Assembly (NCBI GenBank): GCA_005778355.1
Contig: SXON01000034.1
Location: forward strand, 1 to 64,000
Direction: 5' to 3'
Length of the DNA: 64,000 nt
Origin: Pseudomonadota bacterium
GTDB lineage: Bacteria; Myxococcota_A; UBA796; SXON01
The translations under genes were made by a program, and so were the position numbers. Positions within the stretch are counted from its first letter, which is position 1; every line of letters starts with the position of its first letter. This document shows, one piece after another, positions 1 through 64,000 of this stretch. Below the pieces are notes generated by a model. The model searched no databases and had not been told where the DNA came from. It was given only the letters and a program-made list of their open reading frames with translations.

Positions 1-986
1 ATGGGCACCTGCTCCCCCGGTCGATCCACGCGGTGGCTGGCCACCAGCGAGGGCGCGAAGCGTGACCAGCGCACGTGATCGCGCCACCCGGGCTGGGCGC
101 GGTCGAGCAGGCGCTCCAGCGTGGCTCGGTCGCCCGTCTCGCCGGGCGCGAGGTACTGGGCCGCGTGCAGGACGGTGCCACCGAGGGCGGCGAGATGGCC
201 GTGTTCCGAGAGGTACAACGCCTCGTCGAGGCCGAGGACGAAGCGGTTCTCGGGGACGGGCAAGCCGTCGAGCACGAGGTCGAGGCACGACACACGCGCT
301 TCCACCAGGTCGGGGAGCTCGATGCCGAGCGAGCGGGCCAGCGACGGCGGCCCGGCCAGCACGAGCGGGCCCCCGGTGGGGAGCGATCGCACGTCGGCGC
401 GGGTCACCGGCCCAGCGAGGGGCAAGAGGGCGTCGACCAGCGATTGCCAGCCGCCGTCGAGGTAGAGCACGCCGGCGAGGGCCCGACGCAGCTGGGCAAA
501 CGCGGCCTGGGCGCTCATTTGCTCGGGGGCGTGGGCGTAGGTGGACAGGCGGACGAGGCCCGAGAGCAGGTCCCGCAGGGCGGGGCTCGCCGGGGCGAGC
601 CACTTCTGCACCGTCCCGGGCGGGGGTGGCATCGCGAACCATGCCCCGAGCCTGAGCTTTTCGGTGGGACTGAGCACGCTCGTCGACCAGAGGCTGGCCG
701 CGGCCCCTGGTAGCTCGTGGAGCGCGCCCGCCCGCAAGACCCGGCCGGCGGCCGGCACCAGGCCCCCGATCGGGGTCGCCCCGAGGCGATGGAGGACCGG
801 TATCGCCCGCGACCCCCGGTAGAGTGCGTGCGGGCCGAGGTTGACGAGCGCCCCCGCGTGCGTGGAGGTGCGGGCGCGCCCGCCAGGTTCAGCGCGGTCG
901 ACGAGCGTGACCTCGGCCCCGCCCTGCCGGAGCAAGGCGGCCGTGGCGAGGCCGCCGAGGCCAGCGCCAATGATCGTGACGTGCAT
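1..986 (-). CDS. FAD/NAD(P)-binding oxidoreductase, phytoene-desaturase-like (3' part off window)
   Basis: The start is the ATG at 986, with GGAG about seven bases upstream. The frame stays open to the left edge, so about 328 residues of a protein that in this family is usually 430-500 long are visible. The N-terminus has a Rossmann dinucleotide motif (G7-x-G9-x-x-G12), an acidic residue closing the second strand (D30) and the GGRAR motif at 35-39 typical of phytoene desaturases, retinol saturases and related amine-oxidase-fold flavoproteins. These enzymes use FAD to desaturate, saturate or isomerise polyenes. The substrate here cannot be told. It is divergent from the lipoprotein gene at 1142. 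A role in lipid or carotenoid metabolism is plausible because the oxylipin-type locus lies 2.6 kb away, but that is inference. Confidence 0.75.
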   Translation of the reverse strand, partial: MHVTIIGAGLGGLATAALLRQGGAEVTLVDRAEPGGRARTSTHAGALVNLGPHALYRGSRAIPVLHRLGATPIGGLVPAAGRVLRAGALHELPGAAASLWSTSVLSPTEKLRLGAWFAMPPPPGTVQKWLAPASPALRDLLSGLVRLSTYAHAPEQMSAQAAFAQLRRALAGVLYLDGGWQSLVDALLPLAGPVTRADVRSLPTGGPLVLAGPPSLARSLGIELPDLVEARVSCLDLVLDGLPVPENRFVLGLDEALYLSEHGHLAALGGTVLHAAQYLAPGETGDRATLERLLDRAQPGWRDHVRWSRFAPSLVASHRVDRPGEQVP

Positions 987-1114
987 CGAGTCTCCGTGAG
1001 AGGAGAGGGGACACGCATCAGGGCGGCCAGACCTTACGGGCGGCGGGCGATCCGGCCCGCGTCCCGTGAAATTGGCTGAAAGACGCCGAAATGGCCTGCG
1101 AGGGGCTGGCTGCC

Positions 1115-1120
1115 TACTGT
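1115..1120 (+). promoter_or_regulatory. Possible -10 element (TACTGT)
   Basis: TACTGT lies 21 bases before the ATG at 1142 in the 155-base divergent gap 987-1141. No convincing -35 box is visible. Similar TAnnnT hexamers lie at comparable distances before 28782 (TATCCT), 34571 (TACGAT) and 22687 (TACTAT), which is the only support. Confidence 0.3.
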
Positions 1121-1141
1121 TGGGGGGCGCCAGGAGGCCGC

Positions 1142-2206
1142 ATGACCCTCTTCCTCTTCCTCGCCTGCAACCCTGGTCCCGATGCCGATAGCGGCGATCC
1201 GGTGCCCGACGCCGAAACGGGTGACACGGCGGCCGACAGCGCCGAGTCGGCACCCGAGCCGCAGGGCGCGTGGACGGCGGCGGGGCACCTCACCGGCACG
1301 CTCAGCTTCGCCGTCTCGCCGGCGGGCGACGAGGGGCCTGCCGCGTGTACCTACCGCCGCGAGTTCGATGGCATCGAGCTCGTTGGCCTCACCGACTACG
1401 CCTGCCCCGACTGCAAGGTGGTGTTCGAGGGCGAGGTGACCGTGCCCGCCGAAGACCGCGCTTGCTTCGACGCGTGGTTTCCTCACTGGACCGGGGTGAC
1501 CGCCGACCGCCGGGAATACTGGGGCTTTAGTCGCAGCGATTTCTTCCGCGGCGCCTACCCCTTTCCGAGCGCCGCGGGCTCGACCGACTTCGCCTCGCCC
1601 GAGGCGAGCGTGGAGGCCGCCTTCAGCTACGAGACATCGAGCAGCGGGGCCGCCGACGCGCTGCTCTCGGTGACGGGCACGCTCCTGGTCGAGGGTGGCC
1701 CGGAAGTGCCCGATCCCCAGCCCGCGGCCCGCGAGAGCTACCTTTGCGGCTGGCCCACCGGCAGCGAAGGTACCCTCGCGCAGCCCGCGTCGATCAGCGT
1801 TGGCGGCGTGATCCCCGAGCTACCGATGGTGGACGGCTGCGGCGAGCCCCTCGCGCTCCGCGACCTGACTGGCGAGTGGGTGGTGTTCGTCGCTGCCGTG
1901 TCCGACTGTCCGGCCTGCGTACAGACCGCCCTCGAACTGCACGACTGGGCGGCAACCGCGTCGGCTCCCGTGCGCGTGGTGACCGTCTTCGACGGCGACG
2001 ACAGCGCCTTCGCCGCCGCCCAGGCAGAGTACGGCGCCATCGGGCCGGTGCTCCGGAGCCGAGGCTACGCCGAGGTGATGGCGTGGTCGCTGGTCTACGC
2101 GGCCGAGCCCGCCTCCGCCTGGTGGCTCGTCGATCCCGCCCAGGTCGTCCGGGCCCAGGGCCTCGGCACCACCACCGATTTCTCCATGCTCAACGAGGTG
2201 ATGTGA
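1142..2206 (+). CDS. Lipoprotein with C-terminal thioredoxin-like CxxC domain
   Basis: The ATG at 1142 is preceded by AGGAGG at ideal spacing; an in-frame upstream ATG at 1091 has no such support. The product (354 aa) begins MTLFLFLAC, a lipobox whose cysteine is already residue 9, so the signal sequence is extraordinarily short. An Asp/Gly/Thr-rich linker follows (about 10-35), then an unrecognised beta-rich region. The C-terminal ~130 residues look like a peroxiredoxin/thioredoxin fold with the redox motif C256-P-A-C259 after a hydrophobic strand. The likely role is thiol redox chemistry or tethering at the cell surface or periplasm. Its stop overlaps the start of the next gene by one base, so the two are probably co-translated. 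Confidence 0.7.
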   Translation: MTLFLFLACNPGPDADSGDPVPDAETGDTAADSAESAPEPQGAWTAAGHLTGTLSFAVSPAGDEGPAACTYRREFDGIELVGLTDYACPDCKVVFEGEVTVPAEDRACFDAWFPHWTGVTADRREYWGFSRSDFFRGAYPFPSAAGSTDFASPEASVEAAFSYETSSSGAADALLSVTGTLLVEGGPEVPDPQPAARESYLCGWPTGSEGTLAQPASISVGGVIPELPMVDGCGEPLALRDLTGEWVVFVAAVSDCPACVQTALELHDWAATASAPVRVVTVFDGDDSAFAAAQAEYGAIGPVLRSRGYAEVMAWSLVYAAEPASAWWLVDPAQVVRAQGLGTTTDFSMLNEVM

Positions 2207-3555
2207 TGTACGCACTCCTGTTCTTCCTGGCCTGTAGCGACACCTCGCCGGATGAGTCGGACGCCGACCCCGGGGGCAGCGTGGACACCGGCGACCCGCT
2301 CGACACGACACCGGTGCTGCCTGATGAACCCGAGCTCTACGCCCAGCTCTCGGCCATCGACGGGCTGACAATCCTGAGCACCTACGCCACCACCGACGGG
2401 GTGACGATCGTGGAGCTCCTGCTGCGGCAGCCGGTCGATCACGCCGATCCGGACGGGCCGAGCTTCGAGCAGTGGATGACGCTGCGGCACCGCGACTTCG
2501 AGGCCCCAACGGTGCTGGAGTTCTCGGGCTACCAGAACTACTGGGGTGCCTACGAGCTCGAAGCGGCCTACTTCCTCGAGGGCAACCAGATCGCCATCGA
2601 GAAGCGCTACTTCAACGTCTCGCGTCCCGAGGGCGACATCGACTGGACCACCTTCAGCGCCGAGCAGTTCGCCGGTGACGCGCACCGTGTCCGCGAGCTC
2701 TTCGGCGCGGTGTACACCGGGAACTGGGTGAACGAGGGCGGCAGCCAGGGTGGCCTCGACGCGCTCTACCACCGCATGTACTACCCGGACGACGTCGTGG
2801 GCACGCTCGCGCTCAGCGTCCCCTTGCTGCAGTCGCTCGACGACCCGCGTGCCGTTCCCTACTTCGACGACCCGGTTCGCGCGGAGTGCCAGGCGCGCCT
2901 GGAGCAGATCCGGACGCAGATGCTCACGCCCGAGGCCGACGGCGGCTGGCGCGAGGAGGCCGTGCGGCGATCGGAGGGGATGTACCCCGACTTGACCTTC
3001 GAACGCCTCGGTAGCCGCGAGGCCGACGTCGGCATGTACGCGGTGGAGTTCCCGTGGGCCTTCTGGCAATATTACTGGGAGGGAAGCTGCGAAGCGCTGC
3101 CCGACCCCGACAGCTCGCCGCGCGACGCCTTGTCCTGGGGCATGAGCTACTACGCCGCCGACCACGCCGACCAGTCGCTGGAGACGTCGGGGATGTACTG
3201 GATCCACGTGTCGACCCAGACGGGCTACCCGGAGGTGCCCCAGGACGGCATCGAGGCCCTCGTCGACCCGGACTGGCCGGCCTACTACGAGATGCTCCCG
3301 CTCGGGGCCGAGCCGCAGCCCTACGACCCGCTGGAGCCCGCGCTCCAGGCATGGATCACCGGCGAGGCCACCTCGCTCATCTTCGTGTACGGCGACATCG
3401 ACCCCCTGGCGATGTTCCCCGCCGACGTGAGCGGCGCCGACCCCAGCGTGCGGCTCTTCCGCCAGCCCGAGAGCAACCACAACGCCTGGATTTCGGCGTC
3501 TGAGCCTGAAGACTGGGCGGAGATCGCGGCGGCGCTGGCGGACTGGGCGGAGTAG
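2206..3555 (+). CDS. S37-type (PS-10) tripeptidyl aminopeptidase-like lipoprotein
   Basis: The start ATG at 2206 shares its A with the TGA of the upstream gene. The product is 449 aa and starts MYALLFFLAC, so the lipid cysteine would be C10, again a very short signal, followed by an Asp/Thr-rich linker. The body resembles peptidase family S37: an alpha/beta hydrolase nucleophile elbow GGSQGG with Ser180 followed by a YHRMYYP-like segment, an acid in YGDID (D397 or D399) and a histidine in SNHN (H425). Members release tripeptides or dipeptides from protein N-termini outside the cytoplasm. All three catalytic positions are present, so it should be active. The pairing with a CxxC lipoprotein suggests a surface nutrient-processing role, which is inference. 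Confidence 0.75.
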   Translation: MYALLFFLACSDTSPDESDADPGGSVDTGDPLDTTPVLPDEPELYAQLSAIDGLTILSTYATTDGVTIVELLLRQPVDHADPDGPSFEQWMTLRHRDFEAPTVLEFSGYQNYWGAYELEAAYFLEGNQIAIEKRYFNVSRPEGDIDWTTFSAEQFAGDAHRVRELFGAVYTGNWVNEGGSQGGLDALYHRMYYPDDVVGTLALSVPLLQSLDDPRAVPYFDDPVRAECQARLEQIRTQMLTPEADGGWREEAVRRSEGMYPDLTFERLGSREADVGMYAVEFPWAFWQYYWEGSCEALPDPDSSPRDALSWGMSYYAADHADQSLETSGMYWIHVSTQTGYPEVPQDGIEALVDPDWPAYYEMLPLGAEPQPYDPLEPALQAWITGEATSLIFVYGDIDPLAMFPADVSGADPSVRLFRQPESNHNAWISASEPEDWAEIAAALADWAE

Positions 3556-3612
3556 CGGGGGGCTGCCTCGGTGAAGTCTTAACCCTTAACCTCCGACACC
3601 GAATCGGCGAAA
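3556..3612. other. Short convergent intergenic region
   Basis: This 57-base gap separates the plus-strand peptidase and the minus-strand lipoxygenase. It contains the repeat TTAACCCTTAAC but no strong stem-loop with a T-run, so no intrinsic terminator is called. Confidence 0.5.
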
Positions 3613-5172
3613 CTAGGCGTTGATACTGTTGCTGAGTCTCCCGAGAAGATCGTAGGGGAGGGCCCCCTGCCGCGTGGCGGCGGCCCGCCTGGCCGCCTCG
3701 AGGTCGGCACGGAGCTGGGCCACGAGGGGACCGTGCGACGGCGGCAGGAAACGCTCCAGGTCGTGGCCAAGGACGTTGTACTGGACCGAGAACGCGTAGG
3801 TGGCCCGGGCGGCGTCGATGACCACTTGCTCGCTGGGGAGGGCGTCCACGAGCTCGCGCTCGGTGACGCGCTCGAGCGAGGCGGGGAGCGGGGTACGCAG
3901 CGTGGACGGGAAGACCAGCGGCCAGGCGTAGGCGTCGAACTGCAGGGCGTTGACGAAGCTGTGCTGCGCGGTGGTGAACAGGATGGCCGTGGTGAGCGTG
4001 GCGAGTTCGTCGCGCGTGGTGGGGCACGGCGCCCCGGCGGCGAGCGTCCAGTGTATCAGTGATACATCAGTCGCGACATGTGTATCATCGTGATAGTCGA
4101 GGGCAAGGGCCCCGGCGACGTAGCGAGACAGGGCGTTCCAGGTGGCAAGGGCGTCGTCGCGGTAGGGATAGTGGCCGAGCCCATTGACCCCACGGGACGC
4201 CAGCTCGCGAGGCAAGACCAGCTGCTCGAAGCGGAAGGCGGCCTGGCCGCGACGGAGCAGCTCGACCGTGCCGGTCCAGCCAGCGCTGAAACAACGCTGG
4301 AAGAACCCCTCTGGACCAAGAAGCCGACTGCCTGAGTTCTCGTTGGCCTGCAGCGTGAAATGCGCGTGCGGCGCGAGTAGCCGCGACACGGGATGGGCGT
4401 CGTCGAGGTGGCGCCGGGTGGCGAGCAAGAGGCGCTCGCCCACGACGTGCGTCCACAGGAAGTGACTCGCGGCCTCGTGCACCAGCACCTCGGCGTTACC
4501 AAAGAACATCTTGGCAAGTTGCCAACCGGGGGTGCCATCGGGGCGCGCGAGCTGCGTGCCGCCGGGGCCCTCCAGCACGATCCCGAGGGTGTGGAGCCGT
4601 CCCTCGTGCTCACGGAACACGGCTGCACAGGGGGCCATGAAACGCCCGGGCGCGCAGGGCAGGCCGCGAAGCCAGGGGCGGTAGTCCACGACGAAGAGGT
4701 CGCTCGCGTCTCCCGACAAGGCCTGGACGGCCTCGTCGGGGCTAGGCTCCCGTCGCAGCCACGCCGGGTTGGGCCCGGCCACCCGCAGCTCGGCGAAGGC
4801 TGCGTCGCCGTCCCACCGCTCGGCGAGGGCGCGGGGGTTGCCGAAGCGCCGCGCCAGGGTGGCGGCAGCGGCGAGGTCGGGGAAACGTCGGGGGCTTGTG
4901 ACGGGAATCGCCAGCGCCGCCATCACCGCCAGCTTGGGAACGAGCACAATGAGCGGGTAGCGGTCGCTGGCGGGGGTTGCTACCACGGTGTCGTGCTCGA
5001 AACAGGGATCGAGGCCGAGCTTCTGGCCGATCTGAACCAGCGCGTATTGCGACTGTCGCTCGCGTGCGGGGCGGGGCGGGGCAGGACGGCCCTTGGGTGC
5101 CTGTAGGAAGAACTTCGCCCAGAAGCCCGCGAAGCGCAGGCAGAGGAGCACGAGCCAGAGCCGGGCCCCCAT
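3613..5172 (-). CDS. Lipoxygenase, stand-alone
   Basis: The start is the ATG at 5172, one base overlapping the stop of the P450-lipoxygenase gene (TGATG), so it is the second gene of that operon. The open frame continues upstream but only as an out-of-frame shadow of the fusion gene. The 519-aa product has a hydrophobic N-terminus (about 5-24, possible membrane association) and the lipoxygenase catalytic core: iron ligands H232-x4-H237 in HEAASHFLWTH, the ATRRHL...HPVSRLL segment, H404-x3-N408, and an NSI-type C-terminus. Lipoxygenases insert O2 into polyunsaturated fatty acids to give hydroperoxides. The last residue is Ala instead of the usual Ile; a terminal carboxylate is still available as iron ligand. 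Regiospecificity cannot be read from the sequence. Confidence 0.88.
   Translation of the reverse strand: MGARLWLVLLCLRFAGFWAKFFLQAPKGRPAPPRPARERQSQYALVQIGQKLGLDPCFEHDTVVATPASDRYPLIVLVPKLAVMAALAIPVTSPRRFPDLAAAATLARRFGNPRALAERWDGDAAFAELRVAGPNPAWLRREPSPDEAVQALSGDASDLFVVDYRPWLRGLPCAPGRFMAPCAAVFREHEGRLHTLGIVLEGPGGTQLARPDGTPGWQLAKMFFGNAEVLVHEAASHFLWTHVVGERLLLATRRHLDDAHPVSRLLAPHAHFTLQANENSGSRLLGPEGFFQRCFSAGWTGTVELLRRGQAAFRFEQLVLPRELASRGVNGLGHYPYRDDALATWNALSRYVAGALALDYHDDTHVATDVSLIHWTLAAGAPCPTTRDELATLTTAILFTTAQHSFVNALQFDAYAWPLVFPSTLRTPLPASLERVTERELVDALPSEQVVIDAARATYAFSVQYNVLGHDLERFLPPSHGPLVAQLRADLEAARRAAATRQGALPYDLLGRLSNSINA
4052..4095. repeat. Inverted repeat TGTATCA-G-TGATACA and a degenerate second copy inside the lipoxygenase gene
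   Basis: TGTATCA (4052-4058), one central base and TGATACA (4060-4066) form a perfect 7-base-arm palindrome. A second TGTATCA at 4081-4087 followed by TGATAGT at 4091-4097 is a near copy. Both lie within the coding strand of a GC-rich gene and force unusual A/T-ending codons (GTA, TCA, ATA, ACT). They look like regulator operators, but their position inside a gene makes that uncertain. Confidence 0.4.
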
Positions 5173-7958
5173 CAGATGCCGATCGACAACTTCCACGCCC
5201 TTGGGTCCATGCCCCGGATGGGGAAGGCGCGTCGTTCGTTTCGCGCCTGGACCTCCGCCGAGAGGCGGCGAAGCTCGACCTGGAGGGCCAACAGCGCTGT
5301 CTGGAGCATCGGCGACGGCGTGGCCGCGCTGGGCTGTACCTCGACGATGGCGTTGGCGGCGAGCTGGAAGCGGGCCGACCAGGCGCCCTGCTTCATCAGC
5401 AAGACCGACCGGAGCGAGGGCGGCTGCTCGATCCCGTCGACCAGCGCGCGCAAGTCGAGGATGCCGAGCGACTCGGCGTCGTTCGCAGCGAAGTAGGGGC
5501 TGAAGTCGCCCACCACCTCGTGCGCCACGTTGTTGTAGACCAGTCCGGTGAGGAGTTCGACCAGCGCCTCGCGAGTGTCTACGTGGGCGAAGCGGTCTGG
5601 GAAACGGGGCACCAGTGCCCTGAGGCGCGCGTGCCAGCGGGCGAGGTCGGCGTCCGCTCGGACATCGTCGACTCCTCCGATGGCTGAGTCGACGTAGCGA
5701 CGGAGCACTGCGAAGGCCCCGGGCGCCTCCTCGGCGTAGGCGTGTCCCGGCAGCCGGTCGAGACCGCGCGCAGGAATGTCCACGCCTGGGAAAAGATGGT
5801 CGATGCCGGCCGAGCCCACCACGTTGGTGAACATGCGGAAGGCCTCGTCGCGCGACAAGAATCCGGACCGGATGAAGTAGCTGGTGGGCGAGACCAGGAG
5901 CTTGTAGGCCCAGTCGTTCACCTCTAGCGTGGCGAAGGCGTGCAGGTCGAGCAAGGCGCGGACCGCGTGCCCCGGCGGCAACTCGAAACGACTGAGCGAG
6001 ATGGCCTGCCCCACCACCAGATGGGTGAGCCCGAGATGCTGCACGAAGATCGACGCGCGGGCCTCGAGCGCGTTGGCGAGCCGCTTGGCGCGGCGCCAGC
6101 CTGGGTCGTCCGGGCGCACGGCCTTGCTGCCCAGCGTGATGGCGCTCGGCACCAGCGCGCCGTCGTGTAGCTCGAAGCGGCAGGCCAGCGGCTCGGTGAT
6201 GCCTACGAAGATCGGCGCGTAGTCGAGGCTCCAGCCCTCGCCGTCGGCGCGCAGGAGGAAGGGGTTCGGCCCAGCGGTGCGCAGCGCGACGAAGCTCGCG
6301 TCGTCTTGCAGGTTGCCCCAGGGCGAGGGGTAGTCGAAGGCGCTGAGCCAGGGGTGTCCGGCTGTCCACCGGGCGTGACCGCTCACCGGCCTCCGCCGGA
6401 GGAACATGAAAAACACGCCGGCCAGCACGTAGTACGGGAGCATGTAGGCCAGCCCCATACGGCCCTCGGTGGGGAGGGTGGCGGGGACCATGAGCCCGCC
6501 GGGGATTTCCGGGGTGGCGTAGTGGTCGCGCGCGGGCACGAGCGGCGGCAATCCCACCTGCGCCGCGTGTCGTGTCCGGTAGCTGCGTCGCGACCACACC
6601 TCGACGGATCGGCGTTGGAAACGGCGTAGCGCCGCGAGCATGCGCACCTTCCGGTCGTCGGCCGCCGAGCCCACCGTCGGGACGGTCGCGGCTGCCTGCG
6701 CGTCGCGACCGAAGCTCTGGACGACCACGGCGGCGTCGGGCACGTTGCGGGGCACCAGCCGCGACGTCCACTCGGGGGGCTCGGCGAGCGTCCAGCGCCC
6801 CTCGGCTGCGACCCGGGCGAGAATCCGTCCCACGATGCGCATGGCCTCGTGTCCGCCGGGGCAGGCGCGCGCGTCGGCACCGGGGCTCGCGTCGGGGCTG
6901 GCGGCCGCCCAGCGGAGGGCAGCGAGGGCGGCGCGGTCCTCGAAACGCTCGGGACGAAAGGTGGCCGGGTCGGGGAAGAATCGGGGGTCGCGGTGGACCA
7001 TGGCGATGACCGCCACCACGGTCTCCCCCGCGCGCAGTGAAAAACGCCCGGTGGAGGCGCGCAGCTCGAGGTCGCGCCGCGCCCGCCCGAAGGTGACCGG
7101 CGCCGGTGGGTGCAGTCGCATCACCTCGGCCACGAAGCGGGCGCGGGACCCGGTGTCGCGGGCCACCGGCTCGCGGTGCACCGGGTGACGATCGAGCTCG
7201 GCCACGCCCGAGAGCAAGGCGCCCGACACCGCGCCCCAGGCGTTCATCGGCACGGTGAAGGCGAGGTCGCGGGCCAGCTCGTGAGGCGTGATCCCGTGCC
7301 CGATCGCGATGTCACCCCACTCGCGGGCGGCGGGGCAACACTCGATGAACTCCGCGAGCGCGAGGAAGGCGGCGCGCACCGCCGCGTCGTTGGACTGTTT
7401 CCGGTCGTGCAGGCGCAGGGGGATGATGCCCCTTCCCACGGTTTCCAGCACGCCGGGGGGCGGCTGGGCGTCGAAGAGCCAGGCGCAGAGCACCTTCGCG
7501 ACCAGCTCGTCGATGGCGGCGCCGAGATCGAAGACCCGCAAGCGCCGCCAGCGAGCCAGCGCGGGCTCCACGTGCGTGTCGAGGGCCTCGTCGAGGGCCT
7601 CTGCCCGGGCCGCGTACACCGCGCCGTGCAGCGTCTTGAGCGTGGCGTGGCTGTCGTCGTTGCGGAAGACGAGGGGCACGTGCCCGTCGAGCACCCAGGG
7701 CAGCGGTCGCCGGGGACCGAAACCGTAGAGCCGGTCGAAGTCCGCCGGGTCGGCCAGGTGGTCGAGGGCCTCCTGGTCGATGCAGGCCACGACGGGCCCG
7801 CCGAGGCCCATGCGAAACACGGTGGCGCCATGTTCGCGCCGACGGCGGTCGAGGAAGCCGTGCCAGTCGCGCATGAAGGCGCCGGACTGCAAGATCGGCC
7901 CGAGGAGCGGCAGGCCAACGGTGCCGGGAACGGGCCTCGCGGCGAGCGGCTGGGTCAT
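5172..7958 (-). CDS. CYP74-like cytochrome P450 fused to a lipoxygenase
   Basis: This 928-aa product starts at the ATG at 7958. Residues about 1-430 are a cytochrome P450. HATLKTLH (104-111) resembles the CYP74 HA-x-LK segment. The I-helix PMNAWGA carries Asn239, where ordinary monooxygenases have an AGxxT groove and CYP74 enzymes have an Asn followed by [AS]-[FW]-G. The ExxR is E278/R281, followed by PERF (336-339). A long heme loop with several Pro/Gly ends in Cys366 (ACPGGH). Residues about 435-928 are a lipoxygenase: AGPNP (562-566), H641-x4-H646, H813 and a C-terminal Ile928. The usual Asn iron ligand is Gly817. CYP74 enzymes (allene oxide synthase, hydroperoxide lyase, epoxyalcohol synthase) rearrange the fatty acid hydroperoxides that lipoxygenases make, so the fusion probably channels one into the other. 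It is co-transcribed with the stand-alone lipoxygenase. Confidence 0.88.
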   Translation of the reverse strand: MTQPLAARPVPGTVGLPLLGPILQSGAFMRDWHGFLDRRRREHGATVFRMGLGGPVVACIDQEALDHLADPADFDRLYGFGPRRPLPWVLDGHVPLVFRNDDSHATLKTLHGAVYAARAEALDEALDTHVEPALARWRRLRVFDLGAAIDELVAKVLCAWLFDAQPPPGVLETVGRGIIPLRLHDRKQSNDAAVRAAFLALAEFIECCPAAREWGDIAIGHGITPHELARDLAFTVPMNAWGAVSGALLSGVAELDRHPVHREPVARDTGSRARFVAEVMRLHPPAPVTFGRARRDLELRASTGRFSLRAGETVVAVIAMVHRDPRFFPDPATFRPERFEDRAALAALRWAAASPDASPGADARACPGGHEAMRIVGRILARVAAEGRWTLAEPPEWTSRLVPRNVPDAAVVVQSFGRDAQAAATVPTVGSAADDRKVRMLAALRRFQRRSVEVWSRRSYRTRHAAQVGLPPLVPARDHYATPEIPGGLMVPATLPTEGRMGLAYMLPYYVLAGVFFMFLRRRPVSGHARWTAGHPWLSAFDYPSPWGNLQDDASFVALRTAGPNPFLLRADGEGWSLDYAPIFVGITEPLACRFELHDGALVPSAITLGSKAVRPDDPGWRRAKRLANALEARASIFVQHLGLTHLVVGQAISLSRFELPPGHAVRALLDLHAFATLEVNDWAYKLLVSPTSYFIRSGFLSRDEAFRMFTNVVGSAGIDHLFPGVDIPARGLDRLPGHAYAEEAPGAFAVLRRYVDSAIGGVDDVRADADLARWHARLRALVPRFPDRFAHVDTREALVELLTGLVYNNVAHEVVGDFSPYFAANDAESLGILDLRALVDGIEQPPSLRSVLLMKQGAWSARFQLAANAIVEVQPSAATPSPMLQTALLALQVELRRLSAEVQARNERRAFPIRGMDPRAWKLSIGI

Positions 7959-8006
7959 CGAGGCCCCGGGTAACCTCCCGCTCCTTGGTAGACTGGCCTC
8001 GGTCAC
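7959..8006. promoter_or_regulatory. Divergent promoter region between P450-lipoxygenase and patatin genes
   Basis: These 48 bases must hold at least part of the promoters of both divergent operons. TAGACT at 7989-7994 is a possible plus-strand -10 element, only 12 bases before the patatin ATG. No -35 box or operator-like inverted repeat is clear. Confidence 0.35.
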
Positions 8007-10184
8007 ATGTCCGACCCCCTCCAGTGGTTCCCGCTCCTCCGCAGCATCGACGCGCTCGCGACGATTGACGACGCGACGCTGCGCGACGTGTGCGGCATGG
8101 TCACGCCCGTGCCGGTTCCTGCCGGCGATGTGCTGGTGCGGCAGGGCGAGCCCGGCGACACGCTGCTCCTCGTGGCCCGGGGCAGGCTCGAGCTCCGCGT
8201 GTCGGCGGGCCCCGGCCAGCCGGAGGTGGTGGTGGAGACGGTGGGCCCGGGGCGGGGCATCGGGCTCTTGCAGGTGCTCGTGGGTGGCTCGCGCACCGAG
8301 ACCGCCGTCGCGGTGGAGGACTGCGAGGTGCTCCGCGTAGAACGCGCCGAGTTCCGGCGCTATGCCGACGCGCACCCCGAGGCCCTGCGCAAGCTCACGG
8401 AGCTGGTGCGTGGGCGCCTGCGTTTCGCCGACCTCGTGGCCCAGCTCTCCCGGGCGCTCGGGCCACCGAGCGCGACGCTCCGGCAGCTCCTGTCCGAAGA
8501 AGTCGAGTGGGTGGAACTGCGCCGGGGGAAGGCGCTCTACAAGGCGGGGCAGCCGGTCGACGCCCTCTTCGTGCTCCTCTCAGGCCAGCTCACGCTCTCG
8601 CGCTACGGCACCGTGGGCGAGATGCGGCACAGCATCGTCGGGCGGGGGGAGTTGCTGGGGCAAGTGGCCTACCTCGCGGGTGGCACCCACTTCGAGACGG
8701 CGACCGCTCACCGCGACGTGCTCCTCGCCAAGATCCCCGTGGCGCACGTGCCGGCGCTGCTCGGCGACCACTCCGGCAGCGGGCAGGCGATGGCCCGGGC
8801 CCTCGCCGAGCGCATCGCGCGTCCCCTGTTCCAGCAGACGCACCACGCGCTCGACCAGCAGGTGATCATCCCCGCGCACCCCGGCGCCCCAGCCGAGGAG
8901 TTCGCCCGGACGCTGGTGGAGGAGCTGTCGGCCGGCGGTCCCACCCTCCTGGTCGATACCGCGGCTCTGGCGCGCTTCGGGGTGATCGACGCGGCCGGGA
9001 GCCTCGCCGCCGATCACCCGAGCTGGCTGCGTTTCACCGCATTCCATGACCGTGTTTCCCAGGAGTATGACTACGTCATCTTCATCGCGCGTCCCGAGGA
9101 GGCCGGGTGGCTGCGCGTGTGCGCAGGGCTCACCGACAAGCTCGTCTTCGTCTGCGACGCGACGCGCGACCCCGAGCAGACGGAGCTCCCCGACCTCGCC
9201 GGTCGCCGGGCGATGTTGCTCTTGATGCACCCGGCAAACACCGCGCGGCCCTCGGGCACGCAGGGCTGGCGCAAGAAGAAGCAGGTGGCGCTGCATCTCC
9301 ACTTACGAGCGGGGGACCGTGCCGACGTGGCGCGGGTGGCGCGCATGATTTCCGGACGCGTCGTCACCCTGACACTCGGCGGCGGCGGCGCCCGGGGACT
9401 GGCCCACATCGGCGTGGTCCGCGCCCTGCGCGAGGCCAAGATCCCGATCGACTACCTCGGGGGCACCTCGATGGGGGCGATCATCAGCGCGCAGGTGGCG
9501 CTCGGGCTCAGCTACGAGGAGATGATGGACTTGAACCGGCGGATCATCGCCATCAAACCCTTCGAGGAGTACACCCTGCCGATGGTGGCTCTGTTGCGAT
9601 CCAGTCGCATCGAACAGGCGGCGCGGATGGCCTTTGGCGACGTGATGATCGAGGACCTGTGGTTGCCGTGGTTTGGCGTGGCCGCGGATCTCACCACGGC
9701 GGAGATGGTGGTGATGGAGTCCGGTCCGGTGTGGCTGGCCACCCGGGCCAGCGGTTCGCTGCCGGGGGTGGCCGTGCCCGTGCCCTACCAGGGACGCCTA
9801 CTCATCGATGGAGGGGTGATCGACAACTTGCCGCTCGGGACCATGCGCCAGCGCATCCGGGGCCATCACGTGGTGGTGGACGTGAGCCCACCGCGCGACG
9901 AGAGCTTCGCCATCGAGGCGATCCCCAGCCCCTGGAAGCTCTTGTGGGCGCGGGTGACGGGACGTTTCCCGAAGCCGCCGCCGAGCATCGTGGACATCAT
10001 GCTGCGGACGACGACGCTCGAGAGTGGTCGCCGGGCGAACGAGGTGTACCGACAGGCCGACCTCGCGCTCTTGCCGCCGGTGGCCGACTTTGGGTTGCTC
10101 ACGTTCGACCGGATCGACGAGATCGTGGAGACGGCGTATCGGTATACGTGTGAGCAACTGGCAGGGTGGAAGCCGGTGAGCTAG
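8007..10184 (+). CDS. Patatin-like phospholipase with two cyclic-nucleotide-binding domains (NTE-like)
   Basis: The start is the ATG at 8007 and the product is 725 aa. Two cNMP-binding/Crp-type beta-roll domains occupy roughly residues 1-140 and 160-280, then a linker Rossmann-like region. The patatin domain begins with the oxyanion motif GGGGARG (about 457-463), the nucleophile in GTSMG (Ser488) and the catalytic Asp in DGG (about Asp601). The architecture matches the neuropathy-target-esterase type of phospholipase/lysophospholipase, which hydrolyses membrane phospholipids to release fatty acids. It is transcribed divergently from the lipoxygenase/P450 operon 48 bases away, so it may supply the fatty acid substrate (inference). 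A cyclic nucleotide or other small ligand may gate the activity, but conserved phosphate-binding residues were not verified. Confidence 0.85.
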   Translation: MSDPLQWFPLLRSIDALATIDDATLRDVCGMVTPVPVPAGDVLVRQGEPGDTLLLVARGRLELRVSAGPGQPEVVVETVGPGRGIGLLQVLVGGSRTETAVAVEDCEVLRVERAEFRRYADAHPEALRKLTELVRGRLRFADLVAQLSRALGPPSATLRQLLSEEVEWVELRRGKALYKAGQPVDALFVLLSGQLTLSRYGTVGEMRHSIVGRGELLGQVAYLAGGTHFETATAHRDVLLAKIPVAHVPALLGDHSGSGQAMARALAERIARPLFQQTHHALDQQVIIPAHPGAPAEEFARTLVEELSAGGPTLLVDTAALARFGVIDAAGSLAADHPSWLRFTAFHDRVSQEYDYVIFIARPEEAGWLRVCAGLTDKLVFVCDATRDPEQTELPDLAGRRAMLLLMHPANTARPSGTQGWRKKKQVALHLHLRAGDRADVARVARMISGRVVTLTLGGGGARGLAHIGVVRALREAKIPIDYLGGTSMGAIISAQVALGLSYEEMMDLNRRIIAIKPFEEYTLPMVALLRSSRIEQAARMAFGDVMIEDLWLPWFGVAADLTTAEMVVMESGPVWLATRASGSLPGVAVPVPYQGRLLIDGGVIDNLPLGTMRQRIRGHHVVVDVSPPRDESFAIEAIPSPWKLLWARVTGRFPKPPPSIVDIMLRTTTLESGRRANEVYRQADLALLPPVADFGLLTFDRIDEIVETAYRYTCEQLAGWKPVS

Positions 10185-10290
10185 CGATTTCACGCTGCCG
10201 ATGTGCCGACCTGTGCGAACTTCACCAGTCGCGACACGTAGACGGTGCCTTGCGATGGTGGTAAGCTCCGCAGACCAGTTGGAGCCACCC

Positions 10291-13200
10291 GTGGGCACCC
10301 CCCCCCCGCGGCGTATTGTCGCAGTTGTCCTCGCTCTCTGCGTAGCCGGGCCAGCGCACGCGCTTTGCCCGTACAACGCCACGCTCAACGCTGACTCCGA
10401 CGGGTACTCGACCGGTGCCCTCCCCGGCTGCCCGCCGACGCCCGACTGCAACGACTCGCTCGACAGCGTGAACCCCACCGAGCTCGAGGTCCTGGGCGAC
10501 GGCACCGATGCCGACTGCGACGCACGCGACGCGTTGCGACGCTTCCTCAGCGTGAACTTCTTCTCCTCGGCCACCTGGACGACGACGGGCACGGTGACAT
10601 TCCCGTCGAACAACATGAAGGTGGGTGCCTCGGGGGCGGGCGCGAGCAACGCGAAACGAACCTTCAACCTCCCGCGCGGCACCGGGTACACTGGCCTCAT
10701 GGTGGATGTCGACAGCGCGGTGGGCAGTGCCTGCTCCGTCACGGTGAGCACCGGGCCGGCCGGGGGCCCGGGCACGCCCACGACGGTCGGCCTCCCGGCG
10801 GGAAGCGGCACAACCTGGGTACCGATCGGCGAGGTGATCGTGCCGCACGTGCTGAAGTCGGTGCAGTTCGACTGCCCCGCCAACAGCTACGCGACCTTCG
10901 ACTGGTTCGTGGTGCAGAACGCCGACGAGGTGCTGCCGCCCGCCACCGAGATCAGCATCGACTGGCACGACACCCGCACCCCGGGGGGTGGCTGGACCAC
11001 CACCGTGGTGCGCTCGGATGAAGACCGCTTCATCTACATGGGCACCGACGTGGGTGGGCTTGCCCGCTTCGACGGGTTGAACCCCGGCTGGGAGACGATT
11101 TTCGGCACGGGCGAGATCACCTTCGCCGAGGGCGGCGTGATGTCGGTGTCCGACGTGCTCCCCGAGCTGGCGGGCGGCAGCGGACTCTATGCGCTGATGG
11201 GCGACGTCGAGCGCGGCGAGAGCAACGTTCACGGCGGCCTGTGGTACTCGCCCGACCGCGGCGACACCTGGGTCATGGTGGCGGACAGCTTCAACAGCGT
11301 GACTTGGGACGACGACGGCGACGGCAACGCAGACTCGCCCCCGGTCTACGCCGCCGAAGACGACGTGGCCGGCTACCCGCTCTTGTCGCAGTGCCCAGAC
11401 TCCGAAGGCAGCAGCGACACGCTGTGGGTCGACTCCGGCGGGCGGCACCTGCAAGGCGACTGGTTCGGCCCCGGCGAGGTGCTGTACATCGCCAACGCCG
11501 ACCCCGACGCCATCGGCGTGAGCGTGTTCGACTCGGTGATGGGCGAGGCCTGCCCGCTGGCGCACACCGGCGACGCGCTGCCGGCCGAGCCAATCGGCGG
11601 CATTCTCCGGGTCGACGTGGCCCCGAGTGGCGACCCGGCCCTGCTGGTGGGCTACGACGCGCGTCCGTACGGCTTGCCGAGCCTCTACATCTGCGAGTTG
11701 CCCTCCAGTGGGATGGACTGCACCGGCGCCACGAGCGCGAGCTGCCAAGTGATTCTCGGCTCGGATGGCATCGACGTGCGCGACCTGCAACGCGACCTGC
11801 GCTTCGAGGGCACCACCGTGTTCGTGGCCGACGGCGGCTACCGTCCCGACGACGACAACGCCAACGGCCAGCTCGACGCCTGCGCGGTGGAGGAGGCCGG
11901 CGTGTGGGCGCTCGACCTCAACGACGCCGGCGTGCTGAGCTACACGCTGGACCGCGTGGCCGACGCCGGCGACATGCCGCAGCTCGCGGTGAACTCGCTG
12001 AGCGGAATCAGCATGGACCAGGGCGCCAACTACCTCTTCGCCAACGTGCCTCGCGGCCCCACGGACTACTACTCGATCGACCGCATGTACCGGATCCCCA
12101 TCGGCGACCTCGCGCTGGGCAATGCGTGGACGGCGGTCAACGACGAGGAAGATCCGCAGGTGGCCATCTCCTTGCTCGACGACCGCGAGGCGGTCCGCCA
12201 GTCGAACATGGACGCCTCCGCCACCTGGCTCACGGAGTCGCTTCTGGGCGCGCCCGCGGTCTTCCCGGCGCGAGATGCGCCGGGGCCGGGCATCGACACC
12301 ACGTGGATCGAGCCCGGGATGCCGTTCGCCGCCGGCCTCGCCTTCGTGTCCACCCGGAGCCACGTGTGGATGGTGTCCGGGCTCGATGGCACATGGAGCG
12401 ACGGCGACGCCGACGGCGTGATCGACAGCGAGGAGGAGACTTTCTGGTTGTTCCAGCCGCCGGTAGACCCTGGCGAGCGCGGCACCTACCAGAGCATGGT
12501 GCCGGCCGAGATCGCGGTGAGTCCGAGCGGCGAGATCCTGCAGGCGGTGCTCGACCACGGGTTCATCTACCTCGACGCCAGCGTGCCGCAGTCGTCGGCC
12601 ACGCCCAACAGCAGCGAGGAGGAGTGCCTGTGGCGCTCTGGATTCAACGGCGGCGCGGCGAGCGTGGACGTGGGGCTTGACGGGAGCCTGTGGGTGGCGC
12701 TGCGTGACCAGACGGTCACGGCAGCCGAGCCCTACCCTCACGACGGAGGCGTGTTGCGGTTTGCGGACATGGGCAGCGGCGCCTCGTGGACGTATGCGGC
12801 GGGGGGGTACCTCGACTCCACGCTTACGACGTACCAGTTCAGCATGGTGGCCGACTTCGAGCGCCTGTGTATCGACAAGGAGCCATTGACCAACAGCGCC
12901 GAGGCGATGGACGTGAATGACCCGAGCCCGTTTTCGGACGGCAACCCTTCGATCGGTGCTGCGTCCTTCGGCATCGCCAACGAGGTCCGCCCGCTCGACG
13001 CGACGACGGCCGTCGTCCTCTTCCGGCCCAGCAGTGAGAGTGGCTATTCGACGGATGGCGGCCTGTACGCCACCCTGAGCGGCGGGGACAACGACCTTCT
13101 CCCCGCTGGCACGAGCGCGTGGCAGCCCATCCCCTTCGACGGCAGCTACACCGTCGATACCACCAGCGGCACCTGCGACGAGGCCACCGTCCTGCAGTAC

Positions 13201-14016
13201 GCCCACGTGCAGCTCATCCACCCGGGGGTCGATACCTACGCCAACGACATCTCGCCCGTGGACGGGATGGTTGATGATCTCGACAGCGACGGCTACCCCG
13301 ACGACTTCCTGCTCGATCTGCTTGTCACCGTGAGCGCCAACGACACTTCGACGGTGTCGGACAGCGCCGGTCGCAAGTGGTCGCCCTGCGCCGTTGCCCG
13401 CGTGCTCGTGGGCGACGATGGTGCCGGAGGCCTCGACGCCACCTGGGAGTGGATCCCCATCCCCCGCGACTACGAGGGCGCTCCCACCTTCGAGTGCGGC
13501 GTGTGGGGTCGCAATCTCGAGGGCGCCAGCGTGTCGCCCTGGTCGAACGAGGTGTTCTACTGGGGACGGTACTACCGCGACCCCGTGAGCCCGCGCTACG
13601 GCGCGCAGCGAGGCGGCGGGGCCTGCTTGCTCGACCTCGACAGCTACGGCGTGTCGATGCTGTTGAACCCTGGCGAGTACGAGTACAGCATCCAGGACGT
13701 GCTGCCCCACCCGCAAGTGACCGACTTCGTCGCGGTGCTCCCCACGCTCGACCGCGAGACGTGGTTGCAGTGCGGACACCTCCGACCGGCGTGGTTGGTC
13801 GACTACCCTGACATCTGTCGGTACCCCTGGCCCCTCCTCGCGGAGCGACAGGGTAGCACCTGGAGCGTGGTGGAGCTCTCCACGCAGCCACCCACCGGGC
13901 TGATCACCGACGCCGAGTGGAGCGACCTCGGGATCACCGTCGGCGAGGACTCCGAGTCCTGGCTGGTCGTCGGCACCGAGGGCTCCGGCACCTGGCGCGG
14001 TGTGCTGGAATGGTGA
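10291..14016 (+). CDS. Large secreted protein with MopE-type motif and Asp-box propeller repeats
   Basis: The GTG at 10291 is preferred over upstream in-frame starts because GGAG sits seven bases before it and the product then begins with a clean signal peptide (basic VGTPPPRR, hydrophobic core, cleavage after AHA near residue 22). The mature N-terminus has a MopE-type metal-binding motif (DSDGYST, DCND, DADCD). The rest of the 1,241 aa is rich in Gly/Asp/Trp, with an Asp-box SPDRGDTW typical of BNR/sortilin/sialidase beta-propellers and many Cys. Calcium-stabilised surface or matrix protein is the likely class; no enzyme motif was recognised. Its last seven bases overlap the start of the next gene, implying coupled translation. 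Confidence 0.65.
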   Translation: MGTPPPRRIVAVVLALCVAGPAHALCPYNATLNADSDGYSTGALPGCPPTPDCNDSLDSVNPTELEVLGDGTDADCDARDALRRFLSVNFFSSATWTTTGTVTFPSNNMKVGASGAGASNAKRTFNLPRGTGYTGLMVDVDSAVGSACSVTVSTGPAGGPGTPTTVGLPAGSGTTWVPIGEVIVPHVLKSVQFDCPANSYATFDWFVVQNADEVLPPATEISIDWHDTRTPGGGWTTTVVRSDEDRFIYMGTDVGGLARFDGLNPGWETIFGTGEITFAEGGVMSVSDVLPELAGGSGLYALMGDVERGESNVHGGLWYSPDRGDTWVMVADSFNSVTWDDDGDGNADSPPVYAAEDDVAGYPLLSQCPDSEGSSDTLWVDSGGRHLQGDWFGPGEVLYIANADPDAIGVSVFDSVMGEACPLAHTGDALPAEPIGGILRVDVAPSGDPALLVGYDARPYGLPSLYICELPSSGMDCTGATSASCQVILGSDGIDVRDLQRDLRFEGTTVFVADGGYRPDDDNANGQLDACAVEEAGVWALDLNDAGVLSYTLDRVADAGDMPQLAVNSLSGISMDQGANYLFANVPRGPTDYYSIDRMYRIPIGDLALGNAWTAVNDEEDPQVAISLLDDREAVRQSNMDASATWLTESLLGAPAVFPARDAPGPGIDTTWIEPGMPFAAGLAFVSTRSHVWMVSGLDGTWSDGDADGVIDSEEETFWLFQPPVDPGERGTYQSMVPAEIAVSPSGEILQAVLDHGFIYLDASVPQSSATPNSSEEECLWRSGFNGGAASVDVGLDGSLWVALRDQTVTAAEPYPHDGGVLRFADMGSGASWTYAAGGYLDSTLTTYQFSMVADFERLCIDKEPLTNSAEAMDVNDPSPFSDGNPSIGAASFGIANEVRPLDATTAVVLFRPSSESGYSTDGGLYATLSGGDNDLLPAGTSAWQPIPFDGSYTVDTTSGTCDEATVLQYAHVQLIHPGVDTYANDISPVDGMVDDLDSDGYPDDFLLDLLVTVSANDTSTVSDSAGRKWSPCAVARVLVGDDGAGGLDATWEWIPIPRDYEGAPTFECGVWGRNLEGASVSPWSNEVFYWGRYYRDPVSPRYGAQRGGGACLLDLDSYGVSMLLNPGEYEYSIQDVLPHPQVTDFVAVLPTLDRETWLQCGHLRPAWLVDYPDICRYPWPLLAERQGSTWSVVELSTQPPTGLITDAEWSDLGITVGEDSESWLVVGTEGSGTWRGVLEW

Positions 14017-15776
14017 CGGCGCTCGCCCTTGCCCTCCTCGGGTGCACCACCGAGAACGGCAAGGACGCGGACACCCCCGACACGGGCGGACCGGTTGGGG
14101 ACAGCGAGAGGGAGGACAGCGCCGACACCGGCGACACGGCTTCCGACAGCGGCGATTCAGCGGACACCGGTGACTCGGCGACGGATACCGACACCGGCGA
14201 CGCCCCGTGTGACGACACGACGGACACCGCCGAGGACGGCCCCGACGACGACGGCGACGGCTTCACCGACGCCTCGCATGGCGGCGACGACTGCGACGAC
14301 GAGCGGGCGCACGTGTACCCGGGCGCCCCCGACGCCTGCGACGGGCTCGACCAGGACTGCGACGGCGAGGCGATCCCGCCGGGATCGTGCAGTGAGGCCA
14401 TGGAGGCGACCGTCTCGGCGTGGACCACGATCGTCGGCGACGAGGCGCGCCAAGCGACCGACATCTACGCCTCCGTGAGCCCCGCGATGGCCGGAGGCGA
14501 TGCCTGGCTGGCGTGGGAAGCTTCGAGCGGCGAGGGTCTCCGAACCACCGGCTTCCTCGTCGGCAGCGAGTTCCTGGCCCGCGCGACATACCCGGCCGAG
14601 GAGTGGCGAGGCTGGTCGGACTCCTACCGCGTGGCCGGCTGGCCAGCAGGCGACGTGGATGGCGACGGCGCACCGGACGCCTGGATCTGGTGGTCCCCTC
14701 CCGCCACGGGGGTAGGGGCGTTCCTGTTGAAGCTCGGCCCGCTCGAGGACGTGACCTGCGGCGTCGAGGACCCCTGGACCTGGGCCGACGCCGAGTTCCA
14801 GAACAGCGATCCGGAGTACGAGGCACTCAATTTGCTTGACTCAGCGGCGGACGTTGACGGGGACGGCCGCGATGACTTCCTCGTGGCCCTCTCGCCCTGG
14901 GACGAGTCGGCGCCGGACGAACTGCACCTGATCACGGGCGAGGCGGTCACAGACATGGAAGGCTACGAACTCGCCACGACGACGCCGATGGTGCTGCTCA
15001 CCGCGGACGACCAGGACCAGAACACTGCACCCGAGATGGTCCCCGACATCACTGGTGATGGGCTGGACGACCTGATCGGCACGAACAACTGCGGCGATAG
15101 CCACGGTTCCCGACGCGGCCTGACCTACTTCTCCGGCGCGGACTTCGTGGCCGCTGCGGCGATGGGGAATGAGCTCCATGACGTGCCACACGTGTCGATC
15201 TGCGGAACCGACGAGACCTCCCAGGTCGATACCTATTTCGCCAGCGGCCACACCCTTCCCGGTGATCGCGCCACTGACTTCAGCGGCGATGGCCACCCCG
15301 ACGTGCTGGCGGTGTACGCTGCCGAGGTGGATGGCGACGACGTCGGGGCCCTGACTTTCCTCGACCTCAGCCGGGCCGACGTGGCCCCCCTCGAGGAGTT
15401 GCAGCTCACCCAGCTTGACTACGGCGAGGGCCGCAGCTTCAATGACGCACAGGCGACCGACTTCGGCGATCTCTCCCTCGACGAGCAGTGGCTCGCCATC
15501 GACGGGGCCGGCGCCACGACCTGCATCGTATCGCTCGCGATGCTGCCGCCCGGAGGCCGGGTGGCAACCACGGACCTCCGATCTCCCTGCGTCCTCACAT
15601 CCCTGTACCGGGAGTACTACACGCAATTGAAGGACCTCCACGACCTCGACGGCGACGGGCTCCCCGAGTGGATCTTCTCCGACTACTACGGCTACGAGGT
15701 CGATGGACTGGACGTCGGCCGCATCGAGATCGTCCGCGGCTTCGACATTCCCTATGACGACGACACTCGCTGGTGA
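14010..15776 (+). CDS. FG-GAP repeat lipoprotein with MopE-type motif
   Basis: The ATG at 14010 overlaps the 3' end of the upstream gene by seven bases and gives a lipobox (MVTALALALLGC, cysteine 12). About 60 residues of Asp/Thr/Ser/Gly-rich linker follow, then a MopE-type module (DGDGFTDA, DDCDD, DACDGLDQDCDG). The remaining ~430 residues contain at least five FG-GAP-like calcium loops of the form D-x-[DN/SG]-GDG-x-[PD]-[DE] (for example DVDGDGAPD, DVDGDGRDD, DITGDGLDD, DFSGDGHPD, DLDGDGLPE), as in integrin-alpha type beta-propellers. Product 588 aa. It is probably a calcium-binding surface lipoprotein acting with the upstream secreted protein. Confidence 0.75.
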   Translation: MVTALALALLGCTTENGKDADTPDTGGPVGDSEREDSADTGDTASDSGDSADTGDSATDTDTGDAPCDDTTDTAEDGPDDDGDGFTDASHGGDDCDDERAHVYPGAPDACDGLDQDCDGEAIPPGSCSEAMEATVSAWTTIVGDEARQATDIYASVSPAMAGGDAWLAWEASSGEGLRTTGFLVGSEFLARATYPAEEWRGWSDSYRVAGWPAGDVDGDGAPDAWIWWSPPATGVGAFLLKLGPLEDVTCGVEDPWTWADAEFQNSDPEYEALNLLDSAADVDGDGRDDFLVALSPWDESAPDELHLITGEAVTDMEGYELATTTPMVLLTADDQDQNTAPEMVPDITGDGLDDLIGTNNCGDSHGSRRGLTYFSGADFVAAAAMGNELHDVPHVSICGTDETSQVDTYFASGHTLPGDRATDFSGDGHPDVLAVYAAEVDGDDVGALTFLDLSRADVAPLEELQLTQLDYGEGRSFNDAQATDFGDLSLDEQWLAIDGAGATTCIVSLAMLPPGGRVATTDLRSPCVLTSLYREYYTQLKDLHDLDGDGLPEWIFSDYYGYEVDGLDVGRIEIVRGFDIPYDDDTRW

Positions 15777-15789
15777 GCGACTGGCGTGG

Positions 15790-17181
15790 TCAGAAATTCA
15801 CCATCGCCCCCACCCCAAACTCCGCCACCGGCGCCGGAATCGTCAACCCGTCGTCGAGCACGCCCGGGATGGGTTCCACCTCGTAGCTAAAGTGGAACTC
15901 GCCGTTGACGCCATAGTGGTACGCCGCGTAGGCGCTGAGTTGCAGGTAGGTCAACGCGCGGTGTGACACGTCGACCCGCGACACGTAGGTGCGGTCGGAC
16001 AGGTTGGCCAGCGTCGATACCGTCACGCTGCCGTCGTCCCAGCGGCTCGGGGCGGGCAAGTACACGTAGGCCGCCGCGTAGTGTTGGCCGAGGTAGAAGG
16101 GCGTGTAGGCGCCCTCGAACAAGAGGTAGGGCAGTAGCTCGCTGTCGGCGTAGCCAGCGTCGTTGTAGAAGTACTCGGCCCCGATGTAGAGCGAGTCGCG
16201 GTCGCTGTACTTGATGCCGAGCTCGGCCCCGGCCACCACCTGGGGGATCCAGTCCTCCTCGCGGCTCACTTCTTCGGGAAGCTTGAACTTCTCCAGGTTG
16301 AAGGTGCCCTCGTAGTAGGGACTGTCGTCGCCGTGCCGCACGGCGCTCTCCACGTGCACGTCGATGGGGCCGAGGCCGGCGGAGAGGTCGGCGCCGAGCC
16401 GCAGCGGGTCGCCCTCGCGAGCGGCCGCCGAGAGCGCCAGCTCGGCCGTCCAGAACACCCACTCGGTGCGGAGCGCGCCGCCCACCTGCTCGAAGTTGTC
16501 GGCGCCGTCGAAGCTGCCCACCGCGTAGAGGTTGGCGCCGATCTTCTCGATGGGCACGTGCACCTTCAAGAGCGTGACCCCGGTGCGCTCGTCGAACACC
16601 GTGGCGGAGAGCGCGTCGAGGGCCTGCGCGTTGAGGAAGTCGGTGGGGTTCCAGAAACGCCCGCTGCCCCACTTGATACGCTGGCGCCCCGTCGTGACGT
16701 AGGCCACCCGACCCAGGTCGAACTTGAGCCAGAGCTGGTCGAGGGTCACGCTCCCGGGCTCGAGCACGTTGCCCCAGAGGTCGGTGTCGCCGGACGCCAC
16801 CGTGAAGTCGTAGCGGAATCGGCCGGAGGCGTAGCCCCGCACGCGGTCGTTTGGCCGCACGTCGGCGAAGAGATCGAGCAGGTTGGGGCTCGAGAGGGTG
16901 GTGTCCGCGAGCTCGGCCTCGTCGACGATGGCTGCGTCGGCGCGGAGGTAGAGCTTCCCGCCGAGCGTGAGCCGGTCGTCGGCCTCGGCGAGGCTCGCCG
17001 CGATGTCCGCGTCGCTCGTCGTCCCGAGCTGGACGTCGCCGAAATCGCCGGTCGCGGGCACGGAGGGGGGAGGGGACTCCGCGGGGGGCGGCGTCGTGTC
17101 CCCCGGCGGAGGCTCGGACGGCGCGCCGAAGACATCGTCGTCCCGCTCGTCAGCGAACACCATGGCGGCGATGAGGAGCAT
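15790..17181 (-). CDS. Outer-membrane beta-barrel protein of the export operon
   Basis: The ATG at 17181 lies one base after the stop of the LolA-like gene. The 463-aa product has a short signal (MLLIAAMVFA), a Pro-rich linker (about 20-45), then alternating aromatic/hydrophobic strands (for example YASGRFRYDF, QLWLKFDLG, AYVTTGRQ) and ends in ...AMVNF; a C-terminal Phe is the usual BAM-recognition residue of barrels. The RIKWGSGRFWNPTDF segment is the kind of periplasmic-turn motif seen in DUF1302-type porins. It is the last gene of the MarR-led minus-strand operon, so it may be the outer-membrane exit or acceptor for the ABC system. The family name is not certain. Confidence 0.7.
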   Translation of the reverse strand: MLLIAAMVFADERDDDVFGAPSEPPPGDTTPPPAESPPPSVPATGDFGDVQLGTTSDADIAASLAEADDRLTLGGKLYLRADAAIVDEAELADTTLSSPNLLDLFADVRPNDRVRGYASGRFRYDFTVASGDTDLWGNVLEPGSVTLDQLWLKFDLGRVAYVTTGRQRIKWGSGRFWNPTDFLNAQALDALSATVFDERTGVTLLKVHVPIEKIGANLYAVGSFDGADNFEQVGGALRTEWVFWTAELALSAAAREGDPLRLGADLSAGLGPIDVHVESAVRHGDDSPYYEGTFNLEKFKLPEEVSREEDWIPQVVAGAELGIKYSDRDSLYIGAEYFYNDAGYADSELLPYLLFEGAYTPFYLGQHYAAAYVYLPAPSRWDDGSVTVSTLANLSDRTYVSRVDVSHRALTYLQLSAYAAYHYGVNGEFHFSYEVEPIPGVLDDGLTIPAPVAEFGVGAMVNF

Positions 17182-17182
17182 G

Positions 17183-17932
17183 TCAGCGGCTCTTCGATTC
17201 CAACCAGGCCTTGGTGAAGATGTTGGGGTCGAGCGGCTTCAGGTCGACCTCCTGGATCACCACCGTGGTCTGGTTGCCCTTCTCCACCTCGTCGTAGATG
17301 CGCACTTCCTTTGGGAAGTACACGTCGGTCTTCTTCGACTCCGAGTAGAGCTTGTTCCACGCCGGGTAGTAGGTGGTGCGCATCAGCCGACCGGACTCGG
17401 CGAAGTCCTGGCGCTTGAGCACGTTGCCGGTGGCCTTGTCGAGCCAGAGCTCCACCACCGGGTAGGCCACGTCGATGCCGGACTTTACGGCCAGCTTGAT
17501 CCGATTGACGGAATACTGGCCGAGCTTCTCCTCGGCCACGAAGGTGGGGCCGTACTCCTCGGCGAGGCGCGACTGGTCGAAGTCCTGCCGCTGCGAACCC
17601 GTGCCGCCGATGCGCTCCCGTTCGGTACGGCGCTCCCACTTGCCCACGGTGGGGTCGAACATGAACATGTTGTTGTCGACCCGGAGGTAGCCCTTCCCCG
17701 CCTCGGCCTGCGGCTTCAGGAACAGGATCACCAGCTTGTCGTCGGCGTCACGACGGTACACGGCGGCCTGATAGGCAAGATCCGACTTGTCTTTCTCCTT
17801 CTGCTCGATGTACACCAGCGAGCGCCAGTCGCCGTTGTTCTGTTGGCGGTCGTCGACCACCTTGAGCATGCCCACCATCTCGTCGGTGGAGGGCAGAGCC
17901 CAGGCCAGAGTGGCAAGAAACAATGCGAGCAT
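17183..17932 (-). CDS. LolA-like outer membrane lipoprotein-sorting protein
   Basis: The 249-aa product has a short signal (MLALFLATLAWA, cleavage near residue 12) and the pattern of the periplasmic LolA-fold family annotated as outer membrane lipoprotein-sorting protein: repeated amphipathic strands, DNNMFMFDPTVGKWERR, the GGTGSQRQDF loop, and a late PKEVRIYDEVEKGNQTTV hairpin. Such proteins carry a hydrophobic ligand (lipid or lipoprotein) between inner and outer membrane. It sits between two ABC permease genes and an outer-membrane barrel gene, which supports a periplasmic carrier role. The cargo is unknown; canonical LolA is shorter and usually not in such an operon. Confidence 0.75.
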   Translation of the reverse strand: MLALFLATLAWALPSTDEMVGMLKVVDDRQQNNGDWRSLVYIEQKEKDKSDLAYQAAVYRRDADDKLVILFLKPQAEAGKGYLRVDNNMFMFDPTVGKWERRTERERIGGTGSQRQDFDQSRLAEEYGPTFVAEEKLGQYSVNRIKLAVKSGIDVAYPVVELWLDKATGNVLKRQDFAESGRLMRTTYYPAWNKLYSESKKTDVYFPKEVRIYDEVEKGNQTTVVIQEVDLKPLDPNIFTKAWLESKSR

Positions 17933-17947
17933 GAGAGCTTCCTTTGT

Positions 17948-19288
17948 CTAGGCGGTGTAGCCGAGGGCGACGATGGGCTTGAGCTGTGCGGCCCGGTAGG
18001 ACGGCCAGAGGGCCGCGAGCGCGGTGCAGGTGGTGAGGAAGGCCACGCTGCCGAACAGGGCGAGCGGACGCACGGAGAAGGGGATGGTGTCTGACAGCAA
18101 GAAGGCCTGCATCGCCTCGATGGGCACCGGGATGGCCGCGGCGTCGAAGCCGGTGGCCAGGAGCGCGCCGAGTGTGGCCCCTGAGGTGGTGGCGAAGAGC
18201 CCAAGGAAGATCGCCTCGAGCATGAACAACCAGAGCACTTGCCGGCGATGCAGGCCGATCGCGCGCATGGTGCCGATCTCACGCGTGCGCTCGCGCACGG
18301 TGTTGAACATCGTGTTGGAGATGCCGATGGCGATGATGATGAGTAGGATCGAGGAGATGAAAACCGTCACGATGTCGAAGGCGGCGACGGTGTACATCAG
18401 GAAGCTCACCTCGTCTGACCAGGTGGTGAGGTCGAGCTTCTGGCCGGTCCAGTCTTCGCCGCCCACCACCTCGAACTTCATCCAGAAGGGCACTGGCTGG
18501 TAGTCCATCAGCGCGAAGCCCTCCTGCGCCAGGGAGGTGCGTAGCGCCGTCATCGCGTTCTCGGACTCATCGATGTCCTTGAGGTACACCCACAAGGCGC
18601 CGGTGGTGTCGCCCTTGAGCGAGTAGAGTTTCTTGAGGGAGGGCTCGTCGATGATTGCTGACCAGCTCGACAGCATCCCCATGTCGCGGGCGATGGCCAC
18701 CACGGTGACGTCGAGGGTGTTGGTCCGGCCGTCGGACTGCTCGGTGACAATCGTCACGAGATCGCCGACATCGACCTCCAGTCGCCGGGCGTGCGAGGCG
18801 AACAGGATGAGGGCGTTCGGGTCGCCGATGCGATTGGCGTCGCCCACCACTTCGGGACCGCCGCCGTCTTTGTAGGCGGAGCGTGCCGCGAGTTGCAGCG
18901 TATCGGCGAATCCAGGCTCGTCCGACAGGGTGACGCCCGAGAACGAGGCCTGCACCGAGCCGCCGGGGCCCACGATCTTGCCCCAGCCACGCCCGCGGGC
19001 CACCACGTGGTCGAGCCCCGGCGTCTTGGCCTCGACGATCGCGCGCACCTTGCTCGCGTCGGTCACCAGCGGGGCGCCGAGCGTGGGCGAGGGCTTGTAG
19101 AAACCGCCCACCACCACGTGCCCAGAGGAGAGCGTGGTGGCGGACTGGACGAGGTTGTCGGAGATGCCGGCGCTGATCGACAACAACAGCACGAGCATCG
19201 CGGTCACGAGCCCAATGGCGGTGGACAACAGAAGCGTGCGACGGCGCGCCTGCACGAGGTTGCGCAGGGCGATGCTGGCGAGAACCAT
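17948..19288 (-). CDS. ABC transporter permease, FtsX/MacB/LolC-type
   Basis: This 446-aa protein has one N-terminal transmembrane helix (about 20-42, followed by the ISAGISDNLVQSA motif), a large periplasmic domain, and three C-terminal helices with the conserved cytoplasmic loop NTVRERTREIGTMRAIG before the third helix. This is the mechanotransmission-type topology shared by MacB, LolC/E and FtsX. It is encoded 3 bases downstream of a second, larger permease and downstream of an ATPase, so the functional unit is probably a heterodimeric permease with two copies of the ATPase. Such transporters move lipoproteins, lipids, peptides or siderophores without passing through a classical pore. Confidence 0.85.
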   Translation of the reverse strand: MVLASIALRNLVQARRRTLLLSTAIGLVTAMLVLLLSISAGISDNLVQSATTLSSGHVVVGGFYKPSPTLGAPLVTDASKVRAIVEAKTPGLDHVVARGRGWGKIVGPGGSVQASFSGVTLSDEPGFADTLQLAARSAYKDGGGPEVVGDANRIGDPNALILFASHARRLEVDVGDLVTIVTEQSDGRTNTLDVTVVAIARDMGMLSSWSAIIDEPSLKKLYSLKGDTTGALWVYLKDIDESENAMTALRTSLAQEGFALMDYQPVPFWMKFEVVGGEDWTGQKLDLTTWSDEVSFLMYTVAAFDIVTVFISSILLIIIAIGISNTMFNTVRERTREIGTMRAIGLHRRQVLWLFMLEAIFLGLFATTSGATLGALLATGFDAAAIPVPIEAMQAFLLSDTIPFSVRPLALFGSVAFLTTCTALAALWPSYRAAQLKPIVALGYTA

Positions 19289-19291
19289 CGG

Positions 19292-21363
19292 CTACTCCTT
19301 CGACTGCAGCGCGACGATGGGCGGCACGCCGGCGGCCAGGATGGCCGGGTAGAGGGTGGCGAGCACGCTGACCGCGCTCACGAGTCCGACGCCGAGTCCG
19401 ACTTCCGCGAGCCCGATGCTCGGGTACAAGAAGGGCCCGCCGAAGAGGATGCTGAACATGTCGACGCCGGCCGGGATGCCGCTCGTGCCGAGCCAGCTCA
19501 CAAGGAGAGCGGCGGCGCCACTGCCCACCAGCGCGGCCGCCACGGAGACCACCAGCGTCTCGAGCACAAACAGGGTGACGACGAAGCTCTTCTTCGCGCC
19601 GACGGCCCGCATCGTGCCAATCTCAGCGGTGCGCTCCATCGTGGCCATCACCAGCGCGTTGTTGATGATCACCATCGACACGAGGAACATCACGCCCACC
19701 GCGATGACCATCACCACCTGGACCACGCTCACCAGCTGGCCAATCATGCCGGCGGCGGTGCGCCAATCGACGACCTGGAGGGGGAGCCCGGCCTTGTCGA
19801 TGGCCGACTGGAGCGCGGCTTGTCCCGCGGCCACGCGGGAAGGGTCTTTCAGTCGGATCGCCGCATTGAGCGCCAGCCCGCTGTCGAGTTGCTCGGGGGG
19901 GTAGGTGTCAGAAACCCGGGCGTCGATGCCCCCGAAGCTGAGCGCATCGATGGCGGCGAAGCCGTCGCCGGTGCTCACCGTGTTCTCGATGCTGCTGCCA
20001 CCGCCAAAGAGCGCGTCCTCGATGTTCTCAGAGGCCACGTCGCGCGCGCCCACGGACGCCTTGATGTCGGCCAGCTCGGCGCGCTGGCTGTCGGTCATCT
20101 TCCCGTAGAGGTCGCGGAAGCTTACCAGGTCGATGAGCGCGTTGGCGTCGGTCATCATCTCGCGGCCGGCGTAGCCCTTCGTCCGGTAGATGCCCAGGAA
20201 GCGGACGTTCAGCGACTTGAGGTAGCCGGACTTGGTGAAGGCCCGCAGCGGGAGCATGTCGCCCACGTTGATGTCGTAGAGCCGAATGTTGGGCGCGATC
20301 TCCTTGTAGAAGAAGGCGTAGCGGGCCTCGAGGTTCGCGTCGGTGACCGCGAGGAAGGACTTGAGGAGCGTGGCCATGTCGCCCTCTTGCGCGCCCAGCT
20401 CGGCACGGAGCTTCGGCTCGAGTGCGTCGGCCGCGGCCGGGTCGAGCTGGTAGAGGATGCGACGGTACTGGCGGCTATTGCGTTGCACGCGGTCGAAGAG
20501 CACGCCGGTGGTGCCGATGGTCTCGCCATCGAGTCGCACCTCGTCGCGGATCTGGTCGAGCTCGCGCGCGACGGTGTTCTTCATCCAGAGCTCATGGTAG
20601 TTCTCGGGGATGAGCAGGCCCCGCTCGCCTCGCTGCGGCACGGCGCCAGACACGAGCTCGAACTTGGTGAAACTGCTGGTGAAGGCCTTGAGGTCGGCCC
20701 CCACGAGGCGCAGGTAGATCATCTTGCCGTCGGTGGCCAGCGGCGCGAGGTGGCTGTCCATCCAGTCGACGGTGGGGATGGGCTCGGCGGCGAACTCGGC
20801 GGGGAAACTGTCAGACGTCACGCGTGCGAGCGTGGCGCGATCCTCGGCGAGCTTGGCGGTGTCGCTGGTGAGCTCTTCGAGGTTGTCGAGCTCGGGCGCC
20901 AGGTCGCCGGCGATGCGCCGGGCGCGTCCCAGGAGCACGTCGGCCTTGGCCGTGTCGCCGCTGTTGACGGCCGAGCGCAGCTCGCCGAGAACGATGTCGA
21001 TGTCGTTGCCGCCAAAGACCGTGGACTGGCCGATGCCCATGGGGATCACCTCGGACACCTCGGGGACCGACGCCGCGACCTCGCGGAGCCGCCCAACGTC
21101 TTCGATCTCGCCGATGTCGGCGGCGCTCATCCCCATGTCGCCCATGACGGACAACGGGTCGCGCGCCTCGCTGGAGTACACCTGCAGCTCGCCGGTGATG
21201 GCGTTGGTGACACTCGCCTGCATCGCGCGCTCGAGGCTGTTGAGTAGAGCCGCGCCCGCCACGACGAACAGCGTGCCAAAGGCGAGGATGCTGCCCACGA
21301 TCAGGTTCTTCACCGCGTAGGCCCGCACGTTGCCGAGGGCCAGGCGAAGGGCAAGGGCGAGGC

Positions 21364-21367
<4 letters not shown>
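19292..21367 (-). CDS. ABC transporter permease with large periplasmic domain, FtsX/MacB-type
   Basis: I place the start at the TTG at 21367, which overlaps the ATPase stop as TTGA and gives MSLALALRLALGNVRAY, the usual beginning for this family; a GTG at 21409 is the alternative and would overlap the ATPase by 46 bases. The product (691 aa) has a first transmembrane helix about 22-45, a periplasmic domain of some 370 residues, and three C-terminal helices with MERTAEIGTMRAVGAKK before the third. The periplasmic domain is considerably larger than in its partner, so this subunit likely makes the contact to the LolA-like carrier or cargo. Same operon as the other permease (3-base gap). Confidence 0.83.
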
Positions 21368-22034
<667 letters not shown>

Positions 22035-22038
<4 letters not shown>

Positions 22039-22490
22039 CGGCATGCTCCTGCGGGCTGCAACTGGGCGATCACACGGTCGAGAACGGCGACGAGCTCGTC
22101 GCGCAAGGCGGGGTCGACGCCGGCGATGGCGCGAGCGATCTGCTCGCTCCGCGCCTGGGCGAGACGGTCGAGCAACTCGTCGGCCTCGCGCGAAGGAAAG
22201 ATGACCTTCTGGCGGCGGTCCTGTGGGTTCTCGTAGCGAGAGACCAGCTCGCGCTCGTGCATCTTATGAAGCAACTGGCTCGCGTTGCTCAACGTGATGC
22301 CGAGGGCCTGCGCGAGCTGGGTGACGTTGCCCGCGCCGGCTCGCATCGCGTGCAAGGCCATGATCTGCGGCAACGTGATGTTCGACTCGACCATCAGGTT
22401 GAGGTTGTCACCCGCGTAGCGCGAGTGGAGGGTGTTCATGAAGAGGATCAGTCGGTGGGCGATCTGGTCCTCGGCGGTGGGGGTGGGCAC
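22035..22490 (-). CDS. MarR-family transcriptional regulator
   Basis: The GTG at 22490 is the only start that includes the whole first helix; the ribosome binding site is weak. The 151-aa product has the MarR layout: dimerisation helices at both ends and a winged helix in the middle (recognition helix NVTQLAQALGITLSNASQLLHKM, wing RYENPQDRRQKVIFPS; the DRR turn is typical). It is the first gene of the minus-strand operon that encodes the ABC/LolA/barrel system, and an AT-rich inverted repeat lies directly upstream, so it probably represses its own operon until a hydrophobic ligand binds. Ligand unknown. Confidence 0.88.
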
Positions 22491-22500
22491 GGCCGCGTGT

Positions 22501-22539
22501 ACTATTCACGCGAGGCGATGGACTCAAGAAGTGAATAGT
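22501..22539. promoter_or_regulatory. Candidate MarR operator: ACTATTCAC ... GTGAATAGT inverted repeat
   Basis: ACTATTCAC (22501-22509) and GTGAATAGT (22531-22539) are perfect 9-base inverted arms exactly 30 bases apart, about three helical turns. The right arm continues into TGAA-TAG-TTCA, itself a palindrome, and a third site, TATTGAATA, lies at 22563-22571. This is an AT-rich island immediately upstream of the MarR start in GC-rich DNA, as expected for an autoregulated promoter. Confidence 0.6.
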
Positions 22540-22648
22540 TCAATTTTGGCAACAATCTGGTGTATTGAATAATGTGGTGGGTTGAAGGGTGGGTTTTTTC
22601 GCGCAGGCCCTTGCCCGCCCTGAACTCGCCCCCCGCCGCGTTTCCAGC

Positions 22649-22654
22649 TACTAT
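22649..22654 (+). promoter_or_regulatory. Possible -10 element (TACTAT) for the DUF2330 gene
   Basis: TACTAT lies 32 bases before the GTG at 22687 within the 196-base divergent region; no clear -35 box. The rest of the region 22572-22686 shows nothing recognisable apart from a GGGAGG ribosome binding site. Confidence 0.35.
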
Positions 22655-22686
22655 GCGGCTGGGTCAGCACGGACCGGGAGGCCGCC

Positions 22687-23973
22687 GTGTCACTACTCTT
22701 GTCTTTGCTTCTCGCCAGCGTCCCCGGTGCACGCGCATTCTGCGGCTACTACGTGGGTTCTGCGGGCACCGCGCTCCAAAATCATGCCAGCCAGGTGGTG
22801 ATCGCGCGCGATGGCAACCAGACCACGCTCACGATCGCGCAGGACGTCACCACCGACACCACCAATTTCGTGATGATCGTGCCGGTGCCCACGCTGATGG
22901 GCGAGGGCGACGTGTCGGAGCTGAGCACCTCGCCGTTCGCCGCCATCGACGCGTACAGCGCGCCGCGGCTGGTGGCCTATCCGTGCGACAGCTACGCGCA
23001 GGTGATCGTCCCGCCGCCCGGACCAGCGCTGTGGACGGCGCTGGCGTGCAGCGGTGCTGACACCGCGAACAAGGCCGTTGGCGACAGCGGCGGTGGAGAC
23101 GCCGAGAGCCTCGAGGCCACCGCCACCGTGGCCGCGAACTTCGTCACCGGCGTGTACGAGATCGTGATCCTCGACGCGGAGCAGGCCGGGGGCATCCTCA
23201 ACTGGCTGGAGGACGAGGGCCTCGCCATCGACGTGCGCGCCGGGCGGCTCATCCAGGAGTACCTCGACGCGGGCTCGCTCTTCTTCGTGGCGCGGGTGGC
23301 GCTCCCCGAGGCGGGCAGCGTGTGGTTGCCGCCGCTCCAGATGAAGTACGAGTCGGCCGCCTTCGGCATTCCCATCCGGCTCGGCACGCTCAACGCGGTC
23401 GACGAGCAGGAGCTCTTGCTCTACACCATCACCTCCGAGCGCGCGGGGGGCACCGGCATCGCGAACTACCGTGAGGTGAACGTCGAGGACGAGTGCCTCT
23501 GGCAGGAGCACGGCGGGAACTTCGGCGACTTCTACCAGTCGATGCTGGACGACGCCTTCGACAGTGGCGCGGCCTGGGTGCGCGAGTACGAGTGGTCGGC
23601 CGGGAAGTGCGACCCCTGCACCACTGAGCCTCTGAGCAACAGCACCCTGCGCGAGCTCGGCTGGCAAGATGGCAGCAACTACGTGCTCACGCGCATGCGG
23701 ATGCGCTATGAACCCACGGCGATCGACACGGATATCGTGCTGTACAGCCGGGGTTACGACACGAGCGAGCAGATGCGCTACGTGACTTACGACGACGGGC
23801 TCACCCACGACTACCCCGTGTGTCGCCAGGGGTGGCAACGGGTGGAGGGTGCCGAGTGCTACGACTACGCCTACTACGACGACGGGCCCAGCTACTCCTG
23901 CTGCGGCCCGAGCCTAGCGGTGCTGCTCGGCGCGCCCATTGGCCTCCTGATCCGCGCGCGCCGGCGCACGTGA
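22687..23973 (+). CDS. DUF2330 secreted protein with a Cys/hydrophobic/Arg C-terminal tail
   Basis: The GTG at 22687 follows GGGAGG at good spacing. The 428-aa product has a signal peptide cleaved after ARA (about residue 16), then FCGYYV and the conserved beginning of DUF2330 (cysteine-rich, VPVP segment, PRLVAYPCDSY). DUF2330 proteins are exported and of unknown function. The end reads SYSCCG, a hydrophobic stretch and RARRRT, similar in form to a MYXO-CTERM surface-sorting tail. The gene is monocistronic or leads the two-component pair 24 bases downstream. Confidence 0.8.
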   Translation: MSLLLSLLLASVPGARAFCGYYVGSAGTALQNHASQVVIARDGNQTTLTIAQDVTTDTTNFVMIVPVPTLMGEGDVSELSTSPFAAIDAYSAPRLVAYPCDSYAQVIVPPPGPALWTALACSGADTANKAVGDSGGGDAESLEATATVAANFVTGVYEIVILDAEQAGGILNWLEDEGLAIDVRAGRLIQEYLDAGSLFFVARVALPEAGSVWLPPLQMKYESAAFGIPIRLGTLNAVDEQELLLYTITSERAGGTGIANYREVNVEDECLWQEHGGNFGDFYQSMLDDAFDSGAAWVREYEWSAGKCDPCTTEPLSNSTLRELGWQDGSNYVLTRMRMRYEPTAIDTDIVLYSRGYDTSEQMRYVTYDDGLTHDYPVCRQGWQRVEGAECYDYAYYDDGPSYSCCGPSLAVLLGAPIGLLIRARRRT

Positions 23974-23997
23974 CGCCGCGAACCTGATGGGGCGAGA

Positions 23998-24936
23998 GTG
24001 AAACGACGTCGCGACGATGGTCGAATCCATCGCGTCTTGTTGGTGGTCACCATCGTTTTCCTGGTGGCGCTCTCGGGCTGGTGGGCCGCCCTGCTCGGTC
24101 GCCTCGCGGGCGAGTCGCATGCGCTTGCCGTGCAGGTGCACGGGGTGGCGGCGGAGGCGACCGAGACCCTTGCTCGGCGGCGCACGATGATCATGTGGGA
24201 GGGGTTCGCCTTCTCCTGTGTGCCGGTGGTGCTCCTGGCCCTGGCCTGGCGGGGCGCGGACCTCGAACGACGCCAACAGTCGCGACTGGAGGCAATGCTC
24301 TCCGCCAGCACTCACGAGCTGAAGACGCCGGTGGCCGGCATCCGGGCGCTGCTGGAGAGCCTCCGTTCCGGCGTGCTCCCTCCGGAGGCCGCCGCGCCGC
24401 ACATCGATGCGGGCCTCGCGGCCTGCGACCGGCTGGAGCGGCTCGCGGAAGGCATCGTCGTGAGACAGGCTGTGCTCGCGGGGGCCTCCCCGGTGGAGAC
24501 GCGTCGGCTCGGCGACCTCGTCGACGAGGTGCGGCGACACCGGGTGGCTGAGGCGGTGCAGTACGACGTGGACGACGCGGCGGACACGCTGCTCGCGCTA
24601 CCGGAGAACGCCTTCCGCAGCGTGCTCGACAACCTGCTCGACAACGCGATGCGCCACGCGGACGGCAAGGGCGTGCGGCTTCGCGCGCGTCGCGACGGTC
24701 ACTGGGTGCGCATCGAGGTGCAGGACGAGGGGCGAGGGTTCGAGCCGGGCGAAGCCGAGGCCATCTTCGAGCCCTACCGCCGGGGCAAACACCGCGCCGA
24801 GCGCCGGGGGACGGGCCTGGGGCTCTTCATCGCGCGCACCATTGCCCGCGAGGTCGGCGGAGATCTTACCGGGCACAGCCCCGGGCCCGGACAGGGTGCT
24901 ACGTTCCGCCTGAGCCTGCCGGGGAAGACATCGTGA
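23998..24936 (+). CDS. Sensor histidine kinase
   Basis: The start is the GTG at 23998; a nearby ATG is out of frame. The 312-aa protein has two transmembrane helices (about 13-34 and 63-82) with only about 28 residues between them, so the external sensor is very small. The HisKA region has the phospho-acceptor in STHELKTPVAG, and the ATPase domain has an N-box (DNLLDNAMRHA), G1 (DEGRGF) and G2 (GTGLGLFIA). All catalytic boxes are intact. Its last four bases overlap the response-regulator start (GTGA), so the pair is translationally coupled. The signal is unknown. Confidence 0.92.
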   Translation: MKRRRDDGRIHRVLLVVTIVFLVALSGWWAALLGRLAGESHALAVQVHGVAAEATETLARRRTMIMWEGFAFSCVPVVLLALAWRGADLERRQQSRLEAMLSASTHELKTPVAGIRALLESLRSGVLPPEAAAPHIDAGLAACDRLERLAEGIVVRQAVLAGASPVETRRLGDLVDEVRRHRVAEAVQYDVDDAADTLLALPENAFRSVLDNLLDNAMRHADGKGVRLRARRDGHWVRIEVQDEGRGFEPGEAEAIFEPYRRGKHRAERRGTGLGLFIARTIAREVGGDLTGHSPGPGQGATFRLSLPGKTS

Positions 24937-25634
24937 GCGCGCGCGTGCTGGTGGTCGAGGACGAGAAGCTGGTGGCCGACATGGTGCGGCTCAACCTGGA
25001 ACATGCGGGCTTCGCCGTCACCTGGGTGGACAAGGGAGAGGAGGGCCTGGCCCGAGCCCGCGAGGGATTCGACGTCATCGTGCTTGACTGGATGTTGCCT
25101 GGGCTGGACGGCATCGACGTGGCCAAGCAGCTGCGCCGCGAGCAAGTGACGACGCCGGTCTTGATGCTCACCGCGCGGGGCGACCTGAGCTCTCGCGTGA
25201 CCGGACTCGACGCCGGCGCCGACGACTACCTCCCGAAACCTTTCGCCATGCCTGAGCTCGTCGCCCGAGTGCGCGCGTTGGCACGGCGGGCGGCTCCCGC
25301 GGCGCCGGTCGCGCGTGCGTCGGGTCGCGACATCATACTGTCTGGCTGGACCGTCAACCGCGACACGCGCGAGGCCCGTCGCCAGGACGGACAGGGGGAG
25401 CCCATCAACCTGACGGAGACGGAGCTCTCCCTGCTGTTGTTTCTGGTCTCCCACCCCGGCGAGGTCTTGTCACGCGCCGACATCCTGGAAACGGCCTGGG
25501 GCATGGATCGGGCGCCCACGGAGCGCACGGTCGACAACTATGTGATGCGACTGCGCAAGCTTTTCGAGACCGACCCCGAGCACCCGCGGCACTTCCTCAC
25601 CCTCCGTGGCGCGGGCTATCGATTCGAGCCCTAG
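24933..25634 (+). CDS. OmpR/PhoB-family response regulator
   Basis: The product is 233 aa. The receiver domain (1-120) has the acidic pocket (VVEDE), the phospho-acceptor Asp in VLDWMLPG, Thr in LTARG and Lys in LPKPF. The C-terminal winged helix (about 135-230) is OmpR-type (LTETELSLLLFLVSHPGEVLSR, TVDNYVMRLRKLF, GAGYRF). It is phosphorylated by the kinase encoded immediately upstream and binds DNA; targets are unknown. Its TAG stop shares CTAG with the stop of the convergent VWA gene. Confidence 0.93.
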   Translation: MSARVLVVEDEKLVADMVRLNLEHAGFAVTWVDKGEEGLARAREGFDVIVLDWMLPGLDGIDVAKQLRREQVTTPVLMLTARGDLSSRVTGLDAGADDYLPKPFAMPELVARVRALARRAAPAAPVARASGRDIILSGWTVNRDTREARRQDGQGEPINLTETELSLLLFLVSHPGEVLSRADILETAWGMDRAPTERTVDNYVMRLRKLFETDPEHPRHFLTLRGAGYRFEP

Positions 25635-26443
25635 CCCCGAAACAGCTCGCGCACGGCGGTGCGCACCACCCCGGGGAGGTCCTGGTAGCTCCGCGCCCGG
25701 TACAGCTTCCCGTGCCCGGCGCGGGCCATCGCGAGGCAGGTGCGCGCGCCCTGGGGGTGATGCTCCCCCACGTGCACCACGTGCAACCGTGGATAGCGAT
25801 GCGCGGCGGTGGCGGGGTCGCGCCCCACGTTGGCCACGCCGTCGGTGAACAACATGCCCACGCGCTCGCGCTGTCGTCCGCGTCGTAACTGCTCCACGCC
25901 GGAGATAAGCCCGCCCTCGATGTTGGTGTAGCCCTGGGCAGGCACCTCGAGCACGCGGCGCACGACCTCACGCAGGGGCGCTCGCTCGCCGGCCCGCACC
26001 AGCACGTGGGGCACGGTGTCGAAGGCCACCACCGAGACGTGCTCCAACCGCAGGGTGAGGATCGCGGTGGCCACGGCGACGAGCGCGATCTTCTCGCCGG
26101 TCATCGACAGCGACATGTCGAGCACCGCCACCACGTCGGCGTCGCGTGGGACCCGGCGCTCCACCCGCAGGTCGTCGGCCGCCCAGGGGCGGGGGCGTTC
26201 CAAGGTTTCCTCGAGGTCGAGGTCGCCGTCCTCAGGCCAGCCCACCGTCTCGCGGCGCATGGGGCGCGCGGCGTGACGCAACAGGTCCTTGGCGCGGTCG
26301 ATCACCGCCTTGATCGCGCGCTCGCGCACCTCTTGTCGAGCCGGGCCATCCGGCAGGTTGCCCTGGAGGCGGCGCCAGGCCGTCGCCGCGTCCCAGCCCG
26401 CTGGCATCTCCAGCTGCCTCGACGCCGCCGAGGACTGCGCCAC
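25631..26443 (-). CDS. VWA-domain protein, partner of the MoxR ATPase
   Basis: No ATG lies close to the upstream gene. I choose the GTG at 26443 (270 aa); an ATG at 26407 is the alternative, and the reading frame upstream of the MoxR stop is only an out-of-phase shadow. The C-terminal ~190 residues form a von Willebrand A domain with MIDAS motif DMSLSM, the TNIEGG threonine and LFTDG. The N-terminal ~90 residues are charged, as in the linker of ChlD/CoxE-like proteins. MoxR AAA proteins with VWA partners act as chaperones for metalloenzyme or complex maturation. Target unknown. Confidence 0.8.
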   Translation of the reverse strand: MAQSSAASRQLEMPAGWDAATAWRRLQGNLPDGPARQEVRERAIKAVIDRAKDLLRHAARPMRRETVGWPEDGDLDLEETLERPRPWAADDLRVERRVPRDADVVAVLDMSLSMTGEKIALVAVATAILTLRLEHVSVVAFDTVPHVLVRAGERAPLREVVRRVLEVPAQGYTNIEGGLISGVEQLRRGRQRERVGMLFTDGVANVGRDPATAAHRYPRLHVVHVGEHHPQGARTCLAMARAGHGKLYRARSYQDLPGVVRTAVRELFRG

Positions 26444-26502
26444 GAACAGGTTCGTCGCTGGGCCCTCGTCGTGATTGGAGAGTGTCGCCGACCGGCTGGG
26501 GC

Positions 26503-27315
26503 TCAGCGCGGGTCGGCGACCCTCGCTTTTTTTGCGAGGTCGTCCAGCAGCGCCGCCACGGGCGTGGCCGTGGGATCCACGAGCTCGATCCGCGTGGGGA
26601 GCGCGAGCTGTGCCGCCCGCGCGACGTCGCCGCCCAGGCGCGCGGCGATGTCGGCCACGGCGATCGCCGCGCGTACGCTCGCGCCGCGTCGGATCCGGGC
26701 GTCGGACCGCGTCGCCCGCACGAGCGTTACTGCGCTCACGATGATGTCCATGCCCGGCGAACAACGGGCATCCTGGGCCACGATGTCTCGTTCCTCGGCT
26801 TCGGTCTGGTAGTCGAGGCGCACGAGCTCGAAGCGGTCGAGCAAGGCCTCGGACAAGGCGCCGGTCGCGACGAACTCCGCTGGGTTCTGGGTGGCCACCA
26901 ACACAAAACCGGGCGCGGCCGCCACCTCGCCGAGGTTGGGCACGAATATCCGCCCCTCGTCGAGCGCGGGCAAGAGCACGTTCTGCACGCCCTCGGGCAT
27001 GCGGTTCAGCTCGTTGACGAACAACACGCCGCCCAGCCGCATCGCTTGCACGAGCGGCCCCGCGAGGAAACACTCCGGCCGGTAGCCCTGCGTCAACACG
27101 GCGGGCGGGTCGAACAGCCCGACCAGCTTCGACTCGGAGTAGCGCCCGTCGCCGTCCACCCGGACCATCGGCCGGTCGAGCATGGCGCACACCGCGCGTG
27201 CGAGGGCGGTCTTGCCCACGCCCACCGGTCCCTCGAGCAACACGTGACGCCCAGCGGCGATGCAGGCGAGCAGGGCCTCGGTCTCGGCTGCACGGCCGAC
27301 GATGTGGGTGGACAT
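26503..27315 (-). CDS. MoxR-type AAA+ ATPase
   Basis: This 270-aa protein has Walker A GPVGVGKTA (about 36-44), a Walker B of the form VLFVNELNR in which the usual Asp is Asn, sensor 1 (ATQNPAEF) and the sensor 2 region ending with a lid subdomain. NE in place of DE occurs in MoxR subfamilies and keeps the catalytic Glu. It precedes the VWA gene, the usual arrangement for a MoxR-VWA chaperone pair. The start ATG at 27315 follows no strong ribosome binding site. Confidence 0.9.
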   Translation of the reverse strand: MSTHIVGRAAETEALLACIAAGRHVLLEGPVGVGKTALARAVCAMLDRPMVRVDGDGRYSESKLVGLFDPPAVLTQGYRPECFLAGPLVQAMRLGGVLFVNELNRMPEGVQNVLLPALDEGRIFVPNLGEVAAAPGFVLVATQNPAEFVATGALSEALLDRFELVRLDYQTEAEERDIVAQDARCSPGMDIIVSAVTLVRATRSDARIRRGASVRAAIAVADIAARLGGDVARAAQLALPTRIELVDPTATPVAALLDDLAKKARVADPR

Positions 27316-27362
27316 GGGGCCCGCGCCTATGCTGCGGCGCGTGCCCCGTCAGGATGCCGGGC

Positions 27363-28070
27363 TTACCGGCGGCTGAGGCGCATCAGGAGGCTGAGGATGT
27401 TCCAGAACAGCGTGAGGATGCCCATCGCAATGGTGTACGCGCCTTCCCAGTGCGCGTCGGTCGTGAAGCGGTGGATCACCTCGTTGAGCTGGTAGAGCAC
27501 CGCGCCCACGCTCACCGCCACGAAGATCACGCTCAGGATGAGCCCGAAGGTGCCGCCGAGCAGCGAGGGGAAGGCGAAGCCAACCACCATGGCGATCAGC
27601 ATCGGGATCGACAGCGCCGAAAGGGCCGCGCCGATCATCGAGAAGTTGCGCGGGGCGACGAACACGTAGGCCGTCATGCCGAGCACGGCGAAGAAGGTGA
27701 GCCCCATCGCGAGGCCGATGAGCACGAAGGGGTTGCCGAAGGAGGCGCCGCTCACGATGAACGCGGCGAGGATGAGGAAGCCCATCGCCATGCCCTGGAC
27801 GCCCATGCCGAGCGCGAAGCCCACCGGCTTGGCGTTGCCGAAGACCATCGGCTGGGCCACGAAGTTGTTGATCGCGAAGAGCCCCATGATGATGATGAAG
27901 GGGAAGAAGCCGCTGAGCAGGGCCGGCACGAAGGCCAGCGCGCCCGCAGTGATCACCGACACGACGGCGGCGATGCCGACGCCGACGGTGGTGAGACCAA
28001 GCACTTTGCGTAGGTAGGTGGCGCGATCTTCGACGCTGGCGCGGGAGACGGCGACGCTGGACCAGGACAT
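27363..28070 (-). CDS. Bax inhibitor-1/YccA family membrane protein
   Basis: The ATG at 28070 (MSWSSVAVSR) is preferred over the one at 28106 because GAGG sits eight bases upstream. The 235-aa product has about seven hydrophobic helices in the BI-1 arrangement, including GMGVQGMAMGFLI, the TAYVFVAPRNFSM loop and a C-terminal segment with charged residues before the last helix (NILSLLMRLSRR). Bacterial BI-1 proteins include pH-sensitive calcium-leak channels and the YccA modulator of FtsH. Which role applies cannot be told. No operon partner is obvious: RlmE lies 32 bases upstream on the same strand. Confidence 0.8.
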   Translation of the reverse strand: MSWSSVAVSRASVEDRATYLRKVLGLTTVGVGIAAVVSVITAGALAFVPALLSGFFPFIIIMGLFAINNFVAQPMVFGNAKPVGFALGMGVQGMAMGFLILAAFIVSGASFGNPFVLIGLAMGLTFFAVLGMTAYVFVAPRNFSMIGAALSALSIPMLIAMVVGFAFPSLLGGTFGLILSVIFVAVSVGAVLYQLNEVIHRFTTDAHWEGAYTIAMGILTLFWNILSLLMRLSRR

Positions 28071-28102
28071 GGAGACAAACCTCAGGGTTCGCTCTAGTGT
28101 AA

Positions 28103-28696
28103 TCACTCGGGGCGGAAGCCCACGCCCACGAGAAAAAACTCGACACTCCTGTCGCGTGTGGCCTCGGGCTTGACCCGTTTCACCTGCGCGAACCGCGATT
28201 CCACCGACCGAGTGTAGGCCGGGGCGTCCTCACCGTCGAAGACTTTGACCACGAAGGCGCCGCCCGGCCGCAGGGTGGCGAGGGCGAGCAGCAGCGCGCG
28301 TTCAGCCAGGCGAATTTGCCGCGCATGGTCAGTGAAGCGATCGCCCGAGGTGTTGGGCGCCATGTCCGATACAAACAAATCAATGTCGCGACCAAGCTCG
28401 ACGGCCTCCACCTCCATCGCCGAGCGGGCGATCCAGGTGCCGCCGGTCAGGGCCGGGGCCTGGAGATCCACGCCCACGACGCTCATCCCCCGCTCGAGCA
28501 GGTAGCGGCTCCAGCTGCCGGGGAAGCAGCCGAGGTCGACGGCCTTCCCCCCGCGCCGCGTGAGCTTGAAACGCTGGTCGAGCTCCTCGAGCTTGAAAAC
28601 GCTCCGCGCAGCGTAGCCTTGCGCCTTCGCTTTCTTCGTGAAATGGTCCGGGCGCTTGTAGGGGGGCACTCGCGCCTGTATCGCGGGCCCCGTCAC
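28103..28696 (-). CDS. rlmE: 23S rRNA (uridine-2'-O-)-methyltransferase RlmE (FtsJ)
   Basis: The product has the FtsJ fold: KRPDHFTKKAKAQGYAARSVFKLEEL at the N-terminus, SAM motif VDLGCFPGSWSRYLL, the SDMAPNTSGDR motif with the catalytic Asp, and VVKVFDG with the catalytic Lys. It methylates the ribose of U2552 (E. coli numbering) of 23S rRNA. The start is uncertain: GTG at 28696 (197 aa), GTG at 28669 (188 aa) or an ATG at 28783 that would overlap the divergent lipoprotein start. Family members have about 200-210 residues, so 28696 is chosen. Confidence 0.88.
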   Translation of the reverse strand: MTGPAIQARVPPYKRPDHFTKKAKAQGYAARSVFKLEELDQRFKLTRRGGKAVDLGCFPGSWSRYLLERGMSVVGVDLQAPALTGGTWIARSAMEVEAVELGRDIDLFVSDMAPNTSGDRFTDHARQIRLAERALLLALATLRPGGAFVVKVFDGEDAPAYTRSVESRFAQVKRVKPEATRDRSVEFFLVGVGFRPE

Positions 28697-28781
28697 ACCC
28701 GTGCTCGTCGCGTCGTAGTGCGTGCGGGCGCTTGTGTGCGAAGCCCGATCCGGGCTATCCTCGCTGCCCTCCGAGGCCTCC

Positions 28782-30791
28782 ATGAGCCGTCTGCTCCCAC
28801 TCACGTTGCTGTTCGCCCTGGGCTGCCCGGGCGACGACACCAAGGAAGACTCGGGTCCCGCCGACTCTGGTGGCGACGACGCCTTCGTGGTGGAGCAGAA
28901 CGACGCCGATGAGGACGGCATTCTCGACATCCACGAGGGCGAGGAAGATGCCGACGCCGACGGCACACCCAACTTCGAAGACACCGACAGCGACGGCGAC
29001 GGGCTCAACGACAAGAAGGAAGCGGGCGACGAGGACGTGGCCACGCTGCCGGTCGACAGCGACGGCGACGGCGTGGCCGACTACCTCGACGAGGACAGCG
29101 ACAACAACTGCGTCAAGGACGGCAAGGAGTCCGACGACAGCTACAGCACCGACACCGACGGCGACGGCAGTCCCGACCACGTCGACAGCGACAACGACGG
29201 CGATGGCATCCCCGACCTCGAGGAGATTGGCGCCTGCGAGAAGCCCGACTCCGACGGCGACGGCACCGCCGACTACATGGACCAGGACAGCGACAACGAC
29301 GGCATCGCCGACAGCTTCGAGGGCGGCACCACCGAGTTCAACGACGAGCCGCGCGACTCCGACGGCGACGGCATCGACGACTACCTCGACCCCGACTCCG
29401 ACAACGATGGCATCAGCGATGGCGACGAAGGTGGCACCGGCGGCAACCTCGAGCAGGAGCCGCGCGACACCGACGGCGACGGCAAGTACGACTTTCAGGA
29501 CACCGACGCCGACGGCGATGCCCTCTCGGATGCCGACGAGCTCCTGATGGGCACCGACCCCTACGACGACGACACCGACGGCGACGGCTACTCAGACGGT
29601 GGCGAGTACACCGCCGGCACCGATCCCCTGGACGCCTCCAGCGTGATCGACGGCATCTACGTGGAGGTGCAGGAGCGCACCACGGTGGAGGAGGAGTTCG
29701 AGTTCGAGCTCTCCATCCAGCGCGGCGACGTGGGCTTCATCATCGACACCACCTGCTCGATGGGCGGCACCATCACCGCCATCGCCAGCGAGTTCAACAC
29801 GCTGGTCGGCGAGCTCGAGTCGGTGCTTCCCGACGCCGGCTACTCGGTGACCGGTCACGACGACTACGCCTTCGGGAGCTTCGGCTCGCCGGGCTCCGAC
29901 AAGCCCTACTACATGCGCCAGCAAATCACGACGGACACCACGCTCGTGCAGACGGGGTTTGCGAGTCTCTCCACCCACTCTGGCGCCGACGGCCCGGAGT
30001 CGGGCACCGAGGCCATCTACCAGGCCGCCTCGGGCGCCGGTTACGACCAGGACTGCGACGGGAGCTACGACTCGAGCACCGACGTGATGCCGTTCATCGC
30101 CAGCGCTACCGACCCGTACGGCGGCAGCGGCGGCGAGCACTACGACAGCAGCACGCCTGATGGCGGCGTGCTCGGCGGCATGGGCTTCCGCGAGTACTCG
30201 CTGCCCGTCGTCGTGCTCGCGGGCGACAACTACCTGCGCGATCCCGAGTCGAGCAACGCCCAGTACAACGCGACGCCCGGCGGTTGTCCCATCGACGCCG
30301 GCATGTCCGACGCCGAGACGGCCTTCCTCGACCTTGGCGCCTACTTCGTGGGCGTGAGTGTCAACGGCACCACGGGCTACCCGCAGATGTACGACTTCGC
30401 CGAGGCGATCGGCTCTTACGCCGACCTCGACGGCGACGGCGTGGCCGCCGAGCCCGTCGTGGAGACCTGGTCGGGCAGCAACGCCGAGTTCCGGGAAACG
30501 CTGGTCAACGCGATCACGCAGCTCGTGGCCGGCGTGCGCTTCGAGCGAGTCGACCTCTCGGTCGATGGCGACAGCTACGGTTTCGTCCAGAGCATCGAGC
30601 CCGAGTACTACGAGGGCCTCGGCGCGAGCGATGAGGGCAAGATCCTCACCTTCACGCTCACCTTCCGTGGCGTGGTGGCGGCCTTGACCGAAGACCAGCT
30701 CTATGTCTTGACGCTCAACGTGCTCGGCGACCAGTCGATCCTGCTCGACACGCTCGACATCGTGATCGTGGTGCCGGGGCAGGAGTACTGA
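28782..30791 (+). CDS. Thrombospondin type-3 repeat lipoprotein with VWA domain
   Basis: The ATG at 28782 gives [15 protein letters not shown], a good lipobox with cysteine 15. Residues about 40-290 are tandem Asp-rich calcium repeats of TSP type-3 character (D-x-D-GDG-x-x-D motifs, at least nine). Then comes a VWA-like domain beginning [12 protein letters not shown] (MIDAS D322-x-T-x-S) with Cys residues and [10 protein letters not shown]. Product 669 aa. The metal-bound repeats probably form a rigid stalk presenting the VWA domain at the cell surface for adhesion or complex assembly. A possible -10 (TATCCT) lies at 28756-28761. Confidence 0.8.
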
Positions 30792-30878
30792 GGAGGCTGG
30801 AGGCTGGAGGGGTTAGGCCGTAGGGGCCTGAGGTGCTGCCCCGGGGCCGTGTTGGACGCGCGGCTATTGGTTTTTCTC

Positions 30879-30902
30879 AGCGCCGGCTGGCGAGCCGGCG
30901 CT
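30879..30902. repeat. Perfect 10-base-arm hairpin in the convergent intergenic region
   Basis: AGCGCCGGCT (30879-30888) and AGCCGGCGCT (30893-30902) are exact reverse complements around GGCG. It lies in the 210-base gap between the TSP3/VWA lipoprotein and engB. A T-run (30871-30875) precedes rather than follows it on the plus strand and appears as an A-run after it on the minus strand, so it is not a classical terminator. It could be a factor-assisted terminator or a REP-like element. Nothing else is recognised in 30792-31001. Confidence 0.6.
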
Positions 30903-31001
30903 CACTGTTGCGGCCCTCGCGGATCGCTCGTGCACGCTGCTTGACGAGGCTTCGGCTTGGATCTTCCCTAGGTATCGAGGGGAGCCGCCGACCCTCCCCT
31001 C

Positions 31002-31580
31002 CTACAGCACCGACGCGATGGCCTCGCGCGCCTCTTCCAACCCGATCCGCTCCGTGGCCGAGAAGGGAATCACCGCGTCGTCGGGAAGGCCGTGTGCCTT
31101 GGCGAGCGCGGCGACCATGTTGTCGCGACGGGCCTTGGGCAGGTCGTCGACCTTCGTGGCGAGACCGAGCACCGGGAAACCATAGCCGGCAAGGGACTCC
31201 AGCAAGGTGCGGTCGAGCTCCTGCATGCCGTGGCGACTGTCGAACAGGGCGACCACTAGCCTGATTGTGTCGCGACTTGTGAAGTAGTTTCCGATCATGC
31301 GCTTCCAGTCATCGCGGGTGTGCTTGCCCACCTTCGCGAAGCCGTAGCCGGGAAGGTCGACGAGGTGGATGCGGCCACCGACCTGGAAAACGTTGATCGA
31401 CTGGGTGCGCCCCGGGGTGGACGAGGTGCGCGCGATGGACTGGCCCACGATGGTGTTGATCGCCGAGGACTTGCCCACGTTGCTGCGGCCGGCGAAGACG
31501 ATCTCCGGGAGCGGGGAGGCGGGCACGTCGCCGATGTAGGCACCGAGAAACTCGGCGCGAGCGGGGAACAGGCGGGGCAT
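31002..31580 (-). CDS. engB: Ribosome biogenesis GTP-binding protein EngB (YihA/YsxC)
   Basis: The 192-aa protein has the single TRAFAC GTPase domain of this family: G1 GRSNVGKSS, G2 threonine in TPGRTQ, G3 DLPGYG, G4 TKVD and G5 SATE, with the typical N-terminus EFLGAY. The length matches the family (about 195-210). It assists assembly of the large ribosomal subunit in the cytoplasm. The start ATG at 31580 is divergent from the phosphoesterase gene, with 51 bases between. Confidence 0.95.
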   Translation of the reverse strand: MPRLFPARAEFLGAYIGDVPASPLPEIVFAGRSNVGKSSAINTIVGQSIARTSSTPGRTQSINVFQVGGRIHLVDLPGYGFAKVGKHTRDDWKRMIGNYFTSRDTIRLVVALFDSRHGMQELDRTLLESLAGYGFPVLGLATKVDDLPKARRDNMVAALAKAHGLPDDAVIPFSATERIGLEEAREAIASVL

Positions 31581-31631
31581 GGGGACGTTTCACCCGCCAG
31601 GCGCGCGGCGTCACCCGGCGCGAGCTAGGTT

Positions 31632-32657
31632 GTGCCCGTGGCATGGTCTTGGTCCGAACAGGTCGACGTCACCCGGGAGAAACGGATCTCCCCGGAGCGA
31701 CCGGTCTACTTCATCTCCGACCTCCACCTGGGCGACGGCACCCGCAGCGACATTTTCATGCGGAAAGACCGCGCGCTGCTCGAGCTGCTCGCCCGCGTGC
31801 GCGACGAGGGTGCGCGGCTCGTGATCTGCGGCGACGCCATCGATTTTCACCAGGCCTGGGGCATCACGCGCGTGCTCAAGGCGCACGGGCAGCTCCTGCG
31901 CGCCCTCTCCGACCTCGCCGACAAGAACGGCGTCATCTACATTTACGGAAACCACGACTACGACATCGCGCTCTTCTCCGAGCTCTTTCGCTGGGACGTG
32001 TGCGCGCGACTCCGCATCGGGGCCGACATCGTGGTGCAGCACGGCCACCAGTTCGACCCCTTCATCGGCCCGGAGCTGAAGTCATCGGCGATGATGACCC
32101 GCGTGCACCATCTCGTGGAGCGCGTCTCGGGCACGTGGATCCGCATGCCTCTCCACGAGTTCTACACCCCTGGAAATCGGTTCGCCTACTGGCTTTTCCA
32201 CAAGCTCTGGTTGGTCGGCAAGCTGCGCAACGTGGCCTACCGGAAGCTCGGCCTGGCCGCCCTCGCCGACCGGGCCGAGCGCTTCGCCCGCTACTGGGTG
32301 CGAAGCGAGTCGGGCGACCCGATGGAAATGCTCTGGCCCTCGCTGCGATCCGCGGGCGAGCTGGGCGCCAGCACCATCGTTTGTGGTCACGCGCATATGC
32401 CCGGGAACGTGGTCCACGAGGGGGTGCGCTACGTCAACACCGGCAGCTGGACCTACGGGTGGGCGCACTATGCCTATTTTGACGGGGATCGTTTCCTCGT
32501 CCGTGACTGGCTGAGTGGGCGAGAGTTCGGCGACGAGCTCTACCGCCCGGCGCTCGAAGGCCACCTGGAACACCTCGACTTCGACCGCTGGTGGCGCAAC
32601 CAGTACCTCGGCTGGTTTCGCTATCGCAGCGCCGAGTTGCGAAGGGAGGCGGCTTGA
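31632..32657 (+). CDS. LpxH-like calcineurin-type metallophosphoesterase
   Basis: The start is the GTG at 31632 (another GTG follows two codons later). The 341-aa product has all metallophosphoesterase blocks: ISDLHLGDG, CGDAIDF, GNHDYD, a distal QHGHQFD and GHAH. The segment order fits UDP-2,3-diacylglucosamine diphosphatase (LpxH, lipid A synthesis), but the protein is about 100 residues longer than E. coli LpxH, with a positively charged middle region, so the substrate assignment is tentative. Its stop overlaps the TTG start of the next gene (TTGA). Confidence 0.72.
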   Translation: MPVAWSWSEQVDVTREKRISPERPVYFISDLHLGDGTRSDIFMRKDRALLELLARVRDEGARLVICGDAIDFHQAWGITRVLKAHGQLLRALSDLADKNGVIYIYGNHDYDIALFSELFRWDVCARLRIGADIVVQHGHQFDPFIGPELKSSAMMTRVHHLVERVSGTWIRMPLHEFYTPGNRFAYWLFHKLWLVGKLRNVAYRKLGLAALADRAERFARYWVRSESGDPMEMLWPSLRSAGELGASTIVCGHAHMPGNVVHEGVRYVNTGSWTYGWAHYAYFDGDRFLVRDWLSGREFGDELYRPALEGHLEHLDFDRWWRNQYLGWFRYRSAELRREAA

Positions 32658-33421
32658 TCCTCGTAGCCATCGCGTCCGCAGGTCTACTCGACCAGGGCAC
32701 CGAGTCGTCGCGACACCTGGAGTTCTGCAAGACCGCCGCGGGCGACGCCGAGGACGCCGGGCAGCTCGAGCGCGCCGCCGGGGTATGGAAGGCCTGCGCC
32801 AGCGAGGCGGAACGCCGACAGTTGAGCGACGTGGTCGCGGTTCTCAAAGCTCAGGCCGACCTCGCCACGGTCGCCGCCGAGGCGGAGGCCACCCGCATCA
32901 CCGACGTGCAGGCATGGGCGGTGCAACTGCTCGATCGCGCCGCCGAGTACCCGACCCTCGACCTGCCGACCGACATCGTTCCCCGTACCTGGCGGGCGTG
33001 GATGGAGACCGATCGCGGGCGCGCCTATGCCAACGACGTGCGCGTCGTCACCGCCTACTGGTCGGGCACCGAGACCGCCCAGGGACAGGAGCTTTTCAGG
33101 GCTTACCTGGAGAACGTGGGCCTCAATTGGGCCGACCCGGGCAACCCCGAGGTCGACCTGGTGGTGAACGTGTCGGCCACGCTCTCGAACGACGCGGGCG
33201 AGGCGAGCAAGCAGGGCGTGATGCAGCTTTCCACGGTGAAGATGAAGGTCGACAGCGTGCGCTTCCGTCGCAGTGAACGCTCGGGCGCAGGGTTCTCGGT
33301 GAGCGCCTCGGCCGAGGCGGCGGAGCTCCCGGTGGCGCAAGAAGAAGCCACCCGACAGGCGTGCGACGCGGCGGCGCGCGCGGTGCTGGGGCGAGTGCTG
33401 GTGGAGCTGTTCGACAGCTGA
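32654..33421 (+). CDS. Hypothetical exported protein
   Basis: No methionine start lies nearby; the TTG at 32654 overlaps the upstream stop as TTGA and follows GGGAGG, giving a 255-aa product with a very short hydrophobic N-terminus (MILVAIASAG). The family is not recognised. The N-terminal half is helical and charged; the C-terminal half has a strand-rich stretch (DLVVNVSATLS, MQLSTVKMKV) and ends in a helix, loosely like LPP20/FlgT-type envelope domains. An alternative start at 32591 would overlap the phosphoesterase gene more deeply. Function unknown. Confidence 0.6.
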   Translation: MILVAIASAGLLDQGTESSRHLEFCKTAAGDAEDAGQLERAAGVWKACASEAERRQLSDVVAVLKAQADLATVAAEAEATRITDVQAWAVQLLDRAAEYPTLDLPTDIVPRTWRAWMETDRGRAYANDVRVVTAYWSGTETAQGQELFRAYLENVGLNWADPGNPEVDLVVNVSATLSNDAGEASKQGVMQLSTVKMKVDSVRFRRSERSGAGFSVSASAEAAELPVAQEEATRQACDAAARAVLGRVLVELFDS

Positions 33422-33445
33422 GACGACGCGATAGACGGTGAGCCC

Positions 33446-34510
<1,065 letters not shown>

Positions 34511-34540
34511 GTCCGCCCTGTCGTCCACCTGGGGGCGTGC

Positions 34541-34546
34541 TACGAT
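34541..34546 (+). promoter_or_regulatory. Possible -10 element (TACGAT)
   Basis: TACGAT lies 24 bases before the ATG at 34571 in the 60-base gap after mtnA; it could drive the Lys/Ala-rich protein and kinase genes. No clear -35 box. Confidence 0.35.
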
Positions 34547-34570
34547 CGCCGTTCCTGCCCCGGGTCTGCC

Positions 34571-36178
34571 ATGGCCACCAAAGACCAAGATCTCGTCAAG
34601 CAAAAGCAGAAGCCCGGCACCACGGCGGCCGCGAAGGCGCCTCCGGCCGCCGAGGCGCCGCAAGCCGGGGTGAAGCTCCAGCAGGGCGCCACGGCCGACA
34701 TGCAGCAAAATGTGGGCAATAGCGGCCTGAAAGACCTCATCTCCGACCAGGAGAAGAAGGCCGGGCCCGCGAAGGACCCGTCGCGCATGGGCCCCGATGA
34801 GATGAAGGCTCAGGCCAAGGCCGACGCCGAAAAACTGTCCGCGAAGAAGGGAAAGAGCACGGCGGGCAAGGATGCCCCGAAGCCGGGCGACGAGGCTGGC
34901 CTCGAGGCCAAGGAGAAGGCCAAGCTCGAGGCCGACGCGTCGCGCAAGAAGAAGGAAGCCGACGCGGAGAAGCAGAAGGTGCAGGCCGAGGAGGCCAAGA
35001 AGGCCACTGCCAAGAAGAAGCCGGCGGCCAAGGCGGGCGCGAAGGCCGAGGCGAAGACGGAGGCCAGGGCTCCGGGCGCGAAGGGCGAAAAGGCCGCCAA
35101 GGCCAAGCCAGCCGCCGACAAGAAGAAGCTCGCGAAGGCCGCCGGGAAGGCGGTGGCGCCGACCAAGAAGGGCGAGCTCGAGCCGGGCAAGGAGGCAATC
35201 CGGAAGACGGCCAATGTGAAGAAGGTCGACGCCAAGGAGGCCGACGCCGAGCACGCCAAGGCCAAGGCTGAGGTCGCGAAGGACGCGGCGAGCAAGAAAA
35301 AGACCGAGGTGAAAGACCCGAAGGCCGCCAAGACCAAGATCGAGCAGGCAGGTAAGCGCGCCGCCGACAAGAAGACGGTGGCGGCCGACGCGGCGAAGAA
35401 GGTCCAGGAGGCCGAGGAGCAGAAGTCGAAGGCCGCCCCCGCCGCGCTGCAGAAGCCCGGTACGAAGGACGACCCCAAGAGGGCGAAGGCCCCGGGCAAG
35501 AAGGGCGCTGCGGAGATGGCCAAGGGCGGCAAGGATGCCGCGGAGGAGAAGGAGCCGGCCAAGGCCAAGCAGGCCAAAGACGTGGAAGCGGAAAAGGGCG
35601 TGGCCCGGCGGGAGTCGAACGACCGCAAGACGGAGGCCGCCGAGGTGGCCGCCGTGGCCGCGAGCCGCCAGCTCGACGAGGTGAAGGGCAAGAAAGCCGC
35701 GGCCGAGGTGGAGGCCGACAAGGACAAAGATCCTGCCGCCGCCCAGGCCAAGTCGAAGGAAGCCGAGGCCCGCGCCGCCGAGGAGAAGGCGCTCGAGGAG
35801 AAGATCGACAAGAAGGACGAGGAGGTCGAGAAGGTCGAGGACGACAAGGAGAACGACGCCAGCGTCAAGGAGGTGAGCCGGGCCAACGATCTCGGCGCCT
35901 TCGACGGCGACACGGTCACCCTCGTCGGCATCTACGTGCCTCGCCCCACCGAGGCCGGCGGTCCCCAGCTCGGCCACGCCTCGGTGATGATCGGCAACCA
36001 GGAAGTGAAGCTTGGCAAGGACGTGCGCCCGATGGCGGAGTTGCTCCGCTTCGCCGGCGAGCGCGTCGCAATTACCGGCAAGCTCGACCTCAAGAAAGAC
36101 GCCGGCGGCAACGCCCTCGACCCCAGTCGCAAAGAAAAGCCGGTGATCACTGGCTTCCGCGCGCCGCACAAGAGGTAA
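34571..36178 (+). CDS. Lys/Ala/Glu-rich low-complexity protein with a small C-terminal domain
   Basis: The 535-aa product is not a recognised family. After about 60 residues that include MQQNVGNSGLKDLI, residues ~65-435 are almost entirely Lys, Ala, Glu and Asp with AKAK, KAEA and KKK runs, predicted long helix or coiled coil, and no Cys or Trp seen. Residues ~440-535 look folded: strands in DTVTLVGIYV, ASVMIG and RVAITGKL suggest a small beta-barrel (OB-like). The frame is real despite low complexity because the C-terminal domain is normal protein and the kinase gene follows nine bases later. A DNA- or polymer-binding scaffold is possible. The short VGN motif resembles eCIS-associated proteins, but only weakly. 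Confidence 0.7.
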   Translation: MATKDQDLVKQKQKPGTTAAAKAPPAAEAPQAGVKLQQGATADMQQNVGNSGLKDLISDQEKKAGPAKDPSRMGPDEMKAQAKADAEKLSAKKGKSTAGKDAPKPGDEAGLEAKEKAKLEADASRKKKEADAEKQKVQAEEAKKATAKKKPAAKAGAKAEAKTEARAPGAKGEKAAKAKPAADKKKLAKAAGKAVAPTKKGELEPGKEAIRKTANVKKVDAKEADAEHAKAKAEVAKDAASKKKTEVKDPKAAKTKIEQAGKRAADKKTVAADAAKKVQEAEEQKSKAAPAALQKPGTKDDPKRAKAPGKKGAAEMAKGGKDAAEEKEPAKAKQAKDVEAEKGVARRESNDRKTEAAEVAAVAASRQLDEVKGKKAAAEVEADKDKDPAAAQAKSKEAEARAAEEKALEEKIDKKDEEVEKVEDDKENDASVKEVSRANDLGAFDGDTVTLVGIYVPRPTEAGGPQLGHASVMIGNQEVKLGKDVRPMAELLRFAGERVAITGKLDLKKDAGGNALDPSRKEKPVITGFRAPHKR

Positions 36179-36187
36179 GTCCCGCTC

Positions 36188-39100
36188 GTGCTCCCGGCCC
36201 TCCCGGAGAGATACCGGCCCACCCGGCTGATTGGTGAAGGCGCGACCGGCGTGGTGTTCCACGCCGAGGACTTGCTGCTCGACGCCGAAGTGGCCGTGAA
36301 GGTCGTGAAGCCAAATCTGGCTTTGCATCGACGCTTTCGGGCGCGATTCGCTCGCGAGGTGGCGATTAGTGCGCGCATCGTGCACCCCCACGTCGTGCCG
36401 GTCTACGACACCGGCGTCTTGCCGTCCGGCGAGCCCTGGGTGGCGCTCGGCTACGCGGTCGGTGGGAGCCTCGCCGACCTCTTGAAGCTGCGCCCCGCGC
36501 TGGTCGACGTGCTGCGGCTCCTCGACGAGGTGATCGACGCGCTCTCGGCGATGCACGCGCGGCTTTTGCTGCACCAGGACCTCAAGCCCGGAAACGTGCT
36601 TCTCCACGCGGGCACGGACGGCCTGGTGCACGCCTGGGTGGGCGACCTCGGCGTGGCCGACGCGCTCGCCGAGCTCAACCGCGACCGCAAGGTGATCTCG
36701 GGCACCCCTGGCTACATGGCGCCGGAGCAGCTTCTCGGACGCACGCAGGACCTGGGCCCCTGGACCGACCTCTACGCGGTCGGGCTCATGCTGTACGAGA
36801 CCCTCTCCGGCGACCGGCCCCACCGCGGTGAGGGACGGCAGGAGCTCCTGGAACAACGCCTCCAGGCGCCGCCGCCCCTGACGCCGGGTGAGGACTGTCC
36901 CCCGGCGCTCTGCGATCTCGTGGCCTCCCTGCTCGACCCCGAGCCGCGCCAGCGATTCGACCGCGCGGCCGACGTCCGTCGCGCCCTGCGAGCCGCCATG
37001 TCGGGGGCCCAGTTCCGGGCCCGGGTGCGCTCATCGACCACGTCTTCGCACAGCGCCACGACCGGGCCGGTCTTGTCGACCGGCGAGTATCCGCTGTCGT
37101 CGCCGGAGCCCTCGGGACCGCGCCCTGCCGGCACGCCGCGCTGGAACCGGGTGGCACCCGACGCGATTCCGCCGAACCCACCACAGGAGTCGGGCTGGGA
37201 GGCGCCCGCGCGCAGTTCCTTGCCCTTGTTCGCCCTTCGCGAGGTGCCGCTGGTGGCCCGCGAGCGCGAGCGCAAGGTGATCTGGGACGCCGCCCGCGAA
37301 GTCATCGCCCTCGACGAGCCGCGAGTGGTCCTGGTGGTCGGCGAGGCGGGCAGCGGCAAGTCGCGACTGACCCAGTCCGTCACGCGCTCTCTCGAGGAAG
37401 CGGGCTTCATGGAGGTGGTGCGACTGCGCTACCACTCGCCCGCGACCATCGACGACGGCTACCGCGGCGCGGTGCGCGACATCGTCGTGCCCTGGAACGA
37501 CACCCGCGAGGGCATTGAGTCGCGGCTTTCGCGCTGGATCAGTCGCGACCGGCAGGTGTTGCCTGCGGAAGTCCACGAGGAAGCGAGTGTGCTCGCCCGC
37601 TGGTGCGGCTACCTCGTGGAGGGTGAACCCCCCGTCTCCGACGCGGCGGCACTGGCCTACCTCTACCGGTACCTCGACGCGCGAGCGTGGCGCGGGGGCT
37701 CCTGTCTCGTGTTGGAAGACGCGCACCACGCGCAGGCCGGTGGCGACGGGCTCGCGATCGCCGAGGCTCTCCTCGACCGCACCGTGGGTGAGCGCCCGGT
37801 GCTCGTGGTGTGCACGCTCGCAGGGGAGGCGCTCGCCAGCGACGCAGCGCTGCGTCGCAAGGTGGAGGGGCTGCAGGAGCGGGGTGCGCGCCGCATCGGG
37901 CTGCGGAAGCTCAACCTCACGGAAACGCGAAAGGTGGTGTCGGAGTCGCTGTCCCTCGCGTCGGAGCTGTCGCGACTTATCGCGCTGGAGTACGAGGGCG
38001 ATCCTCGTTCCGCTGGCCTCTGCCTGCGGGAGTGGGCGAGCCGCAAGCTGCTGGTGCAGAACGAACAGGGGCAGTACCAGCTCCCCCCCGACGCCTCGCT
38101 CGCCGACGCCCTGCCGCGCGATCGCACCTCGCTGGTCTTGCGGCGGGTGAACGCCGCGCTCGAGAACTGTCCCGACCCGGCGGCGGCCCGGGAGGCGCTC
38201 GCGGTGTGTCTCATCGCGGGCCAGGAGCCGCCGGTGCCGGTGGTGCGCGCGGTGAACGACGCGGGTGTCGACGCGCTCCTCGCCACGGGGCTCGTGGCCG
38301 AGGAGCACGGTGCGCTGGTGCTCGAGTCCTCGGACATTCGTGCGGTCGCGACCGAACAGGCTTCCAACTTGCCGAACCTCGCCGATCTGCACCGCCGCCT
38401 TGCCGATGCCTGGCACGACCTCGGCGCATCCACCGGCCTCGACGTCGACCTGCCGCTGGGCACCCATCGACACCGGGGTGGCGATCCCGCCGCGGCGGTG
38501 GCGCCGCTCTTGCGGGCTTGCGTGCGCATGAACCGGGGAGGAAGGGCACGAGACGCCCTGGCGGCGGCGGTGCTCGCCATCGAGGCGGCCGACGCCGCAG
38601 GGCAGCCCTCGGCGCGCCTGGACGCCCGTCGCATGCACGCCTTGTCGCTGGTGGAGAGCGGTCAGCCCGAGCGTGCCGTGCCGCTCATCGACCACGCCTT
38701 GGCCACGATCGAGGGTGATCGCCTCGGACGAGCCCGCCTCCGGGTTCTCCGGGGGCGCTCGGCCCGCAAGCTCGCCGACCTGGAGCTGGCGCACAAGGAG
38801 TTCGACGCGGCGCAGCAGGTGTTCGAGGCGCTCCGCGATCGCGCGGGGCTCATCGAGGTGGCGCAGCAGCGGGCGCGTCTCGCCCGGGCCGAGGGCCGCC
38901 ATTCCCGGGCGCTCAACCACTGGGGCGAGGTGCTGCGGCTCAACCGTGGCGACCTCGTGATCGAGGCCGAGGGCCTGAACGGGCTGGTCGAGGCCATGCT
39001 CGAGAGCGGGCAACTCGAGCACGTCGACAAACACGTGGAGCGTTTGCAGCGGGTTTCCCGGGCGAGCGGCGACACCCGTCGCATCGCGGAGGCCACCTGC

Positions 39101-39706
39101 ACCTGGGGCATGCTCCACCTCGTTCGCGGAGAGAACGAGCGCGCCCGCCGCGAGCTGGAAACCGCCGCCGCCATCGCCGCCACGCTGGGGGCCGACCGGC
39201 TCCAGCTGCGTTGCCGTTTGATGGTGGCCGAGATGGAGATGCGCTCGGGTGAGCTCGACGAGAGCGAGGAGGCTGCCCGCTGGGCCGCGCGTTTCGCCGA
39301 CGAGCGCGGCGACTTCACCGCGCGTGCGCAGGCCTGCGTGCGACTCGCCCTGGTGGCCGTGGCTCGCGGCGACCGCGGACGCGCCCGGCCGGAGCTCGAC
39401 GCGGCGGAAGCCGCCTTGCAGGCCACCCCGAAGCACTGGTTGTGGATGCACCTCGGCGTGCTGCGCGCCGCCGTGGCCGCCGAGGAGGGCGACGAGCGCA
39501 CGTGCCGGGCGTGGTGGTCGGTCGCCCGCGAGCGAGGCCTGGAGGTGCGCGGCGGAAGCGAACTCCGCGCCGTTCTCACCTGGCTTTGCGAACGAGCCGC
39601 GTCGCGAGGCTGGAACGATATCGCCTCGCGTGCGGGGAGCATCGCCAGCGCGCCGGCCGGCGTCGTCGGCAGCACGCGTGGGCCCTTGGCGCGCTCACTC
39701 TACTGA
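36188..39706 (+). CDS. Ser/Thr protein kinase fused to AAA-type ATPase and helical (TPR-like) repeats
   Basis: The GTG at 36188 gives 1,172 aa. The kinase domain (about 8-265) has the G-loop GEGATGVVF, AVKVVK, the catalytic loop HQDLKPGN (H129, D131) and DLG in place of DFG, then GTPGYMAPEQ. The Arg of HRD is Gln. A Pro/Ser-rich linker leads to an ATPase domain with Walker A GEAGSGKS (about 385-392) and VLEDAHH-like Walker B. The last ~450 residues are amphipathic helical repeats of TPR type. Such kinase-ATPase-TPR proteins are signalling hubs common in Myxococcota. It is co-oriented with the Lys/Ala-rich protein, a possible partner or substrate. Confidence 0.85.
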   Translation: MLPALPERYRPTRLIGEGATGVVFHAEDLLLDAEVAVKVVKPNLALHRRFRARFAREVAISARIVHPHVVPVYDTGVLPSGEPWVALGYAVGGSLADLLKLRPALVDVLRLLDEVIDALSAMHARLLLHQDLKPGNVLLHAGTDGLVHAWVGDLGVADALAELNRDRKVISGTPGYMAPEQLLGRTQDLGPWTDLYAVGLMLYETLSGDRPHRGEGRQELLEQRLQAPPPLTPGEDCPPALCDLVASLLDPEPRQRFDRAADVRRALRAAMSGAQFRARVRSSTTSSHSATTGPVLSTGEYPLSSPEPSGPRPAGTPRWNRVAPDAIPPNPPQESGWEAPARSSLPLFALREVPLVARERERKVIWDAAREVIALDEPRVVLVVGEAGSGKSRLTQSVTRSLEEAGFMEVVRLRYHSPATIDDGYRGAVRDIVVPWNDTREGIESRLSRWISRDRQVLPAEVHEEASVLARWCGYLVEGEPPVSDAAALAYLYRYLDARAWRGGSCLVLEDAHHAQAGGDGLAIAEALLDRTVGERPVLVVCTLAGEALASDAALRRKVEGLQERGARRIGLRKLNLTETRKVVSESLSLASELSRLIALEYEGDPRSAGLCLREWASRKLLVQNEQGQYQLPPDASLADALPRDRTSLVLRRVNAALENCPDPAAAREALAVCLIAGQEPPVPVVRAVNDAGVDALLATGLVAEEHGALVLESSDIRAVATEQASNLPNLADLHRRLADAWHDLGASTGLDVDLPLGTHRHRGGDPAAAVAPLLRACVRMNRGGRARDALAAAVLAIEAADAAGQPSARLDARRMHALSLVESGQPERAVPLIDHALATIEGDRLGRARLRVLRGRSARKLADLELAHKEFDAAQQVFEALRDRAGLIEVAQQRARLARAEGRHSRALNHWGEVLRLNRGDLVIEAEGLNGLVEAMLESGQLEHVDKHVERLQRVSRASGDTRRIAEATCTWGMLHLVRGENERARRELETAAAIAATLGADRLQLRCRLMVAEMEMRSGELDESEEAARWAARFADERGDFTARAQACVRLALVAVARGDRGRARPELDAAEAALQATPKHWLWMHLGVLRAAVAAEEGDERTCRAWWSVARERGLEVRGGSELRAVLTWLCERAASRGWNDIASRAGSIASAPAGVVGSTRGPLARSLY

Positions 39707-40642
39707 GCCTTCCACCAGGGCCCCCACCGCCCGGGCCCACACGCGGAGACCGGTGTGCGGTGCGACGTCGAGACGAACTCGCGCGGAGCCGTCCGGGAGC
39801 CGCTCGGGCTCGCCCCGCTGCCGGGGCAGGGGGGATTCGAGGACATACGGCACCTCCGCGGCAGGCACCAGCACGGTGCATTCGCCTGGCTCAGCAAGGA
39901 AGGGGCCGTATCCGTGCCCGAGCAATCCCTCGGGGCGGTAGTCCCGCGGAACCGTCACTATCATGTCGCGACAGCGCTTGGCACCCTGCATCCGGTGGAG
40001 CGCCCAGAGGCGCGGCTCCTTCTCACCCTGGACGGGCCCGAGGACATAGAGCCCGTCGAGCGCGTGCACCAGCGTCCATGGTTCGAGCGTCACGTGCTCG
40101 TGCTCGCGGCTCGGCGAGCGGTAGTGCTCCACTCGCAGGGCGGAACGGTAGAACAGGGCGCTGAGCACCTGGTCGAGCGCGTCGGGATCGCGCATTTGCC
40201 GGGGCATCCAGGGCTGGTAGTAGAAACCTCGTTCCAGGATGTCTGCGAGCACCGCGGTGCGCTGCCCGAGCGTGTCGGCGACGGCCCCTTGCAGCAGCTG
40301 CCGTAGGACGGTGCTCACGTCGTCTATGCCAAGCGCTCGCCAGGGCCCGAGGGCAGCGGCGAGCGCGGCGGTGTGGACGGCACGACCTCGTTCGGCGTTT
40401 CCGGGGATCCAGGCGAGCGTCGTGTGCTCACCCCGCCCAGACTGCACGAGTCGTCCCGCGTCTGCGTTGGCGGCGGCGGCCTCGTGGGCCACGCGCACCA
40501 GGCGCCTCACCGTTTGCCAGGAAACCTCCCACTCTCCCGCCAGCGCGCGGATCGATACCGGGTGAGGGCTCGCGCCCACGACCCTGAGCAACAGGTCGCA
40601 GGCCCGGCGTGCACTGTCGTGGGTATACCGGTTGCTTGCCAT
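39695..40642 (-). CDS. HTH-WYL-domain transcriptional regulator
   Basis: The ATG at 40642 gives 315 aa. The N-terminal ~65 residues form a helix-turn-helix (PVSIRALAGEWEVSWQTVRRLVR); the middle (about 120-200) is a WYL-type domain with RSALRVEHYRS and WTLVHALDGLYVLG, and RLWALHRM. WYL domains bind small ligands or nucleic acid signals and sit in DeoR-like repressors. The gene converges on the kinase gene and overlaps its 3' end by 12 bases. Its target is unknown; the minus-strand protease pair lies just upstream. Confidence 0.78.
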   Translation of the reverse strand: MASNRYTHDSARRACDLLLRVVGASPHPVSIRALAGEWEVSWQTVRRLVRVAHEAAAANADAGRLVQSGRGEHTTLAWIPGNAERGRAVHTAALAAALGPWRALGIDDVSTVLRQLLQGAVADTLGQRTAVLADILERGFYYQPWMPRQMRDPDALDQVLSALFYRSALRVEHYRSPSREHEHVTLEPWTLVHALDGLYVLGPVQGEKEPRLWALHRMQGAKRCRDMIVTVPRDYRPEGLLGHGYGPFLAEPGECTVLVPAAEVPYVLESPLPRQRGEPERLPDGSARVRLDVAPHTGLRVWARAVGALVEGSVE

Positions 40643-40690
40643 GAGGGGCCATCCTGGTCAGTTGCTGACCACGCCGTCTAAGCGACATCG

Positions 40691-41740
40691 TCACCGCGTG
40701 CAGCTGGGGTCGCCCACCACGGCGCATCGCGTGGCGTGTGTCCAGCCCTCGGGGGCCACGGCGGGATCGCCGACCGCCACCCAGGCGAGCACGCTCGCGG
40801 GGGCGAGGGCCACCGGGGGCGCGGCCGGGACCAGCGGCAGCGGTGCGAGCATCCCAGCAAGGCTGTCACGAGCGGCCCCGTGGCGAGCCAGGAGGCGCAA
40901 GTGTGCACCCGCGAGCCACACGCCGGCGAGCGGCTCGCCGAGGACCTGCGCCGCCTCGGCCGCCGCGCGTTTGAAGTCACTGCCCGCCACATCGAAGACC
41001 GCGGCCGCCCACCCCTCGCCATGGTCGGGTTCGACATCGTAGGTGAGGCCATCCCTCTCCCGCAAAGCCTGGACGAGTCGCGACTCGAAGTCGCCCGACA
41101 GCGCGGCGTCGCGTACCAGGTCGTCGCCCTGCCCGCTCGACGCCCAGGCCACGGCCACCTGGACCCTCGCCGCGCCCGGCCAGTCCACCCACAAGCGTGC
41201 TGGCGACTCGGTTGACGCGGGTGACATCTGTTCACTCGTCGCGACCCATATCGTATTGAAGCTCGTCGCGATGGCGCGCCACGCCGCCCGGACCGAACCC
41301 GCGGTGACGCGGGGCCGCACGCCACTCGCATCGACGCGGCTGGACAACGGATCGCCCAGGGAGCGCGCGAGCGCGGCTTCGAGAAGAACGGGCGGCGTGA
41401 AGGGCCGACCCCGCCAGGCGCGGCGGAGCGATCGGCGCCCGGGACAGCCGAGCCCCTGAGCCTCCGCCAGCGCGCCTTCCACCGCGGCCTGCCCGATGAC
41501 CACGGCCGTCGCCAGCCCTTCGACGACGATGACGCAGTCGCGACGACCGCAACCCCCCGCCACGTGAACGCCCGCGGCCCTCGCTCCGGGGTGGCCAGCC
41601 GCTCGTGCCGCCGCCGACTCCACGAGCTGCTCCACCACGAGCGGGTGGGCGTCGATCACTCGGGCATCGGCGCGCAGCTCGGCACGCGAGAGCAGGCCGT
41701 CGGTGGCGACGGTCCAGGCGAGGAGGAGCTCGGGTGTCAC
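40691..41740 (-). CDS. Second M16-type (inactive) protease-like subunit
   Basis: The GTG at 41740 overlaps the stop of the upstream M16 gene (GTGA). The 349-aa product has the fold pattern of M16 C-terminal or inactive partner subunits (RLVQALRERDGLTYDV is the conserved R-Y-type segment near the end), but no HxxEH zinc motif. In the known pairs one subunit carries zinc and the other completes the chamber. Long stretches of frame upstream of 41740 are shadows of the active subunit. Together they would degrade short peptides, probably in the periplasm or cytoplasm; no signal sequence is obvious. Confidence 0.72.
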   Translation of the reverse strand: MTPELLLAWTVATDGLLSRAELRADARVIDAHPLVVEQLVESAAARAAGHPGARAAGVHVAGGCGRRDCVIVVEGLATAVVIGQAAVEGALAEAQGLGCPGRRSLRRAWRGRPFTPPVLLEAALARSLGDPLSSRVDASGVRPRVTAGSVRAAWRAIATSFNTIWVATSEQMSPASTESPARLWVDWPGAARVQVAVAWASSGQGDDLVRDAALSGDFESRLVQALRERDGLTYDVEPDHGEGWAAAVFDVAGSDFKRAAAEAAQVLGEPLAGVWLAGAHLRLLARHGAARDSLAGMLAPLPLVPAAPPVALAPASVLAWVAVGDPAVAPEGWTHATRCAVVGDPSCTR

Positions 41741-42975
41741 GGGCGTGGGCGCATGCCGGGGATCGGCGGCGCCAGCACGGTCCGGCTCGGCACCACGGCG
41801 AGGAGGGTCACAGCGGGCCACTCGAGCCAGCGTGCCGACGCGCGGCGGGTACCGTCACGGTCGAGGTCGAGCCAGCCGCGCGCCTCCTCTTCTAGGCAGT
41901 TCACGCCGCCGGTAGACAGCACGCAGCCTCCGAGCACGCGCGCCCGCAGGCGGAGGTCGGCCCGGGCGCGGGCGAGATCGGTGAGCTGTCCAGCGCGGAG
42001 CGCCGCGATCTCGGCCTCGCCAAGCCCCCACCGCGCCATGCCCTGGAGCGAGCGTCTGAGCGCCCGTGCGTGCTCTCCAAGGCGCCACCAGCCTCCCCGG
42101 CGCTCGACGACGAAGGCGCCGCAGTCGCGACCCGTGACGAGCCGGGCGCCCCCCATCCACCGGGCGACGGCCTCCAGCGCCACGCGATCGGGGTGCGCCC
42201 GGCCGGGCCCCGGCCACGCCGCGTAGATCGCGCCCTCGCCCACGTCATCGCGCCGCCACGCCCGCTGGGGGGCGGTCGGCTCGCACTCGCGCGGGGCGGG
42301 TGTAGCGGCCTTCACGGCTCCGTGGCCGAGACGATCACGCACGGAGCGGGCGGCGCTCGGCGGTAGCGGGCCGGCCAGGACAAGGACCGCACCGGCGGGG
42401 TCGCGCAGCCGGGGCCAGGCCTGTTGCACCTCCGCGGCGGTCCAGGTGCTGTCGACCGGCGCCTGAGGGTGTCGCGACCACGGATCGCTTGACGACCACA
42501 GGAGCGAGTCGAGCACGATCCGATCGCTGCCATGAGCACCGTCCAGCGTCTCTCCGGCCTCGGCGGCGAGCACCCTCAGCTGTCGCGCGAGACCGGCGTC
42601 ATCAATCACGAGCGAGCGCCATCGCGCCACCTCGAGGTCGAGCAGCGCGTCGAAGGCACCCTCTCGGGCGGGCACTGTCGCGCCGAGGCCGGATCGTTCG
42701 CGGTCCGTCCACCCGTGACTCTCGCCGCCCAGCGCGCCGAGGCGGGCATCGTAATCGTCCGGGTCGTCGCCCATGTGACCGAAGGCGAGGTGTTCGGCGA
42801 GGTGGGCGAGCCCCGGTCGTCCCGGCGGATCATCTGCCGCGCCCACGTCGAAAACCCACTCCGCGACGAGCTCACTTCGAGCCGCATCGGGGGCGAGCAC
42901 CACCCGCAGCCCGTCGTCGGCCACCACCATCTCGGTGACGACGCTGAAGGCCTCGGGCTGGGGTAAGAACTCCAC
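41737..42975 (-). CDS. M16-family zinc peptidase
   Basis: The start is the GTG at 42975, though the ribosome binding site is very close; an ATG 15 codons later is possible. The 412-aa product carries the inverted zinc motif HLAEH (H58, E61, H62) and a third Glu ligand 77 residues downstream (E139), the spacing typical of pitrilysin/insulinase. So it should be catalytically active. The gene is coupled to a second, motif-less subunit, the classical processing-peptidase arrangement. No signal peptide is evident. Confidence 0.85.
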   Translation of the reverse strand: MEFLPQPEAFSVVTEMVVADDGLRVVLAPDAARSELVAEWVFDVGAADDPPGRPGLAHLAEHLAFGHMGDDPDDYDARLGALGGESHGWTDRERSGLGATVPAREGAFDALLDLEVARWRSLVIDDAGLARQLRVLAAEAGETLDGAHGSDRIVLDSLLWSSSDPWSRHPQAPVDSTWTAAEVQQAWPRLRDPAGAVLVLAGPLPPSAARSVRDRLGHGAVKAATPAPRECEPTAPQRAWRRDDVGEGAIYAAWPGPGRAHPDRVALEAVARWMGGARLVTGRDCGAFVVERRGGWWRLGEHARALRRSLQGMARWGLGEAEIAALRAGQLTDLARARADLRLRARVLGGCVLSTGGVNCLEEEARGWLDLDRDGTRRASARWLEWPAVTLLAVVPSRTVLAPPIPGMRPRP

Positions 42976-42999
42976 GCTCCCCGCTAGCTGCCGCGTCGG

Positions 43000-44397
43000 C
43001 TACCCGCCGCTTCGTTTCTGGAGCAAGACTTCGCCCACCAGCACGCCGGGGGAGGCGGTGTCGACCATCTCGGTGGCGCTCGGTGCTCGGCCATCGGGGT
43101 GCCGCAGGACTCGGCAAAGCGGGCGGGAGAAGCGCGCCGCGTCGCGCGCTCCCGACACCGAGATGACCACCCGGCCGTCCTTCAGCCGCAGCAGGGTGCC
43201 GGGGGGGAAGGCGCCGACCTTGTTGACAAAGAGCTGGAAGAGGTGGGAGTCGTAGGAGGACCCCCCCACGCTGGCCATGCGGACGAGCGCCTCGGCGGGC
43301 GACATGAACGCACCCTGTGGGCGCAGGCGGGTGTAGTTGTCGAAGTCGTCGGCGATGTGGACGATGCGGGCGTAGAGCGATGGACGCGGGTGGTCGCCGG
43401 CGACGTCGCGGTGGTGCTCCACCGAAACCAGGAGACGTTTGATCTTCGCCTGGTGGAATCCCCGCTGTTTGAGCAACGCGCGCACGCCCGCCTGCCCATG
43501 GTGGGCGAAGGGCACGGCAAAGCCATCTTCCTTGGAGGCGTAGCCGCAGTCGTGGTACATCGCGGACACGCCGAGGTCGGCGAGCTGAGCGGCAGAGAGG
43601 CCAAGTTCTCGGCCAATCATGACCGCGAAGGTGGTGGTGCGGAGGGAGTGCCGCGCGAAGGCGCTGCCGCCGGCGCCGGTGGTGAAGTTCTCCTCCACGG
43701 CGAGCAGGTCGTCCTCCCCGGAGGCGTCGATGAACTCGTTGACCAGCTTGCGCACAGGGAGCGGGTTCGGCACGCGCTCATTGGCGAGGCCGTCCCAGGC
43801 GTCGGCGATGACGCCGCTGGCGCGTTGTAGCGTCCGCTGCAGTTCTACTTGCGATGCCGTGCGGTCGCCCTCGCCACTCAGGCGAAGGCGGTAGCGTCCA
43901 CTCGCCGTCACCTCGGCGAGCCCGTGTTCGCGGAGACTGTCGTTCAGCGCGTGGAGCGGGCGTTCCTCGGGCGCCTCGGCGGCGAGCACGCCGCTGAGCG
44001 CGCGCACCTGCTTGTCGTCGAGTGGCTTGATGAAGGTGAGGCCGCCGCAGCCGTGTCGCCCGAACTCCGCCTCGAGTTCCGCCGGGCCGGCGAGGCGGTC
44101 GTCCATCCGAACGCGGATGTCGTTGACGTAGACCTGCCCCTCTACGCACACGATCATCACCTGCCCGATGAGCCGGTCGAGGGTGCGCAAGGTGGTCACG
44201 AGTTGGGTGGTGGGCTCGTCGAAGGCGTGGTTGTCGGGCGCGTGGATGGCACGCAGCCGCACCAGCCCGTTCATCAGCCGCACGAAGCTCTCGCCGAGCT
44301 CGCGCACCCGCTGGGCGAGCTGCTTGTCCTCGCCGGCACGCGCCTGCTCGATGGCCTTGCCGAGCGCTTCCTGGCCCTGGGTGATCTCGTCGCTCAT
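43000..44397 (-). CDS. HD-GYP-like phosphohydrolase with degenerate GYP motif
   Basis: The ATG at 44397 overlaps the upstream stop (ATGA), giving 465 aa. Residues about 1-200 are an unrecognised helical region. The C-terminal half is an HD domain with ARHS, MYHDCG, HHGQAG and ARIVHIADDFDNY, the arrangement of HD-GYP c-di-GMP phosphodiesterases. But the HHE-x-x-DGxGYP block is altered to HHRD..GDHP, so the signature is lost. It may be a weak or non-c-di-GMP hydrolase or a sensor. It is coupled to the 586-aa partner. Confidence 0.75.
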   Translation of the reverse strand: MSDEITQGQEALGKAIEQARAGEDKQLAQRVRELGESFVRLMNGLVRLRAIHAPDNHAFDEPTTQLVTTLRTLDRLIGQVMIVCVEGQVYVNDIRVRMDDRLAGPAELEAEFGRHGCGGLTFIKPLDDKQVRALSGVLAAEAPEERPLHALNDSLREHGLAEVTASGRYRLRLSGEGDRTASQVELQRTLQRASGVIADAWDGLANERVPNPLPVRKLVNEFIDASGEDDLLAVEENFTTGAGGSAFARHSLRTTTFAVMIGRELGLSAAQLADLGVSAMYHDCGYASKEDGFAVPFAHHGQAGVRALLKQRGFHQAKIKRLLVSVEHHRDVAGDHPRPSLYARIVHIADDFDNYTRLRPQGAFMSPAEALVRMASVGGSSYDSHLFQLFVNKVGAFPPGTLLRLKDGRVVISVSGARDAARFSRPLCRVLRHPDGRAPSATEMVDTASPGVLVGEVLLQKRSGG

Positions 44398-46154
44398 CGC
44401 GGCTGCCCTCCGCGCATGGCCCGGCGACGGCGCACCATGCCTTGCGTGCAGTGGGCCTGGAGCTCGCTGCCCGCGCGCTCGTGCACGTGCCGGACGAGCG
44501 GCTCGACGTCGTCGCTCGGCAAGAGAACCAGTCCGGCCACGGCCGCCCACTGCAGAGTGGACTGCCCGGGCAAGACCCCGCCGAGCAAGCCCTTCGGTTT
44601 ACACCAGTCGCGGAAGATCGCGAGCGCGGCCCCAGGGTCGCAATGGGCGAGCGCCTCGCCGATGGCGGCGGCCTCGGCATGGCTCATCCGCAGCGCTGCG
44701 TCGCGACGCAGGCGCGCCGCCAGGGGTTGGAAGGCGGGTGCCGCGTTGCGCTGCCCGATCTGGGTGATGGCGCGGAGTCGGACCTCCTCGTTCTCCGCGC
44801 CTGCGAGGCGCAAGAGCACGCGCAACACGTCGGGACCGGTGGGAACGGCCTCGACGCTGTGGAGAATCTCGAGCTGCAGTTCGAGCTCGTTGCGATCGAG
44901 GAGCCGGGGGATGAGCGTCGCGGCGCGGGCGAGGTCGGCGTAGCGCAGAACCCGCAGGAGCTCGCAACAAAGGGCGGTGGGCGCGGCGGCGGCGAGGTCG
45001 ACGAGCTCGTCGCCGCGCGTCGCAACGTAGCCTTCGATGAGCCGCCGGGTGACGCGCCTGGAGGCCTCGCCGTGCTCCTCGCCGAGCACCGCGACGAGCG
45101 TGCGCAGGTGATCGCCGGGCATCGACTCGAGCAGGGCCTGCAGCTCGGGCGGTGCTTCCTGCGCGTCGCGGCTCACGGAGTGGAGGAACCGGGCGAGCGC
45201 GGTCGGCGAGACGAAGCTCTGCAGGAACTCGGCGCAAGCGCGGTCGCTCTCCGCGTCGCTCACGTTGGCCGAGGCCGAGGCGTAGGCCAGGCGCACGCTG
45301 TGGGCGAGGAGTCCCTCGGCGAAGAGGAAGTCCCGCGTCTCGTTGAGCTGGGGGACGATGTCGAGGAACTTGAGCGGGCTGCCTGCGTCCGCCATCGCGC
45401 CGAGGAGCTCCTCGCACAGGCGCACCGCCAGCTCGGGTACCGCCTGGCTGGTGTCCTCCGCGAGCAGCTCGTCAATCGCGGGCTGGGGCACCTCGCGCCA
45501 CTGCACCCGCATCATGTTGGGTCGGGTGGGCACGGGAAGGTCGAAGTCGGGCGGCGCGTCGATGGCGATCGCTCGACCCTCGACCGGCGCCGCGACGCCC
45601 TGATCCTCCTCCTCCTCGCTGTCGGCTACGAAGCCTTCCACGGCGTCGAAACTTAGGTTCTGGAAGCCCGCCTTCCAGAGCAGCACCACCATGTCATCTT
45701 CGGTTTGTCGCACGCCGACGTAGCGGATCGAAACGACCTCCAAGAGCTTCAAGAGCTCATGCCAGCTCAGGCCCGGGCGCAGCACGAGGCGCCGAACGCC
45801 ATCGCGGTAGAGGCGGAATGCGAGGCTTCGCTCGCGGTCGCGCTCCAGGTACACGACTTCGCCGGCGTGCATCAACTCGAAGGGCCTGACCGTCAGGTCG
45901 AGTTCGCCGTACTCGCCGAGGAAAGCGTCCGTCGCTCGCCTCAAGTTCTCTAGGAAGACGCGGATCGCCTCGTTCGACGGCTCGTAGAGCAAGAAGGAGC
46001 GCGCCGCGCGGGACAGGGCCAGGAGCACGCCGTTCGCCGCCGTGCCCCGGGGCGAGGTGCCAAGCCGTGCTTCTTCCTTGAGGATCTCCTCGGCTTCCGA
46101 GGCGCCCTCTTCCGCTTTGGCCGCATCGACGGGCTCGGGTTCTTTCGGCGTCAC
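44394..46154 (-). CDS. Hypothetical helical-repeat (HEAT-like) protein, partner of the HD protein
   Basis: The 586-aa product begins with an acidic stretch (EPEPVDAAKAEEGASEAEEILKEEA), then a mixed domain that ends in a cluster containing LSWHELLKLLEVVSIRY. From about residue 230 the sequence is repeated amphipathic alpha-helices with conserved Leu/Ala spacing and Arg-rich turns, as in HEAT-repeat proteins (for example LRVLLRLAGAENEEVRLRAITQIG). No catalytic motif was recognised. Its stop is coupled to the HD-protein start (ATGA), so the two probably act as a complex. The helical repeat is a plausible docking platform. Confidence 0.6.
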   Translation of the reverse strand: MTPKEPEPVDAAKAEEGASEAEEILKEEARLGTSPRGTAANGVLLALSRAARSFLLYEPSNEAIRVFLENLRRATDAFLGEYGELDLTVRPFELMHAGEVVYLERDRERSLAFRLYRDGVRRLVLRPGLSWHELLKLLEVVSIRYVGVRQTEDDMVVLLWKAGFQNLSFDAVEGFVADSEEEEDQGVAAPVEGRAIAIDAPPDFDLPVPTRPNMMRVQWREVPQPAIDELLAEDTSQAVPELAVRLCEELLGAMADAGSPLKFLDIVPQLNETRDFLFAEGLLAHSVRLAYASASANVSDAESDRACAEFLQSFVSPTALARFLHSVSRDAQEAPPELQALLESMPGDHLRTLVAVLGEEHGEASRRVTRRLIEGYVATRGDELVDLAAAAPTALCCELLRVLRYADLARAATLIPRLLDRNELELQLEILHSVEAVPTGPDVLRVLLRLAGAENEEVRLRAITQIGQRNAAPAFQPLAARLRRDAALRMSHAEAAAIGEALAHCDPGAALAIFRDWCKPKGLLGGVLPGQSTLQWAAVAGLVLLPSDDVEPLVRHVHERAGSELQAHCTQGMVRRRRAMRGGQPR

Positions 46155-46175
46155 GGCGTTACATTACCACGCGCG

Positions 46176-47105
46176 ATGAACCTGCTTTGTGGCGATGTGG
46201 GGGGCACCAGCGCGCGCTTGGCGGGGTGGCGTGGCGAGGCCGCGCGCTGTGGCCTCGTGGATGAACGCCACTACCCCAGCAACGAGCATGCCGATTTGGC
46301 GACGATCCTCCGTCGCTGGCTCGCCGACACCGGCATGCGACCGTCCGCCGCGTGTCTGGCGCTGGCCGGCCCTGTCGTCGCCAACCGCTGCGTGGCCACC
46401 AACCTGCCGTGGGTGGTGGACGGGGATGCGCTCGGCCAGGCGCTCGGGTTCCCCATCCGCCTCGTGAACGATTTCTACGCAGCCGCGCGCGGTGTGACGC
46501 TATTGCGCCCGGGCGACCGCGTGCAGATCGGGGGAGGGGAGGTCGTGACCGGCGCGCCGGTGGCCGTGCTCGGCGCGGGGACCGGACTGGGTGAGGCGTA
46601 CGTCGTGGGCGGACAGGTGGTTCCCGGGGAGGGCGGCCACTGCGAACTGGGCGCTTCGAGCGAACGTGAGTCGCGACTTGTGGCCTGGCTCATCGGGAGA
46701 GAGGGCCGCGCCAGCTGGGAACACGTGCTTTCGGGCCCGGGACTGGTCCGCCTGGCGCGATTCCTTGCGGAGGAGAGGGGTGGCCCGGCGCCGCCCTGGA
46801 TCGACGCGCCCGATGCCCCGGCTCGCGTGGCCGCCACCGACGCCGAGGCTGTCCGCTGGTTCTGCGAACTCTATGGCGCCGAGGCGGGAAACATGGCCCT
46901 GCGGGTGCTCGCCTGCGGCGGGGTGTACGTGGCGGGCGGGATCGCGCCGCGCATGTTGCCCGCGTTGCAGGCCGGGGGCTTTCGCCGTCGCTTCGAGGCC
47001 AAGGGCAAGCTCGGTTCGGCCATCGCCGGAATCCCGGCATTCATCGTCACTCATCCTGCGCTCGGCTTGCTAGGCGCTGCGGCTGAGTTGGGCGTGACAA
47101 CGTGA
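46176..47105 (+). CDS. glk: Glucokinase (bacterial Glk type)
   Basis: The 309-aa product has the Glk/hexokinase fold of the E. coli type: CGDVGGTSARLAGW (phosphate 1), ALAGPVV, NLPWVVD, LVNDFYAAARGV with the catalytic Asp, LGAGTGLGEAYV, EGGHCELGA and late ACGGVYVAGGIAP. Length matches the family (about 320). It phosphorylates glucose to glucose-6-phosphate with ATP. A TACATT hexamer 11 bases upstream of the ATG could be a -10, implying a nearly leaderless transcript. Its stop overlaps the next start (GTGA), an unusual partner. Confidence 0.9.
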   Translation: MNLLCGDVGGTSARLAGWRGEAARCGLVDERHYPSNEHADLATILRRWLADTGMRPSAACLALAGPVVANRCVATNLPWVVDGDALGQALGFPIRLVNDFYAAARGVTLLRPGDRVQIGGGEVVTGAPVAVLGAGTGLGEAYVVGGQVVPGEGGHCELGASSERESRLVAWLIGREGRASWEHVLSGPGLVRLARFLAEERGGPAPPWIDAPDAPARVAATDAEAVRWFCELYGAEAGNMALRVLACGGVYVAGGIAPRMLPALQAGGFRRRFEAKGKLGSAIAGIPAFIVTHPALGLLGAAAELGVTT

Positions 47106-48160
47106 TCAGAGTGGTCGTGGTCGGTGCCGGGATCAACGGCCTCTGCGTGGCCTTCCATCTCGTTCGCCTCGGGGCCCGCGTCGTGATCGTCGACCAGCAC
47201 GACGACGGCCACCCGCACGGGTCGTCCCACGGTGAGGAACGCATCACGCGCAGCTCCTACGAACATCCTCGGTGGGTGGCCGACATGCAGCGCTGCCACG
47301 CGGAGGAGTGGCCGATGCTCGAGGAGCTCCTGGGCGAGCGCCTCGTGCACCGGGGGGGCGACGCGGTGTTCTTCGGGCCCGAGGGAGGCCGCATCGGCGA
47401 GTACGCGCGTGCCGTGTCCGAGGCCGGCGCCCAGGTGGACGAGCTCGATCCCTCCGACGCACGGCGCCGCTTCCCGGCCTTCACCTTTGCTGATAGCGCG
47501 CGGGTGCTGCACGATCGGAGCGCGGGCGTGCTCGCGGCCGCGGCCACGATCCGCGGGCTGGGGCGCTGGCTCGCGTCGAAGGGCGTCGAGGTGCGTCGCC
47601 CCTTCGCTGTCGAACGAGTGGAGTCGCGACATGGCGGGATCGCCGTCGTCGGGCCGTCGGTGATCCAGGCCGACTTCGCGGTGCTGACGGTGGGCCCCTG
47701 GGTGCGTCGCCTTGTGCCCGGGCTCGCGGTACGACCGGCGCGCCAGCACGTGGGCTACTGGCAGTTCCCCTTGGCAAAGGCAGGTCATTTCCCCGCCTGG
47801 GTGCGTCTCGGGGTAGACGAGCTGCACTACGGCTTGCCGACCATCGCCGGCGGTGAGATGAAGGCCGCGTTCCACGACCATGGGGCCGGCCCGGGTCACG
47901 ACGCCGATGAGCTCGTCCCGCCCAGCGAGGTCGCGCTGCAGGCCGTCGAGTCGCGACTGCGTGAGTGGTTCGTCGCCGGGGTCGGTCCGCTCGCGCGTCG
48001 CGAGACGTGTTTCTACACCAATGCCGAGGACGACCAGTTCCTGTCAAGCTGGACCAGTGATCGAGTTTACACCGTCAGCGCGTGTTCCGGTCACGCCTTC
48101 AAGCTGGGGCCGCTCACCGGCCGCCGGGCCGCCGAGGCGGTCTGGTTCAGGGCTCGATGA
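47102..48160 (+). CDS. Sarcosine-oxidase/N-methyl-amino-acid-oxidase-like flavoprotein
   Basis: The GTG at 47102 overlaps the glucokinase stop. The 352-aa product has the MSOX/SolA layout: FAD motif VVGAGINGL, the SSHGEERITR segment after the Rossmann strand, and the C-terminal CFYTN...DDQF in which Cys303 is the position that binds FAD covalently in sarcosine oxidases. It would oxidise an N-methyl amino acid or related amine to the imine plus H2O2. The substrate is not deducible. The coupling to glucokinase is odd and may reflect only shared transcription. It overlaps the convergent GGDEF-EAL gene by 14 bases. Confidence 0.85.
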   Translation: MIRVVVVGAGINGLCVAFHLVRLGARVVIVDQHDDGHPHGSSHGEERITRSSYEHPRWVADMQRCHAEEWPMLEELLGERLVHRGGDAVFFGPEGGRIGEYARAVSEAGAQVDELDPSDARRRFPAFTFADSARVLHDRSAGVLAAAATIRGLGRWLASKGVEVRRPFAVERVESRHGGIAVVGPSVIQADFAVLTVGPWVRRLVPGLAVRPARQHVGYWQFPLAKAGHFPAWVRLGVDELHYGLPTIAGGEMKAAFHDHGAGPGHDADELVPPSEVALQAVESRLREWFVAGVGPLARRETCFYTNAEDDQFLSSWTSDRVYTVSACSGHAFKLGPLTGRRAAEAVWFRAR

Positions 48161-50267
48161 CACCGGCGTCGGAGGACTCCAGCAGGTTCTGGCGCTCGAC
48201 CAGCGCACAGAAGTCATCGGGAGACACGGGCTTGCTGTAGAGGTAGCCCTGCGCCAGCCCAAAGCCGAGGTGTCGCAGGGTTCGCTCCTGGGCCGGGGTC
48301 TCCACCCCTTCGGCGACCACGAGCAGGCCGAGCGCGGAGGCCATTTGCAGCAGGCCCGACACGATCTGGGCCGTCACCGCGTCGTCGGGGACCTTCTCCA
48401 CGAACGACCGGTCGATCTTGATGGCCTGCACCGGGAACCCGCGCATGTGCGACAGCGACGAGAAGCCGGTGCCAAAGTCGTCGAGCGAGAAATGTACGCC
48501 GACATGGCGAAGGATCTCCATGGTGCGGGCGACCTCCTCGGGACGCTCGATCAGCACCGTCTCGGTGATCTCGAGGCCCAGCCGACCTCGGCGCACGTCT
48601 CCGGCCTCGTGCAGCGCCAGCACGTGGTCGACGAAGGGACGGTCGAGCATCTGGCGAGCCGACACGTTGACGTTGACGAAGAAACTGTTGGAAACGGCGT
48701 GAACCTGCTCCCAGGCGCGGACTTGCGCCACCACGGTGTCGAGCACGTGGCGGCCGAGGCGGAGACCGAGGCCCGTTTCCTCGGCGATGGCCACGAACTC
48801 CGCCGGCGACACCGGGCCCAAGTCGGCGTGCGTCCACCGGGCGAGGGCCTCGGCACCGATGGTGCGGCCGTTCCAGATGTCGATGATCGGCTGGTACACC
48901 ACGCGGATCTGCCGGTCGACCAGGGCGGGACCGAGGGCGCTCGCGATCTTGGCCTTTCGCTCCGACCGGCTGCCCGCCTCGGGACCCGCCACGTGGTAAC
49001 CGCGGTCCCCGCGGCTGCGGGCCTCGTACATCGCCTCGTCGGCGGCGCGGACCAGTTCGTCGACCTTCGAGCTGCCGTCGCCCAGCGCCACGCCGATGGT
49101 GGCGGCCACGGGGAGGACACGACCTTCCACCTCGACCGAGCGCGCCAGGACGCGCCCGAGGCGCTCCGCAGCGGCGTGGGCGAGCGTGGTGTCGCTCACG
49201 CCGTCGAGCAGCACGGCGAACTCGTCACCACCGAGGCGAGCGAGGGTGTCACCCGCGCGGAGTGCGGCTTGGAGTCGGCTCGCGACCACGCGGAGCAGCG
49301 CGTCGCCGATGGCGTGTCCGTGGCCGTCGTTCACCTGCTTGAAGCGCCGTAGGTCGATGAACAGGAGCGCGAAGGCCGCCGCGCCCCGCTGTTGTCGCTT
49401 GGCGCGCGCGATGGCCTGCTCGACCTGGAGCACGAAGTACGCCCGATTCGGCACCCCGGTGAGCGAGTCGTGCGTCGCGGCACGGAATAGCTCCGCCTCG
49501 GTTTGTTTTCGGTCGGAGATGTCGGTGAGGGAACCTGCAATCCGCACCGCTACGCCGCCCTCGTCGCGTACGGCGAGCCCGCGGCACAAGACCCAGCGCA
49601 CGCGGCCACCCGGTAGCAGCACGCGGTGCTCGCACTCCATCGACGGCGTCTCGCCGGCCAGGTGCGCGTCGAAGATGTCGCGCGCCCTGGGACGATCTTC
49701 CGGGTGTATGTGGTCGAAACACCAGTCCATCGTGGCGGGCTGCACCGGCTGCTCGTGCAACTCGAACCAGCGGGGCGAGCCGTAGAAACGACCGGCGGCG
49801 ATGTCCCAGTCCCAGAGACCGTCGCGCGCCGCCTGGCAGGCGAGGCTGAACCGCGCCTCGCTCTCCGACAAGGCGCGCAGCATGCGCCGCTCGTCGGTGA
49901 CATCGCGACGCAGCGCCAGGAAGTGGGTGGGGCCGAGGGTGGAGCGCCGACCGGGGGCAACGATGATCTCGCTGTCGAAGAGCGTGCCGTCCTTGCGGCG
50001 CGAGGTGATCACCGCTCGCCAGGTTTCCCGGCGCGCCATCGCCGCGGCGGCGTTGTCGTAGAACTCCGAGGGGTGAACGTCGCTGCGGAGCAGCTGCTTC
50101 GCCGTCTTGCCCATGCACTCATCGAATGAGTAGCCGGACATCCGCTCGAAGGCGGGGTTTACCCAGAGGAACGTGCCGTCGGTGCTGCAGATCTCGACGC
50201 CGACCGCCGAGTCTTCGAGGGCCTGGACAAAGTACTCCGGGTCGAACTCGGGAGGGATGCGGTGCAT
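48147..50267 (-). CDS. PAS-PAS-GGDEF-EAL cyclic-di-GMP protein
   Basis: The ATG at 50267 (MHRIPPEF) is preferred because upstream frame overlaps tcdA. The 706-aa product has two PAS domains (about 10-135 and 140-260), a GGDEF domain with intact RLGGDEFAVL and an EAL domain with EAL in GAEALARW, NVNVSARQ, ITET, DDFGTG and KIDRSFV, all catalytic sites present. So it can in principle both make and degrade c-di-GMP. No transmembrane helices: it is a cytoplasmic, PAS-regulated sensor. The PAS ligand is unknown. Confidence 0.93.
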   Translation of the reverse strand: MHRIPPEFDPEYFVQALEDSAVGVEICSTDGTFLWVNPAFERMSGYSFDECMGKTAKQLLRSDVHPSEFYDNAAAAMARRETWRAVITSRRKDGTLFDSEIIVAPGRRSTLGPTHFLALRRDVTDERRMLRALSESEARFSLACQAARDGLWDWDIAAGRFYGSPRWFELHEQPVQPATMDWCFDHIHPEDRPRARDIFDAHLAGETPSMECEHRVLLPGGRVRWVLCRGLAVRDEGGVAVRIAGSLTDISDRKQTEAELFRAATHDSLTGVPNRAYFVLQVEQAIARAKRQQRGAAAFALLFIDLRRFKQVNDGHGHAIGDALLRVVASRLQAALRAGDTLARLGGDEFAVLLDGVSDTTLAHAAAERLGRVLARSVEVEGRVLPVAATIGVALGDGSSKVDELVRAADEAMYEARSRGDRGYHVAGPEAGSRSERKAKIASALGPALVDRQIRVVYQPIIDIWNGRTIGAEALARWTHADLGPVSPAEFVAIAEETGLGLRLGRHVLDTVVAQVRAWEQVHAVSNSFFVNVNVSARQMLDRPFVDHVLALHEAGDVRRGRLGLEITETVLIERPEEVARTMEILRHVGVHFSLDDFGTGFSSLSHMRGFPVQAIKIDRSFVEKVPDDAVTAQIVSGLLQMASALGLLVVAEGVETPAQERTLRHLGFGLAQGYLYSKPVSPDDFCALVERQNLLESSDAGVIEP

Positions 50268-50277
50268 CCGCGCTGAT

Positions 50278-51126
50278 CTAGCTCGCCGGGCTGTTGGCTC
50301 GCCGGGCCGATACTCGTTGTTTTTTCCGTCGCGGCTCGTGGGCCGGCCGGGCCCGATCGCTCGACAAGACCCGCTGGCCGATCCCTCGATTGACGACAAC
50401 GCCCGCGAGCATCAGGCCAAAGATCGCTGGCATCCACGAGACGGTGCCTTGCACCACGTTGCGATGCGAGCAGCTGTGGTGGTCGTTCTCGCCCCAGGGG
50501 CAGATGCAGTGGAAGTCGTCAGCCACCTGCTCGTCGAGCGTGGCGGGTTCCTCGTCGGTCCACGCGCACTCGATCCCGCTCTGGATGCCGCGAGCCCGCA
50601 ACTCGTTGCGCACCACCTTGGCAAGGGGGTCCTTCTCGGTGCGGGAGATGTCCGTCACCCGTACCCGGGTGGGGTCCACGCGCCCACCGGCGCCCATCGC
50701 GCTCACGACGCGTTGCCCCCGGGCCGCGCAGGCGGCGAGCAAGGCCACCTTCGCCGTCACGTTGTCGATACAGTCCACCACGCAGTCGTAGCCGGGGGCG
50801 AGCAGGGCCTCAGACGACGCGGCGTCGAAGAATCGCTGCTCCGCCACGACTGCGGCCTTAGGGTTGATGCTGCGGCAACGATCCGCCATCAAGGCCACCT
50901 TCGAGGCCCCGACCGTCTTGCGGGTGGCGTGGAGTTGACGGTTGAGGTTGGTGAGGCAAACCTGGTCGAAGTCTACGAGCGTGATGTGACCCACGCCGGC
51001 GCGGGCGAGCGCCTCGGCGGCAAATGAGCCCACGCCGCCGACGCCCACGACCATCACGCGCATCCCGGCGATGCGCTGCCACGCGTCGCGACCGACGAGC
51101 AGCTCGGTGCGCTGGAAAGCGTGCAT
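50278..51126 (-). CDS. tcdA: tRNA threonylcarbamoyladenosine dehydratase
   Basis: The 282-aa product has the E1-like adenylation fold of CsdL/TcdA: GVGGVGSFAAEALARAG, VDFDQVCLTNLNRQ, KVALMADRCRSINP, DCIDNVTAK and the PTRVRVTDISRTEKDPLAKVVR segment. It cyclises N6-threonylcarbamoyladenosine at position 37 of ANN-decoding tRNAs using ATP. Length matches E. coli TcdA (268). Its last ~35 residues are basic and less conserved. The start ATG is directly adjacent to the stop of the lipoprotein gene at 51127. Confidence 0.93.
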   Translation of the reverse strand: MHAFQRTELLVGRDAWQRIAGMRVMVVGVGGVGSFAAEALARAGVGHITLVDFDQVCLTNLNRQLHATRKTVGASKVALMADRCRSINPKAAVVAEQRFFDAASSEALLAPGYDCVVDCIDNVTAKVALLAACAARGQRVVSAMGAGGRVDPTRVRVTDISRTEKDPLAKVVRNELRARGIQSGIECAWTDEEPATLDEQVADDFHCICPWGENDHHSCSHRNVVQGTVSWMPAIFGLMLAGVVVNRGIGQRVLSSDRARPAHEPRRKKQRVSARRANSPAS

Positions 51127-51876
51127 CTACTGTGGGGAGGCCGTCCAGCTTCCCTGGAGGCGGAGCTCGTTGCCGCCGTCGCGGAAGGTCTCGTCGAAAT
51201 CGGCGTTCATCGTGTCGCCCACCGCGCCGCTGCCGGTGAAGGGCGTGCGGTACTCGGTGCCCTCGTTCACCATGATCATGTCGCCCGAGATGCTGCGACC
51301 GCTCACGGTGCCCTCGATGTCGTAGACCATGTCGTAGTCGCCGTCGAGGCGGCACTGGCCCGTGCCGTCGAGCGTGCCACTGGAGGTGACCGTGAAGCTC
51401 ACCGTGCCGGGGCAGCTCGCGTCGTAGTCGAAGTCGCCGCTGAGCCACACGTGGCTGTCCATCGTCCCCGCGTAGGGGGTGACGTCGGCGTCGGCGTCGG
51501 CGTCGGCGTCCGCGTCGGTGTCGCTGTCCGCCTCGTCGCGATTGACGACGATACCCACGCGAGCGCCATAGTGTTTGTCGTCTACGACGACGTCGACCAC
51601 GACATCGTAGTTGCCGGGATCGAGGTTGCCCACGTCGGTGCTCTCGCCCCGCACTTCCCGCTCGCCTATGGTCCACACCACTGAGTCGACCGAGGCGTCG
51701 GCCTTGCCTGCCTTGGCGCTGACTTCGAGGTGGATGTCGTCGCCCGCCGCCCACTCGGAGCCGTGCTCGGGCGAGACGATCTCGATCTCGACGGGTTCGG
51801 ACTTCTCATCCTCGGCTTCCTCGGCGTTGCCGCCGCAGGCGAGGAGGGCAATGGGTAGGGCGAAATGGGCGCGCAT
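51127..51876 (-). CDS. Lipoprotein with an Asp-Ala repeat
   Basis: The ATG at 51876 gives MRAHFALPIALLACG, a lipobox with cysteine 14. The 249-aa product has an N-terminal Ig-like strand pattern (VEIEIVSPEHGSEWAAGDDI), a D-T/A-D-A spacer encoded by the 6-base repeat, and a C-terminal beta-rich domain (GTVSFTVTSSGTLDGTG). No enzyme motif. It is immediately followed by tcdA but functional linkage is unlikely. Probably a surface or periplasmic structural lipoprotein. Confidence 0.7.
   Translation of the reverse strand: MRAHFALPIALLACGGNAEEAEDEKSEPVEIEIVSPEHGSEWAAGDDIHLEVSAKAGKADASVDSVVWTIGEREVRGESTDVGNLDPGNYDVVVDVVVDDKHYGARVGIVVNRDEADSDTDADADADADADVTPYAGTMDSHVWLSGDFDYDASCPGTVSFTVTSSGTLDGTGQCRLDGDYDMVYDIEGTVSGRSISGDMIMVNEGTEYRTPFTGSGAVGDTMNADFDETFRDGGNELRLQGSWTASPQ
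51484..51525. repeat. Tandem 6-base GTCGGC repeats (coding D-A)
   Basis: Four perfect copies of GTCGGC (51484-51507), followed by GTCCGC, GTCGGT and GTCGCT, encode the alternating Asp-Ala/Thr/Ser spacer of the 249-aa lipoprotein. The unit length is a multiple of three, so slippage would change spacer length without shifting the frame. Confidence 0.85.
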
Positions 51877-51896
51877 CAGGCGATTCTAACCGAGCC

Positions 51897-52706
51897 CTAG
51901 GCCAATGCCGCGAGCAAGGTGGCCAGGGCGCGCCGCAGGTGTGGATCTTCTTGCCACGCGGGCGGCAACTCGCCGAGATCGTGGACCGCGATCGCGCGTC
52001 GCCCGCTTGCCGGGATGGGGGGCTCGGCGAGCTCGGGCTGCCCAGCCGAACGGTACACGAACCAGGGGATGGACTGCGCGAGCTCGGTGTCGAAGGCCTC
52101 CTGCGACAGGCGGGTCGCGAGGAAGTCGGGGTCGATGGTGGCCTCGACGAGCACGACGGCTCGCAGCTGGTCGCGCAGGCCGGGCGCCTCCCGGAGCGCC
52201 GTGAGCGCTGCGGTCGCGTCGCCGCTGAGCACCAGCACCAGGCGATGGTGCCGCGCCCCGAGGCTCGCGGCCGCCGCCTCGAGGGAGGCGACTGCGCCGC
52301 CCTCGACGTGGGGCACCGTCACCGCGCCGGGGCCAATCCAGGCGAGGCGCACGTCGGCCAGGCGTCGAGACACCGTCGCGAGCGCCTTCTCCTCCCCCTC
52401 GCCCAGCGCCAGCCAGGTGCAGGCCGCACCGATGCGCACCGACGGGTCGTGGTCCGGCCCCAGGAGGGCAGGGTCGCCGGTCCATCCGGCCGCCGGCGGG
52501 CGGGGCCCCCGCGGGATCACGGCCTCGCAGCGAGCTTTCCAGTCGTCGAGCGTCGCGTTGGCCTTCTCCAGCTCGCCGCCGTGCAGGTTGGCGAGCACGG
52601 CATGGTGGAAGAGGGCCGGGCTCCAGCGCGGCGGACGTGGCCAGGCGAAGAAGAGCGCGCCGAGGAAAAGCGCTACGAAGGCCGACCAGAGGAGTTCGTC
52701 GGTCAT
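51897..52706 (-). CDS. Hypothetical protein with N-terminal membrane segment
   Basis: The ATG at 52706 overlaps the O-antigen-ligase-like gene stop (ATGA). The 269-aa product starts with a transmembrane helix (about 6-22, LLWSAFVALFLGALFFAW), then a 240-residue soluble domain with alternating hydrophobic strands and helices in an alpha/beta pattern (for example HRLVLVLSGDATAALTAL, LRAVVLVEATIDPDFL). The pattern resembles an alpha/beta hydrolase or TIR-like fold, but no catalytic signature is clear. Coupling to the membrane protein suggests a role in envelope polysaccharide assembly. Function unknown. Confidence 0.6.
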   Translation of the reverse strand: MTDELLWSAFVALFLGALFFAWPRPPRWSPALFHHAVLANLHGGELEKANATLDDWKARCEAVIPRGPRPPAAGWTGDPALLGPDHDPSVRIGAACTWLALGEGEEKALATVSRRLADVRLAWIGPGAVTVPHVEGGAVASLEAAAASLGARHHRLVLVLSGDATAALTALREAPGLRDQLRAVVLVEATIDPDFLATRLSQEAFDTELAQSIPWFVYRSAGQPELAEPPIPASGRRAIAVHDLGELPPAWQEDPHLRRALATLLAALA

Positions 52707-54124
52707 TTGAGGGCGAGCGTCCACGGGGGCAGCGGCTTGCCCGACTCTTTCGCTCGTCGCGCCACGAGGTGGAGCGCGGTGAAGAGGGCGAGCCACTCCC
52801 AGAAGGGCTTCTCGTCGAGGCTGAACTCCACGAAGCTCCACGCGAAGTAGCCCGCCATCGAGGCCGGCATCGCCCAGGCCAGCACCTCGGCCTCAGTTCC
52901 CCGCGTGTCGCGCACCGTCTGGATCGCCATGCGGGTGATGCTCACGACGAGCGCGCCGAGCAGGATGAGGCCCACGACGCCGGTGTGGGCCAGCTCGCCC
53001 CAGAAGATGCCGTGGGGGTAACGGTACACCGAGTTGTACAGCCACTCGCTGTACACCCGCAGGTTCTCGACGTAGCCGCCGGGGCCGATGCCGCGGCCGA
53101 AGGTTTCGGTGAACATCCCGATGCAAGCGGCCCAGTTCATGCCACGAATGTCGCGCGCGAAGAGCACGTCGACGTTGGCGCTGATGCGGTTGAAGCCCTT
53201 GCCCAAGTCGCCGAGATCGGCCATGGCGGCGATGGCGAAGAAGAAGCCGCCGACCACCGCGAAGCGTAGGAACCACTTGCGGAACAGGGGCTGACCGAGC
53301 GCCACCAGGAAGCCGCCGATCACCACGGAGTAGGCGCCGCCGCGGCTCCCGGAGGTCATCGCGGCGAGGAAGATGAAGGTGGCCGCGAGCAAGAGGCCCC
53401 AGCGGTAAAGCGCGCGTTTCTGCACCAGCGCGAAGCCGGCTGCGGCGTGAATCACAAAGCTCAGGTTCATCGCGAACCAGTTGGGCTGTTGGCCGAGACC
53501 GGTCTCGCGACCACCGCTCTCGGCGGCCTTCCACTGCGAGGAGTAGTCGGTGAGGCCGAGCGCATCGCCGAAGATCGCGAGCACGCCGATGAGCACACAG
53601 GTGCCGATCCACCACCAGAGGGCGGTCTTCACGTCGTCCCAGGTCTGGAGGAAGGCGAGCACGACCGACGACGTGGCCGCGATGACCGCCAGCGTGATGA
53701 TCTCCTTCACGCCGTCGCTCTTGGTGGTGCACCAGGCGAGGCCGGCCATTCGCCAGAGGATGATGCCGACGAATACGGCCTTCCAGGGCCAGCTCATCCA
53801 CAGGGTCTTGCGCGAGAAGATGGCGCGGAGCCCGAGCGAGATGAGCGCCAGCAGGAGCACGGGCTCGAAGAGGCCGATGCTGACCTTGCCCACGGTGAAG
53901 AAGGACATCGTGCCCGTGGAGAGCAAGCGCGCTGCGAGCATGCCCGCCACGGCCCACACCGGGTTGTCGAGGAGGAAAACCGTCACGACGAAGCCGGCGG
54001 CGAGCACAACGGGCACCTTCCAGTCGAGCACGAAGCTCGCCAGGAGCACCACCTGCACGGCGATCACCGCCGCCACGCGCCAGGGCGCGGGCGATTCCCA
54101 GAGGGCCTGGAGGCGATTCACCAT
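52703..54124 (-). CDS. O-antigen ligase/polymerase-like membrane protein (Wzy/WaaL-type)
   Basis: The start is the ATG at 54124. The 473-aa product has about 10-12 hydrophobic helices and the Wzy_C-type periplasmic region with GSRGGAYSVVIGG, AACIGMFTETFGRGIGPGGY and YPHGIFWGELAHTG, the conserved loop of O-antigen ligases (R and H residues). It would polymerise or ligate a surface polysaccharide. No other glycan gene is in the window apart from the coupled downstream gene, so the pathway is dispersed or this is a specialised glycosyl transfer. Divergent from the beta-helix gene with a 48-base gap. Confidence 0.82.
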   Translation of the reverse strand: MVNRLQALWESPAPWRVAAVIAVQVVLLASFVLDWKVPVVLAAGFVVTVFLLDNPVWAVAGMLAARLLSTGTMSFFTVGKVSIGLFEPVLLLALISLGLRAIFSRKTLWMSWPWKAVFVGIILWRMAGLAWCTTKSDGVKEIITLAVIAATSSVVLAFLQTWDDVKTALWWWIGTCVLIGVLAIFGDALGLTDYSSQWKAAESGGRETGLGQQPNWFAMNLSFVIHAAAGFALVQKRALYRWGLLLAATFIFLAAMTSGSRGGAYSVVIGGFLVALGQPLFRKWFLRFAVVGGFFFAIAAMADLGDLGKGFNRISANVDVLFARDIRGMNWAACIGMFTETFGRGIGPGGYVENLRVYSEWLYNSVYRYPHGIFWGELAHTGVVGLILLGALVVSITRMAIQTVRDTRGTEAEVLAWAMPASMAGYFAWSFVEFSLDEKPFWEWLALFTALHLVARRAKESGKPLPPWTLALK

Positions 54125-54172
54125 GGCGGGCGCGGTAGCCCCGCGGCGCGCGCCGTGTCAACCTGTCTGGTC

Positions 54173-56182
54173 ATGCACATGCTCTGGATTGCTGCGGCGC
54201 ACGCCGCCACCCTCAAGGTCGGTGCCACCGAGGCCTACACCACCATCGCCGCCGCAGTGAGCGCCGCCGCCAACGGCGACACCATCGAGGTTGCGCCGGG
54301 CACCTACACGGAGACCCCCGGGCTTACCGGCAAGTCCCTGTCGCTCGTGAGTCGCGACGGGCCGCACACGACATCGATCGTTCACAGCGGCACCATCTAC
54401 ATCGATGGCGGCAGGCTCGAGGGCTTCACGCTGTACCCGGGCACCACCAACGCCGTTGCGGTGCAGACGGGCTCGCCCACCCTGCAGGCTCTCTGGATCG
54501 AGGCGCCCACGCAGTACGGCGTGGTGGTGAGCGGCGGCACCCCCACCCTGCAGGAGGTGCTCGTCAACCTCGCGGGTTCGCACTCCTTCTCGCTCGAAGG
54601 TGGCACGCCCACGGTGCGTCGTTGCGTGTCGCTCGACGCCACCAAGTACGGCTTCAACATCACCACCGCGGTGAGTGCCGCGAACTTGCTGAGTATCGGC
54701 GGCAAGTACGGCGTGGTCATCAACGAGGCGGGGGTCACGGCGGACAACTCGGTCGCCGTCGGCGCGACGACCGCAGGCGTAGCCGTGTTGGTCGACGCGA
54801 CGCTCACCAACTGGGCGTTCGAGGACAACGTCTACGCGGCCGAGTGTTTCAGCGGGTACGACACCACGTTCGTCGACAGCGTCGCCTACAACACCAACAC
54901 CGACCGCGGTTGTGACAGCAATGCGCTGGTGAACAGCGATCCTCGCTTCGCCTACTGGGTGGCGGGCGCTGACTTCAACGCGCTCGACTTCTCGCCGGCT
55001 GCCGGCTCGCCGCTCCTCGATCAAGGCACCGGCACCGACGTGGACGGATCCGCCGCCGACATCGGGATCTTCGGCGGTGCGCAGGGCGGCTGGACCGACG
55101 CCGACGGCGATGGCGTGGTGGTGCTGTTTGACTGCGACGATCAGGACGCCGACCGCTATTGGGGCGCCACGGAATCGGCCGACGGCATCGACGACGACTG
55201 CAACGGCGAGATCGACGAGGACGTGCCGGTCGACACCGGCGAGCCTCCCGACACGGGAGTGCCTCCAGACACCGGCGACAGCGGTGCCGACAGCGGCGTG
55301 GACAGCGGAAACGACAGCGGAACCGACTCCGGCGTCGACAGTGGCGACACCGCCACGCCCGACAGCACCGACCTCGACAAGGACGGCTTCGCCGCCAGCG
55401 TGGACTGCGACGAGCACAACATCGCGAGCTACCCGGGTGCGCCCGAGCGCCTCGACGGTGCCGACAACGACTGCGACGGGCTGGTCGACAACGGCACAGC
55501 GGGGGGCGACGACGATGGCGACGGCTACACCGAGCTGCAGGGTGACTGCGACGACACCGACAGCACGCGCTCGCCCGGCTCCGACGAGGTCGATCGCAAC
55601 GGTATCGACGAGAACTGCAACGGCTACGACGACAATGGCCGCGGGCAGGACGGCGACGGCGACGGCTACACCGACGCCTCCGACTGCGACGACACCGATC
55701 CGGTGGTGAACCCGGGGGCGGCCGACCCCACCAACGGCGTGGACGACGACTGCGACGGCGTCACCGACGACGACGAGCTCAATGCCGACGGCGATGGCGA
55801 CGGCGTGACCCCCGCCGAGGGCGACTGCGACGACACCAACGCGGGCCTCGCCCCCAACCAGACCGACATCGCCGACAACTTCGTCGATGAAGACTGCTCG
55901 GGTACCGACAACTACGACGTCGACCGCGATGGCCACGCCTCGCCGACATCGGGCGGAGACGACTGTGCCGACCTCCTCAACACCGTCTTTCCCGGGGCCC
56001 CCGAGCTGTGCGACAGCATCGACAACGACTGTGATACGACGATCGACGAGGAGTGTGACGACAAGCTCGGCGGAGGCGGGGGCGATGACTGCGGTTGTAG
56101 CGGCACTCCCGGCCCGGCGAGTCTGGCTCCGCTCGCGATGATTGGCACGCTATTGTTGCGGCGTCGTCATCGAAACTCTTGA
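54173..56182 (+). CDS. Secreted beta-helix protein with six MopE-type repeats and sorting tail
   Basis: The start is the ATG at 54173 (a second at 54179 is equally possible). The 669-aa product has a short signal (MHMLWIAAAHAA), then a right-handed parallel beta-helix (GDTIEVAPGTYTE and repeated GG-x-P-TL strands, about 20-290), a DSG-x linker (six 12-base repeats), and six MopE-type metal-binding modules (D-x-DG, DCDD..., PGA/NPG, GxDDDCDG). The tail has DCGCSG, hydrophobic residues and RRRHR, MYXO-CTERM-like. Probably a surface-anchored, calcium-stabilised adhesin or polysaccharide binder. The stop TGA forms part of a downstream TTGACA box. Confidence 0.82.
   Translation: MHMLWIAAAHAATLKVGATEAYTTIAAAVSAAANGDTIEVAPGTYTETPGLTGKSLSLVSRDGPHTTSIVHSGTIYIDGGRLEGFTLYPGTTNAVAVQTGSPTLQALWIEAPTQYGVVVSGGTPTLQEVLVNLAGSHSFSLEGGTPTVRRCVSLDATKYGFNITTAVSAANLLSIGGKYGVVINEAGVTADNSVAVGATTAGVAVLVDATLTNWAFEDNVYAAECFSGYDTTFVDSVAYNTNTDRGCDSNALVNSDPRFAYWVAGADFNALDFSPAAGSPLLDQGTGTDVDGSAADIGIFGGAQGGWTDADGDGVVVLFDCDDQDADRYWGATESADGIDDDCNGEIDEDVPVDTGEPPDTGVPPDTGDSGADSGVDSGNDSGTDSGVDSGDTATPDSTDLDKDGFAASVDCDEHNIASYPGAPERLDGADNDCDGLVDNGTAGGDDDGDGYTELQGDCDDTDSTRSPGSDEVDRNGIDENCNGYDDNGRGQDGDGDGYTDASDCDDTDPVVNPGAADPTNGVDDDCDGVTDDDELNADGDGDGVTPAEGDCDDTNAGLAPNQTDIADNFVDEDCSGTDNYDVDRDGHASPTSGGDDCADLLNTVFPGAPELCDSIDNDCDTTIDEECDDKLGGGGGDDCGCSGTPGPASLAPLAMIGTLLLRRRHRNS
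55277..55348. repeat. Six tandem 12-base repeats coding DSG-x
   Basis: Units of GACAGCGG plus four variable bases (GACTCCGG and GACAGTGG in units five and six) run contiguously for 72 bases and encode the Asp-Ser-Gly-x linker between the beta-helix and the MopE modules. In-frame length variation by slippage would be tolerated. Confidence 0.88.
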
Positions 56183-56208
56183 CAGGCCGCGCGGGACGGG
56201 TTCATATT
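56179..56208 (+). promoter_or_regulatory. Candidate sigma-70 promoter: TTGACA-18-CATATT
   Basis: A consensus TTGACA (56179-56184, overlapping the upstream stop codon) is followed after 18 bases by CATATT (56203-56208), four of six matches to TATAAT. It is the only consensus -35 noticed in the window and would drive the small lipoprotein gene, with a 5' leader of about 100 bases. Confidence 0.55.
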
Positions 56209-56219
56209 CCTGCGGTCTC

Positions 56220-56264
56220 CGGCCGGGCTTGCTTCCTAGCTAGCTGCGAGGGGACACCCGGCCG
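56220..56264 (+). other. Structured 5' leader hairpin before the small lipoprotein
   Basis: CGGCCGGG (56220-56227) pairs with CCCGGCCG (56257-56264), and an outer pair GGTCTC (56214-56219) with GAGACC (56282-56287) encloses it. The leader could regulate stability or translation; no known riboswitch class is recognised. Confidence 0.45.
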
Positions 56265-56313
56265 TGCCGGAAAAACCGCAAGAGACCAACAACAAACTCG
56301 AGGAGACACACAC

Positions 56314-56430
56314 ATGTCGTTCATCAAGCCCCTGCTCGCCTTCTTCGCCGCCGCGTTCCTCGGCGCCGCCGCCGTCGCCTGTGATGACGGTGGCGACAGC
56401 AACGCCTGCAACGCCTGCGACGCCGAGTAA
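56314..56430 (+). CDS. 38-residue lipoprotein with Cys-rich mature peptide
   Basis: Too short for routine gene finders but well supported: GAGGAG about ten bases before the ATG, a clear lipobox (hydrophobic [17 protein letters not shown], cysteine 23) and a stop at 56428. The mature peptide would be only 16 residues beginning with the lipid Cys and containing CNAC. A promoter lies upstream and a strong terminator follows, so it forms its own transcription unit, like Lpp-type small lipoproteins. The CxxC-like pair could bind metal or form a disulphide. Function unknown; no family is recognised. Confidence 0.75.
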
Positions 56431-56484
56431 CTCTCAAGAGTTCTCGCGCCTCTAGCGAGGTAGCGGACCGAAAGGTCAAAACGG

Positions 56485-56522
56485 ACCCCCGGGTTGGAAA
56501 CAGCCCGGGGGTTCGTCGTTTT
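56485..56522 (+). terminator. Rho-independent terminator after the small lipoprotein
   Basis: The arm ACCCCCGGG (56485-56493) pairs with CCCGGGGGT (56504-56512), with TT/GA extension and a GC-rich loop of about six bases, followed by TTCGTCGTTTT. It ends the small lipoprotein transcript and separates it from pyrH. Confidence 0.8.
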
Positions 56523-56558
56523 GTCTCTCCGGCACCTCGGCATGGGCGCGGGACCCGC

Positions 56559-56580
56559 CGGCCGGATAAATCGCCGGCCG
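56559..56580 (+). promoter_or_regulatory. Hairpin covering the pyrH start codon
   Basis: CGGCCGG (56559-56565) pairs with CCGGCCG (56574-56580) around an eight-base AU-rich loop; the last paired base is the G of the GTG start. No Shine-Dalgarno sequence is visible, so pyrH translation may depend on opening this stem. Confidence 0.4.
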
Positions 56581-57317
56581 TGCCCAACAAACCTGTGTAC
56601 AAGCGCATCCTCCTCAAGCTCAGCGGCGAGATGCTGGCGGGCGACAAGGACTTCGGCCTCGAGCCCACGGTCCTGGGGCGTCTCGCGGAGGAGCTGATCG
56701 AGGTCCGCGCCCTTGGCGTGCAGATGGGCCTGGTGATCGGTGGCGGCAACATCTGGCGCGGCCTCGCGGGCGCCGAGAAGGGTATGGAACGGGCTCATGC
56801 CGACTACATGGGCATGCTGGCCACCGTGATCAACTCGCTGGCCCTGCAAGACGCACTCGAGCGTCGCGGCTGCTACACCCGCGTGATGAGCGCGCTCCGC
56901 ATCGAGCAGGTGTGCGAGCCGTACATCCGGCGTCGGGCGGTGGCGCACCTGGAAAAGGGCCGAGTGGTCATCTTCGCGGCGGGTACCGGCAATCCTTACT
57001 TCTCCACCGACTCTGCCGCCGCTCTGCGCGCTGCCGAGATCGGCGCCGACGTGATCCTCAAGGCCACCAAGGTCGACGGGGTGTACGACAAGGATCCGAA
57101 AAAACACGCCGACGCCGTTCGTTTCGACACCATCGACCCCTTCGAGGCCCTGCGCAAGGGGCTGAAGGTGGCCGACGCGACGGCCATCGCGTTGGCGATG
57201 GAGAACAAGACACGGATGATCGTCTTCGACCTCAGCGTCCCCGGCAACATCCGCCGGGTGGTGCTCGGCGAGCCGGTAGGCACGATGGTCACCGGAACCG
57301 TGGTCACGAACAACTAG
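56580..57317 (+). CDS. pyrH: UMP kinase
   Basis: The 245-aa product (GTG start) has the amino-acid-kinase fold of bacterial UMP kinase: [24 protein letters not shown], the [18 protein letters not shown] segment, [17 protein letters not shown] and [14 protein letters not shown]. It phosphorylates UMP to UDP with ATP and is essential for pyrimidine nucleotides. It is the first gene of a housekeeping run with frr, uppS, cdsA and rseP, an order widely conserved in bacteria; rpsB and tsf, usually upstream, are absent here. Confidence 0.96.
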
Positions 57318-57342
57318 CGGGGTTCGCCCCTAAGGAACGCCC

Positions 57343-57906
57343 ATGTCTGACGAGTATACCAAGGGGGCGGCCGACGACATGGCCAAGACCCTCGACCAGC
57401 TCAAGCGCGATCTGCTCGGCGTGCGCACCGGGCGCGCCACCCCGAGCCTGATTGAGCACCTCCCCGTCGAGGTGCAAAGCTACGGCTCCACCATGCACCT
57501 CAAGGAGCTCGGCGGCATCACTGCCCCCGACGCGCGCCTCCTGATGGTGAACCCCTGGGACAAGGGCACCATCAAGGACATCGAGCGTGCCATCGCGGTG
57601 AGCGGCCTCGGCTTCAACCCGCAGAGCGACGGCCAGGTGATCCGCATCCCGATCCCGGCCCTCACCGGTGAACGTCGCCAGCAGCTGGTGAAGATCGTCA
57701 AGCAGCACCTCGAAGACGCCAAGGTCCGCGTGCGGCAGGTGCGTCGCGACTACAACGAGATGCTCAAGACCGCTTGCGACGACGGCGACCTGACCGAGGA
57801 CCAGCTCACCAAGGCGCTGGAGAAGGTGCAGAAGTCCACCGACGAGTTCTGCAAGAAGGTCGACGACATGGGTGCTTCGAAGGAGAAGGAGATCCTCGAG
57901 GTCTGA
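57343..57906 (+). CDS. frr: Ribosome recycling factor
   Basis: The 187-aa product is full length for RRF (about 185): the LRTGRATP-like motif GVRTGRATPSLIEHLPVEVQSYGS near residue 30, the PWDKGTIKDIERAI hinge and the long C-terminal helical arm RRQQLVKIVKQHLEDAKVRVRQVRRDYNE. It dissociates post-termination ribosomes with EF-G. The stop codon overlaps the uppS start (TGATG), 25 bases after pyrH. Confidence 0.97.
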   Translation: MSDEYTKGAADDMAKTLDQLKRDLLGVRTGRATPSLIEHLPVEVQSYGSTMHLKELGGITAPDARLLMVNPWDKGTIKDIERAIAVSGLGFNPQSDGQVIRIPIPALTGERRQQLVKIVKQHLEDAKVRVRQVRRDYNEMLKTACDDGDLTEDQLTKALEKVQKSTDEFCKKVDDMGASKEKEILEV

Positions 57907-58628
57907 TGAAGGTTCCCGCGCACGTCGCCATCATCATGGACGGCAACGGCCGCTGGGCCGAGGGCCGAGGCTTGCCGCGCGTGCGTGGCCACGAGGAGGG
58001 CGCGGAGAGCGTGCGGGCGATCACCACCGCCTGCCGGGAGCTCGGCTGCAAGGCGCTCACGCTCTACAGCTTCTCCACGGAGAACTGGAAGCGGCCAGAG
58101 GACGAAGTGGGCGCGCTCATGGGACTCCTGGCGCGCTATCTGGTCCAGGAGCGTCGCGAGATTCTGGACAATGACATCCGGCTGAACGCGGTCGGCCAGC
58201 TGGATCGCCTGCCGATGGCCGTTCGCGCGGCGTTGAAAGAACTCATGTTCGCCAGTCGCGACAACAAGGGCATGGTCCTCACCCTTGCCCTCTCCTACGG
58301 TTCGCGACACGAAATCGTCGAGGCGGCCCGAGCGCTGGCGAAGAAGTGTGCGTCGGGTCGGCTTCGTCCCGACCAGATCGACGAGGCCGCCTTTTCCGCC
58401 GAGCTGCAGACGGCCGGTCTGCCTGATCCCGACCTGCTCATCCGCACCAGCGGCGAGCTACGCATCAGCAACTTCATGCTCTGGCAGCTCGCCTACGCCG
58501 AGATCTTCGTGACCGACGTGCTCTGGCCCGACTTCCGCCGCGCGGAGCTCGAGGCGGCGTTCACCGCCTACGGTAGCCGGGAGCGACGCTTTGGCCTCAC
58601 CGGCGCCCAGCTCCGGAAGCCCACCTAG
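57906..58628 (+). CDS. uppS: Undecaprenyl diphosphate synthase (UppS)
   Basis: The ATG at 57906 overlaps the frr stop; upstream frame is shadow. The 240-aa product has the cis-prenyltransferase motifs: IIMDGNGRWA with catalytic Asp12, GHEEG, LYSFSTENWKRP, and late DLLIRTSGELRISNFMLWQLAYAE. It condenses isopentenyl diphosphates to the C55 carrier lipid used for peptidoglycan and O-antigen. The stop overlaps the cdsA start (TAGTG). Confidence 0.97.
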   Translation: MKVPAHVAIIMDGNGRWAEGRGLPRVRGHEEGAESVRAITTACRELGCKALTLYSFSTENWKRPEDEVGALMGLLARYLVQERREILDNDIRLNAVGQLDRLPMAVRAALKELMFASRDNKGMVLTLALSYGSRHEIVEAARALAKKCASGRLRPDQIDEAAFSAELQTAGLPDPDLLIRTSGELRISNFMLWQLAYAEIFVTDVLWPDFRRAELEAAFTAYGSRERRFGLTGAQLRKPT

Positions 58629-59428
58629 TGGGGGCGCGTCTCCTCGCCGGCGTGGTGGGCCTGGCCATCGTCCTGCCCATCCTGTGGACCGGTGGCTGGC
58701 TGGTCACGGCGCTGGTGGCCTTCGTGGTGCTGGTGGCGATGGACGAGTGGTCCACGATGATGGCGGGGCCGCAGGCCGAGCGTCGCAACCGGCATCGTGC
58801 GTTCATGATCCCCGCGGGCCTCGCGGTGTTCCTCGGCATCCTGCTGGTCCCCCCTGAGCTGCGGCTGACCATCCCGGCGGTGGCGGTCATCCTCGGCCTG
58901 TGCTTCGCGATGTTCGCGGAGAAAGACGTGGTCCAGGCTGGGAGCGATGCCGTTCGCTACGTCGTCGGCCTGCTCTACGCGCCGATGTTGATGGCGCCTC
59001 TGGTGTGGTTACGCGGCCGCGACGACGGCATGGCGATGGTGCTCTACCTGCTCGCTGTCACCTGGCTCGGCGACACGGGTGCCTACTTCGCAGGACGCTT
59101 CTTCGGCCGTACCAAGCTCTTCGAGCGCGTGTCGCCGAAGAAGACCATCGAGGGCGGCCTCGGCGGCCTCTTGCTCAGCGCACTCGGTGGCACGCTGATC
59201 GCGCGCCAGGCTGGGCTTCCCTTCGGATTTGCCGAGGCGATCCTCCTCTCGGCCTTGCTCGACGTGGCCGGCGTGGTGGGCGATCTCGCCGAGAGCCTGC
59301 TCAAGCGCGCCTGGGGCGTGAAAGATTCGGGATGGATCATGCCGGGACACGGCGGCATCCTCGATCGCATCGACTCGCTGCTTTTTACCGCGCCGCTTCT
59401 CTGGGCGTGGCTACTCATTCGGCCGTGA
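58628..59428 (+). CDS. cdsA: Phosphatidate cytidylyltransferase
   Basis: The GTG at 58628 overlaps the uppS stop. The 266-aa membrane protein has about eight helices and the CDP-diglyceride synthetase signature SPKKTIEGGLGGLL ... VGDLAESLLKRAWGVKDSG ... PGHGGILDRIDS. It makes CDP-diacylglycerol from CTP and phosphatidic acid, the precursor of all phospholipids. The stop overlaps the rseP start (GTGA). Confidence 0.96.
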   Translation: MGARLLAGVVGLAIVLPILWTGGWLVTALVAFVVLVAMDEWSTMMAGPQAERRNRHRAFMIPAGLAVFLGILLVPPELRLTIPAVAVILGLCFAMFAEKDVVQAGSDAVRYVVGLLYAPMLMAPLVWLRGRDDGMAMVLYLLAVTWLGDTGAYFAGRFFGRTKLFERVSPKKTIEGGLGGLLLSALGGTLIARQAGLPFGFAEAILLSALLDVAGVVGDLAESLLKRAWGVKDSGWIMPGHGGILDRIDSLLFTAPLLWAWLLIRP

Positions 59429-61077
59429 CCGTCCTCTACGCCGTCGCCGCCGTCTTGCTCATCGGCGCGCTGATCCTCGTCCACGAGACGGGCCACTACG
59501 TGGTGGGGCGGATCTTCGGCGTGGGCGTGAAGGTGTTCTCGATCGGCTTTGGTCCGCGCTTGTTCGGCGTGAAGGTCGGCCAGACCGACTTCCGCGTGAG
59601 CGCCATCCCCTTTGGCGGCTACGTGCGCTGGGTGGGGGCCGACCCCTTCGCCGACGGCGGGGCCGACGACGACGACTGGATCGACGCCAAGGGCAGCTTC
59701 GTCCACAAGCCGGCGTGGCAACGGCTGCTGGTGGTGCTCGCCGGTCCCGCCACGAACCTCGTCCTGCCTGTCGTCGTGTTCACGGCGTTGATGTTTGCCG
59801 GGGAGCCCCAGCCGATCGCCGACGTTGGCCGCGTGGAGCGCGAGGGCGCCGCTTGGAATGCCGGCTTGCGGGCCGGCGACCGCCTCGTCGAAGTCGATGG
59901 TCAGCCCGTGCTCACCTGGGTCGACGTCATCGACAGCTTCATTGCCGACGAGGCGGATCCGGTCGAGATCGTGGTGGAGCGAGACGGGGCGCGGCTCCCG
60001 TTGACGCTGGCCAGCGCCGATGTCGACTTGCCGCTGACGCCGTGGGACTACGGCTTCGACAACGACGCCCCCGACACCACTCTGGTCGTGGACGACCCGG
60101 CCAGTCCGGCGGCGCGAGCGGGCTTGCGCACGGGCGACAAGCTGACGGCGATCGATGGCGCGCCGGTGCGCAGTTTCTTCGAGCTCGAGCGGGCGCTGGC
60201 TCGGGCCAACCAGGTGCGAATCGAGGCGAGTCGAGGAGCGGAAGCCCTGGACCTGACCGTAGTGGCCGAGTCCGGCTGGGCGTCGAGCCCGGCGCTGGTT
60301 GACGACGACACGTACCGACGCTTCGGCCTCGCCAGCGCCACCCTCTCGGTGGCGTCCTTCGCCGAGGGCTCCGCCGCTGAGAAGGCGGGCGTCCGTGTCG
60401 GCGACCGCCTCCTACGGGTGGCTGGTCGCGACGTGTACGCCTGGACAGACGTGGTGCGCGCCGTGGCCGAGTCGGCAGAAGGGGAGGGCGAGGCCCAGGA
60501 GGCGCGACCGGTGGAGCTCATCGTGCGTCGCGACGGCACGGTGGCCACGATCGTCGCCACCCCTGACGTGCAGGAGGTGACAGACGACCTGGGCCGGTAC
60601 CGTATACGCCCGATGCTGGGCATCGGCGGCGGTGGAGCCTGGATCGCGGCGCCGGAGGTGCCGCGCGAGTACCCGCTCCCCCAGGCCTTCGTCAGGGGTG
60701 CGAACGAGACCTACCTGCTCGGCAGTTTCGTGGTCAAACAGGTGGGCCTGCTCGTGACCGGTGGTGCTTCGGTACAGAAGAGTCTGGGCGGGCCCCCGGA
60801 GATTTTTCGGCAAGCCATGGCCGCCGCGGAACGTGGAGTCTTCGACTACGCGCGGCTCATGGGCCAGCTCAGCATCAGCCTCGGCGTGCTGAACCTCTTG
60901 CCGGTCCCGGTGCTCGACGGCGGGCAGATCGTGATGTACGCGGCCGAGCTGGTGCGTGGGCGGCCGTTGCCGGTGCGCCTGCGGGAGCGCTTGCAGCAAG
61001 TCGGCGTGGTGATGTTGCTCACGCTGCTCTTGTTCGTCCTGGTGTTCGACATTCACCGCTGGATCACGGAGTCCTGA
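59425..61077 (+). CDS. rseP: Site-2 protease RseP with three PDZ domains
   Basis: The GTG at 59425 overlaps the cdsA stop. The 550-aa product has an N-terminal zinc motif HETGH (H20, E21, H24; HExGH is typical), the GGYV/GxGPR turn, then three PDZ-like segments (GLRAGDRLVEVDG, GLRTGDKLTAIDG, GVRVGDRLLRVAG) and the C-terminal NLLPVPVLDGGQI motif with the third zinc ligand. It cleaves membrane-embedded anti-sigma factors. E. coli RseP has two PDZ domains and 450 residues, so the third PDZ is notable. No anti-sigma gene is nearby. Confidence 0.95.
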   Translation: MTVLYAVAAVLLIGALILVHETGHYVVGRIFGVGVKVFSIGFGPRLFGVKVGQTDFRVSAIPFGGYVRWVGADPFADGGADDDDWIDAKGSFVHKPAWQRLLVVLAGPATNLVLPVVVFTALMFAGEPQPIADVGRVEREGAAWNAGLRAGDRLVEVDGQPVLTWVDVIDSFIADEADPVEIVVERDGARLPLTLASADVDLPLTPWDYGFDNDAPDTTLVVDDPASPAARAGLRTGDKLTAIDGAPVRSFFELERALARANQVRIEASRGAEALDLTVVAESGWASSPALVDDDTYRRFGLASATLSVASFAEGSAAEKAGVRVGDRLLRVAGRDVYAWTDVVRAVAESAEGEGEAQEARPVELIVRRDGTVATIVATPDVQEVTDDLGRYRIRPMLGIGGGGAWIAAPEVPREYPLPQAFVRGANETYLLGSFVVKQVGLLVTGGASVQKSLGGPPEIFRQAMAAAERGVFDYARLMGQLSISLGVLNLLPVPVLDGGQIVMYAAELVRGRPLPVRLRERLQQVGVVMLLTLLLFVLVFDIHRWITES

Positions 61078-61084
61078 GGGGGCG

Positions 61085-61750
61085 ATGCCAGCCGGACTCA
61101 TCATCGACACGGCCTCGCCCTGCATCGGTATCGCCGCCTTCGACGGGGCGGGACAGCTCGTCTATCGCTGGTCGCAGCGTATCGTGGCGGGCGCCGACGG
61201 GGTCTTGAGTCCCGCGCTGGCTGGGGCGGTCCGGGCGCTCGGTCCCGGCGACTTCGCCATCGGCGCGGTGATCGGCCCCGGTGCCTTCACCGGCGTGCGC
61301 GTGGGCCTCTCCCACGCGCTTGGGCTGGCCGAGGCGCGGGGCTCGGGTCTCATCCCGATCAACGCCCTGCTCCTGCGTGCCGCGCCCTGGCACGGCTTTG
61401 CCAGCGTACTCGCGCTTCTTGATGCAAAAAAAGGACGGGTATACGCACAACGTTTCGATGTGCGCGAACGGATTCCGGTGGCTCTCGACGAGGCGTGCGA
61501 CATCGACCCTGCGGCGCTCGACTTCCCCCGCTACACGCTCGCCACGGGCGAGGGGGCGGAGGTGTATCGATCGCTCCTGCTCGATCGCGACGCGCTGGTG
61601 GCGCACGACGCGGCGGAGAGCGTGCTGGCACGAGTGGGGGCGTTGCTGACCTTGCCCGCCGTGGATCCCGCCGCAGTGAGGCCGCTCTACGTGCGCGAGC
61701 CCGACGCGAAGCCTCCGGTGCTCTCGGGTGTAACTCTGGTACAATCATAG
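61085..61750 (+). CDS. tsaB: tRNA threonylcarbamoyladenosine biosynthesis protein TsaB
   Basis: The 221-aa product matches TsaB in its ASKHA fold: GLIIDTASPCIGIAAFD at the N-terminus, GAVIGPGAFTGVRVGLSHALGLAEA and LLDAKKGRVYAQRF. It is the partner of TsaD in making t6A, and here belongs to the same modification pathway as tcdA at 50.3 kb. It follows rseP by seven bases, so is probably in the same operon. Confidence 0.93.
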   Translation: MPAGLIIDTASPCIGIAAFDGAGQLVYRWSQRIVAGADGVLSPALAGAVRALGPGDFAIGAVIGPGAFTGVRVGLSHALGLAEARGSGLIPINALLLRAAPWHGFASVLALLDAKKGRVYAQRFDVRERIPVALDEACDIDPAALDFPRYTLATGEGAEVYRSLLLDRDALVAHDAAESVLARVGALLTLPAVDPAAVRPLYVREPDAKPPVLSGVTLVQS

Positions 61751-61775
61751 ACGCCCCTTCTCACTCGGAGGTCGA

Positions 61776-62000
61776 ATGGAAAGTCACGAGGTCGAGCTTC
61801 TCCAGTCCCTGGCGGCGGAACATGACGAGCTGCGCTATCTGTGGTCGCGACACCAGACCATGGAAAAGGACCTCGCCCGCCTGGACTCGATCCGCAACCC
61901 CTCGCCGACCGAGCGTAAGGAAATCACCGACTTGAAGCGGAACAAGCTCAAGGGCAAGGAGCGTATGCAAGCGATCCTCGACGCCCACAAGGGCCTGTAA
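61776..62000 (+). CDS. DUF465/YdcH-family small protein
   Basis: The 74-aa product has the short coiled-coil layout of DUF465: an N-terminal HELL/HDEL segment, LDSIRN, and the charged ITDLKRNKLKGKERMQAIL end. Family members are small cytoplasmic alpha-helical hairpins of unknown role. The ATG at 61776 follows CGGAGG at ideal spacing. It is 25 bases after tsaB and likely in the same operon. Confidence 0.82.
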   Translation: MESHEVELLQSLAAEHDELRYLWSRHQTMEKDLARLDSIRNPSPTERKEITDLKRNKLKGKERMQAILDAHKGL

Positions 62001-62036
62001 GCGGGAACCCCCTGGGTTGGATAGGCGTCCGGCTCA

Positions 62037-63044
62037 ATGACGGGCCTTCGCATCGCAGTCCTCGGCGCCACCGGCTCGGTGGGCGAGGCGATCTTGTCGC
62101 AACTAGGCGATTCCGCGTTCGCCGAGTGCGAGGTGGTTCCTTTCGCCTCCCGCGCGGCGCGCGTGGAGTCGGTCGCCATGGGGGAACGCACGCTCCCGAT
62201 TCGGCTGCTGGCCGACGTGCACGACATCAGGCCTCGACTGGCCTTCTGCGCCTTGCCGCCCGGTATCGCCCGGCAGGTGGTGCCCGACCTCGTGGCGCGC
62301 GGCATCTTCGTGATCGACGTGGGTAATTCCACCGCCGGGGTGGTCGACGCGCCCCTGGTCTTGCCCACCGTCCGGCCACCCAACCCGGCCGACATCGCTG
62401 CTGCCGGGGCCGCGCGCACCCCGTCTCCGGTGGGTTGGCTGCTCGCCACGGCGCTCGCCCCACTTTTCCGGGCGGGGGTCTCCAGAGTCACCGGCCTCGT
62501 CAACCTCCCGGCGACGGCCCACGGGCGCGCCGCCAGCGCCGAGCTCTCCGAGCAGGTGGTGGCGTCGTTCAACCTCAAAGACCCGCCCCGGCGCATCTTT
62601 GCCGAGGGCCTCGCCTTCGACACGCTGCCTGAAGACACGGCTAGCGGCGAGTGGAGCGAACGCGAGGGCCTCGCGGCCGCCGAGGTGGCCGAAATCCTCG
62701 GCGTGGATCCGGGTCGGCTCGGTGTCCAGGTGGTCACCCAGCCGATCTTCGCGGGGCTCACGGCCGCGCTCTACGCGCGCGGCGCGGTCGACACGGCCGC
62801 GGCAGAAGACCTGCTCCGCGGCTCGCCCGGTCTTGCCTCCGCCTCCCGCGCCACGCTGGTCCGTCCGCGCAAGGTGATGGGACGCACCCCGGTGTATTGG
62901 ACCGGCCTTCGCGACGATCCCGGCAACGAGGGCGTTCACATCTGGCTCGCGGGCGACAACCTCGCCGGTGCCGGTGCCGCCGTGCCCATCGCCGTGGCTG
63001 AAGCCGTTCTCGAGGCCGGTCTGCTCTCCACGCTGGAGGCCTGA
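62037..63044 (+). CDS. Aspartate-semialdehyde dehydrogenase homologue lacking the catalytic cysteine (Usg-like)
   Basis: The 335-aa product has the Asd fold: GATGSVGEAIL at the N-terminus, FCALPPGIA, VIDVGNSTA, VTGLVNLPATAHGRAASAEL, the long C-terminal alpha/beta domain and the GDNLAGAGAA end. In active enzymes the segment here reading ARTPSPVGW has NPNCTT with the catalytic Cys; no Cys remains there (only C31 and C71). It therefore resembles E. coli Usg, an Asd paralogue of unknown function, not a working dehydrogenase. Its stop overlaps the next start. Confidence 0.85.
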   Translation: MTGLRIAVLGATGSVGEAILSQLGDSAFAECEVVPFASRAARVESVAMGERTLPIRLLADVHDIRPRLAFCALPPGIARQVVPDLVARGIFVIDVGNSTAGVVDAPLVLPTVRPPNPADIAAAGAARTPSPVGWLLATALAPLFRAGVSRVTGLVNLPATAHGRAASAELSEQVVASFNLKDPPRRIFAEGLAFDTLPEDTASGEWSEREGLAAAEVAEILGVDPGRLGVQVVTQPIFAGLTAALYARGAVDTAAAEDLLRGSPGLASASRATLVRPRKVMGRTPVYWTGLRDDPGNEGVHIWLAGDNLAGAGAAVPIAVAEAVLEAGLLSTLEA

Positions 63045-64000
63045 TGTTTGCGCTTCTTCTCGCCTCGGCGAACCTCGTCACCGGGCATGCCTGGGCCATA
63101 CCCGACCACGAGGTGGCTGCTTTCGGCACCTCCTCTGAGGTGTCGCGCGTCGTGGCCTCGCCGGAAGGGGGTTGGGTCGCGTGGTCCACCGAGGATGGCC
63201 AGGTGGTGGCGCTCGACACTACGACCTGGAGCGAGTGGCCGGTCGACCTCGCGGGCGGCACCGCCGCTGGGGCGATTGCGCTGGGCGGCGCGCCCGGGAG
63301 CACCTACCTCGCGGTCGCCACGACCGACGACGCCGTGGAGATCTACGCGCTCAGCGTGTACGACGGGGCCGTTTACCAGCGCACCGTGATCCCCGAGGAC
63401 GGGGTGCTCGACCTCGCGGTCGACAGCGAGAAGCTGTTCGTCGTCGCCGATACCAGCGGCTACGCGACCGTCGTGAGCTACGGCGTGACCACCGGTGCGC
63501 TCGACAGCGGTAGTGCGTTGCTCAACTACGACGGCTTCGTGGCCTTCGGCGCGCGGGTGAGCTCCACCGACAGCGTCAGCGACGAAGGCACCGCTGACCC
63601 TGCCACCACCGCGAGCTACCTCTACGTGCTCCACACCGACGCCTACCTGTCGCGCATCGACGTGGCGTCGTACACCGACACCTCGTCCACCTACGCGGGC
63701 GGCGGCAATCTCGTCGACATGTGGGTGGACGGCGGCGACGTGGTGTGGATGGCCGACGGCACCGGCGAGGCCGGCAGCTTCGCCTACATGATCGGCGACA
63801 CGTCCGACCTGGAGCTCTTCTGGGATTCCACCAAGATCGGCGCGGTCTGGCAGCTGACGGGCAGCACCTCAGGCGGCTACCTCGCGGGCGCGACCGGCGA
63901 AGGCGCCCACTTCTTCGAGGTGATCGACGGCATCTCGCTCGCCGAGGAGGTCGCCTCGGTCGACCTGGCCGGTATCAACGACATGGTGGGCACCGAGGGA
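63044..64000 (+). CDS. Secreted protein with repeated beta-propeller-like blades (partial)
   Basis: The ATG at 63044 overlaps the Usg stop (TGATG). The frame is open to the right edge (319 codons). The N-terminus has a signal peptide (MFALLLASANLVTGHAWA, cleavage near residue 18). Repeated segments of the form VASPEGGWVAWSTEDGQVVALDTTTW look like WD40/NHL-type blades. Family not recognised. It may be a surface binding protein; no catalytic motif is seen in the visible part. Confidence 0.6.
   Translation, partial: MFALLLASANLVTGHAWAIPDHEVAAFGTSSEVSRVVASPEGGWVAWSTEDGQVVALDTTTWSEWPVDLAGGTAAGAIALGGAPGSTYLAVATTDDAVEIYALSVYDGAVYQRTVIPEDGVLDLAVDSEKLFVVADTSGYATVVSYGVTTGALDSGSALLNYDGFVAFGARVSSTDSVSDEGTADPATTASYLYVLHTDAYLSRIDVASYTDTSSTYAGGGNLVDMWVDGGDVVWMADGTGEAGSFAYMIGDTSDLELFWDSTKIGAVWQLTGSTSGGYLAGATGEGAHFFEVIDGISLAEEVASVDLAGINDMVGTEG

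Follow-up and report, generated by a model that had tools for sequence, protein, structure and literature searches.

A single gene in the stretch of DNA analysed here (64,000 nucleotides in full length, hereafter the window) encodes a cytochrome P450 of the CYP74 clan and, behind it in the same chain, a lipoxygenase (LOX). We observed this architecture, the clan membership of the P450, the LOX family of the other half and the gene neighbourhood. On these grounds, we consider it probable that the fusion is a one-chain oxylipin synthase in a self-contained bacterial oxylipin pathway; every reaction step in that reading is inferred, and no activity has been shown. Together with a second LOX and a lipid-releasing enzyme encoded beside it, the fusion suggests that bacteria may have a compact pathway leading to oxidised fatty acids of a hormone-like kind.

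The features referred to below are the following:

3613..5172, minus strand: second lipoxygenase, P0002 (519 residues from Met), with His/His/His/Asn and ending in Ala (Pfam 7.9e-29)
5172..7958, minus strand: P450-LOX fusion gene, P0001 (928 residues, one open frame without a stop)
5175..6641, minus strand: lipoxygenase domain, about residues 440-928 (phmmer, family profile, identity to a stand-alone LOX)
5175..5177, minus strand: Ile928, C-terminal residue (sequence)
5508..5522, minus strand: His813, iron ligand, and Gly817 at the usual Asn-ligand position (HEVVG; alignment)
6021..6038, minus strand: His641 and His646, iron ligands (alignment)
6642..6713, minus strand: linker of about 24 residues, about residues 416-439 (sequence; the relatives' P450s end and the stand-alone LOX P0006 starts about here)
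6714..7958, minus strand: CYP74-clan P450 domain, residues 1 to about 415 (Pfam p450; best PDB match CYP74A; tree)
6861..6863, minus strand: Cys366, haem ligand; the haem loop from Trp350 to Cys366 is as long as that of AtAOS (alignment)
7242..7244, minus strand: Asn239 in the I-helix groove (VPMNAWGAVSG), replacing the acid-Thr pair (alignment)
8007..10184, plus strand: phospholipase P0010 (725 residues): cNMP-binding (two stretches), NTE P-loop-like and patatin domains

Continuity of the fusion gene

At the level of the reading frame, the minus strand from 7958 to 5172 holds 928 codons and zero stops. One of the other two frames of this strand has 10 stops, and the other has 1 stop and an open run of 712 codons. 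Since the DNA is GC-rich and a second frame stays open for so long, the openness of the fusion frame alone is weak evidence, and the case for the fusion is carried by the domain matches. GC3 is 0.91 for residues 1-405, 0.94 for 406-440 and 0.89 for 441-928; it runs on through the linker, and thus the junction looks coding. The first-pass annotation had read a P450 and a LOX as one polypeptide, which the continuous frame and the matches to both halves bear out. The residues it had named (N239, C366, H641, H646, H813 and the terminal Ile, I928) are where it had placed them; the ExxR it had claimed is E278/R281, joined by R338, and HATLK is present in the translation.

An internal start at Met440 was considered and set aside. 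This codon has a 4-base SD-like match upstream, as do 33 of the 272 internal in-frame ATGs in the window's frames (crude gene caller), so the match is ordinary and not above background. The structure model covers the P450 half alone, where pLDDT mostly exceeds 80 between residues 21 and 345 but falls at 81-100, at 171-190 and in the haem loop. For the LOX half, pLDDT is below 50 over most of residues 455-928.

The P450 half and the CYP74 clan

Pfam p450 matched the fusion at E 1.2e-12, and the best phmmer match of the P450 half among solved structures was AtAOS (2.9e-12). A profile of eight family P450s (A3) matched CYP74A1 with 123 bits over positions 5-413 of 449, and the next non-CYP74 match was CYP51 with 81 bits. 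By fold, ranks 1 to 6 of the Foldseek search with the P450 model were all plant AOS (CYP74A) structures, at 15-20% identity in the fold alignments. Such values do not meet the strict definition of the CYP74 family, which requires >40% identity according to the available text of PMC10813956. The NCBIfam labels ApyO (1e-10) and CYP152 peroxygenase CypC (1.2e-8) were far under their cut-offs and were not adopted.

The P450 tree had 29 rows, with eight bacterial family rows, only two plant CYP74A rows, and no animal or Methylobacterium rows. The eight bacterial rows and CYP74A formed one side of a 100/100 branch, within which the window's P450, P0003, P0004 and CYP74A grouped at 97/96. In AU tests, a tree keeping the bacterial rows apart from CYP74A was narrowly rejected (p 0.041); the alternative in which the window's P450 branches immediately outside the group of family and CYP74A was not rejected (p 0.108). 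An alignment placing the P450 outside the clan would have refuted the CYP74-like assignment of the first-pass annotation. That comparison was made and the assignment withstood it, with CYP74A the nearest solved relative by sequence, profile, fold and tree and the second AU alternative still standing. Judged on these alignments, the P450 half belongs to the CYP74 clan.

The hallmarks of the clan, as listed in the available part of PMC8124189, are an I-helix Asn, the ERR triad, a PPV domain, and a haem-loop insertion with its Cys. The triad is complete (E278, R281 and R338) and invariant in alignment A3, and the haem loop is met by the AtAOS-like Trp-to-Cys length and by C366. At the PPV domain the window has PPAPV, and the other family rows have PPAPI, GRPR, AGPI or PRPR. 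Of the distinct family sequences, 12 reach the I-helix column and all of these have the Asn; eight of the 12 built the profile.

Beyond the family, many P450 rows did not cover the I-helix column, and Asn was found in two that did. One of them, L063, reads AGNETT and retains the acid-Thr pair; the other, L092, reads LNVLRPTTW, which we take to be a peroxygenase-type motif, and lies outside the clade in the tree. The Phe/Leu toggle of AtAOS aligns at or beside Gly79/Phe80 of the window in the profile alignment, and the product type cannot be read from it.

The lipoxygenase half and its fourth iron ligand

For the C-terminal half, Pfam alone is insufficient as proof: the Lipoxygenase model (PF00305) gave 11 bits, below its cut-off of 23.6. 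The lipoxygenase proposed at this end by the first-pass annotation is nevertheless supported by a phmmer match to a Pseudomonas LOX (1.6e-7, residues 620-817), by 40% identity to a stand-alone LOX, and by a 12-row LOX family profile (A4) that matches human ALOX15B at 1.9e-65. The three iron His are kept in all 12 rows of A4 and in all 27 of a larger set, and I928 provides the terminal Ile whose carboxylate is expected in a LOX.

The fourth ligand, expected to be Asn or His/Ser, is not met in the LOX half, which has Gly817 there, a point absent from the first-pass annotation. In A4, the position is Gly in nine of the 12 rows and Asn in three (P0002, P0011 and L036). The nine Gly rows are the window's LOX half, the LOXs of loci with a family P450 or a catalase-type allene oxide synthase (AOS), and near kin; Gly-type L037 has neither neighbour in the fetched stretch. 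In the 27-row LOX tree, a 98/93 branch separates the nine Gly rows from the remaining 18, all of which have Asn. Human ALOX15B has Ser in this column (PDB profile alignment).

The LOX profile was searched in 11 genomes at a threshold of E 1e-5. G019 (91% complete) has a single LOX match, of the Gly type and adjoining a catalase-type AOS, and G009 (92% complete) has two, both of the Gly type. As these two genomes have Gly-type matches only, the Gly type has to be active provided that each haem enzyme there is supplied by its own LOX. Thus, Gly-type LOXs are probably active, an inference for which no activity has been shown. Both Gly- and Asn-type LOXs occur in G051, G006, G012 and G020, and G007 has a Gly-type LOX and a short piece of no determinable type.

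In G013, which also has a Gly-type LOX, we observed three neighbouring LOX-like frames (C340; L193, L198 and L200) with Ser, Gln and Ala as the fourth ligand.

Adjacent genes and loci of the P450 relatives

Two genes beside the fusion had gone without mention in the first-pass annotation: the second LOX and the NTE/patatin gene. The ATG of P0002 and the TGA of the fusion share one base (TGATG), and P0002 is the only match to the Pfam LOX model in the whole genome of the window at E 0.001. P0010 is divergent from the fusion and lies 48 bases from its start. This neighbourhood of a LOX and a phospholipase fits the oxylipin role that had been proposed, with catalysis inferred.

A further frame of the window (34571-36178, plus strand) encodes 535 residues of low complexity, very rich in Lys, Ala and Glu.

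The fusion was found in the window's genome only, both among the 63 genomes of the order and among 377 genomes of the phylum (at most four candidates per genome scored in the latter). A plasmid search gave no match to it, and a scan of named genomes with P0001 gave no relative. The family P450 profile found 12 places in 10 of the 377 phylum genomes at E 1e-25, again with at most four candidates per genome scored, so some may be missed. A P450 of G156 (L137) passed this threshold, but it lacks the Asn and lies outside the clade, and we left it out of the counts.

Eleven family P450 loci were counted, the window included and G156 excluded. Four of them, namely the window and the three rows that came up alongside it, went into the first profile and are not independent finds; LOX and patatin neighbours played no part in finding the loci. 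Within the fetched loci, a LOX was present in seven, an NTE/patatin gene in five, and either or both in 10 (six, four and nine of 10 without the window). The one locus with neither gene, in G013, has its P450 where a 5,029-base contig ends. The patatin gene of G054 is about 3 kb from the P450, and in G020 (C264) one gene lies between P450 and LOX. The relatives carry P450 and LOX as separate genes, not fused. G009, reached via its LOX, likewise pairs a LOX with a P450, the latter spread over two frames.

Broken P450 genes, with a stop or frame change, were seen beside open LOX genes in G007 (L130:7114-8478, minus strand) and G009 (L138:8661-9738, minus strand).

A different joined chain was found in G051 (L132:1631-4060, plus strand), where a CYP74-like P450 follows an epoxide hydrolase-like domain (5ng7, 2.2e-26) in one frame of 809 codons from the first start, or 751 from a later Met, adjoining a Gly-type LOX. 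By its sequence this is a second kind of oxylipin fusion, with its activity inferred.

Not every family P450 comes with a LOX. G054 (88% complete; locus L035) had no LOX match at E 1e-5, and G144 (97% complete; L133) had one weak match (2.1e-10) with Trp at the first His; these two family P450s lie near an NTE/patatin gene, without a clear LOX in the genome. The scan of named genomes with profile A1 covered 80 loci of at least 338 relatives and gave one family member, L050 (Umea1p3_bin-980), whose match place is that of G020:C1. Among the other loci of those 80, the rows reaching the column showed no family I-helix motif, and many rows did not reach it. Searches of the classes of G144 (52 genomes) and G156 (57 genomes) gave nothing new. 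One family member is on the public contig CAIMSU010000001.1 ('uncultured proteobacterium').

Catalase-type allene oxide synthases beside the same lipoxygenases

Searching the phylum for the subfamily of the LOX half at 1e-30 returned two of 377 genomes, the window's own and G019 (at most four candidates per genome scored). In G019 (L033:8292-13926, minus strand), a patatin, a catalase-type AOS homologue and a Gly-type LOX are consecutive. The AOS homologue matches coral AOS-LOX at 2.8e-71 over residues 30-401 of 405, and the LOX, the nearest kin of the fusion's LOX half (40%), starts 9 bases after the AOS gene.

Relatives of this catalase-type AOS were found at 14 places in 13 of the 377 phylum genomes at 1e-20. 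We examined 12 of them in stretches of 6-14 kb (G052 was left out, and G019 was already covered). Nine of the 12 have a LOX in the stretch, which is more than 5 kb away in two (L162 and L165) and in the same chain in one (L163). The window's genome has no catalase-type AOS relative in the P0007 search at 1e-20, and the fusion does not carry a catalase-related haem domain, its own being a P450 by Pfam. From the P450 and AOS loci together, LOX genes in this phylum are often near, or joined to, one of two unrelated haem folds that convert hydroperoxides.

The same-chain case was in G363, from the window's phylum: a catalase-type AOS-LOX fusion of 774 residues (L163:4751-7075, plus strand).

Substrate supply

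The genome of the window has two PfaD-family genes over cut-off and three fatty-acid desaturases. One of the PfaD genes lies beside a PfaA-like polyketide synthase gene (the two together at C242; L174:1-5132, minus strand); the latter is cut by the contig end and scored 915 bits against a cut-off of 1010. The pair is likely a polyunsaturated fatty acid (PUFA) synthase, as predicted from sequence. Neither family is specific, because control genomes also pass (PfaD in one of 14, desaturase in five of 14). Endogenous PUFA is plausible in the window's organism. The Pfa contigs may also stem from another cell, given 85% completeness and 6.3% contamination of the genome.

Proposed pathway and alternative explanations

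In the route that we propose, the divergent NTE-type patatin would release a polyunsaturated fatty acid. The LOX half, helped or fed by P0002, would then add O2 to it and give a fatty acid hydroperoxide, as inferred from the iron ligands. The hydroperoxide would pass to the N-terminal P450, which should need neither O2 nor a reductase. From CYP74 enzymology, Asn239 and the Cys-bound haem would bring about homolysis of the O-O bond and rearrangement of the radical. The product would most likely be an epoxyalcohol, with an allene oxide or an aldehyde as the other options, and the fusion would limit the loss of hydroperoxide. The epoxide hydrolase-like fusion of G051 points to an epoxide product; we lean to the epoxyalcohol because of that fusion and of the Myxococcus LOX and epoxide hydrolase route described in the accessible part of PMC5760719. 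The first-pass annotation had proposed a one-chain oxylipin synthase making one of these three products. Its proposal gains support from the architecture, the clan, the LOX family and the neighbourhood, and its activity and product remain inferred.

Several points stand against the synthase reading: Gly817 in place of the Asn ligand, the score of the LOX half below the Pfam cut-off, the presence of the fusion in one genome, the family P450s of G054 and G144 in genomes without a clear LOX, the AU alternative with the window's P450 outside the clan group, and P0002, a separate LOX that could make the hydroperoxide alone. The LOX half might not be a dioxygenase, acting instead as a docking domain or a hydroperoxide isomerase, with P0002 making the hydroperoxide for the P450. 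The Gly of nine of the 12 aligned LOXs, set against the Asn of P0002, P0011 and L036, speaks for this, as do the sub-threshold Pfam score, the overlap of P0002 with the fusion's stop, and G012 and G020, which likewise carry both types. We regard it as unlikely, though not to be dismissed, for the LOX half retains its three His and C-terminal Ile, G019 and G009 have Gly-type matches only, and ALOX15B has Ser at the column. Besides, the Asn694Gly mutant of soybean lipoxygenase has been characterised and is said to keep some activity.

Two further explanations concern the fusion itself and its P450. The joined gene could be an artefact of an assembly join, a lost stop codon or internal initiation at Met440, given that relatives carry the parts as separate genes, that the genome is in 252 contigs (85.3% complete, 6.3% contamination) and that Met440 has its SD-like match. 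We find this very improbable in view of the 928 codons without a stop, the coding make-up through the linker and the ordinary nature of that match; the order of haem enzyme then LOX also recurs in coral AOS-LOX and in L163. We give hardly any credence to the idea of a chance fusion in which the P450 half works as a conventional monooxygenase using O2, or as a peroxygenase of fatty acids. This idea can draw on the weak CypC and ApyO matches, far under cut-off, and on L063 and L092, which have the I-helix Asn outside the family; against it, the P450 half has neither the acid-Thr pair nor FxxGxRxC, its haem loop is of CYP74 length, CYP74A is best by every comparison made, and L092 falls outside the clade.

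Returning to the one-chain synthase, a broader reading joins all these parts into a bacterial eicosanoid-like pathway. Self-made PUFA (PfaA/PfaD) would be released by a cyclic-nucleotide-controlled NTE phospholipase and oxidised by a canonical LOX and by the one-chain, Gly-liganded LOX-CYP74 enzyme, which would make an epoxyalcohol-type signal. The bacterial CYP74 family would be old enough to be the stock of plant CYP74, and CYP74 and catalase-type enzymes would have been swapped beside the same LOX. As a whole, we offer this only tentatively, as a possibility that is open to real doubt.

Comparison with known systems

Coral LOX has a PLAT domain. In fungal DOX-CYP proteins, the dioxygenase comes first in the chain and the P450s are not known to belong to CYP74. 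The first-pass annotation knew of no well-characterised P450-LOX fusion, and our literature search agrees: none was found described in the open-access PMC articles searched, where part of the matches was listed. Within that scope, one-chain oxylipin synthases are a known kind, and the CYP74-LOX domain pair was not found described.

Corals have catalase-related AOS/HPL-LOX fusions; like the protein described here, coral AOS-LOX places a hydroperoxide-converting haem enzyme N-terminal and a LOX C-terminal in one chain, but its haem part is catalase-related and not a P450 (PMC5617202, available sections). The cyanobacterial catalase-LOX fusions of Acaryochloris and Anabaena are likewise bacterial, with haem enzyme and LOX in one chain, whereas their haem part is of the catalase type (PMC11719350, in the text available). 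Fungal DOX-CYP proteins also join a dioxygenase to a self-sufficient P450 (AOS, EAS or LDS), but the dioxygenase there is a COX-related haem enzyme (PMC13049297, from the portion available).

The CYP74 clan comprises plant CYP74, animal CYP440/443 and a Methylobacterium HPL, as far as the accessible parts of PMC10813956 and PMC8124189 go. Its members share the I-helix Asn, the ERR triad and the long haem loop with the fusion's P450; they differ in that no LOX fusion was found in those parts, and the identity to CYP74A is 15-20%. The Myxococcus xanthus hepoxilin/trioxilin route, with LOX and epoxide hydrolase, is also a bacterial path from PUFA by LOX to epoxy and trihydroxy products, but the text of PMC5760719 at hand names those two enzymes and no CYP74-type P450.

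The CYP74-LOX chain would be a further independent fusion of a dioxygenase with a haem enzyme, beside the coral and cyanobacterial catalase type and the fungal COX-like DOX-P450. Its two components are of the enzyme kinds that plants keep as separate proteins in making jasmonates and green-leaf volatiles. The chain offers an expressible system in which to test LOX-to-CYP74 channelling, and a natural LOX with Gly for Asn. The gene clusters predict oxylipin signalling in little-known bacteria, and for the still unsettled question of how plant CYP74 arose, the bacterial family P450s provide outgroups.

On that origin, the plant CYP74A rows, both of odd letter make-up, branch inside the bacterial family (97/96). 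With two plant rows only and from sequence comparison alone, this gives a hint that plant CYP74 may derive from bacteria.
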